Origin: an uncultured Pelagibacteraceae bacterium
GTDB taxonomy: Bacteria > Pseudomonadota > Alphaproteobacteria > Pelagibacterales > Pelagibacteraceae
Length of the DNA stretch: 64,000 nt
Direction of reading: 5' to 3'
NCBI GenBank assembly: GCA_902543485.1
Contig: CACBYP010000004.1
Span: 74,501 to 138,500 of the forward strand
Under the pieces are notes generated by a model, which did not search any database, was not told the DNA's origin, and worked only from the letters and a program-made list of their open reading frames with translations. A program made the position numbers and the translations under genes. This document shows, piece after piece, positions 1-64,000 of this stretch; within the stretch, counting starts at the first letter, position 1; each line of letters opens with the position of its first letter.

Positions 1-1
1 A

Positions 2-247
2 TGTAAGAAGAGTTCTTTTAGTTTTTGGTTGAATTGGAAAAAAGATATAATAATTAAAAGAATAAATGGTAGCAAAAAAAGACCTCTGGCTATGATATTA
101 AGTGAAGCAGATCTAGAGAGACTAATAAATGAAAGAGCTAAAATATATAGTTTGGCAGACTTCACAATAAATTGTGATCAGCTAAATAAAAATGAAATAG
201 CAAATAAAATTATAAAAAAATATGAAACAAAAAATAATAAAGGTTAG
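2..247 (+). CDS. aroK: Shikimate kinase, C-terminal part (gene cut by window edge)
   Basis: The gene runs in from the left edge, so only about 81 codons are visible and no start can be assigned. Shikimate kinase phosphorylates shikimate with ATP in the aromatic amino acid pathway. The visible part has the family's C-terminal pattern: a W-L-N-W strand, then GSKKRPL, whose arginine belongs to the substrate lid region, and the late segment IYSLADFTINCD before the final helix. The P-loop lies outside the window. The stop overlaps the start of aroB by 26 bases, giving the aroK-aroB pair usual in Proteobacteria. The identification rests on this tail plus the neighbour. Confidence 0.85.
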   Translation, partial: CKKSSFSFWLNWKKDIIIKRINGSKKRPLAMILSEADLERLINERAKIYSLADFTINCDQLNKNEIANKIIKKYETKNNKG

Positions 248-1337
248 AACTAAAAGTAAAAATTACGAAGTTCATATTGGTAACAATTTAATTTCAAAAT
301 TAAGAAATATTTTAAAAAAAAATAAATTATCATTTTCAAAATGTTTAATAGTAATTGACAATAAGATACCAAAAAAATTTAGAACATTGCTCTTAAGAAA
401 TTTAAAAAATCAAAAAATTTATACTTTAAATTTTAGTGCAAATGAAAAAAACAAAAGTAACTTAAGTATCGATAAAATACATAATGTTTTATTTAAAAAT
501 AATTTTTATAGAGAAGACTGTATAATTTCATTTGGCGGAGGAATTACAGGAGATGTGGTTGGATATGCTGCCAGCACATTTAAAAGAGGAATAAAATTTA
601 TTAACATACCCTCCACTTTATTAGCTCAAGTCGACTCTTCAATAGGTGGCAAAACAGGTATTAATAATAAATTTGGAAAAAATCTTGTTGGAAGTTTTTA
701 TCAGCCAGATTTAGTAATTTCAGATATTAATTTACTACGTACCCTTCCCAAAAGAGAAATTATATGTGGATATGCTGAAATACTAAAAAGCAGTTTAATT
801 GATAGCAAAAAAAATTTTGTTTTTTTAGATAAAAATTTTAATAGGATTTTAAATCTAAAAGGAAATTTTATAATTAATGCAATTTTAAATAGCTGTTTAT
901 TAAAAAAAAAAATCATTGAAAAGGATGAAAAAGAAAAAAACTTAAGAAAATCTTTAAATCTTGGTCATACTTTTGCTCATGCATACGAGGCTACTCTTGG
1001 TTACTCAAAAAAATTAAATCATGGAGAAGCTGTTATATTTGGTCTAATGAATGCTGTAAATTTTAGTAAAGAAAAAAAAATTATTTCAAATTCAAATTCA
1101 GAATTAATAAGTAATCATATTAAAAAGATTGAAATAAAAAATAAATATAGAGACCTTTTTAATAAAAGGAAAATTACATCAATTCTTAATTTTATGAAAA
1201 GTGATAAAAAAAATAAATCAGACAGTATAAATTTAATATTAATAAGGAATTTTGGAAAATTAAACCTAAACTATGAGGCCAAATCTGTTGAATTGAACAA
1301 GTTTTTATTTAAAGAATTAAATAAAGCTTATTTGTAA
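222..1337 (+). CDS. aroB: 3-dehydroquinate synthase
   Basis: Second enzyme of the shikimate pathway; it converts DAHP to 3-dehydroquinate using NAD and a divalent metal. The 371 residues match the usual length. The glycine-rich NAD segment FGGGITGDVVGYAAS lies at about 104-118, the conserved PSTLLAQVDSSIGGKTGIN stretch at about 130-148, and the metal-ligand motifs LGHTFAHAYE and NHGEAV follow in the C-terminal half. The ATG lies inside the end of aroK, so the two are translationally coupled. The 3' end overlaps bolA on the other strand by 21 bases, leaving no room for an intergenic terminator. Confidence 0.97.
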   Translation: MKQKIIKVRTKSKNYEVHIGNNLISKLRNILKKNKLSFSKCLIVIDNKIPKKFRTLLLRNLKNQKIYTLNFSANEKNKSNLSIDKIHNVLFKNNFYREDCIISFGGGITGDVVGYAASTFKRGIKFINIPSTLLAQVDSSIGGKTGINNKFGKNLVGSFYQPDLVISDINLLRTLPKREIICGYAEILKSSLIDSKKNFVFLDKNFNRILNLKGNFIINAILNSCLLKKKIIEKDEKEKNLRKSLNLGHTFAHAYEATLGYSKKLNHGEAVIFGLMNAVNFSKEKKIISNSNSELISNHIKKIEIKNKYRDLFNKRKITSILNFMKSDKKNKSDSINLILIRNFGKLNLNYEAKSVELNKFLFKELNKAYL

Positions 1338-1577
1338 AGAATGAATATCAGTTTTCAATTCTTCGCTTAAAATTTTGTAAATTACTTGATTAGACTTAAC
1401 TCTGTTCGTTTTTTTTAATATGTCAGAATTTATTTCTAATTTAATATGAAATTTACCTTTCTGATGTGAATTGTGTTTTAAATGCTTATAAGTGTTGTCA
1501 ATTATCTTTACATCTTTTATAGAAGTATCTTTCAAAAGTTTATTTTCAATTTTTTTTGAAAGTTGATTAATATCCAT
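1317..1577 (-). CDS. bolA: BolA family protein
   Basis: A short BolA protein of 86 residues, the size of the IbaG/BolA3 type. The family pattern is clear: KHNSHQKGKFHIKLEI around 33-48, then R-x-x-x-x-Q-x-I-Y-x-I-L near 58-69 and IHSLQI at the C-terminus. BolA proteins partner monothiol glutaredoxins and take part in Fe-S cluster or iron handling; no glutaredoxin is visible here. Only 20 bases separate its start from the divergent J-domain gene, and this spacer holds a palindromic -10-like element. Its 3' end overlaps aroB. Confidence 0.88.
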   Translation of the reverse strand: MDINQLSKKIENKLLKDTSIKDVKIIDNTYKHLKHNSHQKGKFHIKLEINSDILKKTNRVKSNQVIYKILSEELKTDIHSLQISFI

Positions 1578-1587
1578 TAAACTTGAT

Positions 1588-1597
1588 ATTATATAAT
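1588..1597. promoter_or_regulatory. Palindromic, possibly bidirectional -10 element between bolA and the J-domain gene
   Basis: The 10-base palindrome ATTATATAAT contains TATAAT on both strands (1592-1597 plus, 1588-1593 minus). For bolA it would put the transcription start only a few bases before the ATG. For the J-domain gene the plus-strand copy sits directly against the ATG at 1598, so it could only serve a leaderless or internally started transcript. Chance occurrence is possible in such AT-rich DNA. Confidence 0.35.
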
Positions 1598-2131
1598 ATG
1601 AAAAATATTTGTGAATGGAATAATTGTAACGAAGAGGGACTTTACAAAGCTCCGAAAGAAAAGGATAACAGCAAAGAATACAGGCTTCTCTGTCTTGAGC
1701 ATGTAAGAGAGTTTAATAAAAGCTGGAATTATTTTTCAGGAATGAGCGACGAACAAGTAATCAACTTTTTAAAGTCTGACATTACATGGCATAAGCCAAC
1801 ACAGAGTTTCAGCTCTTCAGATAATTTTTTCAAAATATTGTGGAATAACGCTTTAAAAGATGAAAATGGAAAATTTAAAGATTTTAGTAACTTGAACCAT
1901 ATGAATAAGTTTAAGTTTAATAGCAATGACCTTAAAGCCTTTGAAATTTTGGGTGTTGGAGTTGGTTTAAAATGGGCTAAAATACAAGAAAAATTCAAAA
2001 CACTTGTGAAAAAATTTCACCCTGATATGAATGCTGGCAATAAAAAATTTGAAGATAAGCTTAAAGTGATAACTTTAGCTTATACCCAATTAAAAAATAC
2101 TTATAAGGACAAAATTGACAACAAATATTGA
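1598..2131 (+). CDS. J-domain (DnaJ-like) co-chaperone, cobST-associated
   Basis: A 177-residue protein with a J-domain at its C-terminal end: ALKAFEILGVG near 107-117, helix KIQEKFKTLVKKFHPD with the diagnostic HPD, then a K/L-rich helix III. HPD stimulates the ATPase of a DnaK partner. The N-terminal half begins with Cys residues (ICEWNNC) and contains CLEHVREFNKSWNYF, seen in alphaproteobacterial J proteins that sit next to cobS. I prefer the ATG at 1598 over a TTG at 1583 because the protein then starts at the Cys-containing conserved part. It overlaps cobS by 17 bases, so it likely shares an operon and possibly a function with CobS/CobT. Confidence 0.85.
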   Translation: MKNICEWNNCNEEGLYKAPKEKDNSKEYRLLCLEHVREFNKSWNYFSGMSDEQVINFLKSDITWHKPTQSFSSSDNFFKILWNNALKDENGKFKDFSNLNHMNKFKFNSNDLKAFEILGVGVGLKWAKIQEKFKTLVKKFHPDMNAGNKKFEDKLKVITLAYTQLKNTYKDKIDNKY

Positions 2132-3089
2132 ACAAACTCCAGATATTAAATTATCGATTAAACAAACATTCGGTATTGACTCTGATATGGAAGTAGATGC
2201 ATTTTCAAAAAAAACTGACTATGTGCCAGATATAGATAAAACTTATAAATTTGATAAAGATACAACCTTAGCAATTCTTTCTGGATTTTCATTTAATAAA
2301 AGAGTCTTAGTACAAGGTTATCACGGAACAGGTAAATCAACACATATAGAGCAAATTGCAGCTAGGTTGAACTGGCCATGTATCAGAATAAACTTAGATA
2401 GCCATGTTAGTAGAATAGATTTAATTGGAAAAGACTCAATTGTAATAAAAGAAGGCAAACAAGTTACAGAATTCAAGGAGGGAATACTTCCATGGTCGAT
2501 ACAAAATCCAGTAGCTTTGGTATTTGATGAATATGATGCTGGTAGACCAGACGTGATGTTTGTAATTCAAAGAGTTTTAGAGGCTGAGGGAAATTTTACT
2601 TTATTAGATAAGAATAAGGTCATTAAACAAAATAAATATTTTAGATTATTTGCAACTTCAAATACTGTTGGTTTAGGAGATACAACTGGGCTCTATCACG
2701 GAACGCAACAAATAAACCAGGGGCAAATGGATAGATGGAATATAGTTACAACACTAAATTATTTAGCTTTGGAAAAAGAAATGGAAATTATTATAGGAAA
2801 AAACAAGTCTCTAGATAATAACAAAGGTAAAGAGAGAGTTGCAAACATGATAAAAGTTGCGACACTAACAAGAAAAGGCTTTATGGCTGGAGACATTTCA
2901 ACAGTAATGAGTCCTAGGACAGTATTGCATTGGGCAGAAAATTCTGAAATATTTAAAGACGTGGGCTATGCATTCAGAGTAACTTTTTTAAATAAATGTG
3001 ATGATGTAGAAAAGAATACAATCGCAGAATACTATCAAAGATGTTTTGGTGAAGAATTACCAGAGTCGATGATAAATATTCAGGTTTAA
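2115..3089 (+). CDS. cobS: CobS-type AAA+ (MoxR-like) ATPase, cobaltochelatase subunit family
   Basis: A 324-residue AAA+ ATPase closely resembling CobS, the ATPase of aerobic cobaltochelatase (CobNST). Walker [10 protein letters not shown] is at 68-76 and Walker [12 protein letters not shown] at about 133-143, followed by the family segments [10 protein letters not shown] and QMDRWN. In cobalamin-making bacteria CobS and CobT drive cobalt insertion by CobN. No cobN or other corrin gene is visible here, and SAR11-type cells are generally not cobalamin producers, so the substrate may differ. The start is TTG, overlapping the J-domain gene. The stop and the cobT ATG share one base. Confidence 0.9.
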
Positions 3090-4879
3090 TGAACAAAGAT
3101 GATCTTATAAAAGAGCAATTTAAACAAGCTTTAAACTCAACGATTAAAGCCATTTCAGGTGAAACACATCCATTAAAAGACAAAAAAAATTTAAAAGAAT
3201 TTAATATTTCTAAATTTGATAATTTAAAAGATAAAGAAAATTTTGTTAAATTAAGAGCCGAGGCAGATTCGGAGGCATTAAAAAGAAAATTTTCTGATAA
3301 TTCTACTTTGGAACAAAATATTCCAAAAACACCTACTTGCCATACACTTTATAAAATTTCTGAAAAAATAAGATATGAGCTTTTAGGGTCGCAAATGATG
3401 AAAGGAATTTCTAAAAATTTAATGACAAAATATAAAAATAAGATCGGTATGGCGAAATCTGAAAATATAAAAAAAAAAGAAGAATCTAATGTTTCTGAAG
3501 CTTTTGAATATTACATGCTTAATAAACTAATGAATGTTAGTTTATCTGAAAGTGCTGGGAAAATTTTATCATACTGGAAAGATGATTTTGACAAATCATT
3601 AGATAAGCACATAAACTTTTTAAAAGAAAATGCAGAGAATCAGGACATATACAATTCTAAAATATCGGAAATTCTTCAGAACATGGAAATATTCGATTCT
3701 GAAGAAGAAAATAAAAAAGAAGAGCAGAAAGAAGATGAGCAAGATAGTAATAATTCAAAAGACGATCAAAAAGCAGATAGTGGAGAATCTCAGGAAAGAG
3801 AAGAGGAAGATAGCATCAATGAAGGTGTTGATAGTTCTGACGAAATGAATGAATTTAGACTTGATGAACAACTAGGAAATGATGATGCTGAAAATAATGA
3901 AATTGAAAATATTGTTCAGAAAAAAAATTTAGGAATAAGTAATAAAGAATATAAAATATATACTTCAGAATTTGATGAGACAGCAAAAGCAGAAACACTG
4001 GAAAACTCTGAGGAAATTTCTAAATTGAGAAAAAATTTAGATCAACAACTAACTAGTTTCCAAGACATAATTACAAAGCTCGCAAATAAATTACAAAGAC
4101 AGTTACTTGCAAAACAAAATAGATCTTGGGAATTTGATCTTGAAGAGGGTTTATTAGATAGTTCAAAATTACCAAGAATAATAATTGATCCATATAATTC
4201 TCTTTCCTTTAAAAAAGAGAAAGATTTAGAGTTTAAAGATACAGTTGTGACTTTACTCATAGATAATTCTGGATCAATGAGAGGAAGACCAATTACTATT
4301 GCAGCTCTTTGTGCTGATATATTGTCTAGAACATTAGAAAGATGTTCAGTTAAAGTAGAAATTCTTGGTTTCACAACAAAAAATTGGAAGGGTGGTAAAA
4401 GTAGAGAAAAGTGGAATAAACTTGGAAAATTAAAAAATCCAGGACGTTTGAATGACTTAAGACATATAATTTATAAATCTGCTGATACTCACTGGAGACA
4501 ATCAAAAAAAAATTTAGGTTTAATGCTAAAAGAAGGTTTGCTTAAAGAAAATATTGATGGTGAAGCTATTACTTGGGCTTTCAATAGACTTAAGAAAAGA
4601 AAAGAAGAAAGAAAAATTCTTATGGTTATTTCAGATGGAGCTCCAGTTGATGACTCAACATTATCTGTCAACTCGGGTGATTTCTTAGAAAAACATCTAA
4701 AGCAAACTGTAAAATCAATTGAAAACAAAAGTGATATCGAAATTCTTGCTATAGGTATAGGCCATGATGTTTCGAGATATTACAAAAAGGCGATAAAAAT
4801 AGCTGATGTTCAAGAGTTAGGTGATGTAATGATTGGTCAGCTTAGTGGCTTATTTGAAAATAATAAAAAATTACACTAA
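3089..4879 (+). CDS. cobT: CobT-type VWA-domain protein, cobaltochelatase subunit family
   Basis: A 596-residue CobT-like protein, the usual partner of CobS. The N-terminal region is helical. A strongly acidic low-complexity linker occupies about 203-275. A C-terminal von Willebrand A domain starts near 385 and carries the metal-ion-dependent adhesion motif as D392-x-S394-x-S396 (IDNSGSMRG), with the later [11 protein letters not shown] segment. MoxR-VWA pairs act as ATP-driven remodelling or metallation machines. It starts on the last base of the cobS stop, so expression is probably coupled. The 3' end overlaps regB by 9 bases on the other strand. Confidence 0.9.
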
Positions 4880-6151
4880 TTTTTTTAAATTTTTATTTTC
4901 CCAATCTATTTTTACTTCAGCTCCACCCCTCGTTTCTGAATTTCTAATTGTTATTTTGGCAGAATTTTTTTCTAACAAAGTTTTGCCTATAAAAATTCCT
5001 AAGCCTAATCCGGTTTTTTTATTATCTTTAGGTTTAAGTGTCTTGATATAAGGTTCGCCAATCTTGTTAAGTATATCTTTTGGTATGCCTGGACCATCAT
5101 CCTCTATTGTTATTTCAGTCTTTTGACTATCGCTTTTGATAGCAATATAGATATTTTCATTTGAAAATTTGTTAGCATTTCCAATAAAATTTCTCAAACC
5201 GTAGACAATTTCAACAGATTTAAGTATTTCAAATGAGTTGGAATCTTGCTCTTTATCAATATTGAAATTCTTACTAGAAATTTCCTTAAATGAATTAACT
5301 ATCTCACTAATATAATCGTAAAGTGTTTTATTTTTATCAATAAAATCATCTTCTATAGTAGGATTTAATGTTAGTTTTTTTAAAATATCATTACACCTGT
5401 TGACCTGACTAATTAATAGTTCGAGATCTTTTTTTACATCATCATTGTCTTTAAATTGATCAAATAAATCATGAGAAATGATTTTAATAGTAGACAAAGG
5501 AGTTCCAAACGAATGAGCTGCGGCTGCGGCTTGTCCCCCGAGGGAAACAAGTTCGTGTTCTTTGGAAATTACTTCTTGGATTTTATCTAACGCATCTTTC
5601 CTAAGACTTGTTTCTTGTCCAAAAATAAATGCAAAATAGTTCAAAAAAAATAATGCAACTACCAATGCTAGAGGAATAGCATAGTAATAATACATGCTAA
5701 TACTATATTCATCCAATGGTTTAGGCAGTTCATAATGATAGAAAGTTAAAAATATTATTGATGCTAGAGTAATTAAAATTAAAGCAATATTTGTTCTAAT
5801 ATTTAAATTGGACGCAGCAAATACGCTTGGTATCAAAAGGAATATTGAAAATGGATTTAAAATACCCCCAGATAAGTAAAGTAAAGCACTCAATTGAAGA
5901 ATATCTAAAGATAAAAAATTAAAAGAGGTTACATTTGAAAGTATTGGTTTTTTGTAAAAAAACATTAAATAAAAATTACTTAAAGCTCCAACAAAAATTA
6001 TAAGATTTGACAAAACAAAGTTAAAATCAAAACCAAAAATAAATTTTACTGTATTTATAGTAATAAATTGACCTAAAATTCCAATCCATCTTAAATTGAT
6101 ATACGTAGACTTATTTAATGATGCTGTTTTGACAGATTGTTTTAAATCCAT
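4871..6151 (-). CDS. regB: Redox-responsive sensor histidine kinase, RegB/PrrB family
   Basis: A membrane sensor kinase of 426 residues with about six N-terminal transmembrane segments. It shows the RegB quinone-site motif GGILNPF at 95-101, the H-box [19 protein letters not shown] with phospho-acceptor His213, and a Cys in NRC at 253. That is exactly 40 residues after the His, the spacing of His225 and the redox-active Cys265 in Rhodobacter RegB. The N-box ([10 protein letters not shown]) and G-boxes (DDGPGIP, GLGLGIF) follow. RegB/RegA controls energy genes in response to the ubiquinone pool. The regulator regA is not in the window. Its ATG directly follows the gyrB stop. Confidence 0.92.
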
Positions 6152-8215
<2,064 letters not shown>

Positions 8216-8282
8216 TTAATATGGAAGAAATTTTTATAACATTTTTAGAAAAAATTTAAAAATGGTAGAGACGCAAATGCTT

Positions 8283-8311
8283 AAATAAGTGTTGAATACC
8301 AACATTTATTT
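8283..8311. repeat. 12-base inverted repeat in the gyrB leader region
   Basis: Arms 8283-8294 and 8300-8311 with a 5-base loop lie between tRNA-Ser and gyrB. Read on the plus strand the stem is complete with one G-U pair and is followed by T-rich sequence. On the minus strand (sense for gyrB) the same position is an A-C mismatch. It could be a structure in the gyrB leader or a terminator for antisense transcripts. The rest of the 170-base spacer is AT-rich with no other clear signal. Confidence 0.4.
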
Positions 8312-8379
8312 GATGTTTTTTAGATTTTTTTTCTATTTTAATAAAACCCGTTAAAAAGATCAATTTTCTAACAAAAATA

Positions 8380-8469
8380 TGGCGGAGAGAATGGGATTCG
8401 AACCCATGATAGAGTTTCCCCTATACACGCTTTCCAAGCGTGCGCCTTCAACCGCTCGGCCACCTCTCC
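8380..8469 (-). tRNA. tRNA-Ser (GGA)
   Basis: Read on the minus strand the gene begins GGAGAGGTGGCCGAG and ends TCTCTCCGCCA, so the seven-pair acceptor stem closes and CCA is encoded. The anticodon arm is CACGC-TTGGAAA-GCGTG, placing GGA at 8433-8435. The TCGAA loop and a long variable arm, typical of class II serine tRNA, are present. It lies between the methyltransferase-like gene and gyrB on the same strand. Confidence 0.97.
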
Positions 8470-8470
8470 T

Positions 8471-9259
8471 TTATTCGCTATTTCTAAATACACATAATGA
8501 TGTATTTTTGATATTTAAGATGTATTTCTCTTTAGAAATTTCATTTAAGTAATTCACAACATTTTTAGCTGACTGTTTACCGGGAACATAATCATGCCAT
8601 AAAATAATTCCGTTTTTGTTGAGCATTTTGAATGATTTCTCTGTATCATTTTTTACAACAGAGTAAGTATGACCACCATCTATAAATATTAAATCAAATT
8701 TATTTATATATTTGCTCTCATCAAACTTGGTTGAATCTTCAAAAATAACATTAATTTTATTCTCAACATCAGTACCTGAAAATAGAAATTTTTCATATAT
8801 ACTCTCATTTATTATATTTCTAAACGAAATCTTATTATCTATATTTTCTTTATTTAAATTTTTTACCTGGTCTGGCCCAAGAGTTAAGGATGTAATGTTA
8901 GCATCTTTATTTGAATTAAGCGCCATTAAATAAGTAGTTTTTCCACTACAGGTACCAAATTCAAATATATTTTTACTTTTTTTACTTAAGACAGATATTA
9001 TCCACGCTTCATAGTCAGAGGTCATTCCTACAATTTTATTTTGTGGAGAAATAATAAAACTTTTAATTATAGTGTCTTCTTTAGGGCCCTTTAAATTTTC
9101 ACTTATCAATTTCTCATCAAAGATTTTGTCTAACTCAGATATATTTATTTGTTTTATTTTACTTTTATAAAATAAATTTTTAATTTTTTTTTTATTTGTT
9201 TTATATGTTAGAAACAAAATTATTAAAAATAAAATTAGGATTATTATGTCTTTTATCAT
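8471..9259 (-). CDS. Membrane-anchored class I SAM methyltransferase-like protein
   Basis: A 262-residue protein with one N-terminal transmembrane helix (about 4-19) and a basic stretch after it, then a Rossmann-like methyltransferase domain. Motif I is EFGTCSGKT (100-108), and FIDGGHTYS at 192-200 is the acidic post-motif signature of the Methyltransf_24 family. The next strand, [12 protein letters not shown], also fits that family. The substrate is unknown; related proteins act on sugars or small acids, and the anchor suggests work at the inner membrane. It overlaps lepA by four bases (ATGA), so the two are likely co-transcribed, and tRNA-Ser follows closely. Confidence 0.75.
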
Positions 9260-11064
9260 TCTTTATTAATTCTTAAAACGCCTATAAATGCTTCTTGAGG
9301 AATCTCAACTTTTCCAAATTGCTTAGCTCTAGCCTTACCTTTTTTCTGTTTTTCTAGAAGTTTTCTTTTTCTATCTGTTGCCCCACCTCCATGAATTTTT
9401 GTTAATACATCCTTTTTGAAACCTTTGATAGTTTCTCTAGCAATAATTTTACCTCCAATAGCTGCTTGAACCGGTATCATAAAATTATGCCTTGGAATTA
9501 AATCTTTTAATTTTTCACAGACCTCTCTACCAGTAGTTTGAGCAAAATCTTTATGTATCATCATTGCAAGAGCATCAACGGGTTCTGAGTTTACAAGTAT
9601 ATTCATTTTTACAAGGTCTCCTTCTTTGTGATCAATAATTTCATAATCAAAACTAGCATAACCACTTGTCATAGATTTAAGACGATCATTAAAGTCAAAA
9701 ACGACTTCATTTAAAGGTATCTCATAATTAATTACTGCTCGATTCCCTGAATAACTTAAATTAGTTTGTATACCTCTTTTATTTTGACATAACTTGATAA
9801 TTGATCCTAAGTACTGGTCTGGAGTAATAATTGTAGCTTTAATCCATGGTTCTTCAATAAATTTTATATAAGTAGGATCTGGTAAATTTGATGGATTTTG
9901 GAGTTCTACAATTTCACCATTATTTAGGTGGACTTTATAAACAACGCCAGGTGTTGTAGTTAATAAATTAATATCAAACTCTCTTTCAAGCCTTTCTGTG
10001 ATTATTTCAAGGTGTAAAAGACCTAAAAATCCACATCTAAAACCAAGTCCTAAGGCAGACGATGACTCTGCTTCATAAGAAAAACTTGCATCATTTAATT
10101 GTAATTTAGCAAGTCCATCTTTTAATTTTTGATATTCAGAACTATCTACAGGAAATAAACCACAAAAAACTACTGGCTTACTTGGTTTGAAACCTGGTAA
10201 TGCATCTTTGAGGGGATTTTCTGCATCACATATGGTGTCTCCAACTTTGGTTTCAGATAAAATTTTAATACCAGTTGTAATAAAACCTATTTCTCCAGCG
10301 TTAAGTTCACTCACATCTTTTGCCTTAGGTGTAAAAACACCAACTTTTTCTATAATATATTCTTGATTTGTAGACATCATTTTTATTTTCATATTTTTTT
10401 TTAGTTTTCCATCTATAATTCTCACTAATATAACTACTCCAAGATAAGTGTCATACCAACTATCAACTAATAAACATTTTAATTTGCTATTTTTTTCACC
10501 TTTAGGTCCAGGTAAAAAGTTAATAATTTGCTCAAGAATTTCGTCTATTCCTTGTCCAGTTTTTCCAGAGCAAGGAACAGAATTAGATGTATCTATACCT
10601 ATAACATCTTCAATTTGATTATTTGTTCTTTCGAGATCAGATGCTGGTAGATCAATTTTATTTAATACTGGAATAATCTCATGATTTATGTCAAGTGCTT
10701 GATATACATTTGCAAGTGTTTGAGCTTCTACCCCTTGGGTACTATCTACAATTAATATTGAGCCCTCACACGCATAAAGGCTTCTACTAACTTCATAACT
10801 AAAATCTACATGTCCTGGGGTGTCTATAATATTTAAAATATAATTATTACCATTTTTAGCTTTATAATTTAATTTAACTGTTTGTGCTTTAATTGTTATC
10901 CCTCTCTCTCTTTCTATATCCATAGAGTCAAGTACTTGAGATTTCATTTCTCTATCACTCAAACCTCCACATTTATGAATTATTCTGTCAGCTATAGTTG
11001 ATTTGCCATGATCTATATGAGCTATAATTGCAAAATTCCTAATGTTATCAATTGTATTTCCCAT
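9256..11064 (-). CDS. lepA: Elongation factor 4 (LepA), ribosomal back-translocase GTPase
   Basis: A 602-residue translational GTPase, the normal LepA length. The G1 motif AHIDHGKST is at 15-23, G3 DTPGH and G4 NKID follow, and the effector segment [14 protein letters not shown] is present. The C-terminal LepA-specific domain is recognisable from [19 protein letters not shown] and [28 protein letters not shown]4 acts on stalled or mis-translocated ribosomes, especially under ionic stress. It is two bases downstream of pheT and overlaps the next gene by four, so it belongs to the long minus-strand translation cluster. Confidence 0.97.
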
Positions 11065-11066
11065 TT

Positions 11067-13475
11067 TTAGGATCTAATTTTTGCGCCAGACTTTGACTCA
11101 ACTGAGGAGATAATTAGTTTATTAATGTTGTCCAGATCATTTTCATTTAATGTTTTTTCTTCTGACTGAATAATTACATTAACAGCTATAGATTTTTTTC
11201 CCTCTGGTATATTTTCTCCCTCAAATACATCAAATACTCTTACTGACTTAATTAATTTGTTATCAACAGATTTAATTATATTAACTAATTCTTGAGATTT
11301 AAAATTTTTATTAATAATAAATGCAAAATCTCTCTCTGATTTTTGGAAATCAGAAAATTTATATTCAGACTTCAAATCTTTTATTTTTTGTTTTGACTCT
11401 TTTATGTAATCAAGACAAATTTCAAATATTACCAAACCTTCGGTTTTTATATCTAATTTTTTTATTATGTTTGGATGTATTTCACCAAAATATGCTACAG
11501 CATTTTTTTCGTTTTTATTTTGGTACACTCCTCCAGATTTTCCTGGGTGATAGTAAGAAGGAGTTCTATCATCTATAATAATATCATCTTTATTAATCCC
11601 AGCTTCATAAAGACTTTGTATGACATCTTTTTTTACATCAAATGTATCTACAATTCTTTCTTTGTCATTCCAAGATAATCTTGAAACCTTTCCTGCTCTT
11701 ACAGCACCTATCACAGTTAGTTGATCTCCAGGATTTTTTCCTTTAAACGCTGGACCAATTTCAAATAAAGAAATATCTTTAAATCCTCTATCTAAATTTT
11801 TCTTTAAATAAAATATCAAATTTGGGAAAATAGAATTTCTTAGAACATTTAGATCTGAACTAATCGGATTTACAATTGGTATCTCTTTATCATTTTCTTT
11901 AAACAGTTGATTAATTTTAGAGTCAGTAAATGACCATGTCACCGTTTCTAAATAACCTTTTGATGCCACGGATCTTTGTAAAAAATGAAATAATTTCTGA
12001 TAATAATTAAGCGTTGGCTTTAATCTTGTCTTAATGGGTTCTAAAGTATTAATATGTTCATAGCCTTTTATTCTTACTATTTCTTCAACAATATCAATTG
12101 ATTGAGTTATGTCTGGTCTCCAAGAAGGTACTACTAACTTTAAAATTTTTTTATTCTTAGATACATCAAAACCTAGCTTTTCAAGTATTTTAATTAATTC
12201 TTTATTTTCAAGATTAAATCCAGTTGTTTTTTCAAAAAGAGATGGGTCAAAATTAATTATTGTTTTTTTATAATTTTCAATTTTTTTTAAATCTAAATTA
12301 CTTATTTCGCCTCCACAAATTTGTTTTATTAGCTCAGATGCCTTTATTAAACCTTCCTCAATTGATAGAGGATCTACACCTCTTTCGAATCTGAATTTTG
12401 CATCTGTATCTATATTTAATTGTTTAGAAGTTTTTCTGATTGAACGTGGTAAAAAATAAGCAGATTCTAATAATATGTTTTTAGTTGAATATTCTGTTCC
12501 AGATCTTGTCCCACCAATTATGCCACCAAGACCAAGCACTCCAGATCTGTCAGAAATAACACACATATCATTTTCTAAAATATATTTTTTATTATCCAGG
12601 GCTTCGAAGCTTTCTCCTTTAGAAGAACTTCTAACAATAATTTCATTATCTATTTTATCTGCATCATAAGCGTGTAATGGTCTATTTAAATCAAACATTA
12701 CATAATTAGTTATATCAACTATTGCAGATATTGGTTTTTGGCCTAAAGACTTAATTTTGTCTTTTAGCCATTTTGGACTTTCTTTATTTGTTACACCTTT
12801 TATTAAGCAACTTCCAAATGTTGTACATCCTTGAACTTTTTCTTTTTTTATAGTTACATTTATATTTTGATTACCTCTGTATTTTAAATTGGATTTTTTA
12901 TTAATTTTTAATTTACCAGCACCAGCAGCAGATAAATCTCTAGCAATTCCTCTTACCCCTAAACAATCTGGTCTATTGGGCGTAATTGACAAATCTATTA
13001 CTTTTTCAGAAGTGTTTTTAAAATATTTTTCTCCAATTTTATTTGCATATTTATTGTTTTTTAATTCAATAATTCCATCACTTTCGTTGGATAATAGTAA
13101 TTCTGATTCAGAACAAAGCATTCCATATGATGTTACACCTCTTATTTTGCTTACAGATAATTTCATCTGATTTTTAGGAATAATCGATCCTGGAGGTGCA
13201 TAAACTGTCAAAAGACCATTTTTTGCATTTGGAGCTCCACATACTACCTCTATTGTTTTGTCACCGCCTATATCAACATCACATAACTTCAATCTGTCTG
13301 CATTTGGATGGGTTTTGGCATTTATAATTTTTGCAACAATAAAAGTATCTAATTCAGATGTAGAACTCTCAAAACTTTCTACTTCTAGACCAATATTAGT
13401 TAATTTATCTATTATTTGATTATTATTAAATTTTGTATCAAAATGGTTTTTTAACCAGTCAACTGTGAACTTCAT
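11067..13475 (-). CDS. pheT: Phenylalanyl-tRNA synthetase beta subunit
   Basis: An 802-residue beta chain of the alpha2-beta2 enzyme that charges tRNA-Phe. Visible domains are the N-terminal tRNA-binding OB fold (about 39-150, with [13 protein letters not shown]), the B3/B4 editing region (about 210-390, including [10 protein letters not shown]), the B5 domain and the C-terminal ferredoxin-like anticodon-binding domain (about 710-802, starting near [13 protein letters not shown]). Its ATG overlaps the pheS stop by four bases. Confidence 0.97.
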
Positions 13476-14539
13476 CTACTCAGTCCTCTATAATTTGAAG
13501 GAACATCCAATGGATCAAAGCCAAAGTGACTTAACCATCTATAATCAGTCTCAAAAAAGGCTCTTAAATCATTAATTCCGTATTTTAACATTCCAAGTCT
13601 GTCTATGCCTATTCCAAAGGCATATCCTTGATATTTACTTGGATTAACTTTTACATTTTTTAAAACATTTGGATGAACCATTCCACAGCCTAGAATTTCT
13701 AACCATTTATTACCTTCACCAATTACTATCTTTCCATTTTTAATTTCATATCCTATATCTACTTCTGCTGAAGGTTCAGTAAATGGAAAATGACTTGGTC
13801 TAAATCTCATTTTAATTTTATCAACTTCAAAAAACTCCTTAATAAAATAATTTAAACATCCTTTTAAATGTCCCATATTTATATTCTTATCTATATGAAG
13901 GCCTTCAACTTGATGAAACATCGGAGCATGGGTTTGATCACTATCTGATCTATAAGTTCTTCCCGGAGCAATAATTTTAAAAGGAGGTTTACCTTTTAAC
14001 ATAGTTCTTACCTGAACTGGAGATGTGTGGGTTCTCAAAAGTAACTCCTTAGTATTATCAAGATAGAAAGTATCATGCATATCTCTAGCTGGATGGTTAT
14101 CTGGTGTATTTAATGCTGTAAAATTATTATATTCATTTTCTACATCTGGACCTTCCTCAACACTAAATCCAATTTCTGAAAATATAGATGAAATTTCATC
14201 TATCACCTGAGAAACTGGGTGAATTTTACCAATTTCAATATCTCTTTCTGGAAGAGTTACATCAATTTTTTCTTTCTCGAGCTTTAAATTAATTTCTTTA
14301 GTTTCTATTTCTTGAATTTTGGTTGATATTTTATTTTGAAGTTCGTCTTTAATATTATTTAAATCTGACGCTAATTTTTTTCTTTCTTCAACAGTAACCG
14401 AACCTAATTTTTTAAATTCATTCGATATAATTCCGTTTTTTCCAAATAGTTCTGATTTTATGTTGTTTACTTTATCAATATTATTTTCTGTATTAAGCTT
14501 ATCGATATAATCATCTTTTATTTTTTTAATATCAGACAT
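13472..14539 (-). CDS. pheS: Phenylalanyl-tRNA synthetase alpha subunit
   Basis: The 355-residue catalytic alpha chain. An N-terminal coiled coil (to about 90) precedes the class II core, with [23 protein letters not shown] (motif 2 region) and the motif 3 stretch [15 protein letters not shown] near the end. It lies 43 bases downstream of rplT in the classic thrS-infC-rpmI-rplT-pheST order and is coupled to pheT by a four-base overlap. Confidence 0.97.
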
Positions 14540-14582
14540 TCTAATAGAATATTTGTTAAAGGAAGAAAAACAATAGTCTTGA

Positions 14583-14939
14583 TTAATTTAATGCTGCTTG
14601 AGCCCTTTTAACTATAGTTTTGAATGCTTCAGGGTTATCGTAAGCAATTTCTGCAAGAATTTTTCTATCTAATTTAATTCCTGATTTGCTTAAACCATTA
14701 ATAAACTTTGAATATGTTATACCTTCAGATCTTACACCAGCATTAATTCTTTGTATCCACAGCGATTTGAAATCTCTTTTTTTATTTCTTCTATCTCTGT
14801 AAGCATACTGCATAGCTTTTTCCATTGCTTGTCTTGCAACTCTTATAGTATTTTTTCTTCTTCCCCATTGACCTTTAACAGCTTTTAAAACTTTTTTGTG
14901 TTTAGCTCTGCTTGTAACTCCTCTTTTAACTCTTGCCAT
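14583..14939 (-). CDS. rplT: Large ribosomal subunit protein bL20
   Basis: A 118-residue basic protein starting [19 protein letters not shown], the standard bL20 beginning, with [15 protein letters not shown] and [10 protein letters not shown] in the middle. It binds 23S rRNA early in 50S assembly. It starts one base after the rpmI stop. In other bacteria L20 represses its own operon by binding the mRNA; the spacers here are too short for the large E. coli-type leader. Confidence 0.98.
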
Positions 14940-14940
14940 T

Positions 14941-15147
14941 TTATCCTCTTAAGCTGTAAGGCATATAAGATTTTACTATCTTACCATCTTGTTTAGATAA
15001 AACAGTTGTGCCTCTTTGTTTTCTAATTTGTGAATTTGTTCTTTTAATCATGCCGTGTCTTTTTCCAGCCTGCGAGGTAATAACCTTGCCTTTAGCTGAG
15101 ATTTTAAATCTTTTTTTAGCTGAACTTTTTGTTTTTAACTTAGGCAT
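14941..15147 (-). CDS. rpmI: Large ribosomal subunit protein bL35
   Basis: A 68-residue basic protein beginning [15 protein letters not shown], with the GKRHGMIKR segment in the middle, typical of bL35. It follows infC after a 52-base spacer containing a good promoter candidate, so rpmI-rplT may have their own transcript in addition to read-through. There is no obvious Shine-Dalgarno sequence before the ATG. Confidence 0.97.
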
Positions 15148-15157
15148 AATTTTCGGG

Positions 15158-15186
15158 GTTATACAAATATTAAATTAAATTTACAA
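15158..15186 (-). promoter_or_regulatory. Candidate promoter for rpmI-rplT
   Basis: On the minus strand TTGTAA (15186-15181) and TATAAC (15163-15158) are separated by exactly 17 bases. The predicted transcription start is only about 4 bases before the rpmI ATG at 15147, so the message would be essentially leaderless. Hexamers were matched by eye to the sigma-70 consensus; the background is AT-rich. Confidence 0.45.
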
Positions 15187-15199
15187 CTACAAATATGGC

Positions 15200-15745
15200 T
15201 TATAAAGGCTGGATTACCATAATCATTTGCTTTCCATCAAATTTTGGTTGAAGCTCTACTCTTCCAATAGTCTCCATGTCTGCCTTAATTTTATCCATTA
15301 ATTCATTGCCAAGGTTTGAATGTTGTAACTCTCTCCCTTTAAACCTTATTGTAAATTTGACTTTATCGCCTTTTGCCAAAAATTTCTGAGCATTTTTAAT
15401 TTTGAAAGTATAGTCATGAACTTCTGTAACTGGCCTTAATTTTATTTCTTTTAATTCAATTTTCTTTTGTTTTTTTTTTGCTTTGTTAGCTTTTTTTTGT
15501 GCATCATATTTATATTTACCCATGTCCATAATTTTACAGACAGGGGGTTTTGCATTCGGAGCAATTTCAATTAAGTCTAAACCTTCATTTTTTGCTTTAT
15601 TGATAGCTTCATTTAAATTTAAAATTCCTAAATTTTCTCCATTACTTGCAATAACTTGAACTTCATTTGATGTAATCCTGTTGTTGGACCTTGGGCCTTT
15701 TGCTTTAGTTCTCTTTTGAAAATAATTTTGTTTAAAATCTGCCAC
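15200..15745 (-). CDS. infC: Translation initiation factor IF-3
   Basis: A 181-residue IF-3. The N-domain contains ITSNEVQVI and NLNEAINKAKNEGLDLIEIAPNA. The C-domain contains VTEVHDYTFKIKNAQKFL and KVKFTIRFKGRE, the part that binds the 30S subunit. The start is GTG at 15745, directly after the thrS TAA (15748-15746); the codon immediately upstream is that stop, so no longer start is possible. Many bacteria use rare starts for infC for autocontrol; here it is GTG rather than the enterobacterial AUU. In the thrS-infC-rpmI-rplT block. Confidence 0.97.
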   Translation of the reverse strand: MADFKQNYFQKRTKAKGPRSNNRITSNEVQVIASNGENLGILNLNEAINKAKNEGLDLIEIAPNAKPPVCKIMDMGKYKYDAQKKANKAKKKQKKIELKEIKLRPVTEVHDYTFKIKNAQKFLAKGDKVKFTIRFKGRELQHSNLGNELMDKIKADMETIGRVELQPKFDGKQMIMVIQPL

Positions 15746-17665
15746 TTAGATTGAAGGGGCTTTATTTAGATCAGAGTATTTTTTTATAAATTCTTTCAAA
15801 GCCATATTTTCTTGTTTATTAGAATCCAATCTTCTAATAGTTACACTGTTGGAGTCAACTTCTTTTTTTCCACAAATCAATAACATTGGTACTTTTGTTA
15901 AAGAATGATCTCTTATTTTATAATTTAAATTGTGATTTTTAAGATCCACTTCGACAATCAAACCACTTCGTTTTAATTCCTTAGCCACACTTTTAGCATA
16001 TTCATCAAAGTCACTAGAGATTGGAATAACTACTGCCTGTAAAGGTGATATCCAAAATGGCAGCTTGCCTGCATAATTCTCTATAAGGATACCTATGAAC
16101 CTTTCTAAAGATCCAAATAATGCTCTGTGTAACATTACAGGTATTTTTTTAGTTCCATCTTTATCAACAAAAGAAGCTCCTAATCTACCTGGTAAATTTA
16201 AATCTACTTGCAAGGTTCCACACTGCCAATCTCTACCGATTGCATCTCTTAAAACAAATTCAATTTTTGGTCCATAAAATGCGCCCTCACCTTTATTAAT
16301 TGAGTACTCTAGCTTTGTCGCTTTGATTGCCTCTAACAACGCAGCCTCTGACTTATCCCAAACTTTATCGTCTCCAACTCTTAAATCTGGTCTATCTGAA
16401 TATTTTAAAATAACATCTTCAAAACCAAGATCTTTATAAATTTCTAAAATTAAATTTGTAACACTCAAACATTCTTCAGTAATTTGTTCTTCTGTACAAA
16501 AAATATGTGCATCATCTTGAGTAAAGGCTCTTACACGTAATAATCCATGCAATGCACCTGAAGGTTCATATCTGTGAACTTTTCCAAATTCTGACATCTT
16601 TAAAGGTAAGTCTCTATAACTTTTTAGTCCTTGATTAAATACTTGAACACACCCAGGACAATTCATGGGTTTAATTGCAAATACTTTTTCATCTGGTGTA
16701 GTTGAAGTATACATATTAGCTCCAAATTTTTCCCAGTGGCCAGACTTTTCCCACAAAGATCTATCAAGTATTTCTGGCGTATTAATCTCTTTGTAACCAT
16801 CGTGATCTTGTTTCATTCTCATATAAGAAACTAGTTTTTGGAATAAATTCCATCCTTTCTGGTGCCAAAACACAGATCCAGGACTTTCTTCTCTAAAATG
16901 AAATAAATCCATCTCTTTTCCAATCTTTCTATGATCTCTTTTTTCTGCTTCCTCAATTCTCTGAAGATAAAGGTCTAATTCTTTTTGAGTTGCCCAACCA
17001 GTACCATATATTCTTTGAAGCATTTCATTATTAGAGTCACCACGCCAATAAGCTCCAGATACTTTTGTAAGTTTAAAAGCCTTACCTATTTTACCAGAAG
17101 ATACTAAATGAGGACCTCTACATAAATCATGCCATGTTTCGCCATGATGATAAACCGTAAGTTCTTCATTTTTAGGAATGCTCTCAATTATCTCAGCTTT
17201 GTATTTTTCTCCAATTTTTTTAAAATGACTTATTGCTTTATCTCTATCCCAAACTTCTTTTCTTGTTTTTACATCTTTATCTATTATCTCTGACATTTTT
17301 TTTTCAATCTTTTTTAGATCATCGCTAGTAAAAGGCTCTTTTCTTGCAAAATCATAGTAAAATCCATTTTCTATAACTGGCCCAATTGTTACCTGTGTGC
17401 CTGGGTATAGTTCTTGAACGGCCATAGCCATTATATGTGCAGTGTCATGTCTAATGACTTCTAAACCCTCAGGATCTTTAGCTGTAAATATTTCAATAGA
17501 ACAATCTTGATCAATAACAGTATATAAATCTTTAAGTTCACCGTTTATGCTCATCACCAAAGCTTGCTTACCTAAAGACTTGCTAATTTTTTCAGCAACC
17601 TCTGTGCCTGTTATACTTTTTTTAAAGTTTAATTTTTTTCCATCAGTTAATGTAATATTTGGCAT
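15746..17665 (-). CDS. thrS: Threonyl-tRNA synthetase
   Basis: A 639-residue class II synthetase of full length. The TGS domain occupies about 1-60, the editing domain follows from IRHDTAHIMAMAVQELYPG, and the catalytic core carries the zinc Cys motif MNCPGCVQVF and motif 2 HRYEPSGALHGLLRVRAFTQ. The C-terminal anticodon-binding domain contains VVIPISSDFDEYAKSVAKEL. It starts on the last base of the upstream glycosyltransferase stop (TAATG arrangement). Confidence 0.98.
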   Translation of the reverse strand: MPNITLTDGKKLNFKKSITGTEVAEKISKSLGKQALVMSINGELKDLYTVIDQDCSIEIFTAKDPEGLEVIRHDTAHIMAMAVQELYPGTQVTIGPVIENGFYYDFARKEPFTSDDLKKIEKKMSEIIDKDVKTRKEVWDRDKAISHFKKIGEKYKAEIIESIPKNEELTVYHHGETWHDLCRGPHLVSSGKIGKAFKLTKVSGAYWRGDSNNEMLQRIYGTGWATQKELDLYLQRIEEAEKRDHRKIGKEMDLFHFREESPGSVFWHQKGWNLFQKLVSYMRMKQDHDGYKEINTPEILDRSLWEKSGHWEKFGANMYTSTTPDEKVFAIKPMNCPGCVQVFNQGLKSYRDLPLKMSEFGKVHRYEPSGALHGLLRVRAFTQDDAHIFCTEEQITEECLSVTNLILEIYKDLGFEDVILKYSDRPDLRVGDDKVWDKSEAALLEAIKATKLEYSINKGEGAFYGPKIEFVLRDAIGRDWQCGTLQVDLNLPGRLGASFVDKDGTKKIPVMLHRALFGSLERFIGILIENYAGKLPFWISPLQAVVIPISSDFDEYAKSVAKELKRSGLIVEVDLKNHNLNYKIRDHSLTKVPMLLICGKKEVDSNSVTIRRLDSNKQENMALKEFIKKYSDLNKAPSI

Positions 17666-18819
17666 TAGTTTATTAATTTTTTATACTCTGAATAAGTAGA
17701 AAAACACATTTTTTCAACATTAAATTTTGAAACGACATTTTTTCTACCTTCTATGCCCATTTGATTGATAGTCTGTTCATCTAAATTCATAATTTCTATT
17801 AATTTTTTTGAAAGATCCTCAGAGTTATTTGCTTCAAATAAAAATCCTGTTTTATTTTCATTTATAGTCTCTTTTGATCCCCCAATATTACTTGCAATAA
17901 TTGGTTTTTTCATTGCCTGAGCCTCAACAGATATTCTTCCAAAGGCTTCTGGTTCTATAGATGAAGAAACTATGATGTCTGAAACTTTGTAAGCTAGAGG
18001 CATATTTTTACAATGATCTATAAATTTTACTTGGTTAGTTAATCTGTACTGTTCAACTAACCTAATAAGTTTCTTTTTGTAAAGTTCTCTTCCTTGATCG
18101 CTCCCAAGAATAATTACATTAAATACATCATGTCCTAAATTAATATTTACTTTATTAATAGCATCTAAAAACATTTCTTGGCCTTTCCATTCTGTTAATC
18201 TTCCAGGCAATAGAACAGTTTTTCTCTCAATTTTAAGTCCCCATGATTTAAATAATTCATCTTCCTCTGTTTCTATAGTAGTTGATGGATCAAAATAATC
18301 AGTATTAATACCTCTAAATATCACCAAGAATTTTTTTTTATCATTAAGGTATTCAGAGTAGTTTTCTTTAATATGCGAAAATATAAAATTAGATCCTGCA
18401 ATAATTAAATCTGATCTCAACATTACAGAATTATATAATTTTTTTAATTTACTTTTAAAATTATATGTTCCATGAAATGTAGTTACAAATTTACGTCGTG
18501 TGATTTTGGTAGCTAGCAAACAAGACCATGCAGGCGCTCTACTTCTCGCATGAACAATATTAATTCCATAAAATAAAATTATTAAAGAAATAATTATTGA
18601 ATTAAAAAAAACCAAAATGGGGTTTTTGGAATTGACAGGTAATCTTATATATTTAACTTTTTTTTTATCTACAAACTTTGTTAATTCTCCACCGTTACAT
18701 ATTAAAAAAGATTTACAATTATTTTCATGTAGATAATGTGCGATATCATAACAACCTGTTTCCGCACCACCATATCCAAGTTTTGGTATAACTTGCAGAA
18801 CTTTCAATTTTGGATGCAT
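17665..18819 (-). CDS. Family 4 glycosyltransferase (GT-B fold)
   Basis: A 384-residue GT-B enzyme. The N-terminal domain has the donor-loop motif GYGGAET (15-21). The C-terminal GT4 domain has PGRLTEWKGQEMFLDAI near 205-220 and the E-x7-E element in EPEAFGRISVEAQA at about 290-305, which binds the nucleotide sugar. Such enzymes add sugars to lipopolysaccharide or other envelope glycans. No other glycan gene is adjacent and the acceptor cannot be told. It heads the thrS cluster on the minus strand and is coupled to thrS by a one-base overlap; 42 bases separate it from the divergent hydrolase. Confidence 0.9.
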   Translation of the reverse strand: MHPKLKVLQVIPKLGYGGAETGCYDIAHYLHENNCKSFLICNGGELTKFVDKKKVKYIRLPVNSKNPILVFFNSIIISLIILFYGINIVHARSRAPAWSCLLATKITRRKFVTTFHGTYNFKSKLKKLYNSVMLRSDLIIAGSNFIFSHIKENYSEYLNDKKKFLVIFRGINTDYFDPSTTIETEEDELFKSWGLKIERKTVLLPGRLTEWKGQEMFLDAINKVNINLGHDVFNVIILGSDQGRELYKKKLIRLVEQYRLTNQVKFIDHCKNMPLAYKVSDIIVSSSIEPEAFGRISVEAQAMKKPIIASNIGGSKETINENKTGFLFEANNSEDLSKKLIEIMNLDEQTINQMGIEGRKNVVSKFNVEKMCFSTYSEYKKLIN

Positions 18820-18861
18820 ATGGTAGAGTTATAATATTTCAAATCAATTTTAATACTTTAT

Positions 18862-19623
18862 ATGAAAAAATTTAAATTTCTAAAAATTTCTAAAACAAAA
18901 AAACTAAGATATATAAGCAATTATTATAAAAAAAATCTTTATATTATTTTTTTACCAGGTTTTGCATCCGATATAGAAGGAGATAAACCTAAAAGATTTT
19001 TGAAATATGCTAAAAAAAATAAATTGGGTTTTTTGGCACTAGAATATTCTGGATACGGAAAATCTTCAGGTGAGTTTACAAAAGGGAATATCTCCACTTG
19101 GGCAAATGATGCGAAACTAACTATTAAAAATATAGTTAAAAAAAATGATATAATTTTAATAGGTTCTAGTATGGGTGCTTGGATCTCTTTATTGTTATTT
19201 AAATCAATTAAAAAACAGATTAAAGGCTTTTTGGGAATTGGCTCTGCTCCAGAATTTTTAACAAGAATAATGTGGAAAAAATTTTCAAAAAAGACCAAGA
19301 GTGAAATTATCAAAAAAGGTATTAGCAAAATTGAAAATGGTGGATATGAGTATCTAATAACTAATCAATTAATTAAAGATGGAAGAAAAAAACAAAATAA
19401 AGTTTTGAATGTTAAAATTCCGATGAAAATATCCGTTACTATGGTCCATGGTCAAAAAGATGAAGTGGTACCAATTAAATACTCAAGAGAAGTTTTAAAA
19501 ATCTTCAACAAAGCAAAAAAAAAAATAAATATAATTAAGAAGGGCGACCATAGTCTCTCATCAAAAAAAAATCTAAATATTATTTGTAAAGAGCTAGATA
19601 ATATTATTAAAAATACTAACTAG
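18862..19623 (+). CDS. Alpha/beta hydrolase
   Basis: A 253-residue alpha/beta hydrolase with the full triad visible: nucleophile Ser103 in GSSMGAW, Asp200 in VHGQKDEVVP and His230 in KKGDHSLS. The oxyanion region is FLPGFASD near 30-37, and LEYSGYGKSSG (60-70) is typical of the ABHD10/palmitoyl-thioesterase-like group. The substrate is unknown. There is no signal peptide, so it is cytoplasmic. It overlaps the 3' end of gltB on the opposite strand by eight bases. Confidence 0.85.
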   Translation: MKKFKFLKISKTKKLRYISNYYKKNLYIIFLPGFASDIEGDKPKRFLKYAKKNKLGFLALEYSGYGKSSGEFTKGNISTWANDAKLTIKNIVKKNDIILIGSSMGAWISLLLFKSIKKQIKGFLGIGSAPEFLTRIMWKKFSKKTKSEIIKKGISKIENGGYEYLITNQLIKDGRKKQNKVLNVKIPMKISVTMVHGQKDEVVPIKYSREVLKIFNKAKKKINIIKKGDHSLSSKKNLNIICKELDNIIKNTN

Positions 19624-22600
19624 CTTGACCGACTAATTTTTTGTTTGATATAGGATTTTCTAACTTATCTAACATTTCTTTTGGACAAACCTGGACAAAA
19701 TTATTTATTTCATTTTCAAAATTTTCAACAATTTTTTTCGAGATTGTTGAATTTGTTTCTATCTTGTGCTCTTGGATTAATTTTCCTAGGTGCTCGATCC
19801 AAAATTTAGTTTCTGGAGTTTGCCAAACTACACTTTCGGGATTTACTTTTTTATCAAATTGATTTTCAGGGTCATAAATAAATGCCATACCTCCTGTCAT
19901 GCCGGCTCCAAAATTATCGCCAATATCTCCTAATATAATAATGTTTCCGCCTGTCATATATTCACAACCATTTGAATCACAACCTTCTACTACTGCAGTT
20001 GCACCTGAATTTCTGACAGCAAATCTCTCTCCTGCTTGTCCTGCTGCTAATAATTTTCCTGAAGTAGCACCATACAAAACAGTATTTCCAATAATAGTAT
20101 TTTCATTTGAGACAAGGTTGCTTTCATCTTGTAACTTAATCACAATTGTTCCACCTGATAGTCCTTTAGCAACATAATCATTTGCATCCCCTTTTAAAGT
20201 TAGTTTTAATCCTTTAATGGCAAAAGCACCAAAGGATTGACCTGCTGAGCCTTTAAAATTTAATTCGATAAAATTTTCATCAAGATTATTATTTCCAAAT
20301 TTTTTGTACAAATGATAAGAAATTCTTGTGCCAACTGCTCTATCAGTATTTTGAATTTCAAATTCTTCATTTATTTTTTCTTTTTTGTCTATTTTGTTTT
20401 CTATTTCTGGCCATAATTTTTGGTCTAAGGTATCTGGAACAGAATTAATTTCTGGTTTCTCACAATATCTTTTATTTTTTCCAGGATCTGCCTGAACAAA
20501 AAGGGGGTTTAAATCCAAATCATCCAAGTTTGGTGATCCTTTGCTTACTTGTCTTAGCAAATCAGTTCTTCCAATTACTTCATTTAAAGATTTAAAACCA
20601 AGATCAGCAAGTATTTCTCTAACTTCCTTTGCTATAAATGTAAAAAGGTTTACTACTTTGTCAGGAGTTCCTGTAAATTTCTCTCTTAATTTATCATCTT
20701 GTGTGCATACACCAACTGGACATGTATTTGAATGACATTGTCTGACCATTATACATCCCATTGCGACTAAAGCAGTTGTTGCTACGCCAAATTCTTCTGC
20801 TCCCATCATGGCTGCAATTACAACATCTCTTCCTGTTTTTATTCCACCGTCAGTTCTTAGTGTCACTTGATGTCTCAAGTTATTTAAAGTCAATACCTGA
20901 TTTGCTTCTGTTAATCCCATCTCCCAAGGAACTCCAACATATTTAACGCTTGTCTGTGGAGTGGCTCCTGTACCTCCTGAGTGCCCTGAAATTAAAATTA
21001 TATCTGCTTTAGCTTTTGCAACTCCAGCAGCTATCGTTCCAATTCCTGATGAAGCAACTAATTTAACTCCAACCCTAGCCTTAGGATTTATTTGTTTTAA
21101 ATCATAAATTAATTGAGCTAGATCTTCTATTGAGTAAATATCATGATGTGGTGGAGGTGATATTAAAGTAACTCCTGGCGTAGAGTGTCTCAATCTAGCA
21201 ATTTCATCCGTAACTTTAAAACCTGGTAATTGTCCACCTTCACCTGGTTTAGCGCCCTGTGCAATTTTGATTTCAATCTCATTACAATTATTTAAGTAAT
21301 TAATTGTTACTCCAAATCTAGCTGATGCAATTTGTTTAACCCTTGAATTTGCACTATCTCCATTTTCCATAATCTTAAATCTTTTTTCATCTTCTCCACC
21401 TTCACCACTACAAGATGCGCCTTTAATTCTGTTCATGCCAACAGCAAGAGTTTCATGTGCTTCTTTAGATAAAGCTCCATGAGACATGCTTCCACTTCCA
21501 AATCTTTTTAATATATTTGATACAGGCTCAACATTAGATATATCGATAGGATTTTTAGATTTAAAATCTACTAAATCTCTTAAACTTATTGGATTTAGAT
21601 TGTAAATACCTTTTGTGTATTTTTTATATATTTCATAAGATCCTTGTCCAACTGCAGTTTGCAGTAAATGAATTAGTTTGCCTTGATACTGATGTGTTTC
21701 ACCATTTTTTCTATATCTGTAAATACCTCCAATTGGTAAAATATTTGAATTATTGAAAAATGCTTCTTCGTGTATAGTTCTAATTTTCTTTTCTATTCCT
21801 TTTAAACCAATTCCAGAAATCTTTGATAACATTCCAGGAAAATAATCTTTCACAATTGTTCTGCTTAGTCCCACAGTTTCAAAATTACATCCACCTCTGT
21901 AAGAACTTAAAACAGAAATTCCCATTTTAGACATTATTTTAAGAAGACCGAGATTGACTGATTTAATATATCTTGAAACACATTCATCAAAAGTGAAATT
22001 TCCAAATAATTTCTTGGAATGTCTTTGATGTAAGCTATCAAAAGCTAAATAAGGGTTCACTGTAGTAGCACCTACACCAATTAATGTTGCAAAAGAGTGA
22101 GTATCTAAAGCATCTCCAGTTTGAACATTAATAGAAACATAACCTCTTAAACCTAATTTAACTAAGTGTGTATTTATTGCCCCTATACATAAAAGTATCG
22201 GCATTGGCATTCTATTTTCTGAAATATTTTTATCTGATAATATTATCTGTTTAATTCCTTCTCTAACAGCTTGTTCAGATTTAACTTTGAGTAAATTTAT
22301 TGATGTCTCTAAATCATCATCCTTGCTGAATGTACAATCTAAAACTTTATTATTATTTCCAAAGAATTTCAAAAATTTTTCAAATTGTGCATTTGATAAT
22401 ATCGGACTATTTAAGACATAAATATTGTCTTTAGTTAATTTACTAAAATCTAAAATATTACCAAGATTTCCAAATCTTGTCTTTAAACTCATAACTTTAT
22501 TTTCTCTTAGAGAGTCAATCGGTGGATTTGTAACCTGACTAAAGTTTTGTCTAAAGTAGTGATATAGTGGTCTATATTTGTCAGATAAAACTGCTAAAGG

Positions 22601-24112
22601 CGTGTCATCACCCATTGAGCCTGTTGCTTCTTTAGCATCTTCTGCCATGGGATGAAGAATTAATTCTAAATCTTCTATGCTATATCCAAAACAATGTTGA
22701 AAATTCCTCAAACTTTGGCCTTCTAGCTCTACTTTTTCAGTTTCTGCCTCTAATTTTTTATCAAGATCAATGATCTGATTGTTGTAATGTTTATATTCTT
22801 TTGAAAGGTAGTTTTTTATTTCATCGTTTGAATATACTTTACCTTTTTCTATTCTTACTCCTAATATTTCTCCAGGTCCTAATCTTCCTTTAGATACAAT
22901 TTTTTTCTCATTTAAATCTATCATTCCTGTTTCACTTCCTGCAAAAAGAAGTTTGTCTCTTGTCACTGTATATCTAAGTGGTCTTAATCCATTTCTGTCA
23001 GTTGCAACAATTACCCATTCATTATCTGTTGCAGCTATAGCAGCTGGCCCATCCCAAGGCTCCATGGTACTATTTAAAAAATTGAATAGTTGTTGATGAT
23101 CTTTTTTTAATACCTTATTTTTTTTTGACCAAGCATCTGGTATTAACATTAATTTTGCTAGAGGAGCAGGCTGTCCAGAAATATTTAATAACTCAAAAAC
23201 ATTATCTAATGATGCAGAGTCAGAATTTCCAGCTGGTATTACAGGCTTAAGATTCTCTATATCTTCGAAAACTGGACTAAACATCTCTTCTTCGTGAACC
23301 TTCATCCAATTAACATTTCCTTTAAGGGTATTTATTTCACCATTATGTGCTATAGATCTAAATGGTTGAGCTAAGTCCCAACTAGGCGCAGTATTGGTTG
23401 AAAATCTTTGATGAAATATTGCATACCTAGATATAAATCTTTCATCTTTTAAGTCAGTATAAAAATCTGACAAAGCTTCTGCTAAAAACATTCCTTTATA
23501 AATGATAGATTTAGAACTAAATGAACATATATAAAAATTATTTAATTGATTATTGAGAGCTTCTTTTTCAATTACTCTTCTAGTTTCATACAATTTTTGT
23601 TCCAGAGATTTATTGATAACTTTTTTGTCATTGTATGTGAACAATACTTGAGTAATTTCAGGTCTTGTTTGTTCAGCTTTTTCTCCTAAGACAGAGGGAT
23701 CAACAGGAACTTGTCTCCAGCCATAGATACTAAAATTTCTCTTTGTTAGTTCACTTTCAACAATAGTTCTACATTGCTCTTGAGCGCTATAATCATTTCT
23801 TGGTAAGAAAATCATACCCACACATAGTTCAGAATTATCATGTTTATGACCAGTGACTTCAATTTTTTCCTCAAAGAAATCTTTAGGAATTTCAATATGA
23901 ATTCCAGCACCATCTCCTGTTTTTCCGTCTGCATCGATTGCACCCCTATGCCAAACAGCTTTTAAGGCATCGATTCCATATTCTACGACTTTTCTTGATT
24001 TTAGACCTTCGGTAGATGCTACTAAGCCTACACCACATGCATCATGTTCCATTTCTTCCGAGTAAACATGATTACTTTTTAAAATTTTTAAATTTTTATT
24101 TCTTAACTTCAT
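19616..24112 (-). CDS. gltB: Glutamate synthase (NADPH) large subunit
   Basis: A 1498-residue GOGAT large chain that makes two glutamates from glutamine and 2-oxoglutarate. A propeptide of about 25 residues precedes catalytic Cys26 (HDACGVG) of the class II glutaminase domain. The central domain, FMN-binding synthase domain (GEGGEDEKRF, GAKPGEGGQLPG, SGHSGGTGATPQ) and 3Fe-4S cluster region (CHSNTCPVGVCTQ) follow, then a C-terminal glycine-rich beta-helix. It starts on the final base of the gltD stop, so the order is gltD-gltB. With glutamine synthetase it would assimilate ammonium. Confidence 0.98.
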   Translation of the reverse strand: MKLRNKNLKILKSNHVYSEEMEHDACGVGLVASTEGLKSRKVVEYGIDALKAVWHRGAIDADGKTGDGAGIHIEIPKDFFEEKIEVTGHKHDNSELCVGMIFLPRNDYSAQEQCRTIVESELTKRNFSIYGWRQVPVDPSVLGEKAEQTRPEITQVLFTYNDKKVINKSLEQKLYETRRVIEKEALNNQLNNFYICSFSSKSIIYKGMFLAEALSDFYTDLKDERFISRYAIFHQRFSTNTAPSWDLAQPFRSIAHNGEINTLKGNVNWMKVHEEEMFSPVFEDIENLKPVIPAGNSDSASLDNVFELLNISGQPAPLAKLMLIPDAWSKKNKVLKKDHQQLFNFLNSTMEPWDGPAAIAATDNEWVIVATDRNGLRPLRYTVTRDKLLFAGSETGMIDLNEKKIVSKGRLGPGEILGVRIEKGKVYSNDEIKNYLSKEYKHYNNQIIDLDKKLEAETEKVELEGQSLRNFQHCFGYSIEDLELILHPMAEDAKEATGSMGDDTPLAVLSDKYRPLYHYFRQNFSQVTNPPIDSLRENKVMSLKTRFGNLGNILDFSKLTKDNIYVLNSPILSNAQFEKFLKFFGNNNKVLDCTFSKDDDLETSINLLKVKSEQAVREGIKQIILSDKNISENRMPMPILLCIGAINTHLVKLGLRGYVSINVQTGDALDTHSFATLIGVGATTVNPYLAFDSLHQRHSKKLFGNFTFDECVSRYIKSVNLGLLKIMSKMGISVLSSYRGGCNFETVGLSRTIVKDYFPGMLSKISGIGLKGIEKKIRTIHEEAFFNNSNILPIGGIYRYRKNGETHQYQGKLIHLLQTAVGQGSYEIYKKYTKGIYNLNPISLRDLVDFKSKNPIDISNVEPVSNILKRFGSGSMSHGALSKEAHETLAVGMNRIKGASCSGEGGEDEKRFKIMENGDSANSRVKQIASARFGVTINYLNNCNEIEIKIAQGAKPGEGGQLPGFKVTDEIARLRHSTPGVTLISPPPHHDIYSIEDLAQLIYDLKQINPKARVGVKLVASSGIGTIAAGVAKAKADIILISGHSGGTGATPQTSVKYVGVPWEMGLTEANQVLTLNNLRHQVTLRTDGGIKTGRDVVIAAMMGAEEFGVATTALVAMGCIMVRQCHSNTCPVGVCTQDDKLREKFTGTPDKVVNLFTFIAKEVREILADLGFKSLNEVIGRTDLLRQVSKGSPNLDDLDLNPLFVQADPGKNKRYCEKPEINSVPDTLDQKLWPEIENKIDKKEKINEEFEIQNTDRAVGTRISYHLYKKFGNNNLDENFIELNFKGSAGQSFGAFAIKGLKLTLKGDANDYVAKGLSGGTIVIKLQDESNLVSNENTIIGNTVLYGATSGKLLAAGQAGERFAVRNSGATAVVEGCDSNGCEYMTGGNIIILGDIGDNFGAGMTGGMAFIYDPENQFDKKVNPESVVWQTPETKFWIEHLGKLIQEHKIETNSTISKKIVENFENEINNFVQVCPKEMLDKLENPISNKKLVGQAS

Positions 24113-25545
24113 TAAGCAACTCTAAGTTTTTGTTTACTTTGTAAATAATTATCAATTGAGGTTGCGGCATCTCTTCCGTCTTTGATACCCCAAACCACTA
24201 AAGATGCTCCTCGAACTATATCTCCAGCTGCAAAAACTCCCTCTATACTAGTTTCCATTGTATCAAAATCCGCTTTTATTGTTCCCCATCTTGATACTTG
24301 TAATTTTTCTTCATTAAATAATTTTGGAAGATCTTCTGGATCAAATCCAAGTGCTTTGATTACAAGATCAGCTTTAATTTCAAAATCTGAATTTTCTTCA
24401 ATAACTGGTTTTCTTCTACCGCTATCATCTGGCTCACCCAATTTCATTTTATTAACAACTACACTTTCAATTTTATTTGTTCCCTTAAACTCTTTAGGAC
24501 TTGTTAGCCATATGAATTCAACACCTTCTTCTTCTGCATTGCCAACTTCTCTTGCTGATCCTGGCATATTTTCTCTATCTCTTCTATATAAACATTTTAC
24601 AGATTTAGCATTCTGTCTCACTGAAGTCCTTAAGCAGTCCATTGCTGTGTCTCCACCTCCAATTACTACAACATCTTTACCTTCAGCATTTAAAGTTCCG
24701 TTATCAAATAACTCAACTTTATCACCTAGTCCTTTTTTATTTGATGCTGTCAAAAATTCCATTGCAGGGAAAATATTACTCAAATCATTACCAGGCAGGT
24801 TAACTTCTCTAGCTTTATAAACTCCTGTAGCTATTAAAATTGCATCATGTTTTTCTCTTAACTCCGTCAAGCTGGAATCTTTTCCAACTTCAAAGTTTAA
24901 AACAAATTTAATTCCACTTTCTTCCAAAAGTTTTATTCTTCTTTGAACAACAAGCTTTTCTAATTTAAATCCTGGGATACCATATATTAGTAGCCCTCCA
25001 GCTCTGTCATAACGATCATATATAGTTACCTTGTATCCTTTTTTTCTGAGTTGTTCTCCACAAGCAAGTCCGGCAGGACCAGAACCTATAATTCCTACAC
25101 TCTCATTTTTTTCACTATTTATTTCTATTGGTTTAACCCAACCATTTTCCCAAGCTTTCTCTGTGATATATTTTTCTATTGATCCAATAGTTACTGTTCC
25201 ATGACCTGATTGTTCTATTACACAATTTCCTTCACACAGCCTATCCTGGGGGCAAATTCTTCCACAAACTTCTGGCATGTTGTTTGTGCTTTGTGATAAT
25301 TGATAAGCTTCCTCATATCTTCCCTCAGCAGTTAGTTTAAGCCAATCTGGTATATTGTTACTTAACGGACAATGAACTTGGCAAAATGGTACTCCACATT
25401 GGGAACATCTGCTTGACTGCTGAACAGCTCTATCTTGTAAAAATTCTTGATATATTTCATCAAAATCCTCTTTTCGGTCTGATATATCTCTTTTAGGTGG
25501 ATTTTGTTGACCTATATGAACAAACTTAAGCATTTTTTCTGACAT
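24112..25545 (-). CDS. gltD: Glutamate synthase (NADPH) small subunit
   Basis: A 477-residue FAD/NADPH subunit that supplies electrons to GltB. The N-terminal 4Fe-4S region has CSQCGVPFCQVHCP and CGRICPQDRLCEGNC. The FAD motif GSGPAGLACGEQL is near 152-164 and the NADPH motif VVVIGGGDTAMDC near 290. The C-terminal GVFAAGDIVRGASLVVWGI fits the family. It is the first gene of gltDB. A TATAAT lies about 30 bases before the ATG. Confidence 0.98.
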   Translation of the reverse strand: MSEKMLKFVHIGQQNPPKRDISDRKEDFDEIYQEFLQDRAVQQSSRCSQCGVPFCQVHCPLSNNIPDWLKLTAEGRYEEAYQLSQSTNNMPEVCGRICPQDRLCEGNCVIEQSGHGTVTIGSIEKYITEKAWENGWVKPIEINSEKNESVGIIGSGPAGLACGEQLRKKGYKVTIYDRYDRAGGLLIYGIPGFKLEKLVVQRRIKLLEESGIKFVLNFEVGKDSSLTELREKHDAILIATGVYKAREVNLPGNDLSNIFPAMEFLTASNKKGLGDKVELFDNGTLNAEGKDVVVIGGGDTAMDCLRTSVRQNAKSVKCLYRRDRENMPGSAREVGNAEEEGVEFIWLTSPKEFKGTNKIESVVVNKMKLGEPDDSGRRKPVIEENSDFEIKADLVIKALGFDPEDLPKLFNEEKLQVSRWGTIKADFDTMETSIEGVFAAGDIVRGASLVVWGIKDGRDAATSIDNYLQSKQKLRVA

Positions 25546-25575
25546 AGTGGTCGCTGTATATACGATAAAAATTTA

Positions 25576-25581
25576 ATTATA
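25576..25581 (-). promoter_or_regulatory. Candidate -10 element for gltDB
   Basis: A perfect TATAAT on the minus strand, 30 bases upstream of the gltD ATG. No convincing -35 stands at 17 bases, so the promoter may depend on an activator, which would suit a nitrogen-assimilation operon. The gltD-uppP spacer (25546-25723) shows nothing else that I can name. Confidence 0.35.
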
Positions 25582-25723
25582 AACAATTACAAGGTCATAA
25601 ATATTGACTAATATTCCACAAAACTAAAGCAAATCAGCAGTTTTTTCTTATTATGCATAGATGATATGCAAATATGTAATTGCTTTAATTTGGTTACAAT
25701 TTCATTATGAAGTATTGGATCTA

Positions 25724-26491
25724 ATGATTTCAAAATATGTAGAGACGCTAATTTTATCAATTATTCAAGGAATATCTGAGTTTATTCCAGTTAGCTCGTC
25801 TGCACATCTTTTCATTATATCAAGATTGAGTGAATTCAATGTTAGTAACCTACAATTAGATATTAGTCTGCATTTAGGTTCTTTGTTAGCAATTATTTTA
25901 TTTTTTAGAAAAGAGTTAATAAATATCATTAATAATAAAAATATATTTCTACTAATAATTCTTGGGTCTATACCTTTAGTTATTGTTGGTTATATTTTTT
26001 ACTCCACAAATTTAATTGATCATTTAAGAAACTTAAAAGTTGTCGCTTGGACAACTTTGATTTTTGGAATTTTATTATACTTTTCAGATAAGTTTGAATT
26101 GAAAAATAAAATTTCTTCAGAATTAAATATTAAAAGTATTATTATAATAGGGTTATTTCAGATTTTAGCTATTATCCCGGGAGTCAGTAGATCAGGTATA
26201 GTAATTACAGCTTCAAGATTTTTAAAATTTGACAGAGTTGAATCATCAAAGATAGCATTTTATTTGTCTATTCCAGCTTTAGCAGGTGCAAGTGTTTTAG
26301 GATTTAAAGATGTTATTGATAATCAAATAAATTTTGATGCTATATTTATTTTTTCTACTTCAGCTTCATTTTTATTTTCTTATTTTACAATTAAATATTT
26401 TCTTATTTATGTAAAAATGTTTAGTTTGAGTTTTTTTGTTATTTATAGAGTAGTTTTAAGTATTATTCTTTTTTCAATTATTTACTTATGA
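25724..26491 (+). CDS. uppP: Undecaprenyl-diphosphate phosphatase
   Basis: Membrane phosphatase that recycles undecaprenyl-PP to the monophosphate carrier for peptidoglycan and glycan synthesis. From this ATG the protein is 255 residues and begins in the family-typical way, with SIIQGISEFIPVSSSAHL near 12-29 holding the catalytic Glu/Ser motif, and PGVSRSG later. About eight hydrophobic segments are visible. An in-frame ATG at 25661 would add 21 residues with no counterpart in the family, so the later start is preferred. The 3' end overlaps the EamA gene by six bases. Confidence 0.95.
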   Translation: MISKYVETLILSIIQGISEFIPVSSSAHLFIISRLSEFNVSNLQLDISLHLGSLLAIILFFRKELINIINNKNIFLLIILGSIPLVIVGYIFYSTNLIDHLRNLKVVAWTTLIFGILLYFSDKFELKNKISSELNIKSIIIIGLFQILAIIPGVSRSGIVITASRFLKFDRVESSKIAFYLSIPALAGASVLGFKDVIDNQINFDAIFIFSTSASFLFSYFTIKYFLIYVKMFSLSFFVIYRVVLSIILFSIIYL

Positions 26492-27373
26492 TTTTTTGGA
26501 CGTTGGAGCAATTTGAGAAAATATTACAGCAATAAGAATTAATACACATCCTATAATATTATTTATGTTAAGAACTTGACTTAAAATAATCCATCCAGCA
26601 ATTGTTGCGAAGACACCTTCAAGAGAGTAAATTATTGCTGCTGGAGCTTCTTCAATATTTTTTTGTGCAAACATTTGTAAAGTAAAAGCAATTCCTCCAG
26701 ATAAAACCCCTGCATATAATATTGAACTATACTCAGTTAAAATTTTTGTAATAACTACTTCCTCTAAAATAAAAGCAAATATAAGAGATAAACCAAAAAC
26801 AAGAGCTGCTTGTAATGCTGCATAAAAAATTGGTATATTAAACTTCTCCATAAATTTTCCAGCGAAAATTATATGTAAAGCCCAAAATAGTGAGCATAGA
26901 ATAACTAAAGCATCACCTATCATAATTTCTGAGTTCGAAAAATCACTTAATAGGTAAACACCTATTATACATAAACCTATTGAAGGCCAAAGACTCCAAT
27001 GGACTTTAATAGAATAAATAAAAAATAATAAAATTGGAACTAACGGAACGTAAAAAACTGTAAAGAAAGCTGCATTAGCTATATTTGTGTATTGTAATGC
27101 AGCTTGCTGCAAGTAGGTACCCAAAAATAATGATATACCCATTAAAAATAAATATTTTAAAAATAAATTTTTATTAGAATTGATTTCATAATTAATTTTT
27201 TTTCTCTCTAAAATTAAAGCAATTGGCAGGACTGTAAGAAAACCAACAAAAAATCTAGATGCATTGAATGTTAATGGACCAATATTGTCCATGCCTGTGT
27301 CTTGAGCAATGAAAGCAGTGCCCCAAATAAATGTTGTTATCAAAGCGCATATAAGCGATGTAGTTTTGGACAT
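26486..27373 (-). CDS. EamA/DMT-superfamily permease
   Basis: A 295-residue integral membrane protein with about ten transmembrane segments in two EamA repeats. The first starts ALITTFIWGTAFIAQD and the second ILCSLFWALHIIFAGKFME, both typical of drug/metabolite transporters. SLEGVFATIAGWIILSQVLN in the last repeat is another family stretch. The substrate cannot be inferred. It is downstream of the dioxygenase gene by 14 bases on the same strand, so it probably shares the aceE-aceF operon's 3' portion. Confidence 0.88.
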   Translation of the reverse strand: MSKTTSLICALITTFIWGTAFIAQDTGMDNIGPLTFNASRFFVGFLTVLPIALILERKKINYEINSNKNLFLKYLFLMGISLFLGTYLQQAALQYTNIANAAFFTVFYVPLVPILLFFIYSIKVHWSLWPSIGLCIIGVYLLSDFSNSEIMIGDALVILCSLFWALHIIFAGKFMEKFNIPIFYAALQAALVFGLSLIFAFILEEVVITKILTEYSSILYAGVLSGGIAFTLQMFAQKNIEEAPAAIIYSLEGVFATIAGWIILSQVLNINNIIGCVLILIAVIFSQIAPTSKKS

Positions 27374-27387
27374 TAATTTAATTAAAT

Positions 27388-28485
27388 TTAGATAATATTA
27401 TTCATTCTACAACAGCTATCAAAATCTTCTTTATTGATATAGCAACCAGCCATTTTTCTTATACCTGAAAATGCACCTCTACCATGCATTACTCTCCAAT
27501 TATTAAAAATTAGTAATTCACCAGGTTTTAAAATATGCCTCCACTGATATTGCTTTTGGTTTGCCATCGTATCAAATACTTTAATTGCTTTATAAAAATT
27601 AATTGTTTTCTGATTAGTTTCTCTAAAAGGTGCTCTATCGTAATTGTTAAAACTAATTTGATCAAAATTATTTTTTTCATTTAATTTTATTATTGGTCTT
27701 TTTGCTTCAAGGCGAACACCATCACCAATATAAGAACCTTTAACTTTTGTATTTGTTAAAGTTTTAAAATGTTTTTTATATTTTTGTTTGATTTCATTTG
27801 CCAATTTAAATCCATCTACCATTATAGAGTCTCCACCTTTGGCATCATACTTGCAACAAAGTAGTAATTGTAAGCCAGGCGCATCATTACTATATGTAGA
27901 ATCTGTATGAGGTCTCAGTTCTTGGTTTGAATATGCACTGTCTGCTTTCTTATTATTTGACTCAAAAGTCCACAATCCTCCAAAAATTGAATTTCTGACA
28001 TAACCTATTTTTTGAGCTATATATTCAACAGAGTTTAAATTCTTTGAACAATTTCTTACGACTGCAAAACCATATATGTGGATTTTTTTTAATAAATTTT
28101 TAAATCCAACTTTAGTTTTTAATTGTTTATAGTTAATGAAAATTTGATTTTTTATGTCTTTATCTTTCCAAAATTGAGTATCACTTTTAGTTTCTTTTTT
28201 TTTTAAAGAATTTTTTTTTAAAAATTCATATGAATATTTAGTTGGTTTATTTTCATCAGACCATAATATTTCAATGAATTTCCCTTTTTTTAATAATTTT
28301 GCTTTTTTAACTTTGATATTAATGTCTAAATTTGCGGTATAAGTTATTCTTTGATTGGTTTTAAAATCCCAGTTTTCTTTATTTTTAATATGATCTCTTA
28401 ACCAAATATTGGGAAATGTTTCAAACTTATTGTCATTAAAGTAAAATACAGTTTTATTATTTAAAAGTTTAAAATTTTTAATCAT
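27388..28485 (-). CDS. Fe(II)/2-oxoglutarate dioxygenase, gamma-butyrobetaine/trimethyllysine hydroxylase-like
   Basis: A 365-residue member of the TauD-fold GBBH/TMLH group. The N-terminal DUF971-like domain has NIWLRDH (26-32), but the cluster of zinc-binding cysteines that normally follows is missing. The catalytic domain carries H193-x-D195 in RPHTDSTYS, the distal His334 in VMHGRGAFSG, and Arg343, expected to bind 2-oxoglutarate. The actual substrate is uncertain: gamma-butyrobetaine, trimethyllysine or another betaine-like compound. It overlaps the aceF start by four bases, an unusual position for such an enzyme. Confidence 0.8.
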   Translation of the reverse strand: MIKNFKLLNNKTVFYFNDNKFETFPNIWLRDHIKNKENWDFKTNQRITYTANLDINIKVKKAKLLKKGKFIEILWSDENKPTKYSYEFLKKNSLKKKETKSDTQFWKDKDIKNQIFINYKQLKTKVGFKNLLKKIHIYGFAVVRNCSKNLNSVEYIAQKIGYVRNSIFGGLWTFESNNKKADSAYSNQELRPHTDSTYSNDAPGLQLLLCCKYDAKGGDSIMVDGFKLANEIKQKYKKHFKTLTNTKVKGSYIGDGVRLEAKRPIIKLNEKNNFDQISFNNYDRAPFRETNQKTINFYKAIKVFDTMANQKQYQWRHILKPGELLIFNNWRVMHGRGAFSGIRKMAGCYINKEDFDSCCRMNNII

Positions 28486-29765
28486 TGCTTAGCTAATTTG
28501 TAGGCAAAGTTTTTACCAAGGTTATTTTTTAATTCATTATTAAATCTTGAACCTTCAGCACCGTCAATAATTCTATGATCATAAGAGAGAGATAAAGGCA
28601 ACATTGTTCTAGGTTTAAATTGTCCATCAATATAAACAGGTTTAATATAAGTCCTTCCAATTCCTAAAATAGCAACCTCAGGATAATTTATTATAGGTGT
28701 AAAATAAGTTCCTCCAATGCCACCTAGGCTTGTTATAGTTATGGATCCTCCATAAAACTCTTTTTTATCTATCTTCAAATTTCGGCAATCATCACTAACT
28801 TTTTTTAGATCCTTGCTTATTTGATCTATATTCTTTTGATTAGCATTTCTTATTTTTGGCACCATTAAACCATTGGGAGTATCAACTGCAATTCCTACAT
28901 GGAAGTATTTTTTTAATGTTATTTTTCCATTTTCAATATTGTCAATAGAACTATTAAATCGTGGAAAAACTTTCAAAGCTTCCACAACTGCCTTTATAAT
29001 AAATGCCAATGGTGTAATTTTCTTTTTTTCTCCAGTAAAAGTATCAGTCAAATTTTGTCTAAATTCTTCTAACTCAGTGATATCTGCTTCATCACAACTA
29101 GTAACATGCGGTATTGTTTGCCAAGAATTTGATAAATGTGGAGCAGCAATTCTTTTAATTCTTGGTATATCTTGAATTTCTACATCTCCAAAATCAGCGT
29201 GATCATATTCTGAGGGCTTTATAGATGGAGCCTTCTTTTCTTCTTGAGGTTTATTAAAATTAAAAGATACGAATTTTTTTATATCCTCCTCTATAATTCT
29301 TCCTGATCGTTGTGATCCAGTAATATTATTAATATCAACACCAAGTTCTCTTGCAAATTTTCTAGTTTTTGGGCTAGCAAGTGCTTTGCTTGATTTGAAT
29401 ACACTAACTCTATTATTTTTTAATATTTCTTTTGGTTTTGAAATTAGTTTTTCGGATGTTTTTTGTATAATAGTTTCTTCTTTAATCTCTTTGACCTCTT
29501 CTTCAATTTGCTCATCTGGTTTTTCTTCTTCTGAACCAATTATTAGTATTGATGAACCCTTTGAAACCTTATCACCAACTTTTAAATTAACTTTTTTAAC
29601 ACTACCTGAGTATGGGCTTGGGATCTCAACACTTGATTTATCGCTTTCTATTGTAATTATTGGATCATCTTTATTAATATTTGATCCTGGCTCTATTAAT
29701 ACCTCAATTACTTCAACATCTTTAAAATCACCAATGTTAGGAACTAATACTTCTTTCTCGGTCAT
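28482..29765 (-). CDS. aceF: Pyruvate dehydrogenase E2, dihydrolipoamide acetyltransferase
   Basis: A 427-residue E2 chain. One lipoyl domain spans about 1-78, with the lipoylated Lys43 in ESDKSSVE. A flexible linker follows, then a peripheral subunit-binding domain at about 127-163 (ALASPKTRKFARELGVD) and the acetyltransferase domain from about 200, with catalytic H397-x3-D401 in DHRIIDG. It has a single lipoyl domain where some proteobacterial E2 chains have three. The ATG shares a base with the aceE stop. The E3 gene is not next to it. Confidence 0.95.
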   Translation of the reverse strand: MTEKEVLVPNIGDFKDVEVIEVLIEPGSNINKDDPIITIESDKSSVEIPSPYSGSVKKVNLKVGDKVSKGSSILIIGSEEEKPDEQIEEEVKEIKEETIIQKTSEKLISKPKEILKNNRVSVFKSSKALASPKTRKFARELGVDINNITGSQRSGRIIEEDIKKFVSFNFNKPQEEKKAPSIKPSEYDHADFGDVEIQDIPRIKRIAAPHLSNSWQTIPHVTSCDEADITELEEFRQNLTDTFTGEKKKITPLAFIIKAVVEALKVFPRFNSSIDNIENGKITLKKYFHVGIAVDTPNGLMVPKIRNANQKNIDQISKDLKKVSDDCRNLKIDKKEFYGGSITITSLGGIGGTYFTPIINYPEVAILGIGRTYIKPVYIDGQFKPRTMLPLSLSYDHRIIDGAEGSRFNNELKNNLGKNFAYKLAKQ

Positions 29766-32700
29766 TATAATTTTGTGGGCATGGGCTTATCTTTATCAAT
29801 TTTATATTTTTTAATTGCATCTACCGCATGTTTAGAAGCAATTAACTGTTCATTAGATAAAATACTTAAGCCATATGCAACTATATGCTCTTTATCGACT
29901 TCAAAAAATTTTCTTAGATTTTTTCTTGTATCACTTCTACCAAATCCATCTGTACCCAATGAATAAAAACTTTTATTTATGTAAGGTCTAATTTGGTCTG
30001 AATTCATTCTCATGTAATCTGAAGCTGCTAAAATAGGACCTTCGGTTTTTCCAAGGCATTTTTCAACGTAAGAGATTTTTTTCTCTCCTCCTGGATTAAG
30101 CAAATTATACCTTTCTGTTTCAAGTCCATCTCTTCTTAATTCATTAAAACTGGTAACACTCCATACTTCACTATCAACTTGATATTCATTTTGTAAAATT
30201 TCTGCTGCTTTAATCATCTCTCTTAAAATTGTTCCTGAACCCAATAATTGAATCTTATTTTTTTTATTCTTGCTGAAATCTTTTATTTTATACATCCCTT
30301 TTAATATGCCTTCTTCACAATCTTTGGGCATCTCTGGATGAGAATAATTTTCATTCATTGTTGTAATATAGTAAAAAATATTTTCATGTTTTTCATGCAT
30401 TCTTCTTAAACCTTCTTTAAAAATTGTAGCTAATTCATAATGAAAGGTTGGATCATAAGAAACACAATTTGGAATTGTTGATGCTAATAAATGACTGTGA
30501 CCATCTTGGTGTTGAAGACCTTCTCCAGCCAAAGTTGTTCTTCCGGCTGTAGCTCCAATTAGAAATCCTCTTGTTTGACTATCTCCAGCTGCCCACGCAA
30601 AATCACCAGTTCTTTGAAAACCAAACATAGAATAAAAAAGATAAATTGGTATCATTTCTATATCATGATTTGAATACGATGTTCCTGCAGCTATCCATGA
30701 TGCCATGGATCCAGCCTCATTTATTCCCTCCTCTAAAACTTGACCACTTTTCTCTTCCTTGTATGAGCTTAATTGAGCTGAGTCCTCAGGCTCATATTTT
30801 TGACCTTCGTGCGCATATATACCTATTTTTTGGAAAAAACCTTCCATACCAAATGTTCTTGCTTCATCAGGGATTATTGGAACAAGTCTTGGAGCAACAT
30901 TTTTATCTCTTAGCAAATTCGTCAACATCCTAACAAGTGCCATAGTAGTTGACATTTCTTTTTCACCAGTTGATTTTTTCATAAAGTCAAAAATATCATT
31001 ACTTGGTGTTTTGATTGGCTTCGAAAAAGACGATCTCTCAGGAATATATCCTCCTAAAGCCAATCTTCTTTTCTTTAAGTATTTTATTTCCTCTGAATTT
31101 TCATCAGGTCTAAAGTATTCTATATTTTTGACTTGTTCATCTGTTAATGGAACATCAAATCTATCTCTATAATATAGCAAATCATCTACACCTAATTTTT
31201 TTTGCTGATGGGTTGTATTTATACTTTCACCAGATTTTCCCATACCGTATCCTTTAATAGTTTTAGCTAATATGACTGTTGGTCTGTCTTTTGTATTAAT
31301 AGCTTTATGATATGCAGCATAAACTTTATGCGGGTCATGACCGCCTCTATTTAATTTCCAAATATCGCTATCCGTATAACTTGCAACTAGATTTTTAAGT
31401 TCAGGGTATTTCCCAAAGAAGTTATCTCTAACATATAAACCGCCTTTTGCTTTAAAGGCTTGGTATTCTCCATCAACTGCTTCGTTCATTCTTTTTACAA
31501 GTAAACCTGATTTATCATTTGCGAGTAAAGGATCCCAATATGATCCCCAAATGACTTTTATTACATTCCATCCAGCTCCTCTAAAAATTCCTTCTAATTC
31601 TTGAATAATTTTACCATTTCCTCTTACTGGACCATCTAATCTTTGTAAGTTGCAGTTCACAACATAAATCAAGTTATCTAACTTTTCTCTTGCTGCTAAA
31701 CCAATAGATCCTAGAGCTTCTGGCTCGTCTATTTCACCGTCTCCTAAGGAAGACCAAACTTTTCTATTCTCATCTTTTATTAATTTTCTATTAATAAGAT
31801 ATTTCATAAATCTTGCCTGATAGGTTGCCATCATTGGTCCAAGACCCATGGAAACAGTTGGAAACTGCCAAAACTTAGGCATCAGCCATGGATGAGGATA
31901 AGATGACAAACCTCCTGGGTAAACTTCCTGTCTGAATCTATCTAATTGCTTCTCGTCAAGTCTTCCTTCCAAAAAAGCTCTAGCGTAAATACCTGGCGCT
32001 GAATGCCCTTGGAAATAAATTAAATCTCCACCAAATTTATTGCTTTTAGCTCTCCAAAAATGATTCATTCCTATATCATAAAGAGTTGCTGCTGAAGCAA
32101 ATGTCCCAATGTGACCTCCTAATGAAGGATCTCTCATGTTTGCTCTGACAACCATCACTGCAGAATTCCATCGAATTAGTGCTCTGATTTTTCTTTCAAT
32201 ATTTTGATCACCTGGAGACTTTATCTCTTCATCTGCTGGTATAGTGTTTATGTATGGTGTATTTTGGGTGTAGGGTATATTTGATCCCTCTTTATATGCC
32301 TGATCAATTAATTGTTTAATTAAAAAATGAGCTCTCTCAGGTCCTTCGGAATGCACTACAGCTGACAAAGATTCTAACCATTCTTTTGTCTCTTGAGGAT
32401 CAATATCATTATTATTTTCAACTATTTCTAATCTTTCATTATGTTCCTCTTGTGTATTTTCTACTTTGATCTCTTTATGTACACTCGTATCTAATTCAGA
32501 ATTATTATATCCATTAGAATTTTCCGCTTCGGCAATTATTTTTTCAGTTGCAGGTGGTATCTTTTCAATAGTTTCTTGTTTTTGCTGAGTTCCATTCTCA
32601 GAAGATAATGTTAGTATCAAATCTCCTTTAGAAACTTTATCACCAATCTTTATGTTAATACTATCTACAACACCCTCAAAAGCAGATGGTACTTCAACAC

Positions 32701-32830
32701 TTGATTTATCACTTTCTAAAGTTATTACAGGGTCATTTTTAGAGATTTTATCTCCTTCTTTTACAAGAATTTCTATGATTTCTACTTCTTCAAAATCTCC
32801 AATATCTGGAACTAGTAATTTTTCACTCAT
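29765..32830 (-). CDS. aceE: Pyruvate dehydrogenase E1 (homodimeric type) with N-terminal lipoyl domain
   Basis: A 1021-residue fusion. Residues 1-78 form a lipoyl domain with Lys42 in ESDKSSVE, strikingly similar to the lipoyl domain of the adjacent aceF. A Gln/Glu/Asn-rich linker leads to a full AceE-type E1 from about 150 (PQETKEWLESL). The thiamine-diphosphate motif GDGEIDEPE with NCNLQRLDGPV, the HQDGHSH loop and the normal C-terminus are present. E1 decarboxylates pyruvate and acetylates lipoyl groups. Ordinary AceE is about 890 residues with no lipoyl domain, so the extra domain puts a swinging arm on E1 itself. Confidence 0.95.
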   Translation of the reverse strand: MSEKLLVPDIGDFEEVEIIEILVKEGDKISKNDPVITLESDKSSVEVPSAFEGVVDSINIKIGDKVSKGDLILTLSSENGTQQKQETIEKIPPATEKIIAEAENSNGYNNSELDTSVHKEIKVENTQEEHNERLEIVENNNDIDPQETKEWLESLSAVVHSEGPERAHFLIKQLIDQAYKEGSNIPYTQNTPYINTIPADEEIKSPGDQNIERKIRALIRWNSAVMVVRANMRDPSLGGHIGTFASAATLYDIGMNHFWRAKSNKFGGDLIYFQGHSAPGIYARAFLEGRLDEKQLDRFRQEVYPGGLSSYPHPWLMPKFWQFPTVSMGLGPMMATYQARFMKYLINRKLIKDENRKVWSSLGDGEIDEPEALGSIGLAAREKLDNLIYVVNCNLQRLDGPVRGNGKIIQELEGIFRGAGWNVIKVIWGSYWDPLLANDKSGLLVKRMNEAVDGEYQAFKAKGGLYVRDNFFGKYPELKNLVASYTDSDIWKLNRGGHDPHKVYAAYHKAINTKDRPTVILAKTIKGYGMGKSGESINTTHQQKKLGVDDLLYYRDRFDVPLTDEQVKNIEYFRPDENSEEIKYLKKRRLALGGYIPERSSFSKPIKTPSNDIFDFMKKSTGEKEMSTTMALVRMLTNLLRDKNVAPRLVPIIPDEARTFGMEGFFQKIGIYAHEGQKYEPEDSAQLSSYKEEKSGQVLEEGINEAGSMASWIAAGTSYSNHDIEMIPIYLFYSMFGFQRTGDFAWAAGDSQTRGFLIGATAGRTTLAGEGLQHQDGHSHLLASTIPNCVSYDPTFHYELATIFKEGLRRMHEKHENIFYYITTMNENYSHPEMPKDCEEGILKGMYKIKDFSKNKKNKIQLLGSGTILREMIKAAEILQNEYQVDSEVWSVTSFNELRRDGLETERYNLLNPGGEKKISYVEKCLGKTEGPILAASDYMRMNSDQIRPYINKSFYSLGTDGFGRSDTRKNLRKFFEVDKEHIVAYGLSILSNEQLIASKHAVDAIKKYKIDKDKPMPTKL

Positions 32831-32841
32831 TTCGCTATTTG

Positions 32842-32854
32842 TATATATATATAT
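32842..32854. repeat. (TA)n run upstream of aceE
   Basis: An alternating TA tract lies about 12-24 bases before the aceE ATG on the minus strand, where it could lie in the leader or include a -10-like element. Such tracts are prone to length change and could tune expression. No independent evidence is visible. Confidence 0.4.
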
Positions 32855-32941
32855 TATTTACTTTTAATAGATGTATATTTTTGACCATTATTAAAATTTA
32901 GTAAAATTAATAATAAATGTTAAAAGAATAGATTATATTTA

Positions 32942-33018
32942 GCGCCTGTAGCTCAATTGGATAGAGCGCTTGGCTACGGACCAGGAGGTTCTGGGTTCGA
33001 CTCCTAGCAGGCGCACCA
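32942..33018 (+). tRNA. tRNA-Arg (ACG)
   Basis: The acceptor stem GCGCCTG pairs with CAGGCGC, followed by A and an encoded CCA (33016-33018). The D-arm AGCTCAATTGGATAGAGC is normal, and the anticodon arm CTTGG-CTACGGA-CCAGG places ACG at 32976-32978. The T-arm has GGTTCGACTCC. ACG, read as ICG after deamination, decodes CGU/C/A codons. It sits between aceE (divergent) and the small membrane-peptide gene that starts 14 bases after the CCA. Confidence 0.98.
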
Positions 33019-33031
33019 AAAAGAAGGAAAA

Positions 33032-33115
33032 ATGAAAATATCTTTGCAAAAATCTGTAATTTATTTTTTTGTAATAGTGTTAATAATATTATTTTTAATA
33101 ACTATAATAATTTAA
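33032..33115 (+). CDS. Small single-span membrane peptide (27 aa) coupled to the thioesterase gene
   Basis: A 27-codon reading frame below usual annotation size. The peptide begins MKISLQKSVIYFF and continues as one uninterrupted hydrophobic helix to the C-terminus, made almost entirely of V, I, L and F, with positive charge only at the N-terminal side. A purine-rich AAGAAGGAAA ribosome-binding sequence lies at 33021-33030. Its TAA shares one base with the ATG of the hotdog gene (TAATG), the same coupling seen between cobS/cobT, gltD/gltB and aceE/aceF here. The function is unknown; it may be a small membrane protein or a translational leader for the next gene. Confidence 0.6.
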   Translation: MKISLQKSVIYFFVIVLIILFLITIII

Positions 33116-33534
33116 TGAAAAAATTTAAACAAATTAGCGTTAAAAAAGGTTTCATGAGACACAATGGTGGTTTGCTACTAAGAGATATCTCAAAAACTAA
33201 ATATGAATTTAAAACCAAAATAAAAAAAAACCATCTTAACAGAGCTGGCATAACTCATGGTGGTTATATAGCATCGATTATAGATACCGGGTGTGGATCT
33301 GGAGCCCATAGAATTTCGGGTAATCAACCTTGTGTAACTATAACACTTAATATTAACTTTATCGGGCCTTCAACTATTGGTGATGAAATTTTTGGATATG
33401 TAAAAATTAAAAAAAAAACAAAAAGCATGGTTTTTTTAGAGTGCTATTTAGTATGTAAAGGTAAAATAATTGCATCTGCTACAGGTATTTGGAAAATACT
33501 TCAACGTAAGTTACCCCATGCAGGTCTAAGCTAG
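33115..33534 (+). CDS. PaaI-like hotdog-fold thioesterase
   Basis: A 139-residue hotdog protein. The signature HLNRAGITHGGYIASIIDTGCG (split as HLNRAGITHGG, then YIASIIDTGCG) lies at about 41-62 and contains the HGG and acidic residue used for thioester hydrolysis in the PaaI/YbgC-like group. VTITLNINFIGPS and FLECYLVCKGKIIASATG form the following strands. It probably hydrolyses an acyl-CoA; the substrate cannot be told. Translation appears coupled to the upstream 27-residue membrane peptide. Its TAG stop overlaps the stop of the convergent TRAP gene within CTAG. Confidence 0.85.
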   Translation: MKKFKQISVKKGFMRHNGGLLLRDISKTKYEFKTKIKKNHLNRAGITHGGYIASIIDTGCGSGAHRISGNQPCVTITLNINFIGPSTIGDEIFGYVKIKKKTKSMVFLECYLVCKGKIIASATGIWKILQRKLPHAGLS

Positions 33535-35852
33535 GTTCTTCTTTTTATATTTAAATAACCAAAGATTGATAAAAGAATAAGAGCAATAGGATAAACTATT
33601 TCTTTTTTTGGTCTATTCTGATTTTCAATTTTAAATTCATTAATAATATCTCCCATATCTAAACCAGATTTTTTTGCAATTCCATTCCATGTTAAAGTAT
33701 CAATTATGGTTTTATTATCTTCTACAACTAAGCTCATTCCATAATCATCTAAACTGAAATTTTCATCAAAACTATTTTTTTCAATTACAAACAATTTATA
33801 CCTTTCGCCGTACTCTGTTAGTCTAGTAATTTTAATTCTTATCTCTTTATTATAATCAAACTGTTTTTTGTTTATTTCTTCAATACTTAAATAGTTATAT
33901 TTTGGGTAAAATTTATTTAGAATAAATTCTGGAGATAATAATGAAATTGAAATTATTAAAAAAATAATAATTTCGTACCATCTCAGTTTATTTATAAACC
34001 ATCCCTGAGTAGCAGATGTAAATACTAAAATCCCAATCAATGAGGTTGCTATGACCATTAAGCCATGCCATATGCTTTCAATGCCAATTAATAATAACTC
34101 ACTGTTAAATAAGAATACAATAGGAAGTATTCCAGTTCTCAGACTATACCAAAATGCCTGGGCTCCTGTTCTTAATGGGTCTCCACCAGAAATAGCAGCT
34201 GCTGCGTAAGATGCTAAGCCAACTGGAGGTGTTACATCTGCCATTAGGCCAAAATAGAACACGAATAAATGAACCGCAATTAAAGGAAAAATAAATCCTG
34301 ATGCATTTCCAACATCCACAAGAACAGTTGCCATTAGAGATGCTACAACAACGTAGTTTGCCGTAGTTGGTAAACCCATGCCTAGCAGTAAACATAAAAT
34401 AATAGTCAAAAATAAAAGTATAATAACATTATCTTTTGCAATCGACTCGATTACAATTATTAAATTAGTGCTCAAACCTGTAGATCCAACTGCACCAACT
34501 ATAATACCTGCTGTTGCAATTGCTATTCCGACACTAACCATATTCAAGGCACCCTTTTCGAAACCAACAACAGTTTGGTTATACCAATATATTAAAGCAT
34601 TCTTAAAGTTCTTTTCTTTAAAAAATTTATTTAAAAGATTGACTATAATTAATGTTATTGTTGCAAAAAAAATAGAGTAAGAAGCTGTAAGCCTCATATA
34701 AACTAGTAAATATATGAGAACGAATATTGGAACTAAAAAATGTATTCCTTCAAAAAATGTTTTTTTTAATTTTGGAATATCGTTTTCATCCATACCTTTT
34801 AAATTTAATTTAAGCGCTTCAAGGTGAGATATATAAAATAGTGCAATGTAAGAAATTATAGCTGGCAAAAAAGCATGTTTGACAACTTCAAAATATGTAA
34901 CTCCAATAAAACTTGCCATCACAAAAGCTGCTGCTCCCATAACTGGAGGCATTATTTGACCATTAACTGATGAAGATACTTCGATTGCTCCCGCTTTTTC
35001 TTTTGAAAAACCTGTCTTTTTCATAATTGGAATTGTAAATGTTCCAGTTGTAACTGTATTAGCAATTGATGATCCAGAGATTAATCCTGTCATACCAGAT
35101 CCAAGAATAGCTGCTTTGGCAGGACCACCTCGCATTTTTCCAACCATTGCAAAAGCTAAATCTAAAAAATATTTCCCCCCTCCAGCAGTTTCTAAAAGTG
35201 CTCCAAAAAGTACAAAGAGAAATATGAAATCTACAGAAACACCTATCGGAATTCCGAAAATAGCTTCTTGATCAAACCATTGAAAACCAACTAACCTTTT
35301 TAATGATAATCCACCATGAGAAATTATGTCTGGTGCATATTGCCCAAAATAAGAAAATAACAAAAAACAAACTGCAATAACAACTAATGGGACACCTATA
35401 ACTCTGCGTGTAGCCTCTAGAAGAATTAATATTCCAATTATTCCGAGTATTAACTCAATTGGAATAGTAAAATTATCGGAAAGATTTATTTTAAGTAATA
35501 TTCCACCCCTATCTACTAATTGATCATAAAAAACATAAATATATAAACAACAAATTGCACCTGTTATTGCAATTAATATATCTATAATATTTACTTTTTT
35601 ACCCCTTGCATATGGAAATATTAAAAAAGCTAGTAAAAGTGCAAAGCCAAGATGAATTGCTCTAGCTGGTAAACCTTTAAACATTCCAAAATTCAACCAA
35701 AATGGAAATGGAGAAGCATACCAAAGTTGAAATAAAGACCAGGTTATTGCAATAATAGCAACTAACTTTAAATGAAAACCTGTTAGGCTTCTTGTAGGAG
35801 AGAGATCTTCTTTAATCTTATTTTCAATTTTTTTATCTATGTCTGCTGACAT
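33531..35852 (-). CDS. TAXI-TRAP transporter fused permease (4TM/12TM)
   Basis: A 773-residue fusion of the small (DctQ-like) and large (DctM-like) TRAP membrane subunits, the form that goes with TAXI binding proteins. Conserved large-subunit segments include GSGMTGLISGSSIANTVTTG, EVSSSVNGQIMPPVMGAAAF and GLPTTANYVV. After the last permease helices, a C-terminal part (about 630-773) resembles DUF3394, with a PDZ-like end NGIAKKSGLDMGDIINEF and a final transmembrane segment. It imports an organic acid by a sodium or proton gradient; the solute is unknown. An intrinsic terminator separates it from its binding-protein gene upstream. Confidence 0.95.
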   Translation of the reverse strand: MSADIDKKIENKIKEDLSPTRSLTGFHLKLVAIIAITWSLFQLWYASPFPFWLNFGMFKGLPARAIHLGFALLLAFLIFPYARGKKVNIIDILIAITGAICCLYIYVFYDQLVDRGGILLKINLSDNFTIPIELILGIIGILILLEATRRVIGVPLVVIAVCFLLFSYFGQYAPDIISHGGLSLKRLVGFQWFDQEAIFGIPIGVSVDFIFLFVLFGALLETAGGGKYFLDLAFAMVGKMRGGPAKAAILGSGMTGLISGSSIANTVTTGTFTIPIMKKTGFSKEKAGAIEVSSSVNGQIMPPVMGAAAFVMASFIGVTYFEVVKHAFLPAIISYIALFYISHLEALKLNLKGMDENDIPKLKKTFFEGIHFLVPIFVLIYLLVYMRLTASYSIFFATITLIIVNLLNKFFKEKNFKNALIYWYNQTVVGFEKGALNMVSVGIAIATAGIIVGAVGSTGLSTNLIIVIESIAKDNVIILLFLTIILCLLLGMGLPTTANYVVVASLMATVLVDVGNASGFIFPLIAVHLFVFYFGLMADVTPPVGLASYAAAAISGGDPLRTGAQAFWYSLRTGILPIVFLFNSELLLIGIESIWHGLMVIATSLIGILVFTSATQGWFINKLRWYEIIIFLIISISLLSPEFILNKFYPKYNYLSIEEINKKQFDYNKEIRIKITRLTEYGERYKLFVIEKNSFDENFSLDDYGMSLVVEDNKTIIDTLTWNGIAKKSGLDMGDIINEFKIENQNRPKKEIVYPIALILLSIFGYLNIKRRT

Positions 35853-35875
35853 TCAGCTTAATATATAAAAAAAAA

Positions 35876-35897
35876 GGCCCAATAGATATATTGGGCC
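35876..35897 (-). terminator. Intercistronic terminator/attenuator between TAXI binding protein and TRAP permease
   Basis: A perfect 8-base inverted repeat (35876-35883 and 35890-35897, arm GGCCCAAT) with a 6-base loop. On the minus strand it is followed by a run of about ten T (complement of the A run just below 35876), the classic intrinsic terminator. It lies 23 bases after the binding-protein stop and before the permease start. It probably terminates part of the transcripts so that the abundant binding protein is made in excess over the permease. Confidence 0.85.
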
Positions 35898-35919
35898 TAA
35901 ATTTTTTATATAGATTTAA

Positions 35920-36927
35920 TTACATTAAACCAGCTTCTTTATAATATTTAACAGCTCCAGGATGAAGTGGTGCTGATAAACCATCAGCTATCATATTTTT
36001 TTTCTCTAAAGGAGCGAAAGCTGGATGTTGTTTTCTAAAATCATCAAAATTTTCAAAAACAGCTTTTGTAACCTGATAAACTAAATCCTCAGAAACATCC
36101 ATACTTGTTACTACAGTAGCTTTAACACCAAATGTAGTTACATCTTTTTTCTGTTTAGTATAAGTACCTTTTGGAATTGTTGCAGATGCATAATAATCAG
36201 CTCCACTAATAATTCCATCAATTACATCTCCTGTTAAATTGATTGGCATTGCTTTAGCCGCACATGTTGCCGCTTGTTCCATTGCCCCATTTGGAAAACC
36301 TACTGAATATCCAAACGCATCAATTTTACCATCGCATAGAGCTTTTACTTGCTCTGAAGATGTTAGCTCAGTAACTGATTTAAAGAAGCTGTTGTCAACT
36401 CCCATGGCTTTCATTAATTCTTCCATAGTTCCTCTTTGACCAGAACCTGGATTTCCAATGTTTACTACTTTTCCTTTGAGACCCATAAAATCTTTGACTT
36501 TTGCTTTTTTTCTAGCCCAGATTTGAAATGGCTCATTATGTACTGAGAAAACAGCTCTTAAATTTTTGAATTGTTTCCCTTCCCATTTGCTTGATCCATT
36601 GTAAGCATGATATTGCCAGTCAGATTGTGCTACACCAAATTGAAACTCGCCATCTTTTATTTGTCCGATGTTATAATTTGAGCCTCCAGTTGAAGGAGCG
36701 GTACATCTGTAAGCTTTATCTTTCATACCTTTTTTTCTACCATGTTCAGCACTAATTGCTGATTTGTGTAACATTTTACAAATAGCGTTTCCTGTCTGAA
36801 AATAAACTCCAGTTGGTCCTCCTGTGCCTATTGTAAAAAACTCTGCTGATTTTGCTATTGATCCGAATGAAAATATAGCAGCAAAAATAATCAGAGAGCT
36901 TGATATTGTTGATAATATTTTTTTCAT
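35920..36927 (-). CDS. TAXI family TRAP transporter solute-binding protein
   Basis: A 335-residue periplasmic protein with a signal peptide (about 1-27, ending near SAE). The TAXI signature GTGGPTGVYFQTG directly follows the mature N-terminus. Later segments include KGKVVNIGNPGSGQRG and KALCDGKIDAFGYSVG. It captures an unknown solute, often glutamate, 2-oxoglutarate or a related acid in this family, and delivers it to the fused permease downstream. A good GAGAGGG ribosome-binding site precedes the ATG. The terminator behind the gene suggests it is expressed more than the permease. Confidence 0.95.
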   Translation of the reverse strand: MKKILSTISSSLIIFAAIFSFGSIAKSAEFFTIGTGGPTGVYFQTGNAICKMLHKSAISAEHGRKKGMKDKAYRCTAPSTGGSNYNIGQIKDGEFQFGVAQSDWQYHAYNGSSKWEGKQFKNLRAVFSVHNEPFQIWARKKAKVKDFMGLKGKVVNIGNPGSGQRGTMEELMKAMGVDNSFFKSVTELTSSEQVKALCDGKIDAFGYSVGFPNGAMEQAATCAAKAMPINLTGDVIDGIISGADYYASATIPKGTYTKQKKDVTTFGVKATVVTSMDVSEDLVYQVTKAVFENFDDFRKQHPAFAPLEKKNMIADGLSAPLHPGAVKYYKEAGLM

Positions 36928-37035
36928 ATACCCTCTCTAAAGTTTTAAAATCGAATCTAACTATTTATTACTACGAGTGTCTAGTAAATTCAGTTAATAT
37001 AAGTATTGTTAATTAAGGAATTTTTTAACTGATTA

Positions 37036-38259
37036 TTATTTTTCAACCCAAGATTTTAATTTATTTACTCCTTCTACAACCTTAGGGGCGTACAATTTTA
37101 TTAACTCATCATTAATATCAGTTTTTTCATTAATATTTTTCATAAATATATCGCCATCAAAATCTGTAAAACTTAGACGAACAATCATCCTTTTTTCATC
37201 AAATCCAAAGTCACTTCCTGGAAGTAAAGCAATATTTAAATTAGTTAAAATTTCATCACACATGATTGAAGAATTATTAAATTTCTTGTTCAAAAATTCA
37301 GGCATCAAATAAAAGCCACCCATTGGTTTGTTCATAATAATATTATTAGATTTTAAATTTCTATATACGTATTCTCCAACAGATTTAAGGATTTTTTTTG
37401 ATTTTAAGATATATTCATCATGGTTAGCATTAAAAGCAGATATTGCAGCAAACTGTATTGGTGAACTTACGGCGGAAAATGTTTCACTTGCTAAAACTTT
37501 CATAGATTTAAGTAATTCAATTTTTTTCTTTGGTATTATAAAGTACCCGAGTCTCCATCCTCCAGCACCACACCATTTACTAAGTCCATTACTTATTATG
37601 ACATTATCAGGGCAGAGCTCAAAAATAGAAATATAATTTTCATCAAATGTTAATTCAGAATAAATTTCATCTGATAAAACTAAAATATTATATTTTTTTA
37701 TTATTAAAGAAATTTCTTTTAAATTTTTGCATACTTGTCCTGATGGGTTATTTGGAGAATTAAGAAATAAAAGATATTTTTTATCTAGTTTTCTTAAAAT
37801 AATTTTTTCAATTTCCTGAGCTTTAGGAAACCAATTGTTTTCAGCAGATGTTTGAATCCAATGATAATTATTTTTAGCTATAATTGATTGTGGTTTATAA
37901 GATACCCAACTTGGAGCTGGTAACAAAACTTCACCTTCGAATGCTAAATGCATCAAGAACATCAGCTCTTTGGATCCAGGACCTACTATGACCTGATCTG
38001 ATTTAAAATTATAATTTTTCTTTTTTGACTCATATTTTGCGATTGAGTCTCTTAATTTATCTAATCCTTGGATAGGTAAATAACTTTTCTGATGTGCATT
38101 TTTTTTTAATTCTTCAACAATAGTAATTGGGACGGAGAATGGTGATTGTCCAAATCCAAACTTAATAATATTTTTTCCTTCATTTTCAATAACTTTTGAT
38201 TTTTCATTTATTTTTAGTGTTGCTGATAAGCTTAGGCTTTTAATAGTATCTTTAATCAT
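37036..38259 (-). CDS. Class I/II PLP-dependent aminotransferase
   Basis: A 407-residue fold-type I aminotransferase of the aspartate aminotransferase group. The PLP lysine is K228 in SNGLSKWCGAGGWRLGY, preceded by NSPNNPSGQV (167-176) and LSDEIYSEL (195-203). FGFGQSPF near 34-41 corresponds to the substrate loop. The substrate is not clear; aspartate, aromatic or branched amino acids are possible. It overlaps acetoacetyl-CoA synthetase by four bases and may act in amino acid degradation feeding acetoacetate or a related keto acid into central metabolism. That link is inference. Confidence 0.88.
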   Translation of the reverse strand: MIKDTIKSLSLSATLKINEKSKVIENEGKNIIKFGFGQSPFSVPITIVEELKKNAHQKSYLPIQGLDKLRDSIAKYESKKKNYNFKSDQVIVGPGSKELMFLMHLAFEGEVLLPAPSWVSYKPQSIIAKNNYHWIQTSAENNWFPKAQEIEKIILRKLDKKYLLFLNSPNNPSGQVCKNLKEISLIIKKYNILVLSDEIYSELTFDENYISIFELCPDNVIISNGLSKWCGAGGWRLGYFIIPKKKIELLKSMKVLASETFSAVSSPIQFAAISAFNANHDEYILKSKKILKSVGEYVYRNLKSNNIIMNKPMGGFYLMPEFLNKKFNNSSIMCDEILTNLNIALLPGSDFGFDEKRMIVRLSFTDFDGDIFMKNINEKTDINDELIKLYAPKVVEGVNKLKSWVEK

Positions 38260-40214
38260 TGCGATTTTAACTCAATAAGATTTTTATATTCATTTAAAGC
38301 AGATGGATTGGATAATGCTTCAATATTATTTATTTTATTGCCATCTATTACATTTTTTACAGCTACTTCTACAATTTTACCATTCTTAGTTCTAGGAATA
38401 TCACTTACTGCAATTATTTTAGCAGGTACATGTCTCGGGGAAGCCTCATATCTAATTGTTGTTTTTAGTTTTGAAATTAATTTTTCATCTAATTTATTTT
38501 TTTTTGATAAGACTACAAAAAGTATTATTCTTATATCGTTATCCCAAGATTGACCTACTACGATAGACTCTTTTACTTCCTTAAATTTTTCTACAACAGA
38601 ATAAATTTCAGCTGTACCAAGTCGAACACCTCCTGGGTTTAGTGTTGCATCTGATCTTCCATAGATAATATAAGAACCATTATTCTTTCTCTCAGCATAA
38701 TCTCCATGATGCCAAATATTTTTAAATTTTGAAAAATAAGCTTTTTTATATTTAACTTTTCCAGGATCATTCCAAAATTTTAAAGGCATCGATGGAAAAG
38801 CGTTTCTACATACTAGTTCTCCTTTTTTATTTAAAATTGATTTACCTTTTTCAGAAAATACTGCTGTATCCATACCAAGACCATTGTCCTGTATTTCACC
38901 ACTATTTACAGCTGAATAAATGTTTCCATTTACAAAACAGGAGACAATATCTGTCCCACCGGAAATCGAAGCTAAATGAACATTTTTTTTTATGTTTTTA
39001 TAAACAAATTCAAAACCATCATTAGATAGCGGGGACCCCGTAGAACAAATAGTCTTCAAAGACTTGAGTTTAATTTTTTCTTTTACATTAACATCCTGCT
39101 TTATAAGTTGATCAATATATTTTGCACTTATGCCAAATAGAGTAACTTTCTCTCTATTCGCAATTTTTAATAATAGCTCTGGAGATTTATGCATAGGAAA
39201 ACCATCAAATAGTAGTATTGATGCTTTAGATGCTAAGGCTGTAACAAGCCAATTCCACATCATCCATCCACAAGTTGTAAAGTAAAATACATTATCATTT
39301 GGTTTTATATTGCAATGTAATTGATGCTCTTTCAAATGTTGCAACAAAACTCCACCAGATCTATGGCAAATACATTTTGGTTTACCTGTTGTACCACTAG
39401 AGTACAAAATTGCTAACTCATGGTCAAAATCGAATTTTTTTAATTTATTCGTGCTTATTTCAAGTTTTTTAATCTCAGCGAAATAATAAATTTTTATATT
39501 TTTAATTTTTTTTAATTTTCTTAATTTTTTTCCAGGATAATTTAAAATTAATACCGATTTTATACTTTTTATTTTTTTTAATATTTTAGGTAATCTTTCG
39601 ATAATATTTATTTCCTTTCCGTTATAATAATATTTATCAGTAATGATTAATAATTTAGGTTTAATTTGAGAAAAACGTTCTATAACTCCAGGTACACCAA
39701 AATCAGGTGAGCACGAACTCCAGATTGATCCTATAGCACTAGCACTTAAGAAACATTGTACTGTTTCTATCTGATTTGGAGTATATGCTGCTATTCTATC
39801 GTTTTCAGAAATACTTATTTTTTTATAAAATGTAATTATTTTTTTTACATCAATATTAAGTTCTTTCCATGACTTTTGTTCTCTGTAACCATTTTCACTA
39901 ACAAATGTAATAGCTTTTTGATTGGAATTTTTAACTAGAAGATTTTCTGTAAAATTTAATTTTGAATTAACAAAAAACTTACTATTAATAAGATCCTTGG
40001 TTAGTTTGAATTTATTAGTTTTTATTCCTATTACTTGAAAGTATTTCCAGATTGAGTTCCAAAAATCTTTAGGATTTTTTACACTCCATTTTAATAATTT
40101 TTTATAGTTTCTCGAAATGTTATATTTATAGTATTTTGAAATAAATTTCTCATATGAATACAAATTCGAATTTTTTATAAGTGCTTTAGAAGGTTCCCAA
40201 AGTTTTTTTGGCAT
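38256..40214 (-). CDS. aacS: Acetoacetyl-CoA synthetase
   Basis: A 652-residue adenylate-forming enzyme that activates acetoacetate to acetoacetyl-CoA. The N-terminus MPKKLWEPSK and the segment FWNSIWKYFQV are those of acetoacetate-CoA ligase rather than acetyl-CoA synthetase. The ATP motif YSSGTTGKPKCICH is near 271. GRSDATLNPGGVRLGTAEIY and the C-terminal PRTKNGKIVEVAVK give the hinge and the acetyl-regulated lysine. It is the first gene of a two-gene unit with the aminotransferase. Confidence 0.92.
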   Translation of the reverse strand: MPKKLWEPSKALIKNSNLYSYEKFISKYYKYNISRNYKKLLKWSVKNPKDFWNSIWKYFQVIGIKTNKFKLTKDLINSKFFVNSKLNFTENLLVKNSNQKAITFVSENGYREQKSWKELNIDVKKIITFYKKISISENDRIAAYTPNQIETVQCFLSASAIGSIWSSCSPDFGVPGVIERFSQIKPKLLIITDKYYYNGKEINIIERLPKILKKIKSIKSVLILNYPGKKLRKLKKIKNIKIYYFAEIKKLEISTNKLKKFDFDHELAILYSSGTTGKPKCICHRSGGVLLQHLKEHQLHCNIKPNDNVFYFTTCGWMMWNWLVTALASKASILLFDGFPMHKSPELLLKIANREKVTLFGISAKYIDQLIKQDVNVKEKIKLKSLKTICSTGSPLSNDGFEFVYKNIKKNVHLASISGGTDIVSCFVNGNIYSAVNSGEIQDNGLGMDTAVFSEKGKSILNKKGELVCRNAFPSMPLKFWNDPGKVKYKKAYFSKFKNIWHHGDYAERKNNGSYIIYGRSDATLNPGGVRLGTAEIYSVVEKFKEVKESIVVGQSWDNDIRIILFVVLSKKNKLDEKLISKLKTTIRYEASPRHVPAKIIAVSDIPRTKNGKIVEVAVKNVIDGNKINNIEALSNPSALNEYKNLIELKSQ

Positions 40215-40376
40215 TAAAAATTTATATTTATATTGTAAAATTTATGCTAACCTTAGTTGTTAAAAATTGAAAATGAGAACTTTTTCCTATCTGATTCGGA
40301 CTAGTTTTAGTCTATTTTTGTTCTTTTTGAGCAACAAAATATAGTAGGCCAAAAAAAGATCATACTAAAAGTTGAT
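40215..40376 (+). other. Leader region of the SUV3-like helicase gene with a possible upstream mini-ORF
   Basis: This 162-base divergent spacer is long for the window. It contains a 23-codon open frame (40273-40344, starting MRTFSYLIRTSF) with no clear ribosome-binding site. Inside it is a small hairpin, GACTA-GTTT-TAGTC (40299-40312), followed by T-rich DNA. Together these could be a leader or attenuator for the helicase, but each part is weak and may be chance. Confidence 0.25.
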
Positions 40377-42857
40377 ATGTCAAAAAATAAGATAACTGCA
40401 GTTCTTGGACCTACAAATACTGGCAAAACTTTTTTAGCAATAGAAACGATGCTTTCTTTTGACTCTGGAATGATAGGATTTCCATTAAGGCTATTAGCAA
40501 GAGAAGTATACGACAAAATAATACAAAAAGTAGATGCCTCAAAGGTGGCTCTAATCACCGGTGAAGAAAAAATTATACCAATTAATGCAAAGTATTTTTT
40601 GTGCACCGTGGAATCAATGCCTGTTGACAAAGTATTAGATTTTGTGGGCATAGATGAAATTCAAATGTGCTCTGATCACGAGCGAGGTCATATTTTTACA
40701 GATAGATTGTTAAATCTGAGAGGTGATAAATTAACAATGCTAATGGGTTCTAATACTATAAAAAGTATTATTCAAAAACTTGATGATGATATTGAGTTTA
40801 TAAATAAACAGAGATTATCAAAACTTTCATTTGGGGGACATAAGAAAATTTCAAGAATTGAAAGAAAAAGCGTAGTTATAGCTTTTTCAACAGAAGAAGT
40901 TTATGCAATTGCAGAACTTATAAGAAGACAAAAAGGTGGAGCAGCTATTGTTATGGGATCCCTCAGTCCAAAAACTAGAAATGCTCAAGTAAATTTATAT
41001 CAATCAGGAGATGTTGATTACCTAGTGGCTACAGATGCGATTGGAATGGGAATAAATATGGACTTAGATCATGTTTACTTCTCAAACTTAAAAAAATTTG
41101 ATGGGAAAAAAATAAGAAGATTGAAAATCTCTGAAATTGGACAAATTTCAGGAAGAGCTGGTCGATATTTAAATGATGGCAGTTTTGGTATTACGGGAGA
41201 TTGTGACGAAATTAATCCAGAGGAAATTGAATTATTAGAAGATCATAATTTTCCTGAAATACAGAATATATTTTGGAGAAATTCAAATTTAAATTTTAAT
41301 AATAAAGAAACTTTGCTAAAATCATTGGATGAGAGGCCCAAAAAAGATTGGTTAAGAAGAGTTGGAGAATGTGAAGATGAAAAAGTTTTAAAATATTTTT
41401 TAAAAGAAAATAATATTACTGTAGATGATAACTCAGATATCTTGAAAACCCTTTGGGAATGCTGTCAAATTCCTGATTTTGTTAAAAAAACTTACGGTCA
41501 CCATTTGGAAGTCGTGAACAAAGTTTTTAACTTTTTAACATGTGAAGATCAAAAAGTACCAAACCATTATATGAAAAAACAGCTTTCTATGCTTGATAAA
41601 CTAGACGGAAATGTAGACTCTATTTCAAATAGAATATCTAACGTTAGAACTTGGTCATATGTTTCAAATAAGTCTAACTGGGTTGAAAATCAAGATTATT
41701 GGATTGAAAGAACTAAGAACTTAGAAGATAAATTATCAGACCGACTTCATGATGAGTTAACTAAAACATTTATCGATAAAAGAGCTAGTGTTTTAGCAAA
41801 AGGACTAAAGCAAGATATAGAATTAAAAACTGAAATTCTTGAAAAGGAAAGGGTATTAATTAACGGACAGTACATAGGAATTTTAAAAGGATTAAAACTA
41901 CAATTAGATTTAAAAATTGATGCTTTAGACGCAGATATCAAATCATTAAAGAAGGCTGCAAGACAAAATGTTGGGCCTGAAATAATAAGTAGAATGAAAC
42001 AAATAATTGGCACAGGTCTAATAGAATTAAAAGATGATTTTAAAATATATTGGAATGGAGATCCCATAGCAAAACTTGTGGCTGGCTCAGATTATCTAAA
42101 TCCAAAAATAGATTTAATAATTGACGAAATGATTGAAAATGATGAGAGAAATAAATTAAATGAATACCTTAATAAATGGATAATTAAAAAAATTACAAAT
42201 GAACTCAACAGCCTTATTGAGTTGAAAAACATAAAAGAGGAAAATCCTGAACTTAGAGCTTTAGCGTACAGACTTTATGAAAATAACGGTGTCATAAAAA
42301 GATCAAATATTTCTGAATATTTAAAAAGAATAAATCAAAATGATAGAAAAAAATTAAGAAGACTTGGAGTTAAATTTGGGAGGTACCATATTTTTTTATT
42401 TAAGTTATTTAAACCTAGCTCAGTTTTACTGCGAACAACATTATGGAAAAATTATAATAATAAATTTTTGAATTTATTGCCACCAACATTTGGTTTAAAT
42501 TTTTTAGATAATATGAAATCAGCAAATAAGGATTTTATGTTATTATGTGGTTTTGAAAAATTTGATAACATGTTTGTTAGAATAGATATTCTTGAAAGAT
42601 TATTTTTATTAATATTTAATTCTGAAAAAGATGACAAAAAAGAAGTGAAAGTAGTTTCAGAAATGTTAAATCTTCTTGGCTGTTCTAAAGAAAACTTTAA
42701 AAAGTTGTTAAAAAAGATGGATTATAAGATTTACGAGAAGGAAAAAGATCTTTTCATTAAATATCTTCCATTAAAAAAGAAGATTAAGAAAAAAGTTGAC
42801 AAAAAAGACTATTCAAATAATCCATTCAGTATATTAGATCGATTAAATTTAAAATAA
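40377..42857 (+). CDS. SUV3-like superfamily 2 RNA helicase
   Basis: An 826-residue helicase related to mitochondrial SUV3, common in alphaproteobacteria. Motif I GPTNTGKT is at 11-18, motif II appears as DEIQM (near 91), and the second RecA domain has ATDAIGMGINMDLDHVYF and motif VI QISGRAGRY. The long C-terminal part (about 330-826) is alpha-helical and ends in a lysine-rich tail. In mitochondria SUV3 works with PNPase in RNA decay; the bacterial role is less known. The stop shares a base with the TerB-like ATG, starting a four-gene run with the ferredoxin and carD. Confidence 0.9.
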   Translation: MSKNKITAVLGPTNTGKTFLAIETMLSFDSGMIGFPLRLLAREVYDKIIQKVDASKVALITGEEKIIPINAKYFLCTVESMPVDKVLDFVGIDEIQMCSDHERGHIFTDRLLNLRGDKLTMLMGSNTIKSIIQKLDDDIEFINKQRLSKLSFGGHKKISRIERKSVVIAFSTEEVYAIAELIRRQKGGAAIVMGSLSPKTRNAQVNLYQSGDVDYLVATDAIGMGINMDLDHVYFSNLKKFDGKKIRRLKISEIGQISGRAGRYLNDGSFGITGDCDEINPEEIELLEDHNFPEIQNIFWRNSNLNFNNKETLLKSLDERPKKDWLRRVGECEDEKVLKYFLKENNITVDDNSDILKTLWECCQIPDFVKKTYGHHLEVVNKVFNFLTCEDQKVPNHYMKKQLSMLDKLDGNVDSISNRISNVRTWSYVSNKSNWVENQDYWIERTKNLEDKLSDRLHDELTKTFIDKRASVLAKGLKQDIELKTEILEKERVLINGQYIGILKGLKLQLDLKIDALDADIKSLKKAARQNVGPEIISRMKQIIGTGLIELKDDFKIYWNGDPIAKLVAGSDYLNPKIDLIIDEMIENDERNKLNEYLNKWIIKKITNELNSLIELKNIKEENPELRALAYRLYENNGVIKRSNISEYLKRINQNDRKKLRRLGVKFGRYHIFLFKLFKPSSVLLRTTLWKNYNNKFLNLLPPTFGLNFLDNMKSANKDFMLLCGFEKFDNMFVRIDILERLFLLIFNSEKDDKKEVKVVSEMLNLLGCSKENFKKLLKKMDYKIYEKEKDLFIKYLPLKKKIKKKVDKKDYSNNPFSILDRLNLK

Positions 42858-43282
42858 TGTTCAATTTGTTCAAAAAAGAAAATAAAAAAATTAATAATAA
42901 GGATCATTTATCTTTGATTAGTATAGCTGCATTGCTAATACACTCTGCAAAAATTGATGAAAATTTTACTGAGAAAGAAAAAACTATAATAAAAAATGCA
43001 TTAATAGAAATGGGAGCAGAAGAAAAAAATTTAGATGAAATATTGAATGATGCAGAAGAAAAAGAAAGAGACGCAAATCAAATATTAGAATTTACTAGAG
43101 AAGTAAAAAATAAAAATATTGATGAAAAAAAGATAGTTATTGAAGCATTATGGAATATTATTTACTCAGACGAAAATGCTGATATGTATGAAACAAACTT
43201 AATGAGAAGATTATCGGGATTATTATACCTTGATCCAAAAATAGTTGGCGACATTAAAGAAAAAATAAAATTAAAACAGTGA
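42857..43282 (+). CDS. TerB-like (DjlA N-terminal-like) helical protein
   Basis: A 141-residue acidic helical protein matching the TerB/DjlA-N domain: [24 protein letters not shown] (split: [13 protein letters not shown], then [11 protein letters not shown]) near 20-43 and [22 protein letters not shown] near 94-115. The two acidic turns (DENFT, DENAD) are the presumed metal-binding sites of the fold. The name reflects the fold; there is no sign of a tellurite operon. Related proteins in alphaproteobacteria are often next to carD or ferredoxin genes. It overlaps fdxA by four bases (GTGA). Confidence 0.8.
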
Positions 43283-43605
43283 CATACTTGGTTAATGATA
43301 AATGTATAAAATGTAAACACACAACATGCGTGGATGTTTGCCCAGTTGATTGTTTTTATGAGGGCAAAAATATGCTTGTAATTAAACCGGATGAGTGTAT
43401 AGATTGTGGCGTTTGCGAGCCTGAATGTCCAGTTGATGCAATAGTTTCAGATACTGAGCCAGGAAGCGAAAAATGGTTAGAGGTTAACTCGAAGTATTCA
43501 GAAATTTGGCCAAATATTTCTGAAACAAAAGATCCTCTTCCGGATCATGAAAAATACAAAAATGAAAAAGATAAGTTTGATAAATACTTTGAAGAAAACA
43601 TTTAA
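43279..43605 (+). CDS. fdxA: 7Fe ferredoxin, FdxA type
   Basis: A 108-residue ferredoxin with two cluster motifs: C9-x2-C12-x4-C17-x3-C21 with C25 beyond ([17 protein letters not shown]), and [12 protein letters not shown]. This is the 3Fe-4S plus 4Fe-4S arrangement of FdxA. The C-terminal part, rich in charged residues, is typical of alphaproteobacterial FdxA. The start is GTG, overlapping the TerB-like stop. It carries electrons at low potential for unidentified partners. Its 3' end is overlapped by the start of carD. Confidence 0.92.
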
Positions 43606-44428
43606 AACAAAAAAAACTGAAAAAAAAAGAAAAATCAAAAAATCAGTTATCAAACAAAAAAAAGAAAAAATTGTCGTAAAACAAAAAAAAGAAAAAGTTT
43701 TAAAGAAACCAAAAGCAAAAATACAAAAAAAATCTCCTAAAAAAGCTTCAAAGCTAAAAACTCTTAAGAACGAAAAGAAAGAAGTAACTGAAAATAACAC
43801 AAATTTGCTGCGTATTCCAAAAAACAGCGAACAAAAGCCCGAAATTAAAAAAGTTAAAAAACAAGATACAGAAAAAAAAGAATACAAAATCAAAGATTAT
43901 GTTGTTTATCCAAAACATGGTGTTGGTCAAATCACTGAATTTAAAAAAATGAATATTGGAGGTATTGAGATTGAAACTTACATAATGAAATTTGAAAAAG
44001 ACAAAGCTAATGGAATGGTTCCTGTTAATAAACAGTCACATTTAAGACCATTAGCAACAATTAACCAAGTAAATAAATGTATAAGTATTTTAAAAAGTAA
44101 ACCTAAAATCAAAAGAAGCATGTGGAGTAGGAGAGCACAAGAATACGAAGCGAAAATATCATCTGGTAAAATCTATGAGTTAGCGGAAGTTGTAAGAGAT
44201 TTAAATAAAGGGGATGATCTTATGGTTGATCAGTCGTATAGTGAAAGACAGTTATTTGAAAAAGCTTATGATAGAATTCTTACTGAATTTCAAATCGTTT
44301 TAGATATAAGCTTGGAGGACACTCAAAAAAAACTCGATAAAGCTCTAAAAAGAAATTTAGAAAAACAAGTTCAGAAGACTGAAATAAAGCCAGCGGAAGA
44401 AGAAATTTCTGAAGAAATAGCTAAATAA
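43547..44428 (+). CDS. carD: CarD/CdnL-family RNA polymerase-binding regulator with long lysine-rich N-terminal tail
   Basis: The C-terminal part from about residue 113 is a full CarD-like domain: [17 protein letters not shown], then the helical DNA-binding part with [15 protein letters not shown] and AEVVRDL. CarD/CdnL binds the RNA polymerase beta subunit and stabilises open complexes at rRNA and other promoters. Ahead of it lies a tail of about 100 residues dominated by Lys, with few hydrophobic residues, resembling histone H1-like tails. The start is uncertain: ATG 43547 overlaps fdxA by 59 bases, ATG 43562 and TTG 43589 are alternatives, the last reducing overlap to 17. All keep most of the tail. 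Confidence 0.88.
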
Positions 44429-44432
44429 AAAA

Positions 44433-44465
44433 AACGCTCCTCACGCAAGCGCCATGAGAAGCGTT
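44433..44465 (-). terminator. Intrinsic terminator of the basic peptide gene, at the convergent junction with carD
   Basis: Arms AACGCT (44433-44438) and AGCGTT (44460-44465), extended inward by CTCA/TGAG after a one-base mismatch. On the minus strand the stem is followed directly by eight T and more AT, so it is a strong terminator for the small gene at 44488-44571. On the plus strand the following bases (ATTTAATAAAAAG) are a poor tail, so it probably terminates carD less well. Confidence 0.85.
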
Positions 44466-44487
44466 ATTTAATAAAAAGAATACTAAA

Positions 44488-44571
44488 CTATTTTCTTCTT
44501 CTCTTCTTAGCTTTTTTCTTAGCTTTTTTCTTAGTTTTCTTTTTAGCAGCTTTTTTTCTTCTTTTAGCCAT
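44488..44571 (-). CDS. 27-residue extremely basic peptide, possible nucleoid or RNA-binding miniprotein
   Basis: A 27-codon gene: 15 Lys and 5 Arg of 27 residues, the rest Ala, one Thr and the initiator Met, and no acidic or hydrophobic residue. It begins MAKRRKKAAKKKTKKK and ends in RRRK, with a repeated KKKA unit encoded by 12-base repeats. A strong GGGAG ribosome-binding site lies six bases before the ATG. It has a perfect TTGACA -35, a hairpin at the 5' end of the predicted leader, and an eight-T intrinsic terminator, so it looks like a complete, highly expressed unit. Composition resembles histone H1-like tails and the N-terminal tail of CarD next door. Function unknown. Confidence 0.7.
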   Translation of the reverse strand: MAKRRKKAAKKKTKKKAKKKAKKRRRK

Positions 44572-44592
44572 CTTTAGCTCCCTTTTTTTATT

Positions 44593-44611
44593 ACGAATCT
44601 TTTTGATTCGT
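44593..44611 (-). promoter_or_regulatory. 5' leader hairpin of the basic peptide mRNA
   Basis: A perfect 7-base inverted repeat, ACGAATC and GATTCGT, around a 5-base loop. It lies just inside the predicted transcription start (about 44616) and some ten bases before the Shine-Dalgarno sequence. Hairpins at the extreme 5' end often protect bacterial mRNAs from decay. It could instead be an operator. Confidence 0.55.
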
Positions 44612-44622
44612 TTAATTACCTT

Positions 44623-44651
44623 TTTGTAATTTTTTTGAATAGTTATGTCAA
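44623..44651 (-). promoter_or_regulatory. Promoter of the basic peptide gene
   Basis: On the minus strand TTGACA (44651-44646) is a perfect -35 and TACAAA (44628-44623) a fair -10, with exactly 17 bases between. The predicted start near 44616 gives a leader of about 45 bases containing the hairpin and GGGAG. The remaining DNA up to 44756 is very AT-rich with no other feature I can name. Confidence 0.6.
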
Positions 44652-44756
44652 TTACATAATTTTTAGAATTTTTTTAATTTTTTTTTTATAAAAAATAAAA
44701 AATAAATAATTAAAAAAAGTTACGTAAAATAAGGATTATTAAACAAATTTTTTTAC

Positions 44757-46463
44757 TTAATTATAAAGCTCTTCAAAATTTTTTTTATATTTATTTATAA
44801 TTTTATATCTTTTTAACTTTAATGTTGGTGTTAACATTCCATTTTCAATTGAAAATTTTTCATTTATTGAAAAGAACTTTTTAATATTTTCTATTTTTGA
44901 AAGATTATTATTCAAATTATTTATTGAATTATGAATTTCTTCATTTGTAATATTAGTAAATTCGTCTTTTAAAACTAATAATGCTACCAAATAAGGTTTG
45001 TTGTCTCCATACACTACCGCTTGATCAATAAAGTCTAAGTTTACTAATTCATTTTCAATTTTTAATGGAGAAATATTATCTCCACCAGGAGTGATGAGAA
45101 TATCTTTTTTTCTGTCTGTAATTTTTAAAAAATTATTTTCAAATACTCCAATATCTCCAGTATGAAGCCAGCCATCTTTTAAGACTTTTTCAGTCTCTTC
45201 TTTATTATTCCAATAGCCCAACATAACATTTTCACCTTTTACTAATATTTCTCCATCATCAGCTATTTTTACTGCATTTCCCTTAAATGGCGGACCAACG
45301 GTATCTATTCTGATATCATTTATTGGATTACAGCTTACCACCGGAGAAGTTTCTGTTAGCCCATAACCTTGCAGAGTTGGTAAACCAATAGCATTCAAAA
45401 AATACCCAACCTCTTTATCTAAGGCACCACCTCCAGAAACAAAAGTTTTAAGAGATCCTCCAAATTGTGATTTTATTTTTTTTCTAACCATTTTCTCTAA
45501 AATTCTATCTTGGATTTTTTCGAAAATAGTTAAATTTTCTTTTTTAATTTTTTTTAGACCTAATTCTAACATTTTAAAAATTAATTTTTTTTTCAATCCT
45601 GTAGCTTTTTTAAAACTTGCATTAATTTTTTGATAAAGATTTTGATAAAATCTTGGTACAGCTGTCATGATTTCAGGAGAACAATCACCCATATTTTTAA
45701 CCAATTTATCGATGCTCTCTGCGTAAAAAATTCTAGCTGCTACAGTAATTTGTACAAATTGAACAGTGTGCTCGTAAGAATGTGAAAGTGGAAGCCATGT
45801 AAGGAACCTGGGCTGTTCTTTAGACAATAACGGTTTTAAAATATCTATTGCGCCCTCACAATTATTTAAGATACCTCCATGACTTAAAATTACTCCCTTG
45901 GGATTTCCTTGAGTACCTGATGTATAAATTATGCAAGACGGATCTTTTCTTGAGGCCAATGATTTATGAATTGGTATATTTTTTTTATTATTTTGAATTA
46001 AATCTTTTAAATTAATATATTCATTTTCTATATTTGTTAATTTTTCAAAGGAAAATATTTTTTTTATAAATTTTTTGTCTTTAATAATATTTTTCAATTT
46101 ATTAAATTGTTCGTCATTTGAAACAAAAATTACACTTGGAGTGCAATCATTAAGAATATAATTATAGTCATTTTCTGCATAAGTTGTGTAAGCTGGAACA
46201 GTTATCCCATCTGATAACATTATAGATAAGTCTGTGATAAACCATTCAGGTCTATTTTCAGAAATTAATAAACACCTATCACCTTTTGATATTACTTTTC
46301 TTAATTCATTAGAAACTAAACTAATAAAATCATATGTTTCTTGCCACGAATAATTTTTTCTTTTATCACCTAAAGTTGACAATAATATTTTGTCTTTGTT
46401 AGTTTGTTGATTAAATTGATCAAAAAACAATTCAGTTAGATTATTAATTTGTTTCAAGTTCAT
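44757..46463 (-). CDS. Long-chain acyl-CoA synthetase (AMP-binding)
   Basis: A 568-residue adenylate-forming enzyme of the long-chain acyl-CoA synthetase type. The ATP motif is YTSGTQGNPKGVILSHGG, with QGYGLTETSPVV and DGWLHTGDIG further on and ITDRKKDILITPGGDNISP as the hinge. It activates fatty acids for degradation or lipid synthesis. I use the ATG at 46463; an in-frame TTG at 46481 would run into the 3' end of tRNA-Leu. The ATG lies nine bases after the tRNA CCA end, so the two are probably co-transcribed. Confidence 0.92.
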   Translation of the reverse strand: MNLKQINNLTELFFDQFNQQTNKDKILLSTLGDKRKNYSWQETYDFISLVSNELRKVISKGDRCLLISENRPEWFITDLSIMLSDGITVPAYTTYAENDYNYILNDCTPSVIFVSNDEQFNKLKNIIKDKKFIKKIFSFEKLTNIENEYINLKDLIQNNKKNIPIHKSLASRKDPSCIIYTSGTQGNPKGVILSHGGILNNCEGAIDILKPLLSKEQPRFLTWLPLSHSYEHTVQFVQITVAARIFYAESIDKLVKNMGDCSPEIMTAVPRFYQNLYQKINASFKKATGLKKKLIFKMLELGLKKIKKENLTIFEKIQDRILEKMVRKKIKSQFGGSLKTFVSGGGALDKEVGYFLNAIGLPTLQGYGLTETSPVVSCNPINDIRIDTVGPPFKGNAVKIADDGEILVKGENVMLGYWNNKEETEKVLKDGWLHTGDIGVFENNFLKITDRKKDILITPGGDNISPLKIENELVNLDFIDQAVVYGDNKPYLVALLVLKDEFTNITNEEIHNSINNLNNNLSKIENIKKFFSINEKFSIENGMLTPTLKLKRYKIINKYKKNFEELYN

Positions 46464-46471
46464 ATATTTTT

Positions 46472-46558
46472 TGGTGGGCAAAGAGAGAATCGAACTCTCA
46501 CAGTATTGCTACTATTGGATTTTGAGTCCAACGCGTCTACCAGTTCCGCCATTCGCCC
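46472..46558 (-). tRNA. tRNA-Leu (CAA)
   Basis: On the minus strand the gene begins GGGCGAATGGCGGAACTGG and ends TTTGCCCACCA, so the acceptor stem pairs with one G-T and CCA is encoded. The anticodon arm TTGGA-CTCAAAA-TCCAA places CAA at 46522-46524. The long variable arm and GAGAGTTCGATTCTC T-arm fit class II leucine tRNA. CAA reads the UUG codon. Confidence 0.97.
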
Positions 46559-46578
46559 ATTTATTTTTAGTTTCATAG

Positions 46579-46613
46579 AATATAAATAATAGTATTAAAA
46601 CACTATTTATATT
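46579..46613. repeat. Inverted repeat upstream of the YqaA/DedA-family gene
   Basis: Perfect 10-base arms AATATAAATA (46579-46588) and TATTTATATT (46604-46613) around 15 bases, in the 65-base spacer between tRNA-Leu and the membrane protein gene. The right arm ends ten bases before the ATG at 46624. It could be an operator or a leader hairpin, and each arm also contains -10-like TATAAA sequence reading outward. Chance is possible. Confidence 0.35.
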
Positions 46614-46623
46614 AAAAGAAAAT

Positions 46624-47232
46624 ATGTTTAAGGAACTATTTAATAAAACAATTAAACTTGCAGGACATAAAAATTCAAAAAAAATTTTAGGTTTTATTTC
46701 TTTTATTGAGAGTTTCATATTTCCTATTCCACCAGATGTTCTTATTATTCCAATGACTATTGCCGACAGACAAAGATGGATGAAGATAGCAATTATTGCT
46801 ACGACAGGATCCGTCTTTGGTGCATGTTTGGGATATTTCATAGGATATGTTTTTTTCAATGAAATTGGAATTAAGATTTTTGAGCTTTACGGTGTAGATA
46901 ATACTTCATTTTTAAAAGATAAAATTTCATCAGATGGAGGGGTTTTTGCATGGGCAACGTTGCTGGCTATAGCGGGTTTTACACCCATACCCTTTAAATT
47001 ACTCACAATAACAAGTGGGTTTGTTCAATTTAATATTGTCTATTTTATAATTGTCTCCTTGGTAACAAGAGGATCTAGATTTTTTATAATAGCTTTCTTG
47101 GTTGGAAATTTTGGTCCTACTATGAAAACAATAATTGAAAAAAAGCTGCTTAAAGTTTCAATTATAATTTCAATTGTATTAATAGTTTTTGCTTTTTTAA
47201 TTTATAAATTTTTACAAAACTTTATGAACTAA
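46624..47232 (+). CDS. YqaA/DedA-family inner membrane protein
   Basis: A 202-residue membrane protein with about four to five hydrophobic segments. The DedA-type re-entrant motifs are visible: FISFIESFIFPIPPDVLIIPM near 24-44 (FIESFIFPIPPDV) and IAGFTPIPFKLLTITSGF near 119-136. These proteins are related to SNARE-associated (VTT) flippases and help membrane lipid balance and envelope integrity. It starts a four-gene run with dsbB and coq7 on the plus strand; one base separates its stop from dsbB. Confidence 0.88.
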   Translation: MFKELFNKTIKLAGHKNSKKILGFISFIESFIFPIPPDVLIIPMTIADRQRWMKIAIIATTGSVFGACLGYFIGYVFFNEIGIKIFELYGVDNTSFLKDKISSDGGVFAWATLLAIAGFTPIPFKLLTITSGFVQFNIVYFIIVSLVTRGSRFFIIAFLVGNFGPTMKTIIEKKLLKVSIIISIVLIVFAFLIYKFLQNFMN

Positions 47233-47233
47233 A

Positions 47234-47707
47234 ATGAATTTTATTTTTAAAAGAAAAAATATTTATTTATTAATTTTTATATACTCAATTATTGCTATAT
47301 TATCTGCGATCTACATTGAAAAAGTTCTCGGGTATTTGCCTTGTAAATTATGTATTTATCAAAGAATTCCTTTTTTAGTAGCGATCTTCATTTGTTTTTT
47401 GGGATATAACTATATTAAATCTGATAGAATATTAATTGCTTTAATCATTACATTCACACTGAGCACTGCTCTTGCAGGATATCATTTTGGTATAGAAAAT
47501 GGCTTTTTTGATGAATATGCTGGTTGCACAAACACAAATATAGATATCACGAATAAAGAAAAAATAATCGAAAGTCTTGGAATGGTAAAAAATTGTAAAG
47601 ATGTAGAGTTTACTATTTTAGGCATATCTTTATCTGGATTAAATTTTTTAACATCTTTACTAATTGTGTTATTTTCGCTAAGAGCTCTTGTTTATGAAAA
47701 AAACTAA
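47234..47707 (+). CDS. dsbB: DsbB-like disulfide bond formation protein
   Basis: A 157-residue inner membrane protein with four transmembrane segments. The quinone-linked cysteine pair is C37-x2-C40 (LPCKLCIYQR) and the second periplasmic pair is C98 and C121. DsbB reoxidises DsbA and passes electrons to ubiquinone. No dsbA is in the window. It overlaps the COQ7 gene by 14 bases from that gene's ATG. Confidence 0.92.
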   Translation: MNFIFKRKNIYLLIFIYSIIAILSAIYIEKVLGYLPCKLCIYQRIPFLVAIFICFLGYNYIKSDRILIALIITFTLSTALAGYHFGIENGFFDEYAGCTNTNIDITNKEKIIESLGMVKNCKDVEFTILGISLSGLNFLTSLLIVLFSLRALVYEKN

Positions 47708-48227
47708 CAAAAGAAAATTAGAAGAATTTATTAGAGTTGATCACGCAGGCGAAAGAGGTGCAATTAAAATATATGAAGGTCAACTTTTAGCACTGAAAAC
47801 ATTTAAAAAGGATCCTGAACTATTAAAATTAGTAGAAGAAATGAGAGAACATGAGCAAGAACATAGTGATTTTTTTGAAAATGAAATCAGAGAAAGAAAT
47901 ATAAAACCAACTAAATTTTTACCACTATGGGATCTATTGGGAGTAGGTTTGGGTTTTGGCTCAACAATATTAGGAAAAAAGGCAGCAATGCTGTGCACAG
48001 CTTCTGTTGAGGAAGTAATTGATAAACATTACCAAAGTCAAATAGATCAATTACAAGATGATGAGAAAAAACTTAGAGAAAAAATTAAAAAATTTAGAGC
48101 TGATGAATTAGAACATAAAGATATTGCATATGAGCACGGCGCAACAAAAAAAGGATTATATTCAGTGATGGATAAAATTATTAAAACGGGCTCAAAAATT
48201 GCTATAAATATCTCTGAAAAAATTTAA
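47694..48227 (+). CDS. coq7: COQ7-type demethoxyubiquinone hydroxylase
   Basis: A 177-residue di-iron carboxylate protein of the COQ7/CLK-1 group, which carries out a late hydroxylation in ubiquinone synthesis. Iron ligands appear in DHAGERGAIKIYEGQ (17-31), EHEQEHSDFF, SVEEVIDKHY and DELEHKDIA. I use the ATG at 47694; a TTG two codons earlier is possible. ubiE and ubiB at 57.7-60 kb belong to the same pathway. Its TAA overlaps the TAA of the convergent HNH gene in TTAA. Confidence 0.94.
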   Translation: MKKTNKRKLEEFIRVDHAGERGAIKIYEGQLLALKTFKKDPELLKLVEEMREHEQEHSDFFENEIRERNIKPTKFLPLWDLLGVGLGFGSTILGKKAAMLCTASVEEVIDKHYQSQIDQLQDDEKKLREKIKKFRADELEHKDIAYEHGATKKGLYSVMDKIIKTGSKIAINISEKI

Positions 48228-48796
48228 CTAGGATCTAATTCTACATCCCAATATAAATAATCCATCCAACTGCTATGTAAAAAATTAGGAGGAAAATTCT
48301 TCCCATTTCTATGAAGATCTTCTGTTGTTGGTTGAAAAGGCCATTGATTTAATTTCATTCCAGAATTTTTTAGCAATCTTCCACCTTTTTTTACATTACA
48401 TGCTGAGCATGCAGTAACAACGTTTTCCCAATCAGTTTTTCCACCTTTTGATCTTGGAAGAAGATGGTCAAAAGTTAGTTCATCGTTACTTCCACAATAT
48501 TGACAACTAAACTTATCTCGTAGAAAAACATTAAATCTTGTGAAATTTGGATTTGAACGAGGCTTTATAAAAGATTTTAATGCAATAACACTTGGTAACT
48601 GCATAGAGAATGATGGGCTTCTTATCATTCTATCATAATGACTTACAATGGACACTCTATCTAGAAAAACAGATTTAATAGCGTCTTGCCATGACCATAA
48701 TGATAAAGGATAATAGCTTAATGGTCTGTAATCTGCGTTAAGGACTAGAGCTGGACATTTTTCTAGTGAAAGGTTTTCATTGATCATCATAGTCAT
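48224..48796 (-). CDS. HNH endonuclease family protein
   Basis: A 190-residue protein with an HNH nuclease domain at about 90-140: FSCQYCGSNDELTFDHLLPR followed by GGKTDWENVVTACSACNVKKG. This gives two CxxC zinc pairs and the H...N...H-type core with DH at the metal site. The N-terminal part (CPALVLNADYRPLSYYPLSLW) and Trp-rich C-terminus are those of a conserved chromosomal family found widely in alphaproteobacteria, not of a mobile homing enzyme. The role is unknown. Confidence 0.88.
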   Translation of the reverse strand: MTMMINENLSLEKCPALVLNADYRPLSYYPLSLWSWQDAIKSVFLDRVSIVSHYDRMIRSPSFSMQLPSVIALKSFIKPRSNPNFTRFNVFLRDKFSCQYCGSNDELTFDHLLPRSKGGKTDWENVVTACSACNVKKGGRLLKNSGMKLNQWPFQPTTEDLHRNGKNFPPNFLHSSWMDYLYWDVELDPS

Positions 48797-48855
48797 AATT
48801 ATTTAATATATTATATATTATTATTAATCAATGTAACAAAATAAATTAATTATCT

Positions 48856-49512
48856 TTAAGAATCAAAATTATCTTTAATAAATTTTAATGCATTACTTGA
48901 AGCTTCAACTGGTATATGATGGTCGCAGTCTTTGATCATTAAAGTTTCTATACTAATATTATTCCGTGTAAAAAAATCTTTTGCTTCCAATAAATTGTAG
49001 GGTGGAACTATTTCATCTTTTTCACCATGAATTAATAAAGTTTTTGTTTTAGAAATTAACCTTAAACTAAGATCCTCTTTATCTATAATCTTTCCGGAAA
49101 ATCCAACAATACAATTAAAGGGATCTTTAGAAGTTAAGCCCAAGTTTATTGACATCATGCAACCCTGACTAAATCCAGATAAACATATCTTTGAATTTTC
49201 CAAATTATATTCTGTTTTAACTTCTTCAATATATTTTCTTAATTTATCTTCAGCTTTTTTTGCTTCGTTTAAAATATAATTTTTATCATTTGTTTCTAAA
49301 TCAAACCATTGATAACCAATTGGATTAATTTTACATGGTTCGTGTCCATTCGGACATAAGAATACTGTATTGTTTAAAAACCTTTTCCAATTCAGAGTTA
49401 ACATGCTTATATCTTTTCCATCTCCACCATATCCATGAAGTAAAATTACTGCATTTTTGATGTCGGACCGATTTTCAGGTTTTATAATTGTTGATTCAAG
49501 GCAAAATGTCAT
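48856..49512 (-). CDS. Phospholipase/carboxylesterase family alpha/beta hydrolase
   Basis: A 218-residue cytoplasmic esterase. HGYGGDGKD near 26-34 is the oxyanion region, SGFSQGCMMS the nucleophile elbow, HGEKDEIVP the acid position and DCDHHIP the catalytic His. It is typical of the carboxylesterase YpfH/acyl-protein thioesterase-like group with a broad ester range. It shares a 49-base divergent spacer with the HIG1 gene. Such esterases are often next to bolA/cobST in alphaproteobacteria; here the gene is elsewhere. Confidence 0.9.
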   Translation of the reverse strand: MTFCLESTIIKPENRSDIKNAVILLHGYGGDGKDISMLTLNWKRFLNNTVFLCPNGHEPCKINPIGYQWFDLETNDKNYILNEAKKAEDKLRKYIEEVKTEYNLENSKICLSGFSQGCMMSINLGLTSKDPFNCIVGFSGKIIDKEDLSLRLISKTKTLLIHGEKDEIVPPYNLLEAKDFFTRNNISIETLMIKDCDHHIPVEASSNALKFIKDNFDS

Positions 49513-49561
49513 AGATAAGTAATTATGTTTTTTTATTTTAAAAAGAAACTAAAATCAAAGC

Positions 49562-49762
49562 ATGATTTCTGAAATATTTGTCAAAATTGCAGCGATTGTT
49601 TTGCTTGCAGCTGTAGCTGTAGTCTTAATTCTTGGAATTAGAACTCTTTTTAAAGGAGACGGAGATAAAAAAACATCTAACAAATTAATGCAGCTTAGAG
49701 TATTACTACAATTTGTTGCTATAATTGTGCTTGTAGCATTAGCTTACTTTTATAAAAACTAA
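49562..49762 (+). CDS. HIG1-domain twin-transmembrane protein
   Basis: A 66-residue protein with two transmembrane helices (about 8-28 and 47-64) joined by a short charged loop. The loop-helix sequence NKLMQLRVLLQFVAI is the HIG1 (hypoxia-induced gene 1) signature. Mitochondrial HIG1 proteins (Rcf1/Rcf2) associate with cytochrome c oxidase and respiratory supercomplexes, and the bacterial ones are thought to be similar. Its stop overlaps that of the convergent thioredoxin gene in CTAA. Confidence 0.85.
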   Translation: MISEIFVKIAAIVLLAAVAVVLILGIRTLFKGDGDKKTSNKLMQLRVLLQFVAIIVLVALAYFYKN

Positions 49763-50289
49763 TTTAATTCATTTAACCAATTTAAAAATTCATCACTGTT
49801 AAAATCTATTGAGCCAACAATTCTTGCAAACTCATAACCATCTTTATCAATGAATATTGTTGTGGGTATTCCTCTTAATTTTAAATTTTTTGCAATTCCA
49901 GCACCATCACCAACAAAAACTTGTAATTCTTCTATGAGCAGTTCATCAAAAAACTTCTTAGATTTACTAATATTTTCTCCACCTATATTTATTGGGATAA
50001 TCTTTAATTTTTTTTCATCCTTAAGTTTTTGAAGATTACTTAAAGATGGCATTTCCTCTCTACAAGGCGCGCACCATGTTGCCCAAAAATTCAGAATAAT
50101 TAATTCGGATTTAAAATCTTTCAAATTAACTTTATTTCCACCCTCATTTAAAAAGTCAAAAAACTTAATTTTTTGTTTTTCCTCATAAATTATTAGATTT
50201 TTTATATTTGGCGCTTCTATTGAATATGAAGAGCTAAATGATATGAAGTAAAGAAATATTATTTTAATGGATATAAATATAAATTTCAT
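49759..50289 (-). CDS. TlpA-like periplasmic thiol-disulfide oxidoreductase
   Basis: A 176-residue thioredoxin-fold protein with an N-terminal signal/anchor (about 1-24) and the active site WATWCAPC near 71-78. GIPTTIFIDKDG provides the cis-Pro loop. Such proteins reduce or maintain disulfides in the periplasm, for instance during cytochrome c or oxidase assembly. The ATG at 50289 gives a normal signal peptide; an upstream start at 50328 would run into argH. Only 19 bases separate it from argH. The neighbouring HIG1 gene and DsbB suggest respiratory or redox context, as inference. Confidence 0.88.
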   Translation of the reverse strand: MKFIFISIKIIFLYFISFSSSYSIEAPNIKNLIIYEEKQKIKFFDFLNEGGNKVNLKDFKSELIILNFWATWCAPCREEMPSLSNLQKLKDEKKLKIIPINIGGENISKSKKFFDELLIEELQVFVGDGAGIAKNLKLRGIPTTIFIDKDGYEFARIVGSIDFNSDEFLNWLNELN

Positions 50290-50308
50290 AAATTTGTAAT
50301 TGAATAAC

Positions 50309-51697
50309 ATGAGAAAAAATAAAAACAATAAACCAATTTGGGGTACAAGAATTAAGAAAAATGCCTCAACTTTATTTAAAAAAGTTGGTGGTTCATTGCC
50401 GGTAGATAAAAGACTATTTAAAGAAGATATCGAAGGATCAATTGCCCATGTCGAAATGCTTCACAAACAAAAAATTATAAATTTCAGAATAAAGAATAAA
50501 ATAATCTGGGGATTAAAAAGAATTAAAAATGAAATTGTAAAAAAAAAATTCAATTTTGATTATGATTTAGAGGATATTCATATGAATATAGAAAACAGAT
50601 TATTTGAACTGATTGGTGATGATGCTGGATATGTTCATACTGCTAGATCTAGAAATGATCAGGTAATTACCGACCTAAAATTATGGTTAAAAGAAGCAAC
50701 AAAAAAAATAATAATTTTATTAGATAATACTAATTCAAATATTCTAAATCTTGCACAAAAAAATATCAGAACAATTATGCCAGGATTTACACATTTAAAA
50801 AATGCACAACCATTATCTTTAGCACATTATTTACTAGCATATGTTGAAATGTTTAAGAGAGATAAGAAAAAATTTAAGAATAATTTAGAGTTTTTAGATG
50901 AAAATCCTTTAGGCGTAGGGGCTTTATCTGGCACTTCTTTTAAAATTGACAGAAATTACACCACAAAAAAACTTAAATTTAAAAAACCAACAAACAATTC
51001 TGTAGATACTGTATCTGATAGAGATTTTGTATTAGACTTTTTGTATTCTTCTCTAGCTTGTTCTTTACACATTTCTAGAATTGCTGAAGAACTCATAATT
51101 TGGAATTCCGATGCATTTAACATGATAACTTTAAATGATAAGTTAGTGACTGGTTCTTCAATAATGCCACAAAAAAAGAATCCTGACCCATTGGAATATT
51201 TAAGAGGTAAAACTGGAATATTTATAGGAAATATCAATTCTATGATTTCAATATTAAAAGGGTTACCTTTATCATATTTTAAAGATTTACAGGATGACAA
51301 AGAAATTGTTTTTAAAACAAATGATCAATTAAAAATATCATTGTCATTGTTGAATGATGTAATAAAAAATTTGATAATAAATAAAAAAAGTATGCTATCT
51401 CTTGCGGGAAAAGGTTTTACTACAGCAACAGATTTATCTGATTTTATTGTAAGAGAGCTTGGATATCCATTTAGAAAGGCATACATACAAACAGCAAAAA
51501 TAATTAATCTGGCAGAAAAAAAAAACAAAAAACTTCACGAACTAGAATTGAAAGAAATAAATCAAATTGAGCCAAAACTTACATTAAATGTTTATAAAAT
51601 ACTAAATCTGGAAAATTCAGTTAATTCAAAAAAATCTTATGGCGGAACTTCTTTTGAGAACGTTAAGAAAATGATAAAAAAAGCTAAAAATGAGTAA
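50309..51697 (+). CDS. argH: Argininosuccinate lyase
   Basis: Last enzyme of arginine synthesis; it splits argininosuccinate into arginine and fumarate. The 462 residues are standard. HTARSRNDQV is near 112-121, PGFTHLKNAQP near 155 and the superfamily signature GSSIMPQKKNPDP near 280 contains the catalytic Ser loop. I use the ATG at 50309; a TTG at 50300 adds three residues. The stop lies inside the lptM start (8-base overlap), giving the argH-lptM-lysA order of alphaproteobacteria. Confidence 0.97.
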   Translation: MRKNKNNKPIWGTRIKKNASTLFKKVGGSLPVDKRLFKEDIEGSIAHVEMLHKQKIINFRIKNKIIWGLKRIKNEIVKKKFNFDYDLEDIHMNIENRLFELIGDDAGYVHTARSRNDQVITDLKLWLKEATKKIIILLDNTNSNILNLAQKNIRTIMPGFTHLKNAQPLSLAHYLLAYVEMFKRDKKKFKNNLEFLDENPLGVGALSGTSFKIDRNYTTKKLKFKKPTNNSVDTVSDRDFVLDFLYSSLACSLHISRIAEELIIWNSDAFNMITLNDKLVTGSSIMPQKKNPDPLEYLRGKTGIFIGNINSMISILKGLPLSYFKDLQDDKEIVFKTNDQLKISLSLLNDVIKNLIINKKSMLSLAGKGFTTATDLSDFIVRELGYPFRKAYIQTAKIINLAEKKNKKLHELELKEINQIEPKLTLNVYKILNLENSVNSKKSYGGTSFENVKKMIKKAKNE

Positions 51698-51806
51698 AAA
51701 AATTTTAATTATTATACTTTGTTTATATTTCGTAGTTGCTTGTGGCCGTAAAGGCGATCCAGAATATAAATCTGAACTAAGTAAGAATATTCAAAAAGTA
51801 TCATGA
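51690..51806 (+). CDS. lptM: LptM-like small lipoprotein (38 aa)
   Basis: A 38-codon gene between argH and lysA. The peptide begins MSKKILIIILCLYF, a lipoprotein signal, with lipobox VVAC (Cys18) followed by the LptM/YifL signature CGRKGDPEY. LptM assists the LptD/LptE outer membrane LPS translocon in E. coli. It overlaps argH by 8 bases and lysA by four (ATGA), the conserved alphaproteobacterial argH-lptM-lysA arrangement. The gene is easily missed because of its size. Confidence 0.85.
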   Translation: MSKKILIIILCLYFVVACGRKGDPEYKSELSKNIQKVS

Positions 51807-53017
51807 GATATATAAAAAATAAATTTTTTATTGAAGGAAAAAACATTGAGAATCTAACAAAAAAATTTAATACACCTTTATACTGCTACTCTTATAAAAA
51901 TTTAAGAGAAAATGTAGAGAATTTTAAAAAAGCTTTTAAGGAAATTAAACCTTTAATTTGTTTTTCTGTAAAATCTAATTCAAATATTTCATTATTAAAA
52001 GAAATAAAAAAACTTAGCCTTGGGGCAGATGTAGTTTCAAAGGGTGAATTATATGCATCACTTAAAGCTGGTATTGATAAAAATAAGATAGTTTTCTCTG
52101 GAGTTGGTAAAACAAGAGATGAAATTGAGTATGCAATTAAACAAAAAATATTATTAATAAATTCTGAGTCTTTAAGTGAAGTTTTAGCAATTGAAAAAGC
52201 TGCAAAAAAACTAAATAAAGTTGTTGATATAGGACTAAGATTAAATCCAGATACAGATGCTGAAACATTGAAACAAATTTCAACTGGTAAAAGTGAAAAT
52301 AAATTTGGTGTAGATAAAAAGACTTTTGTAAAAATTATTGATTTGATGAAACAATCAAAATTTATAAATATTAAATGCTTAAGCGTTCATATCGGTAGTC
52401 AAATCTTAAACCACAAACCTTACGAAAAAATGCTAAATGTTCTTGATAAACTTTTAAAAAATTTAGATTATAAATTTGAGATCATTGATTTAGGTGGTGG
52501 GATGGGGATAAACTATGATAATAAAACGAAAAAACTTGATTATACAAAATATAAAAAATCAATAATTAAATTTAAAAATAAATACAATTGTAAAATAATT
52601 TTTGAACCTGGAAGATCTATAATTGGAAATGTTGGTATACTTGCATCAAAAGTAATTTATTTAAAACATAACAAAACAAAAACATTTGTAATATTAGATG
52701 CGGCAATGAATGATTTGATAAGACCAGCTTTATATAATGCAAAACATAGGATAATTCCATCCCTAAGAAATAAGTCACAATCGAAAAAAATATTAGAATT
52801 TGTAGGCCCAGTATGTGAAACAACTGATAAATTTTTAACAGAAAGGAAATTTCAGAATATAAAAGAAAATGATATTATGATTATTTGCGATACAGGTGCC
52901 TATGGTTATTCATTATCATCTAATTATAATCTTAGATTAAGACCTGCTGAAATTTTGATTAAAGGAAATAAAGTAAAGATTATAAGAAAAAGACAAAAAA
53001 TAACAGATATTATCTAA
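51803..53017 (+). CDS. lysA: Diaminopimelate decarboxylase
   Basis: A 404-residue fold-type III PLP enzyme making lysine from meso-diaminopimelate. The PLP lysine is in CFSVKSNSN near 50-58. The glycine-rich phosphate loop is IDLGGGMGINY near 226-236, and EPGRSIIGNVG and GPVCETTDKF, with its catalytic Cys, complete the site. CDTGAYGYSLSSNYN is near the C-terminus. It starts within the lptM stop. Confidence 0.97.
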   Translation: MRYIKNKFFIEGKNIENLTKKFNTPLYCYSYKNLRENVENFKKAFKEIKPLICFSVKSNSNISLLKEIKKLSLGADVVSKGELYASLKAGIDKNKIVFSGVGKTRDEIEYAIKQKILLINSESLSEVLAIEKAAKKLNKVVDIGLRLNPDTDAETLKQISTGKSENKFGVDKKTFVKIIDLMKQSKFINIKCLSVHIGSQILNHKPYEKMLNVLDKLLKNLDYKFEIIDLGGGMGINYDNKTKKLDYTKYKKSIIKFKNKYNCKIIFEPGRSIIGNVGILASKVIYLKHNKTKTFVILDAAMNDLIRPALYNAKHRIIPSLRNKSQSKKILEFVGPVCETTDKFLTERKFQNIKENDIMIICDTGAYGYSLSSNYNLRLRPAEILIKGNKVKIIRKRQKITDII

Positions 53018-53030
53018 CTTAAAACTTATA

Positions 53031-53729
53031 ATGAGAAATATCCTCTTTAAAAGTATATTTTTTTCTGGATTAATTTTAATATCTATTATTTTTCTTCCAT
53101 CATTATTACTACCCAAGAAAATCACTCTTTTTGGAGGTAAACTTTTTGGACACTGGTCATCATTCTGTTTAAAAATTTTTTACTCAACCAGCATAGTAAT
53201 AAAAGGTCAAGAAAACATAATTAATAACGAAAATTTCTTTATCGCATGCTCTCATCAATCGATGTTTGAAACTTTTTTTTTACAAACAATATTTAATTCA
53301 CCAATTTTTATTCTTAAAAAAGAACTATTAAATATTCCGGTATTTGGTTGGTATTTAAGAAAGATAGATTCTATTTCTGTGAATAGAAATAAAGTTTCTA
53401 GAGAAAACCTTAATTTTACTGAAAAAATTAAAGAAGTTATGGAAAAAACAAAAAGACCTATAATAATTTTTCCACAAGCTACTCGAGTTCTACCAGATGA
53501 AATTATTCCATTTAAAAAGGGGGTTGGAAGAATTTACAGAGAATTAAATGTAAAATGTCAACCCGTCGCTATTGACTCTGGAAGAGTATGGCCAAAATCT
53601 GGAAAGATGAAGCCTAATAAAACGATTACTATTTCTATTTTAAAACCAATTAACACAGGTATCGAAGAAACAGAATTTGTAAAATTATTGCAAAAAGAAA
53701 TTTATTCCGAACTTGGTCTTGCTAGCTAA
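53031..53729 (+). CDS. plsC: 1-acyl-glycerol-3-phosphate acyltransferase (PlsC-like)
   Basis: A 232-residue membrane-associated acyltransferase with an N-terminal hydrophobic helix. The catalytic motif appears as CSHQSMFET, i.e. H-x4-E rather than the common H-x4-D, a variant found in other LPLAT proteins. The block III element FPQATRVLPDE and FKKGVGR follow. It acylates lysophosphatidate in phospholipid synthesis. It lies 13 bases behind lysA, and its stop overlaps that of dnaN in CTAA. Confidence 0.85.
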   Translation: MRNILFKSIFFSGLILISIIFLPSLLLPKKITLFGGKLFGHWSSFCLKIFYSTSIVIKGQENIINNENFFIACSHQSMFETFFLQTIFNSPIFILKKELLNIPVFGWYLRKIDSISVNRNKVSRENLNFTEKIKEVMEKTKRPIIIFPQATRVLPDEIIPFKKGVGRIYRELNVKCQPVAIDSGRVWPKSGKMKPNKTITISILKPINTGIEETEFVKLLQKEIYSELGLAS

Positions 53730-54838
53730 CCTTTCATAGGCATTACAACATAAATACTGTCAAAGTCTGCAGGATCTTTTATTAATGCAGGAGATCCAGT
53801 ATCTTTTAAATATATTTCAATATTATCACCATTTAGTTGGGATGCTATATCAAGCAAATATCTAGAGTTAAAACTTATGTCTAAATCTGTTTCAAATTTT
53901 ACAGATAGGCTTTCTTTACCATCACCACTGTTAGTGTTATTGACAGATAAATCTAAGTTATCTTTAGTCAAATTAAATTTTACACCATCTTTTTTATCTA
54001 GAGAAACTGATGCTACTCTGTCGACGGAATTTAGAAAAGATTTTAGATCTATTTCAAGTTTTTTTTGATTCTCTCTAGGGATAACTTGAATATAATTAGG
54101 GAATTTTCCATCGATTAATTTAGATATCAAAATACTATTATTAAGTTCAAATTTAATTTTGGATTTAATATTTGAGACTTTAACCTCGCCATCATAATCT
54201 TCTAGGAGAGAACATAATTGAAATATAGTTTTTTTTGGAAGTATTATTGGTTCAAATTCAATTTTGTTTTTTAGTCTTATTTTTGAGATAGACATTCTAT
54301 GGCTATCTGTTGCGGCTGCAGTTAAAAAATTCTTATCATCTGTTTGGGTCTGATGGAAAAAAATACCACTAAGATAATGTCTTGTTTCATCATTCGAAAT
54401 CGAAAATTTACATTTATTTAAAAGTTTTAATAAATCTTTTGAATTTATAGTAAATTCATTCTCATTGAAATTTTCATCTGTAATTGGAAATTCAGATGCA
54501 TTAATTGAATTTAAATTGAATAGAGATTTATTTGATTCTAATTGTAATTTACTATCTCCAGTGTTTTCAAAATTTATCTGACTACCAGAGGGAATTTTTC
54601 TTACAATATCAAACATAATTGATGAAGAAGTGGTTGTTTTGCCTTCATCAAAAATTTTAATATTTGAAATTTCATTTACAAATATTAAATCTAAATCTGT
54701 TGCTGTAATTTTTAACTTAGAATTTGCTGCCTCTATCAAAATATTTGAAAGTATAGGTAAAGTGCTTCTTTTTTCTATTACACCCTGACAATAACCTAAA
54801 GATTTTTGCAAATCTTGTTGATTAACACTAAATTTCAT
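53726..54838 (-). CDS. dnaN: DNA polymerase III sliding clamp (beta)
   Basis: The 370-residue beta clamp. It begins MKFSVNQQDLQKSLGYCQGVIEKR (first part MKFSVNQQDLQKSLGY), the usual start, and ends with YVVMPMKG close to the canonical VMPMR end. The three clamp domains can be followed by their repeat pattern. It is the second gene of dnaA-dnaN, whose coding regions overlap by 11 bases, unlike most bacteria where a spacer separates them. gyrB and recF are not adjacent. Confidence 0.97.
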   Translation of the reverse strand: MKFSVNQQDLQKSLGYCQGVIEKRSTLPILSNILIEAANSKLKITATDLDLIFVNEISNIKIFDEGKTTTSSSIMFDIVRKIPSGSQINFENTGDSKLQLESNKSLFNLNSINASEFPITDENFNENEFTINSKDLLKLLNKCKFSISNDETRHYLSGIFFHQTQTDDKNFLTAAATDSHRMSISKIRLKNKIEFEPIILPKKTIFQLCSLLEDYDGEVKVSNIKSKIKFELNNSILISKLIDGKFPNYIQVIPRENQKKLEIDLKSFLNSVDRVASVSLDKKDGVKFNLTKDNLDLSVNNTNSGDGKESLSVKFETDLDISFNSRYLLDIASQLNGDNIEIYLKDTGSPALIKDPADFDSIYVVMPMKG

Positions 54839-56237
54839 TTTCTTGTTTGTATAATATTTTATTCTTTAGGCTATCAATGCTTAAATTTAATTCATTATCG
54901 TCTTTTCTTAATTTTTCTATTGTTTTAACTGAATGAATTACGGTTGTGTGATCTCTATTAGCAAATGATCGACCTATCTCTGGTAAAGATTTAGATGTCA
55001 GCATTTTTGCTAAATAAATAGCAGTTTGTCTTGGTCTTACAAGGTATCTTGACCTTCTTGGTGACAACATTTCGTTTTTACTTATTTTGAAATATTTACA
55101 GACTATTGTTTGAATATTGTCTATATCAACTTTATTTTCTGTTAAATTTAATAGATCTTTTAATATTACTTTTACCTCTGACATTGAAGGTGTTTTTCCA
55201 TAAATTCTTGAGAAAGATACTATTCTATTAAATGCACCAACAAGTTCTCTGATACTAGTGTTAACTTCAGTACTAATAAATTTTAGAATCTCATCGCTGA
55301 TTTTAATATTATTCGGATCATGAATTCCAAGATCTTCATTTTTGGATTTTATTATATTGTATCTTAATTCAAAATCAGCATTTTGAATATCAACTACTAA
55401 TCCTCCTGAAAATCTAGATTTAATTCTCTCTTGTATTCTAGTTAATTTGTTTGGTGGTCTATCTGCTGATACTATAATTTGTGATCCTTTCTCTAACAAA
55501 ACATTAAATGTATGGAAAAACTCTTCTTGCATAGCTTCCTTTCCATTCATAAATTGAATATCATCAATCAAAAATATGTCAGTATTTCTGAAATACTCTT
55601 TAAACTTTACCATATCATTAGATTTTATCGATTTTACAAATTGATACATAAATCTTTCAGCTGAAATAAACATTACTTTATTTTTTTCTTTCAAACTTAA
55701 TCCAATTGCATTTAACAAATGTGTCTTACCCATTCCAACTCCACCATAAATATATAGAGGATTATAATAAGCTATTTGTTCTGAGACTTTTTTTGCAGCT
55801 TCAAAAGCTAGTTTATTACTTTTCCCTAGCAAGAAATTCTCAAAGTTTTTATTTGGATCAATTCGATTATATTGAAGATATGAGTCTTTAATAAATGAAA
55901 CCTTTTCATTATCAGATGAATTATCTGGTTTTATTTCATCAGTATTTTTGTTCTTTATATTCTCGTTAATCACAAACTCTATTCTGGAAATATCTTTTTT
56001 ATATAATTTAATTATTTGTAATATTTGATCTAAATATCTTGAGGTTATCCAGTCTCTGATAAATCTTGTCGAAACGGACAATAAAATATAATTTTTAAAC
56101 TCATCAACCAAATCAATTTTTTTTAACCAACTATCATAAATCTCAGAACCAAACTTATTTTTCATTTCATTTTGTAATAATTTCCAATCAATCTTATTAA
56201 TATTGTCTGATTTAATGTTAGTGAGATTATTTTTCAT
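54828..56237 (-). CDS. dnaA: Chromosomal replication initiator DnaA
   Basis: A 469-residue DnaA. Domain I is at about 18-95 (WLKKIDLVDEF), followed by a short linker. The AAA+ domain has Walker A GGVGMGKTHL near 165-174 and Walker B IFLIDDIQFM. The C-terminal domain IV has SLPEIGRSFANRDHTTVIHS, the DnaA-box helix-turn-helix. It overlaps dnaN and is preceded by a 243-base AT-rich spacer. Confidence 0.98.
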   Translation of the reverse strand: MKNNLTNIKSDNINKIDWKLLQNEMKNKFGSEIYDSWLKKIDLVDEFKNYILLSVSTRFIRDWITSRYLDQILQIIKLYKKDISRIEFVINENIKNKNTDEIKPDNSSDNEKVSFIKDSYLQYNRIDPNKNFENFLLGKSNKLAFEAAKKVSEQIAYYNPLYIYGGVGMGKTHLLNAIGLSLKEKNKVMFISAERFMYQFVKSIKSNDMVKFKEYFRNTDIFLIDDIQFMNGKEAMQEEFFHTFNVLLEKGSQIIVSADRPPNKLTRIQERIKSRFSGGLVVDIQNADFELRYNIIKSKNEDLGIHDPNNIKISDEILKFISTEVNTSIRELVGAFNRIVSFSRIYGKTPSMSEVKVILKDLLNLTENKVDIDNIQTIVCKYFKISKNEMLSPRRSRYLVRPRQTAIYLAKMLTSKSLPEIGRSFANRDHTTVIHSVKTIEKLRKDDNELNLSIDSLKNKILYKQENEI

Positions 56238-56480
56238 GAGAGTCTGTTAAACTCCTATTCATAATCCAATGCAATAAATTTATTTTTATTCTCAAAAAAA
56301 AATAAAATTTACAATTGTATAAATTAATAATTGAATCTATTTTTAAGGACTTAAATTTAGTAATCTTAAATTTACTTTTTTTATTTTTTTTTATCTTGGG
56401 ACTAAAAGATTAAAAGATTCTTTTTTTAATTGAAAAAATAATCTCTGGGGTTGTAATTTCTTTAAGTAAACTAAAAGTTG
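56238..56480. other. AT-rich spacer between rpsT and dnaA with short repeats; dnaA promoter region
   Basis: This is among the longest gene-free stretches of the window. It contains a direct repeat CTTAAATTTA (56350-56359 and 56365-56374) and a tandem TAAAAGAT (56403-56410 and 56411-56418), plus long A/T runs. I found no exact DnaA box (TTATCCACA) on either strand. It must hold the dnaA promoter and the end of the rpsT transcript. An origin role is possible but unsupported. Confidence 0.4.
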
Positions 56481-56741
56481 TTATAAGGAATTTATTTTTT
56501 TTGTTATTCTAGAAATATTTCTTGACGCGTTTTGCTTTTTTACCACCCCTGTCTTTGCTATTTTCATCAATTCAGAGTTTAATTTTGGCAAGAATGCTAA
56601 AGCTTCTTTTTTGTCCTTTTTATCAAGAATTAAATTCATTTTTTTTATTGCAGATCTAAACCTGCTTTTTCTAGACTTATTTACCGTTGTTTGACGTGAT
56701 ATACGTCTTATTCGTTTAATAGCTGATTTAGTGTTTGCCAT
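56481..56741 (-). CDS. rpsT: Small ribosomal subunit protein bS20
   Basis: An 86-residue basic protein beginning MANTKSAIKRIRRISRQT, the canonical bS20 start, with SRFRSAIKKM and ending in a lysine-rich helix (NASRNISRITKKINSL). A longer frame from 56804 exists but the conserved MANTKSA start fixes 56741. It lies next to mutM and dnaA, as in many alphaproteobacteria. Confidence 0.97.
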   Translation of the reverse strand: MANTKSAIKRIRRISRQTTVNKSRKSRFRSAIKKMNLILDKKDKKEALAFLPKLNSELMKIAKTGVVKKQNASRNISRITKKINSL

Positions 56742-56791
56742 AAGCGCGATTGTATATAACGAGAAATTTATACGGTCAATATAATAATTTT

Positions 56792-57655
56792 TTATTTTTG
56801 ACAAATATTACAAAAAAATGTTGATCTATTAGTGATAAATTTTTTTTTTATTGTCCCTTTGCATCCTGGTGAAAGACAACTCTTATTTTCTCTATTGTAT
56901 ACTTTAAAGTTATCTTGAAAAGATCCATTTTTACCAACTATATTTTTAAAATCTCTAATACTAGACCCACCTTTTTTTATCGCTAAATTTAAAATTTTTC
57001 TTGAATATTTAATAATATTAATACAATCGTTTTCACTTAAAGATTTTGCTTTTTTTTTTGGATTTATTTTAGAGCTGAATAAAATTTCACTTGCATAAAT
57101 ATTCCCCAAACCTGAAACAAACTTTTGATCTAAGAGAAAATTTTTTATATTCTTTTTCTTTTTATAAAAATATTTTTTTAAGTAGTTGAGATTAAATTTT
57201 GAAGAAAAAGGCTCAGGACCATAGTTATTTATAAAATTTTCTAAATTATTTTTATTTTCAAATAATTTGAAATAACCAAATCTTCTGGGATCATTATATA
57301 TAATTTTTATGTTATCAAATTCCAAAAATACGTGGTTATGTTTTTTTGGTAAATAAGGACTATGATAAAAACTTGCATTTGTTTTTTGATTTAAAATATT
57401 TTTTCTTAAGAGATGTATAGTGCCAGACATTCCAAGATGAATTAAGCAAAATTTTTCATCATTTAAAGCTAGTATGATATATTTTGAAAACCTCTTAACT
57501 TTTTTTATTGATTTTGATTGAAGTCTTGTTTCAAAACCTTTTTTTATTTTGTACCTTAAATTCCTATTCTTTATACTTACTTTTTTTATTTTTTTTCCTG
57601 TTATTGTTCTACTTAGTGACTCTTTAACAACTTCTACTTCTGGCAATTCTGGCAT
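56792..57655 (-). CDS. mutM: Formamidopyrimidine-DNA glycosylase
   Basis: A 287-residue base-excision repair enzyme (Fpg) that removes 8-oxoguanine and cuts by beta/delta elimination. The catalytic MPELPEVEVV start (Pro2, Glu3) is intact. LGMSGTIHLL, DPRRFGYF and the helix-two-turn-helix FLLDQKFVSGLGNIYASE follow. The C-terminal zinc finger is complete (CLSPGCKG ... FFCNICQ). It is divergent from ubiE across only 32 bases. Confidence 0.97.
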   Translation of the reverse strand: MPELPEVEVVKESLSRTITGKKIKKVSIKNRNLRYKIKKGFETRLQSKSIKKVKRFSKYIILALNDEKFCLIHLGMSGTIHLLRKNILNQKTNASFYHSPYLPKKHNHVFLEFDNIKIIYNDPRRFGYFKLFENKNNLENFINNYGPEPFSSKFNLNYLKKYFYKKKKNIKNFLLDQKFVSGLGNIYASEILFSSKINPKKKAKSLSENDCINIIKYSRKILNLAIKKGGSSIRDFKNIVGKNGSFQDNFKVYNRENKSCLSPGCKGTIKKKFITNRSTFFCNICQK

Positions 57656-57663
57656 TTATTATT

Positions 57664-57677
57664 ATATTAATTAATAT
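57664..57677. promoter_or_regulatory. Palindrome in the 32-base mutM-ubiE divergent spacer
   Basis: The perfect 14-base palindrome ATATTAATTAATAT sits almost centrally between the mutM ATG (57655) and the ubiE ATG (57688). It may be a symmetric bidirectional -10 region or an operator. In DNA this AT-rich, a chance palindrome is plausible. Confidence 0.3.
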
Positions 57678-57687
57678 TATTTATTTT

Positions 57688-58395
57688 ATGCAACAATATC
57701 TTCAAAATAAAAAAGGTCTAGTCCAAGGTGTCTTTGATAAAGTTTATGATAAATACGACATCATGAATGATTTGATGTCACTTGGAGTTCATAGAATCTG
57801 GAAAAGAAATTTAATAAATTGGATGAACCCAGGTAAAAATAAAATTCTAGCAGATGTTGCATGTGGCACAGGTGATATAGCAAAACTTTTTATCGATAAT
57901 AGTTCAAATAAAAATATAGAATTATTTTGTATTGACCCCAATGAAGGAATGATGAAAAGGGGAAAAAATAGACTATCAAATTACAAAAATATCAAGTGGA
58001 TTAAGGGGTCGGCAGAGAAATTGCCTTTAAAATCTAATTCATGTGATTATTACACAATCAGTTTTGGTTTAAGAAATACAAAAAATATTAATAAATCCTT
58101 AAGTGAAGCGTACAGAGTTTTAAAGTCAGGAGGTAGATTTTTTTGTTTAGAATTTTCAAAAATTCAAAATTTAAACTTAGATTTAGTCTATAAAAGATAC
58201 TCTAAATTAATTCCAGAAATAGGAAAATTTGTGGTTGGTGAAAAAGAGCCTTATGAATATCTAATAAAAAGCATCCAAGAATTTGTTAATCAAGAGGAAT
58301 TAAAGGGTTTAATGGAGAATAATAATTTTATTAAATGTGAGTATAGAAACTTTTCTGGTGGAATAGTAGCTATTCATTCAGGTTGGAAAATATGA
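57688..58395 (+). CDS. ubiE: Ubiquinone/menaquinone C-methyltransferase
   Basis: A 235-residue SAM-dependent methyltransferase for the quinone ring C-methylation. VFDKVYDKYDIMNDLMSLGVHRIWKR (first part VFDKVYDKYDIMNDLMS) is the UbiE signature, and motif I is DVACGTGDIAKLF near 52-64. SFGLRNTKNINKSLSEAYRVL and LEFSKIQN follow. The stop overlaps the ubiB ATG by four bases (ATGA). Together with ubiB and the distant coq7 it serves ubiquinone synthesis. Confidence 0.96.
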   Translation: MQQYLQNKKGLVQGVFDKVYDKYDIMNDLMSLGVHRIWKRNLINWMNPGKNKILADVACGTGDIAKLFIDNSSNKNIELFCIDPNEGMMKRGKNRLSNYKNIKWIKGSAEKLPLKSNSCDYYTISFGLRNTKNINKSLSEAYRVLKSGGRFFCLEFSKIQNLNLDLVYKRYSKLIPEIGKFVVGEKEPYEYLIKSIQEFVNQEELKGLMENNNFIKCEYRNFSGGIVAIHSGWKI

Positions 58396-59960
58396 TTAAA
58401 AAATTATACATACTTTTTAGGCTTGGTAGGAAATTAGCAAAATCTGACGCTTTAAGTATATTCACAAAGTTTCACAATCCACCAATTGGAATAAAAATTT
58501 TATTCTATTTGTTGTCTTTATCATTTTCAAAAAAAGATAATTCTTTTGTAAATGAAACCGAAGGTGAAAGATTATCAAACTCCTTGCAATCTATGGGCAC
58601 AACATTCATTAAATTAGGTCAATTTCTGGCAACTAGACCAGATATAATTGGAGAAAAGTTATCAAAGCAACTAGAGAGTTTACAAGATCGTTTGCCTCCA
58701 TTTGAATTATCTAAAGCTAAAGAAATAATCAAAAAAGATCTAGGGGAAGATAATTTTAATTCAATTATAAATCTATCTGAACCAGTGGCAGCAGCATCTA
58801 TAGCTCAAGTTCATAAAGCGCAAATAAATGATAATGGCACAATTAAAGAAGTGGCTATAAAAATTTTACGACCAAATATAAAAAAAATATTCAACGAAGA
58901 AATTGATGCTTTGATGCTTTTTGCTTTTTTGACTGAGTCAATTATCAAAAAGACAAAAAGACTTAAGTTAGTTGAGGTTGTATATTTGCTAAAAGAAATA
59001 ACCAATTTAGAAATGGATTTAAGATTTGAAGCCGCTGCAGCTAATGAGTATTCTGAAAACACTAAGAATGACAGTGGATTTCAAGTTCCTAGAATTTATT
59101 GGAATTTTACAAGTGAAAATGTAATGACTTTAGACTGGGTTGAAGGTGTCTCTATAAGAGAAACAGAAGAGTTAGAAAAAAGAAATATAGATACCAAAAA
59201 AATCGCATCAGATATTATTCAACATTTTTTAAGACATGCTGTTAGAGATGGTTTTTTTCATGCAGATATGCATCAAGGTAACATTTTTATAAATAATAGT
59301 GGTCAAATAGTTCCTATCGATTTTGGTATAATGGGAAGGCTCGATGATTTGAGTAAAAAATTTCTTGCTGAGATTTTATATGGATTTATTAAACGAGATT
59401 ATAAAAAAGTGGCTGAAGTTCATTTGGCTGCAGGGTTAGTTCCAAAAGAAGTGCCTGTTGATGATCTCGCCCAAGCACTAAGATCAATAGGAGAGCCAAT
59501 ATTTGGTCAGTCAATTAAAGATATATCTGGCGGTAAACTACTCAAACAACTTTTTGATGTGACAGAAAAATTTAATATGCAGACTCAACCACAGTTACTA
59601 ATGCTACAGAAAACCATGGTAGTAGTTGAAGGTGTTGCAAGAAGATTAAATCCAGAGACAAACATTTGGGAAACGTCAAGACCTGTTCTTGAAAAATGGC
59701 TTAAAGAAACAAAAGATCCTATAACAACATTAAATGAAACTCTAAAAAATTCTGCAGAAGTTATAAAAAGATTACCAGAAATGCCGCAAATAATGGATAA
59801 AGCAAACCAAGCATTAACATTTCTTGCAAGTGGACAAATTCCACAAAATACTAATACGTATAATGATCTAAATACAAAAAAAAATGAAATGGTAGCTTTC
59901 AGAAATCAATCAATCATTGGTTTATTATTACTTGTAATTTTAGGATTAGTAGTATTTTAA
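58392..59960 (+). CDS. ubiB: UbiB/COQ8-family atypical kinase-like protein
   Basis: A 522-residue protein of the UbiB/ADCK family needed for ubiquinone synthesis. The KxGQ motif is in FIKLGQFLATRPDIIG, the alanine-rich nucleotide loop in PVAAASIAQVHKA, catalytic residues in FFHADMHQGNIF and metal-binding DFG in IDFGIMGRLDD. A C-terminal hydrophobic helix (SIIGLLLLVILGLVVF) anchors it in the membrane. I use the ATG overlapping the ubiE stop, giving MIKKLYILFRLG; an in-frame start three codons earlier is less likely. Confidence 0.96.
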   Translation: MIKKLYILFRLGRKLAKSDALSIFTKFHNPPIGIKILFYLLSLSFSKKDNSFVNETEGERLSNSLQSMGTTFIKLGQFLATRPDIIGEKLSKQLESLQDRLPPFELSKAKEIIKKDLGEDNFNSIINLSEPVAAASIAQVHKAQINDNGTIKEVAIKILRPNIKKIFNEEIDALMLFAFLTESIIKKTKRLKLVEVVYLLKEITNLEMDLRFEAAAANEYSENTKNDSGFQVPRIYWNFTSENVMTLDWVEGVSIRETEELEKRNIDTKKIASDIIQHFLRHAVRDGFFHADMHQGNIFINNSGQIVPIDFGIMGRLDDLSKKFLAEILYGFIKRDYKKVAEVHLAAGLVPKEVPVDDLAQALRSIGEPIFGQSIKDISGGKLLKQLFDVTEKFNMQTQPQLLMLQKTMVVVEGVARRLNPETNIWETSRPVLEKWLKETKDPITTLNETLKNSAEVIKRLPEMPQIMDKANQALTFLASGQIPQNTNTYNDLNTKKNEMVAFRNQSIIGLLLLVILGLVVF

Positions 59961-59968
59961 TCTCGACG

Positions 59969-61168
59969 ATGAATTATTTTGAGAATAAAAAAATACTGTT
60001 AATTATATGTGGTGGAATTTCTGCTTACAAAAGTCTTGAGTTAATAAGATTATTTAAGAAAAATGGTGCTCGTGTAAAAACTATATTAACAAAAAATGCA
60101 AAAGAGTTTGTAACTCCACTATCTGTTTCGTCTCTTTCTCAAGAAAAAGTTTATGACGATATATTTAGTGCAGAGAACGAAGCTGAGATGGACCATATAT
60201 CTTTATCAAGATGGGCTGATGCAGTATTAGTTGCACCAATTACAGCTAATACTATATCTAAAGTAGCCTCAGGAAATGCAGAAGATTTGGCGTCTACTGT
60301 TTTATTAGCCTCTAACAAACAAATATTTTTAGCACCAGCAATGAATGTAAGAATGTGGGAGCATCCTTCTACTAAAGAAAACATATTAAAATTAAAAAGC
60401 TTTGGATACAAAATTATTGGACCAGAGATAGGAGATATGGCATGTGGTGAATATGGAGAAGGAAAAATGACAGAACCAAATGAAATAGTCAATACGCTTA
60501 AAAATTATTTTTCTAATTTAGATAAAAATAAAAAATTAAAAGCTTTAGTTACTGCAGGACCAACTAATGAATATATTGATCCTGTAAGATTTATTACAAA
60601 TAAATCCAGTGGCAAACAAGGATATGAAATAGCCAAATGTCTTAGAGACAATGGATTTGATACGACACTTATTTCTGGAAAGACAAGCATTAAACCTTTG
60701 GACGGCGTTAATTTTGTAAGTGTTGAAACTGCTGAAGAGATGTTCAAAGAAAGTTTAAATAATCTACCAACAGATGTAGCTATTTTTTCTGCAGCTGTTT
60801 CTGATTTTAAAGTGAAAAATTATAAAAGTACAAAGATTAAAAAGAATGAAGAATTTAACTTAGAGCTAGAAAAAAATATCGATATTTTAAATCATATATC
60901 TAATCACAATTCATTAAGACCAAAAATAACAATTGGTTTTGCAGCAGAAACAAACAATCTCTCGACAAATGCAAAAGAGAAGTTGAATGAAAAAAATTGT
61001 GACTGGGTAATTGCAAATAATGTCTCAGATCAAACTATAGGATTTGGATCAGATTTTAATAAAATTTCTATATTTTACAAAGATAAACCTGAAGAAAATT
61101 TTGAAAAGATGAGCAAATCATTGGTCGCTGAGGAAATAGTCAAAAGAATAATTCAACAGATTAATTAA
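59969..61168 (+). CDS. coaBC: Bifunctional phosphopantothenoylcysteine decarboxylase/synthetase
   Basis: A 399-residue coenzyme A enzyme. The N-terminal flavin-dependent CoaC decarboxylase (about 1-185) has APAMNVRMWEHP and the catalytic-Cys segment GDMACGEYGEGKM. The C-terminal CoaB synthetase (about 190-399) starts at ALVTAGPTNEYIDPVRFITN and has SSGKQGYEIAKCL and the IGFAAET stretch. It adds cysteine to phosphopantothenate and decarboxylates the product. It lies eight bases after ubiB. Confidence 0.97.
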   Translation: MNYFENKKILLIICGGISAYKSLELIRLFKKNGARVKTILTKNAKEFVTPLSVSSLSQEKVYDDIFSAENEAEMDHISLSRWADAVLVAPITANTISKVASGNAEDLASTVLLASNKQIFLAPAMNVRMWEHPSTKENILKLKSFGYKIIGPEIGDMACGEYGEGKMTEPNEIVNTLKNYFSNLDKNKKLKALVTAGPTNEYIDPVRFITNKSSGKQGYEIAKCLRDNGFDTTLISGKTSIKPLDGVNFVSVETAEEMFKESLNNLPTDVAIFSAAVSDFKVKNYKSTKIKKNEEFNLELEKNIDILNHISNHNSLRPKITIGFAAETNNLSTNAKEKLNEKNCDWVIANNVSDQTIGFGSDFNKISIFYKDKPEENFEKMSKSLVAEEIVKRIIQQIN

Positions 61169-61172
61169 CTTA

Positions 61173-61610
61173 ATGGTTAAAGTCTTAATTAAAAAATTAG
61201 ACAAGAAAGTTAAACTGCCAGAATATAAAACAACAGGATCATCTGGACTAGATTTGACTGCATTCATTGAAAAGAAAATAGTAATTAAACCGGGCGAAAA
61301 CGCTTTAGTGCCAACAGGTATATTCATTGCAATACCTGAGGATACCGAAGTTCAGATCAGGCCGCGTTCAGGTTTAGCGGCTAAAAATAATATAAGTGTA
61401 TTAAATACTCCTGGAACAATTGATAGTGACTATAGAGGAGAAATAAAAGTAATTTTATTTAATCATGGAGATAAAGACTTTACAGTAAATAACGATGATA
61501 GAATTGCTCAAATGATACTAATGCCAATTCTAAAAGTAGATTTTGAAACTGTAGAAACTTTGCCTGAGACAATTAGAGGTTCGGGTGGATTTGGATCAAC
61601 GGGTAAGTGA
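61173..61610 (+). CDS. dut: dUTP diphosphatase
   Basis: A 145-residue trimeric dUTPase that keeps uracil out of DNA and supplies dUMP. The five family motifs are visible: GSSGLDLTA, IRPRSGLAAKN, NTPGTIDSDYRGE with the catalytic Asp, NDDRIAQMIL and the C-terminal RGSGGFGSTG P-loop-like tail. It follows coaBC by four bases, and its stop overlaps the GTG start of the next gene by four. Confidence 0.97.
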   Translation: MVKVLIKKLDKKVKLPEYKTTGSSGLDLTAFIEKKIVIKPGENALVPTGIFIAIPEDTEVQIRPRSGLAAKNNISVLNTPGTIDSDYRGEIKVILFNHGDKDFTVNNDDRIAQMILMPILKVDFETVETLPETIRGSGGFGSTGK

Positions 61611-62359
61611 AAAATTCATTATCTAAACGAAAGCTTGAGAGATACTCTAGACAAATAATACTTAAGGATATTGGTATATTAGGACAAAAGAAAATAATTA
61701 ATTCAAAAGTTTTAATTGTAGGAATTGGTGGATTAGGTAGTCCAGTTGCAGATTTGTTGGCTAGATGCGGTGTAGGGTATATAGGTGCTATTGATCACGA
61801 TAAAGTAGATATTTCAAATCTTCAAAGACAAATTTTGTATACTTCAAAAGATGTTGGAAAATTTAAGGTTGATATCTTTAAAAGAAGAATAAAATTAATT
61901 AACAGAGATGTAAAAGTCAAAATTTTAAAAGAAAAAGCATCAGAAAAAAATTTAAATAAAATTGTAAAAGATTTCGATATAATTGTAGATGGAACAGATA
62001 ATTTTAAAACTAAATTTTTAATAAATAAATTTTCATTAAAATATAAAAGAAAATTAATAGTTGGTGCTATTAGCAAATTTGATGGACATATTTTTTCATT
62101 CGATTTTAATAATAAATCAAGCCCATGCTTAAAATGTTTTTACCAGTCAGAACCTTCTGATGAAGTTTTAAATTGTGAAAGTGAAGGAATATTAGGAACT
62201 ACATCAAATATAATTGGGAGTATGCAAGCAAATGAAGTTTTAAAAAACATAATTTCTTCTGATAAAAGTCTTCACTCATCAATTCTGGTGGTTAATCTAA
62301 AAAAACTAGAATTTAGAAAAATAAAATTTACTAAAAAAAAGGGTTGCTTGTGCAATTAA
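61607..62359 (+). CDS. MoeB/ThiF-family adenylyltransferase
   Basis: A 250-residue E1-like enzyme that adenylates the C-terminus of a ubiquitin-like sulfur carrier (MoaD or ThiS). The ATP motif GIGGLGSPVADLL is near 39-51, DHDKVDISNLQRQILY (63-78) is the family hallmark, and VDGTDNFKTKFLIN contains the catalytic Asp. A zinc pair is CLKC (about 175-178) with the C-terminal GCLCN. There is no rhodanese domain. MoeB and ThiF are hard to separate, and no thi or moa gene is adjacent. The start is GTG overlapping the dut stop. Confidence 0.9.
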   Translation: MKNSLSKRKLERYSRQIILKDIGILGQKKIINSKVLIVGIGGLGSPVADLLARCGVGYIGAIDHDKVDISNLQRQILYTSKDVGKFKVDIFKRRIKLINRDVKVKILKEKASEKNLNKIVKDFDIIVDGTDNFKTKFLINKFSLKYKRKLIVGAISKFDGHIFSFDFNNKSSPCLKCFYQSEPSDEVLNCESEGILGTTSNIIGSMQANEVLKNIISSDKSLHSSILVVNLKKLEFRKIKFTKKKGCLCN

Positions 62360-62796
62360 TCTTCAAGATTTTAATCATAATATTTTTTACCTCGAATGCC
62401 ATTTCGGAGGATAATGAAAAATTTTTAATGCTTAAAAATGATAAGGTAAACGTAAGATATGGCCCAAGTTTTGATTATCCAATAAAGTATATTTACAAGA
62501 AAATAAACTTGCCGGTAAAAGTGATTGATAAAAAAGAAAATTTTAGAAGAATAATTGACAATAAAAAGAATGGTGGGTGGATACACATTTCTCAATTGAA
62601 GCAATCAAAATCCTTTATAACTGTATCAAATAAAATTCTATTCAAAAAACCAACTAAATTTTCTAAACCCTTGGCTAAAATAGAAACAGGAAGATTATTG
62701 ATAGTGAAAAAATGCGAGAGAAATTGGTGCTTAGTAGAAACTAAAAGTTTTAAAGGGTGGGTTGACGAAGAAAATCTTTGGGGAAAAATTAACTAA
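62350..62796 (+). CDS. Secreted bacterial SH3-domain protein
   Basis: A protein of about 148 residues with a signal peptide (hydrophobic IFKILIIIFF near the start, then SNAIS) and two SH3b-like halves: MLKNDKVNVRYGPSFDYPI with the typical N-V-R-x-G-P, and later WIHISQL, then KIETGRLLIVKKCERNWCLVE and GWVDEENLWG. Such proteins bind peptidoglycan or act as envelope sensors. The start is unclear: GTG 62350 is preferred and TTG 62344 adds two residues; both overlap the adenylyltransferase gene. Confidence 0.82.
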   Translation: MQLIFKILIIIFFTSNAISEDNEKFLMLKNDKVNVRYGPSFDYPIKYIYKKINLPVKVIDKKENFRRIIDNKKNGGWIHISQLKQSKSFITVSNKILFKKPTKFSKPLAKIETGRLLIVKKCERNWCLVETKSFKGWVDEENLWGKIN

Positions 62797-62822
62797 CCCT
62801 GTAAGTTATATATATTAACTAA

Positions 62823-63002
62823 TTATTTTTGTTGGACACAAACGTCTTTGATCACTGGAGCATTTGCACAATCAACACATTTAGTCTTTTGAACTATGCA
62901 TCCATCATCAAGGACTTCAACATCAACTATTTTATCACACTTGGAACAAGTTGAAGAAATTGTTAATCCACATTTTTTACAATTATAATTTTCTATTTGC
63001 AT
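62823..63002 (-). CDS. Cys-rich zinc-ribbon miniprotein (59 aa)
   Basis: A 59-residue protein with ten... eight visible cysteines. Pairs are C8-x2-C11, C19-x2-C22 and C42-x2-C45, with single C35 and C55. The first two pairs form a compact zinc-ribbon or rubredoxin-like knuckle, and the sequence starts MQIENYNCKKCGLTISSTC. There is no signal peptide. No strong Shine-Dalgarno is seen. Upstream are three related AT-rich dyads resembling Fur boxes, which would suit a metal-regulated metal-binding protein. I do not recognise a named family, and function is unknown. Convergent with the SH3 gene across 26 bases. Confidence 0.7.
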   Translation of the reverse strand: MQIENYNCKKCGLTISSTCSKCDKIVDVEVLDDGCIVQKTKCVDCANAPVIKDVCVQQK

Positions 63003-63046
63003 ATATTAAAAATTAAATATGAAAAAATTATTTTCAACAAATATCC

Positions 63047-63154
63047 TTGCGAATAATTATTATTTACGCATTTTTTTTGCGAATAATTATTATTACTACT
63101 AATTATCCTTATTAAATTTTTCTTAAATACTTATTGATAATGATTATTATTTAC
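63047..63154. repeat. Three tandem Fur-like imperfect repeats upstream of the Cys-rich gene
   Basis: Three related copies of about 21 bases at 63047-63068, 63077-63096 and 63134-63154. The first two share the 18 bases TTGCGAATAATTATTATT exactly; the third is TTGATAATGATTATTATT. Each has a palindromic core. The third matches 15 of 19 positions of the E. coli Fur consensus, the first about 12. They lie 45-150 bases upstream of the Cys-rich gene's ATG (minus strand), with the third copy running into the end of the DUF2061 gene. Confidence 0.6.
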
Positions 63155-63389
63155 TTTTTGATCTACTTGCCCACCACTTATCTAAAATGAAATACCATAT
63201 AGAATTGGCAATTGGTTCTACAATTGCATCAGTCAAAGCTATCATAAAAGATACATCAGCAACTATCATCAAAACAGTTATAGCAATTGCAAAATGACCA
63301 ACTGTATAAACAATTGTTCTTAAAATAGAGCCTCTGTTATTGGAATAAATCTGACCGGCAGCTTTAAAAATACCGTTGGTAACTTCCAT
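63147..63389 (-). CDS. DUF2061 membrane protein
   Basis: An 80-residue protein of the DUF2061 family, recognised by RTIVYTVGHFAIAITVLM (about 24-41) and ALTDAIVEPIANSIWYFILDKWW (second part PIANSIWYFILDKWW). Two transmembrane helices are predicted. The function of the family is unknown. Its start shares one base with the stop of the upstream hydroxylase-like gene, so the two are translated together. The stop lies inside the third Fur-like repeat. Confidence 0.85.
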   Translation of the reverse strand: MEVTNGIFKAAGQIYSNNRGSILRTIVYTVGHFAIAITVLMIVADVSFMIALTDAIVEPIANSIWYFILDKWWASRSKSK

Positions 63390-63985
63390 TATTCTTTAAA
63401 CGGGCTTTCAAGAACACAAGCAACTAAGTGAACTCTAGCCTGTTCTCCTCCATTAAAAAAGTTATGATACTTTGTATTGTTAGTAATCCATACATGTCCA
63501 TCTGCAGGCAAATGTTTTGCAACATTTTCAATGACCATTGAACAACCTGCATTAGTTACTATCGGAATATGTAATCTACACTCTGGATCTTTGTGCCAGC
63601 TTAGCGTTGATCTTGGCTCTTTTAATAAAAGCCTTACTCTTCCTAGTTTAAATTTTTTACTAAGAATTTCATAAACCTCTTTAAAATAAGTTTTCTCGAA
63701 CTCTGGTAGCAACTGAGTATATTTCGATTCATCAATATCAATATCTCTTGAGACTTCTTTTCCTGTCTCATCAGCAATAGTCCAATATCTACCTCTGATA
63801 TTGTTCCCTACTATAGAGTCTTTGTTATTTGGAATTTGATTTAGAGGAATTGCACCAAAGTGAGTAACACCTGGCGAATTAAATTTCTTTTTCTCTAAAA
63901 TTAGATTTAAGTCATTTCGCAATCTATTTATATCAAACTTAATTTCAGGGACTTTATAAAAGTCTTCGAACGATAGTGATGTCAT
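63389..63985 (-). CDS. Aspartyl/asparaginyl beta-hydroxylase-like Fe(II)/2-oxoglutarate protein
   Basis: A 198-residue protein of the Asp/Asn beta-hydroxylase (cupin) family. The iron site H-x-D appears in LSWHKDPECRLHIPIV, and the distal half has DGHVWITNNTKYHNFFNGG followed by ARVHLVA, giving the second His and the 2-oxoglutarate Arg. The substrate is unknown; it could be a protein side chain or a small metabolite. An AAGGAAAG ribosome-binding site lies eight bases before the ATG. It is coupled by a one-base overlap to the DUF2061 gene. Confidence 0.85.
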   Translation of the reverse strand: MTSLSFEDFYKVPEIKFDINRLRNDLNLILEKKKFNSPGVTHFGAIPLNQIPNNKDSIVGNNIRGRYWTIADETGKEVSRDIDIDESKYTQLLPEFEKTYFKEVYEILSKKFKLGRVRLLLKEPRSTLSWHKDPECRLHIPIVTNAGCSMVIENVAKHLPADGHVWITNNTKYHNFFNGGEQARVHLVACVLESPFKE

Positions 63986-64000
63986 TTTTCCGCTTTCCTT

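Follow-up and report, generated by a model that had tools for sequence, protein, structure and literature searches.

Next to carD in the 64-kb stretch of SAR11 DNA analysed here (the window) lies a gene for a peptide of 27 residues, 15 of them lysine and five arginine. Comparison with its relatives strongly supports a conserved miniprotein gene: the frame is kept, synonymous changes accumulate, and gene order and expression signals are shared. The best reading of these sequences is that the peptide would be the minimal form of a histone H1-like gene family seen, in this analysis, only in SAR11, and we give about even odds to a stand-alone gene for a minimal H1-like (protamine-like) polycation that sits beside carD across the order. 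SAR11 bacteria count with the most abundant cellular organisms on Earth, their cells rank with the smallest that live freely, and their genomes are among the most streamlined. The gene should do something useful, since it is present wherever the locus is readable, has its own promoter-like site and terminator, and occupies a genome with little spacer. Its product would be either an extreme minimal case of a bacterial chromatin protein or a new ribosomal peptide. Such a gene or its product would be lost to any one of three steps, a size cut-off, a low-complexity filter or trypsin digestion, making it an example of a class that annotation, low-complexity filtering and tryptic mass spectrometry likely overlook together. 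We found no description of it in the open-licence literature.

The original prediction proposed a promoter, 5' hairpin, GGGAG, lysine/arginine ORF of 27 codons and terminator on the minus strand of the window, whose source genome measures 1.31 Mb, and every element lies where it was placed. Direct reading of that strand gives a −35 box TTGACA (44646–44651), a 17-nt spacer and a −10 element TACAAA (44623–44628). The latter is the weakest element, agreeing with consensus at four of six positions; relatives mostly have TAAAAA, and our promoter scan requires T as the sixth −10 base, so the window promoter is absent from its list. Transcription is predicted to start near 44616. There follow a hairpin of 7 bp, ACGAATC-AAAAA-GATTCGT, with an AAAAA loop (44593–44611), a Shine–Dalgarno sequence GGGAG (44578–44582), and the ORF itself (44488–44571), which translates as MAKRRKKAAKKKTKKKAKKKAKKRRRK, is identified by its conserved frame and synonymous variation, and past the initial Met lacks acidic and large hydrophobic residues. 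An intrinsic terminator, a 13-pair stem and then a run of eight T (44427–44465), separates the ORF from the convergent carD (43547–44428, plus strand; domains CarD_TRCF_RID and CarD_C, preceded by a lysine-rich N-terminal tail). Upstream, also on the minus strand, is an ORF named in the original prediction as a putative acyl-CoA synthetase (44757–46481). The accompanying claim that terminators are scarce in this segment was checked for positions 40000–50000, where six terminator-like sites were found against 3.1 expected, that of the peptide gene being the strongest. No other ATG-started ORF of 20–60 residues in the window reaches 60% K/R, and none arose when the window was randomized 100 times with a first-order Markov model, which together with conservation across relatives leads us to reject a chance ORF. 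A second basic small ORF, MSKLKKRSKRLKKKLLYKKHPKN, slightly more than half K/R, lies at about 29444–29515 (minus strand).

The relatives bear out the expectation that the ORF and its signals would recur next to carD. We assembled 65 SAR11 carD loci (30 from the family with the short protein and 20 from its sister family, in each case every match of the first carD search, and sets of 3 and 12 from further searches), and 59 contain the whole ORF (28, 18, 3 and 10 respectively). In five more the contig ends inside the ORF with its 3' end still readable (L014, L030, L051, L052, L218), and in one (L219) it ends within carD, ahead of the ORF. None of the 64 loci in which the ORF is partly or wholly readable has a disrupted frame, so the case named beforehand as refuting the proposal, a broken frame with the RNA structure kept, does not occur among them. 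TTGACA and both hairpin arms are each present in 45 of the 46 whole-ORF loci selected through carD, independently of the leader, the remaining locus (L020) ending short of them, and GGGAGCTAAAGATG stands at the ribosome site in 28 of 30 short-family loci, contig ends cutting the other two. The repeated ending of SAR11 contigs within this repetitive K/A-coding ORF, in the five loci named, raises the possibility that assembly gaps are caused by the gene itself.

Conservation extends to gene order and to the order as a whole. In 86 of 100 distinct named-record loci a CarD motif is found on the other strand, no more than 1300 nt away; of the remaining 14, eight have too little DNA, in five the motif of CarD is a variant one, and L199 has a different gene. 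Convergent carD is thus the next gene in 91 of the 92 loci with enough DNA, L199 being the sole case with an unrelated ORF in its place within 1500 nt. A leader model, R1, matched 237 of 298 Pelagibacterales genomes (E 0.001), once per genome among the matches listed; it is a sequence-only model because RNAalifold, given the mixed alignment of leaders, yielded no consensus pair. The set of 12 loci above came from 20 hand-chosen genomes, eight with and 12 without an R1 match. Eight of those 12 also lack a carD match and four are loci at contig ends, so the 12 absences looked into, out of 61 genomes in which R1 found nothing, fit missing assembly. In one genome (G351) the peptide gene, with a 29-residue product, lies at 410512–410601. 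This genome is probably HTCC1062: its tmRNA at 10219–10520 agrees in place with the region 10302–10518 given by Meyer et al. (2009; PMC2704228), while the 4.5S RNA listed there at 493521–493664 has no Rfam report in 493400–493800 of ours. Table 1 of that paper lists no intergenic region near 410 kb.

Substitutions within the short ORFs point to selection on the reading frame. pN/pS is 0.176, synonymous differences being about six times as frequent per site as non-synonymous ones (736 and 573 differences, from non-independent pairs of related sequences); read in frames +1 and +2 the same differences give 5.6 and 0.41, the latter likewise below 1. The commonest short protein has 10 DNA versions, which differ at six third positions only.

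The protein occurs in two forms. A script seeking GGAG, an upstream GAATCA and a K/R-rich ORF in 221 loci, which missed L027 and cut loci, returned 60 distinct short proteins (21–41 residues, 59 of them below 40; the start codon of L059 is ambiguous, giving 36 or 46) and 14 distinct long ones. Short proteins occur in one family, and long ones (40–91 residues) in a sister family, f2, the group of AG-422-B15 (record QCMN01000004.1, our L090, with the match place of G053). The long protein begins with MEELKVIFAKA or similar and continues in AAPKKKK-type repeats. Its locus has the same TTGACA, CGAATCA hairpin, GGAG and neighbouring carD as the short-form loci, the hairpin beginning 39–45 nt on in f2 and 39–42 nt on in the short form. 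We therefore regard the two forms as probably homologous, on the evidence of locus and leader and not of complex sequence. The short form is 54.9% K, 21.8% R and 18.4% A; the long form is 50.6% K, 24.7% A, 9.0% R and 6.7% P. Composition is like that of an H1 tail. Asp and Glu are absent from all 59 distinct short proteins analysed, and hydrophobic residues beyond Met1 occur in only one of the 59, as a second Met. Long-form lengths change by whole repeat units (40 vs 80 residues, for example); the short form varies from 21 to 41 residues without a long repeat. In the short proteins small residues stand 3–4 positions apart in 156 of 183 intervals (0.85), compared with a mean of 0.38 and a maximum of 0.50 in 300 shuffles; the spacing resembles one face of a helix, which is suggestive only, these proteins being related.

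These features invite comparison with known H1-like proteins, which are dominated by K and A (plus P, T or R), acidic and hydrophobic residues being rare or missing, as in the SAR11 proteins, and which have tandem repeats with length polymorphism, as the long form has. Chlamydial Hc2 (HctB) and BpH1 of Bordetella are described as similarly rich in Lys, Arg and Ala, with evenly spread charge and lengths that vary as repeat units are gained or lost in frame, which for Hc2 is published in PMC2848022. They are far longer, however (165–237 residues for Hc2 and 182–206 for BpH1, against 21–41 in SAR11 and 40–91 in the sister family), their repeat is a different one, and we found no sequence match. 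AlgP of Pseudomonas aeruginosa, described as DNA-binding, has a Lys/Ala/Pro repeat tail like the SAR11 long form, but is reported at 352 residues with a helical N-terminal domain, whereas the SAR11 protein is practically the tail alone. Protamines are likewise short chains charged through arginine or lysine; unlike the SAR11 peptide they have arginine clusters and belong to sperm chromatin. The proposal of an H1-like nucleic-acid-binding peptide gains indirect support, from composition and from the long protein that the sister family encodes at this locus; the abundance and nucleoid location proposed with it are putative.

If the peptide is such a polycation, transcription from the promoter would give an mRNA about 190 nt long, which the hairpin at its 5' end may guard from decay. 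The product, with a charge near +20, would fold as a helix upon contact with a polyanion, its small residues, one every 3–4 positions, lining one face; it would bind the DNA backbone without sequence specificity, neutralize charge and so compact the nucleoid. Length drift between 21 and 91 residues would be tolerated because only charge and spacing would matter. DNA compaction is the most likely role, with a chance that we put near one half. Somewhat more tentatively, packaging of the SAR11 genome may be aided by an order-wide family that has an H1-like tail, at most 91 residues long, at one extreme and a pure polycation of 21–41 at the other, in effect a minimal histone. The evidence does not discriminate between DNA and rRNA, tRNA or polyphosphate as the target. 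Pfam, NCBIfam and PHROGs profiles gave no match at E 1, in a search weakened by the low complexity of the query, and the 27-mer, a short low-complexity query, matched no PDB chain up to E 10; the long form had one non-significant PDB match (E 2.9), to ribosomal protein L29.

The alternative with the most in its favour, to which we would give perhaps half the weight of DNA compaction, is an unannotated ribosomal or rRNA-binding peptide resembling bS22 or eL41, a single basic helix seated in an rRNA pocket. The short form has a matching size and the helix-like spacing of small residues, and its gene is spread through the order. bS22 and eL41 are reported as 55–65% basic, eL41 being one helix of 24 residues, and the bS22 of Borrelia, with a gene span of 93 nt, is 61% K/R and described as non-annotated. 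Yet the published account of bS22 gives this basic helix a large share of hydrophobic residues, while 58 of the 59 short proteins have none after Met1; a length that stretches from 21 to 91 residues, with repeats in the long forms, is unlike a fit to one defined pocket. No Pfam, NCBIfam or PDB match was found either, in a weak test on a short query of low complexity. The corresponding Pfam families are COX24_C and Ribosomal_L41. Absence of the SAR11 peptide from proteomes would say little, since the AlgP paper notes that tryptic data may underestimate such proteins and bS22 is given as the ribosomal protein unidentified in the mass-spectrometry run of the Borrelia study.

It is less probable, though still worth weighing, that the peptide is a polyphosphate- or RNA-binding polycation like AlgP, or a general counter-ion, and not a chromatin protein. 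AlgP, H1-like with KPAA repeats, is reported at polyphosphate granules, where its tail is needed for granule spacing. The sequence evidence, however, holds no preference for polyphosphate over DNA, and AlgP, besides being far longer and having its helical N-terminal domain, is itself described as binding DNA.

The RNA features of the locus bear on a further alternative, that of a small regulatory RNA in which the ORF is incidental, which the original prediction itself raised. Its 5' hairpin and terminator are indeed conserved. All 119 distinct leaders folded give a stem (mean −8.1 kcal/mol), although they had been preselected for the 5' arm and many for both arms. Hairpin arms from 139 of the 140 loci with the short form give 20 distinct combinations, of which 20, 17 and 8 keep the free base pairs 3, 2 and 1, pairs 4–8 being nearly fixed by construction of the search expression; in two combinations (seven loci) the 3' arm has T where others have C, so that G–U replaces G–C, and the leader of L059 forms a different stem of 9 bp. 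For the terminator, 138 of the 140 loci supply 35 distinct combinations of arms: all keep pairs 4–9, every one of which shows two-sided changes, while 31 keep pair 10 and 27 keep pair 11; the search expression fixes pairs 1–3. Against a regulatory RNA stand third-position variation, in-frame length changes, the conserved ribosome site and the absence of a broken frame in the 64 readable loci, and we consider it improbable and reject it on pN/pS and intact frames. We also rejected a DNA operator of a regulon, preferring an RNA hairpin because the palindrome GAATCA-N(0–7)-GATTC occurs once in the genome (exact matches) and relatives have G–U pairs or an alternative stem. Rfam covariance models reached gathering score in the window only for three tRNAs. 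Least probable of all is a leader peptide whose Lys/Arg codons attenuate a downstream gene, or a peptide toxin: a terminator does follow a short ORF, but in 91 of 92 loci the next gene is the convergent carD, so that no co-oriented gene follows and an attenuator is rejected, and a toxin would want a hydrophobic segment for the membrane, which the peptide lacks.

In the f2 leaders a conserved ACCTCTAAC...AAACCC lies ahead of GGGGGGAG (L037 567–664, L053 650–749, L056 630–727), and a CCUC element there is able to base-pair with either the ribosome site or the start region, on weak evidence (four leaders, z −1.1 to −2.0). In L056 CCC/GGG is exchanged for CGC/GCG in this pairing. Translational autoregulation is possible there.

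The gene appears limited to SAR11 in the material searched. The leader pattern was found in at least 120 stretches of the genome collection, of which 118 listed are Pelagibacteraceae, Pelagibacterales or Candidatus Pelagibacter; the two non-SAR11 stretches among the matches listed (L107, Lysobacterales; L192, Spirochaetaceae) have no such ORF. Among 289 genomes of the class, eight matched R1 at E 0.01; three are Pelagibacter, and the other five matches are partial, with E from 4e-4 to 8e-3. As R1 overlooks G143, a divergent relative possessing the gene, its negatives outside the order are not proof of absence. No ORF of K, R and A only lies beside carD in 46 neighbourhoods of other Alphaproteobacteria (the best 26 of 257 matches plus 20 chosen, mostly small genomes, a few being cut at contig edges, as in L065 and L082), and no outgroup with the gene emerged. 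Short Arg-rich ORFs beside carD in four of them (L063, L069, L251, L259) look like chance frames. A phage origin was rejected, no viral contig having the exact leader pattern.

The neighbouring CarD has a lysine-rich N-terminal extension. Among the loci measured it spans 99–128 residues with 37–44% K/R in Pelagibacter and f2 (the window, 43547–44428, plus strand; L037, L053, L241–L243 and others) and 45–63 residues in three loci of other genera. Similar tails precede the CarD domain in several other alphaproteobacterial CarD proteins.
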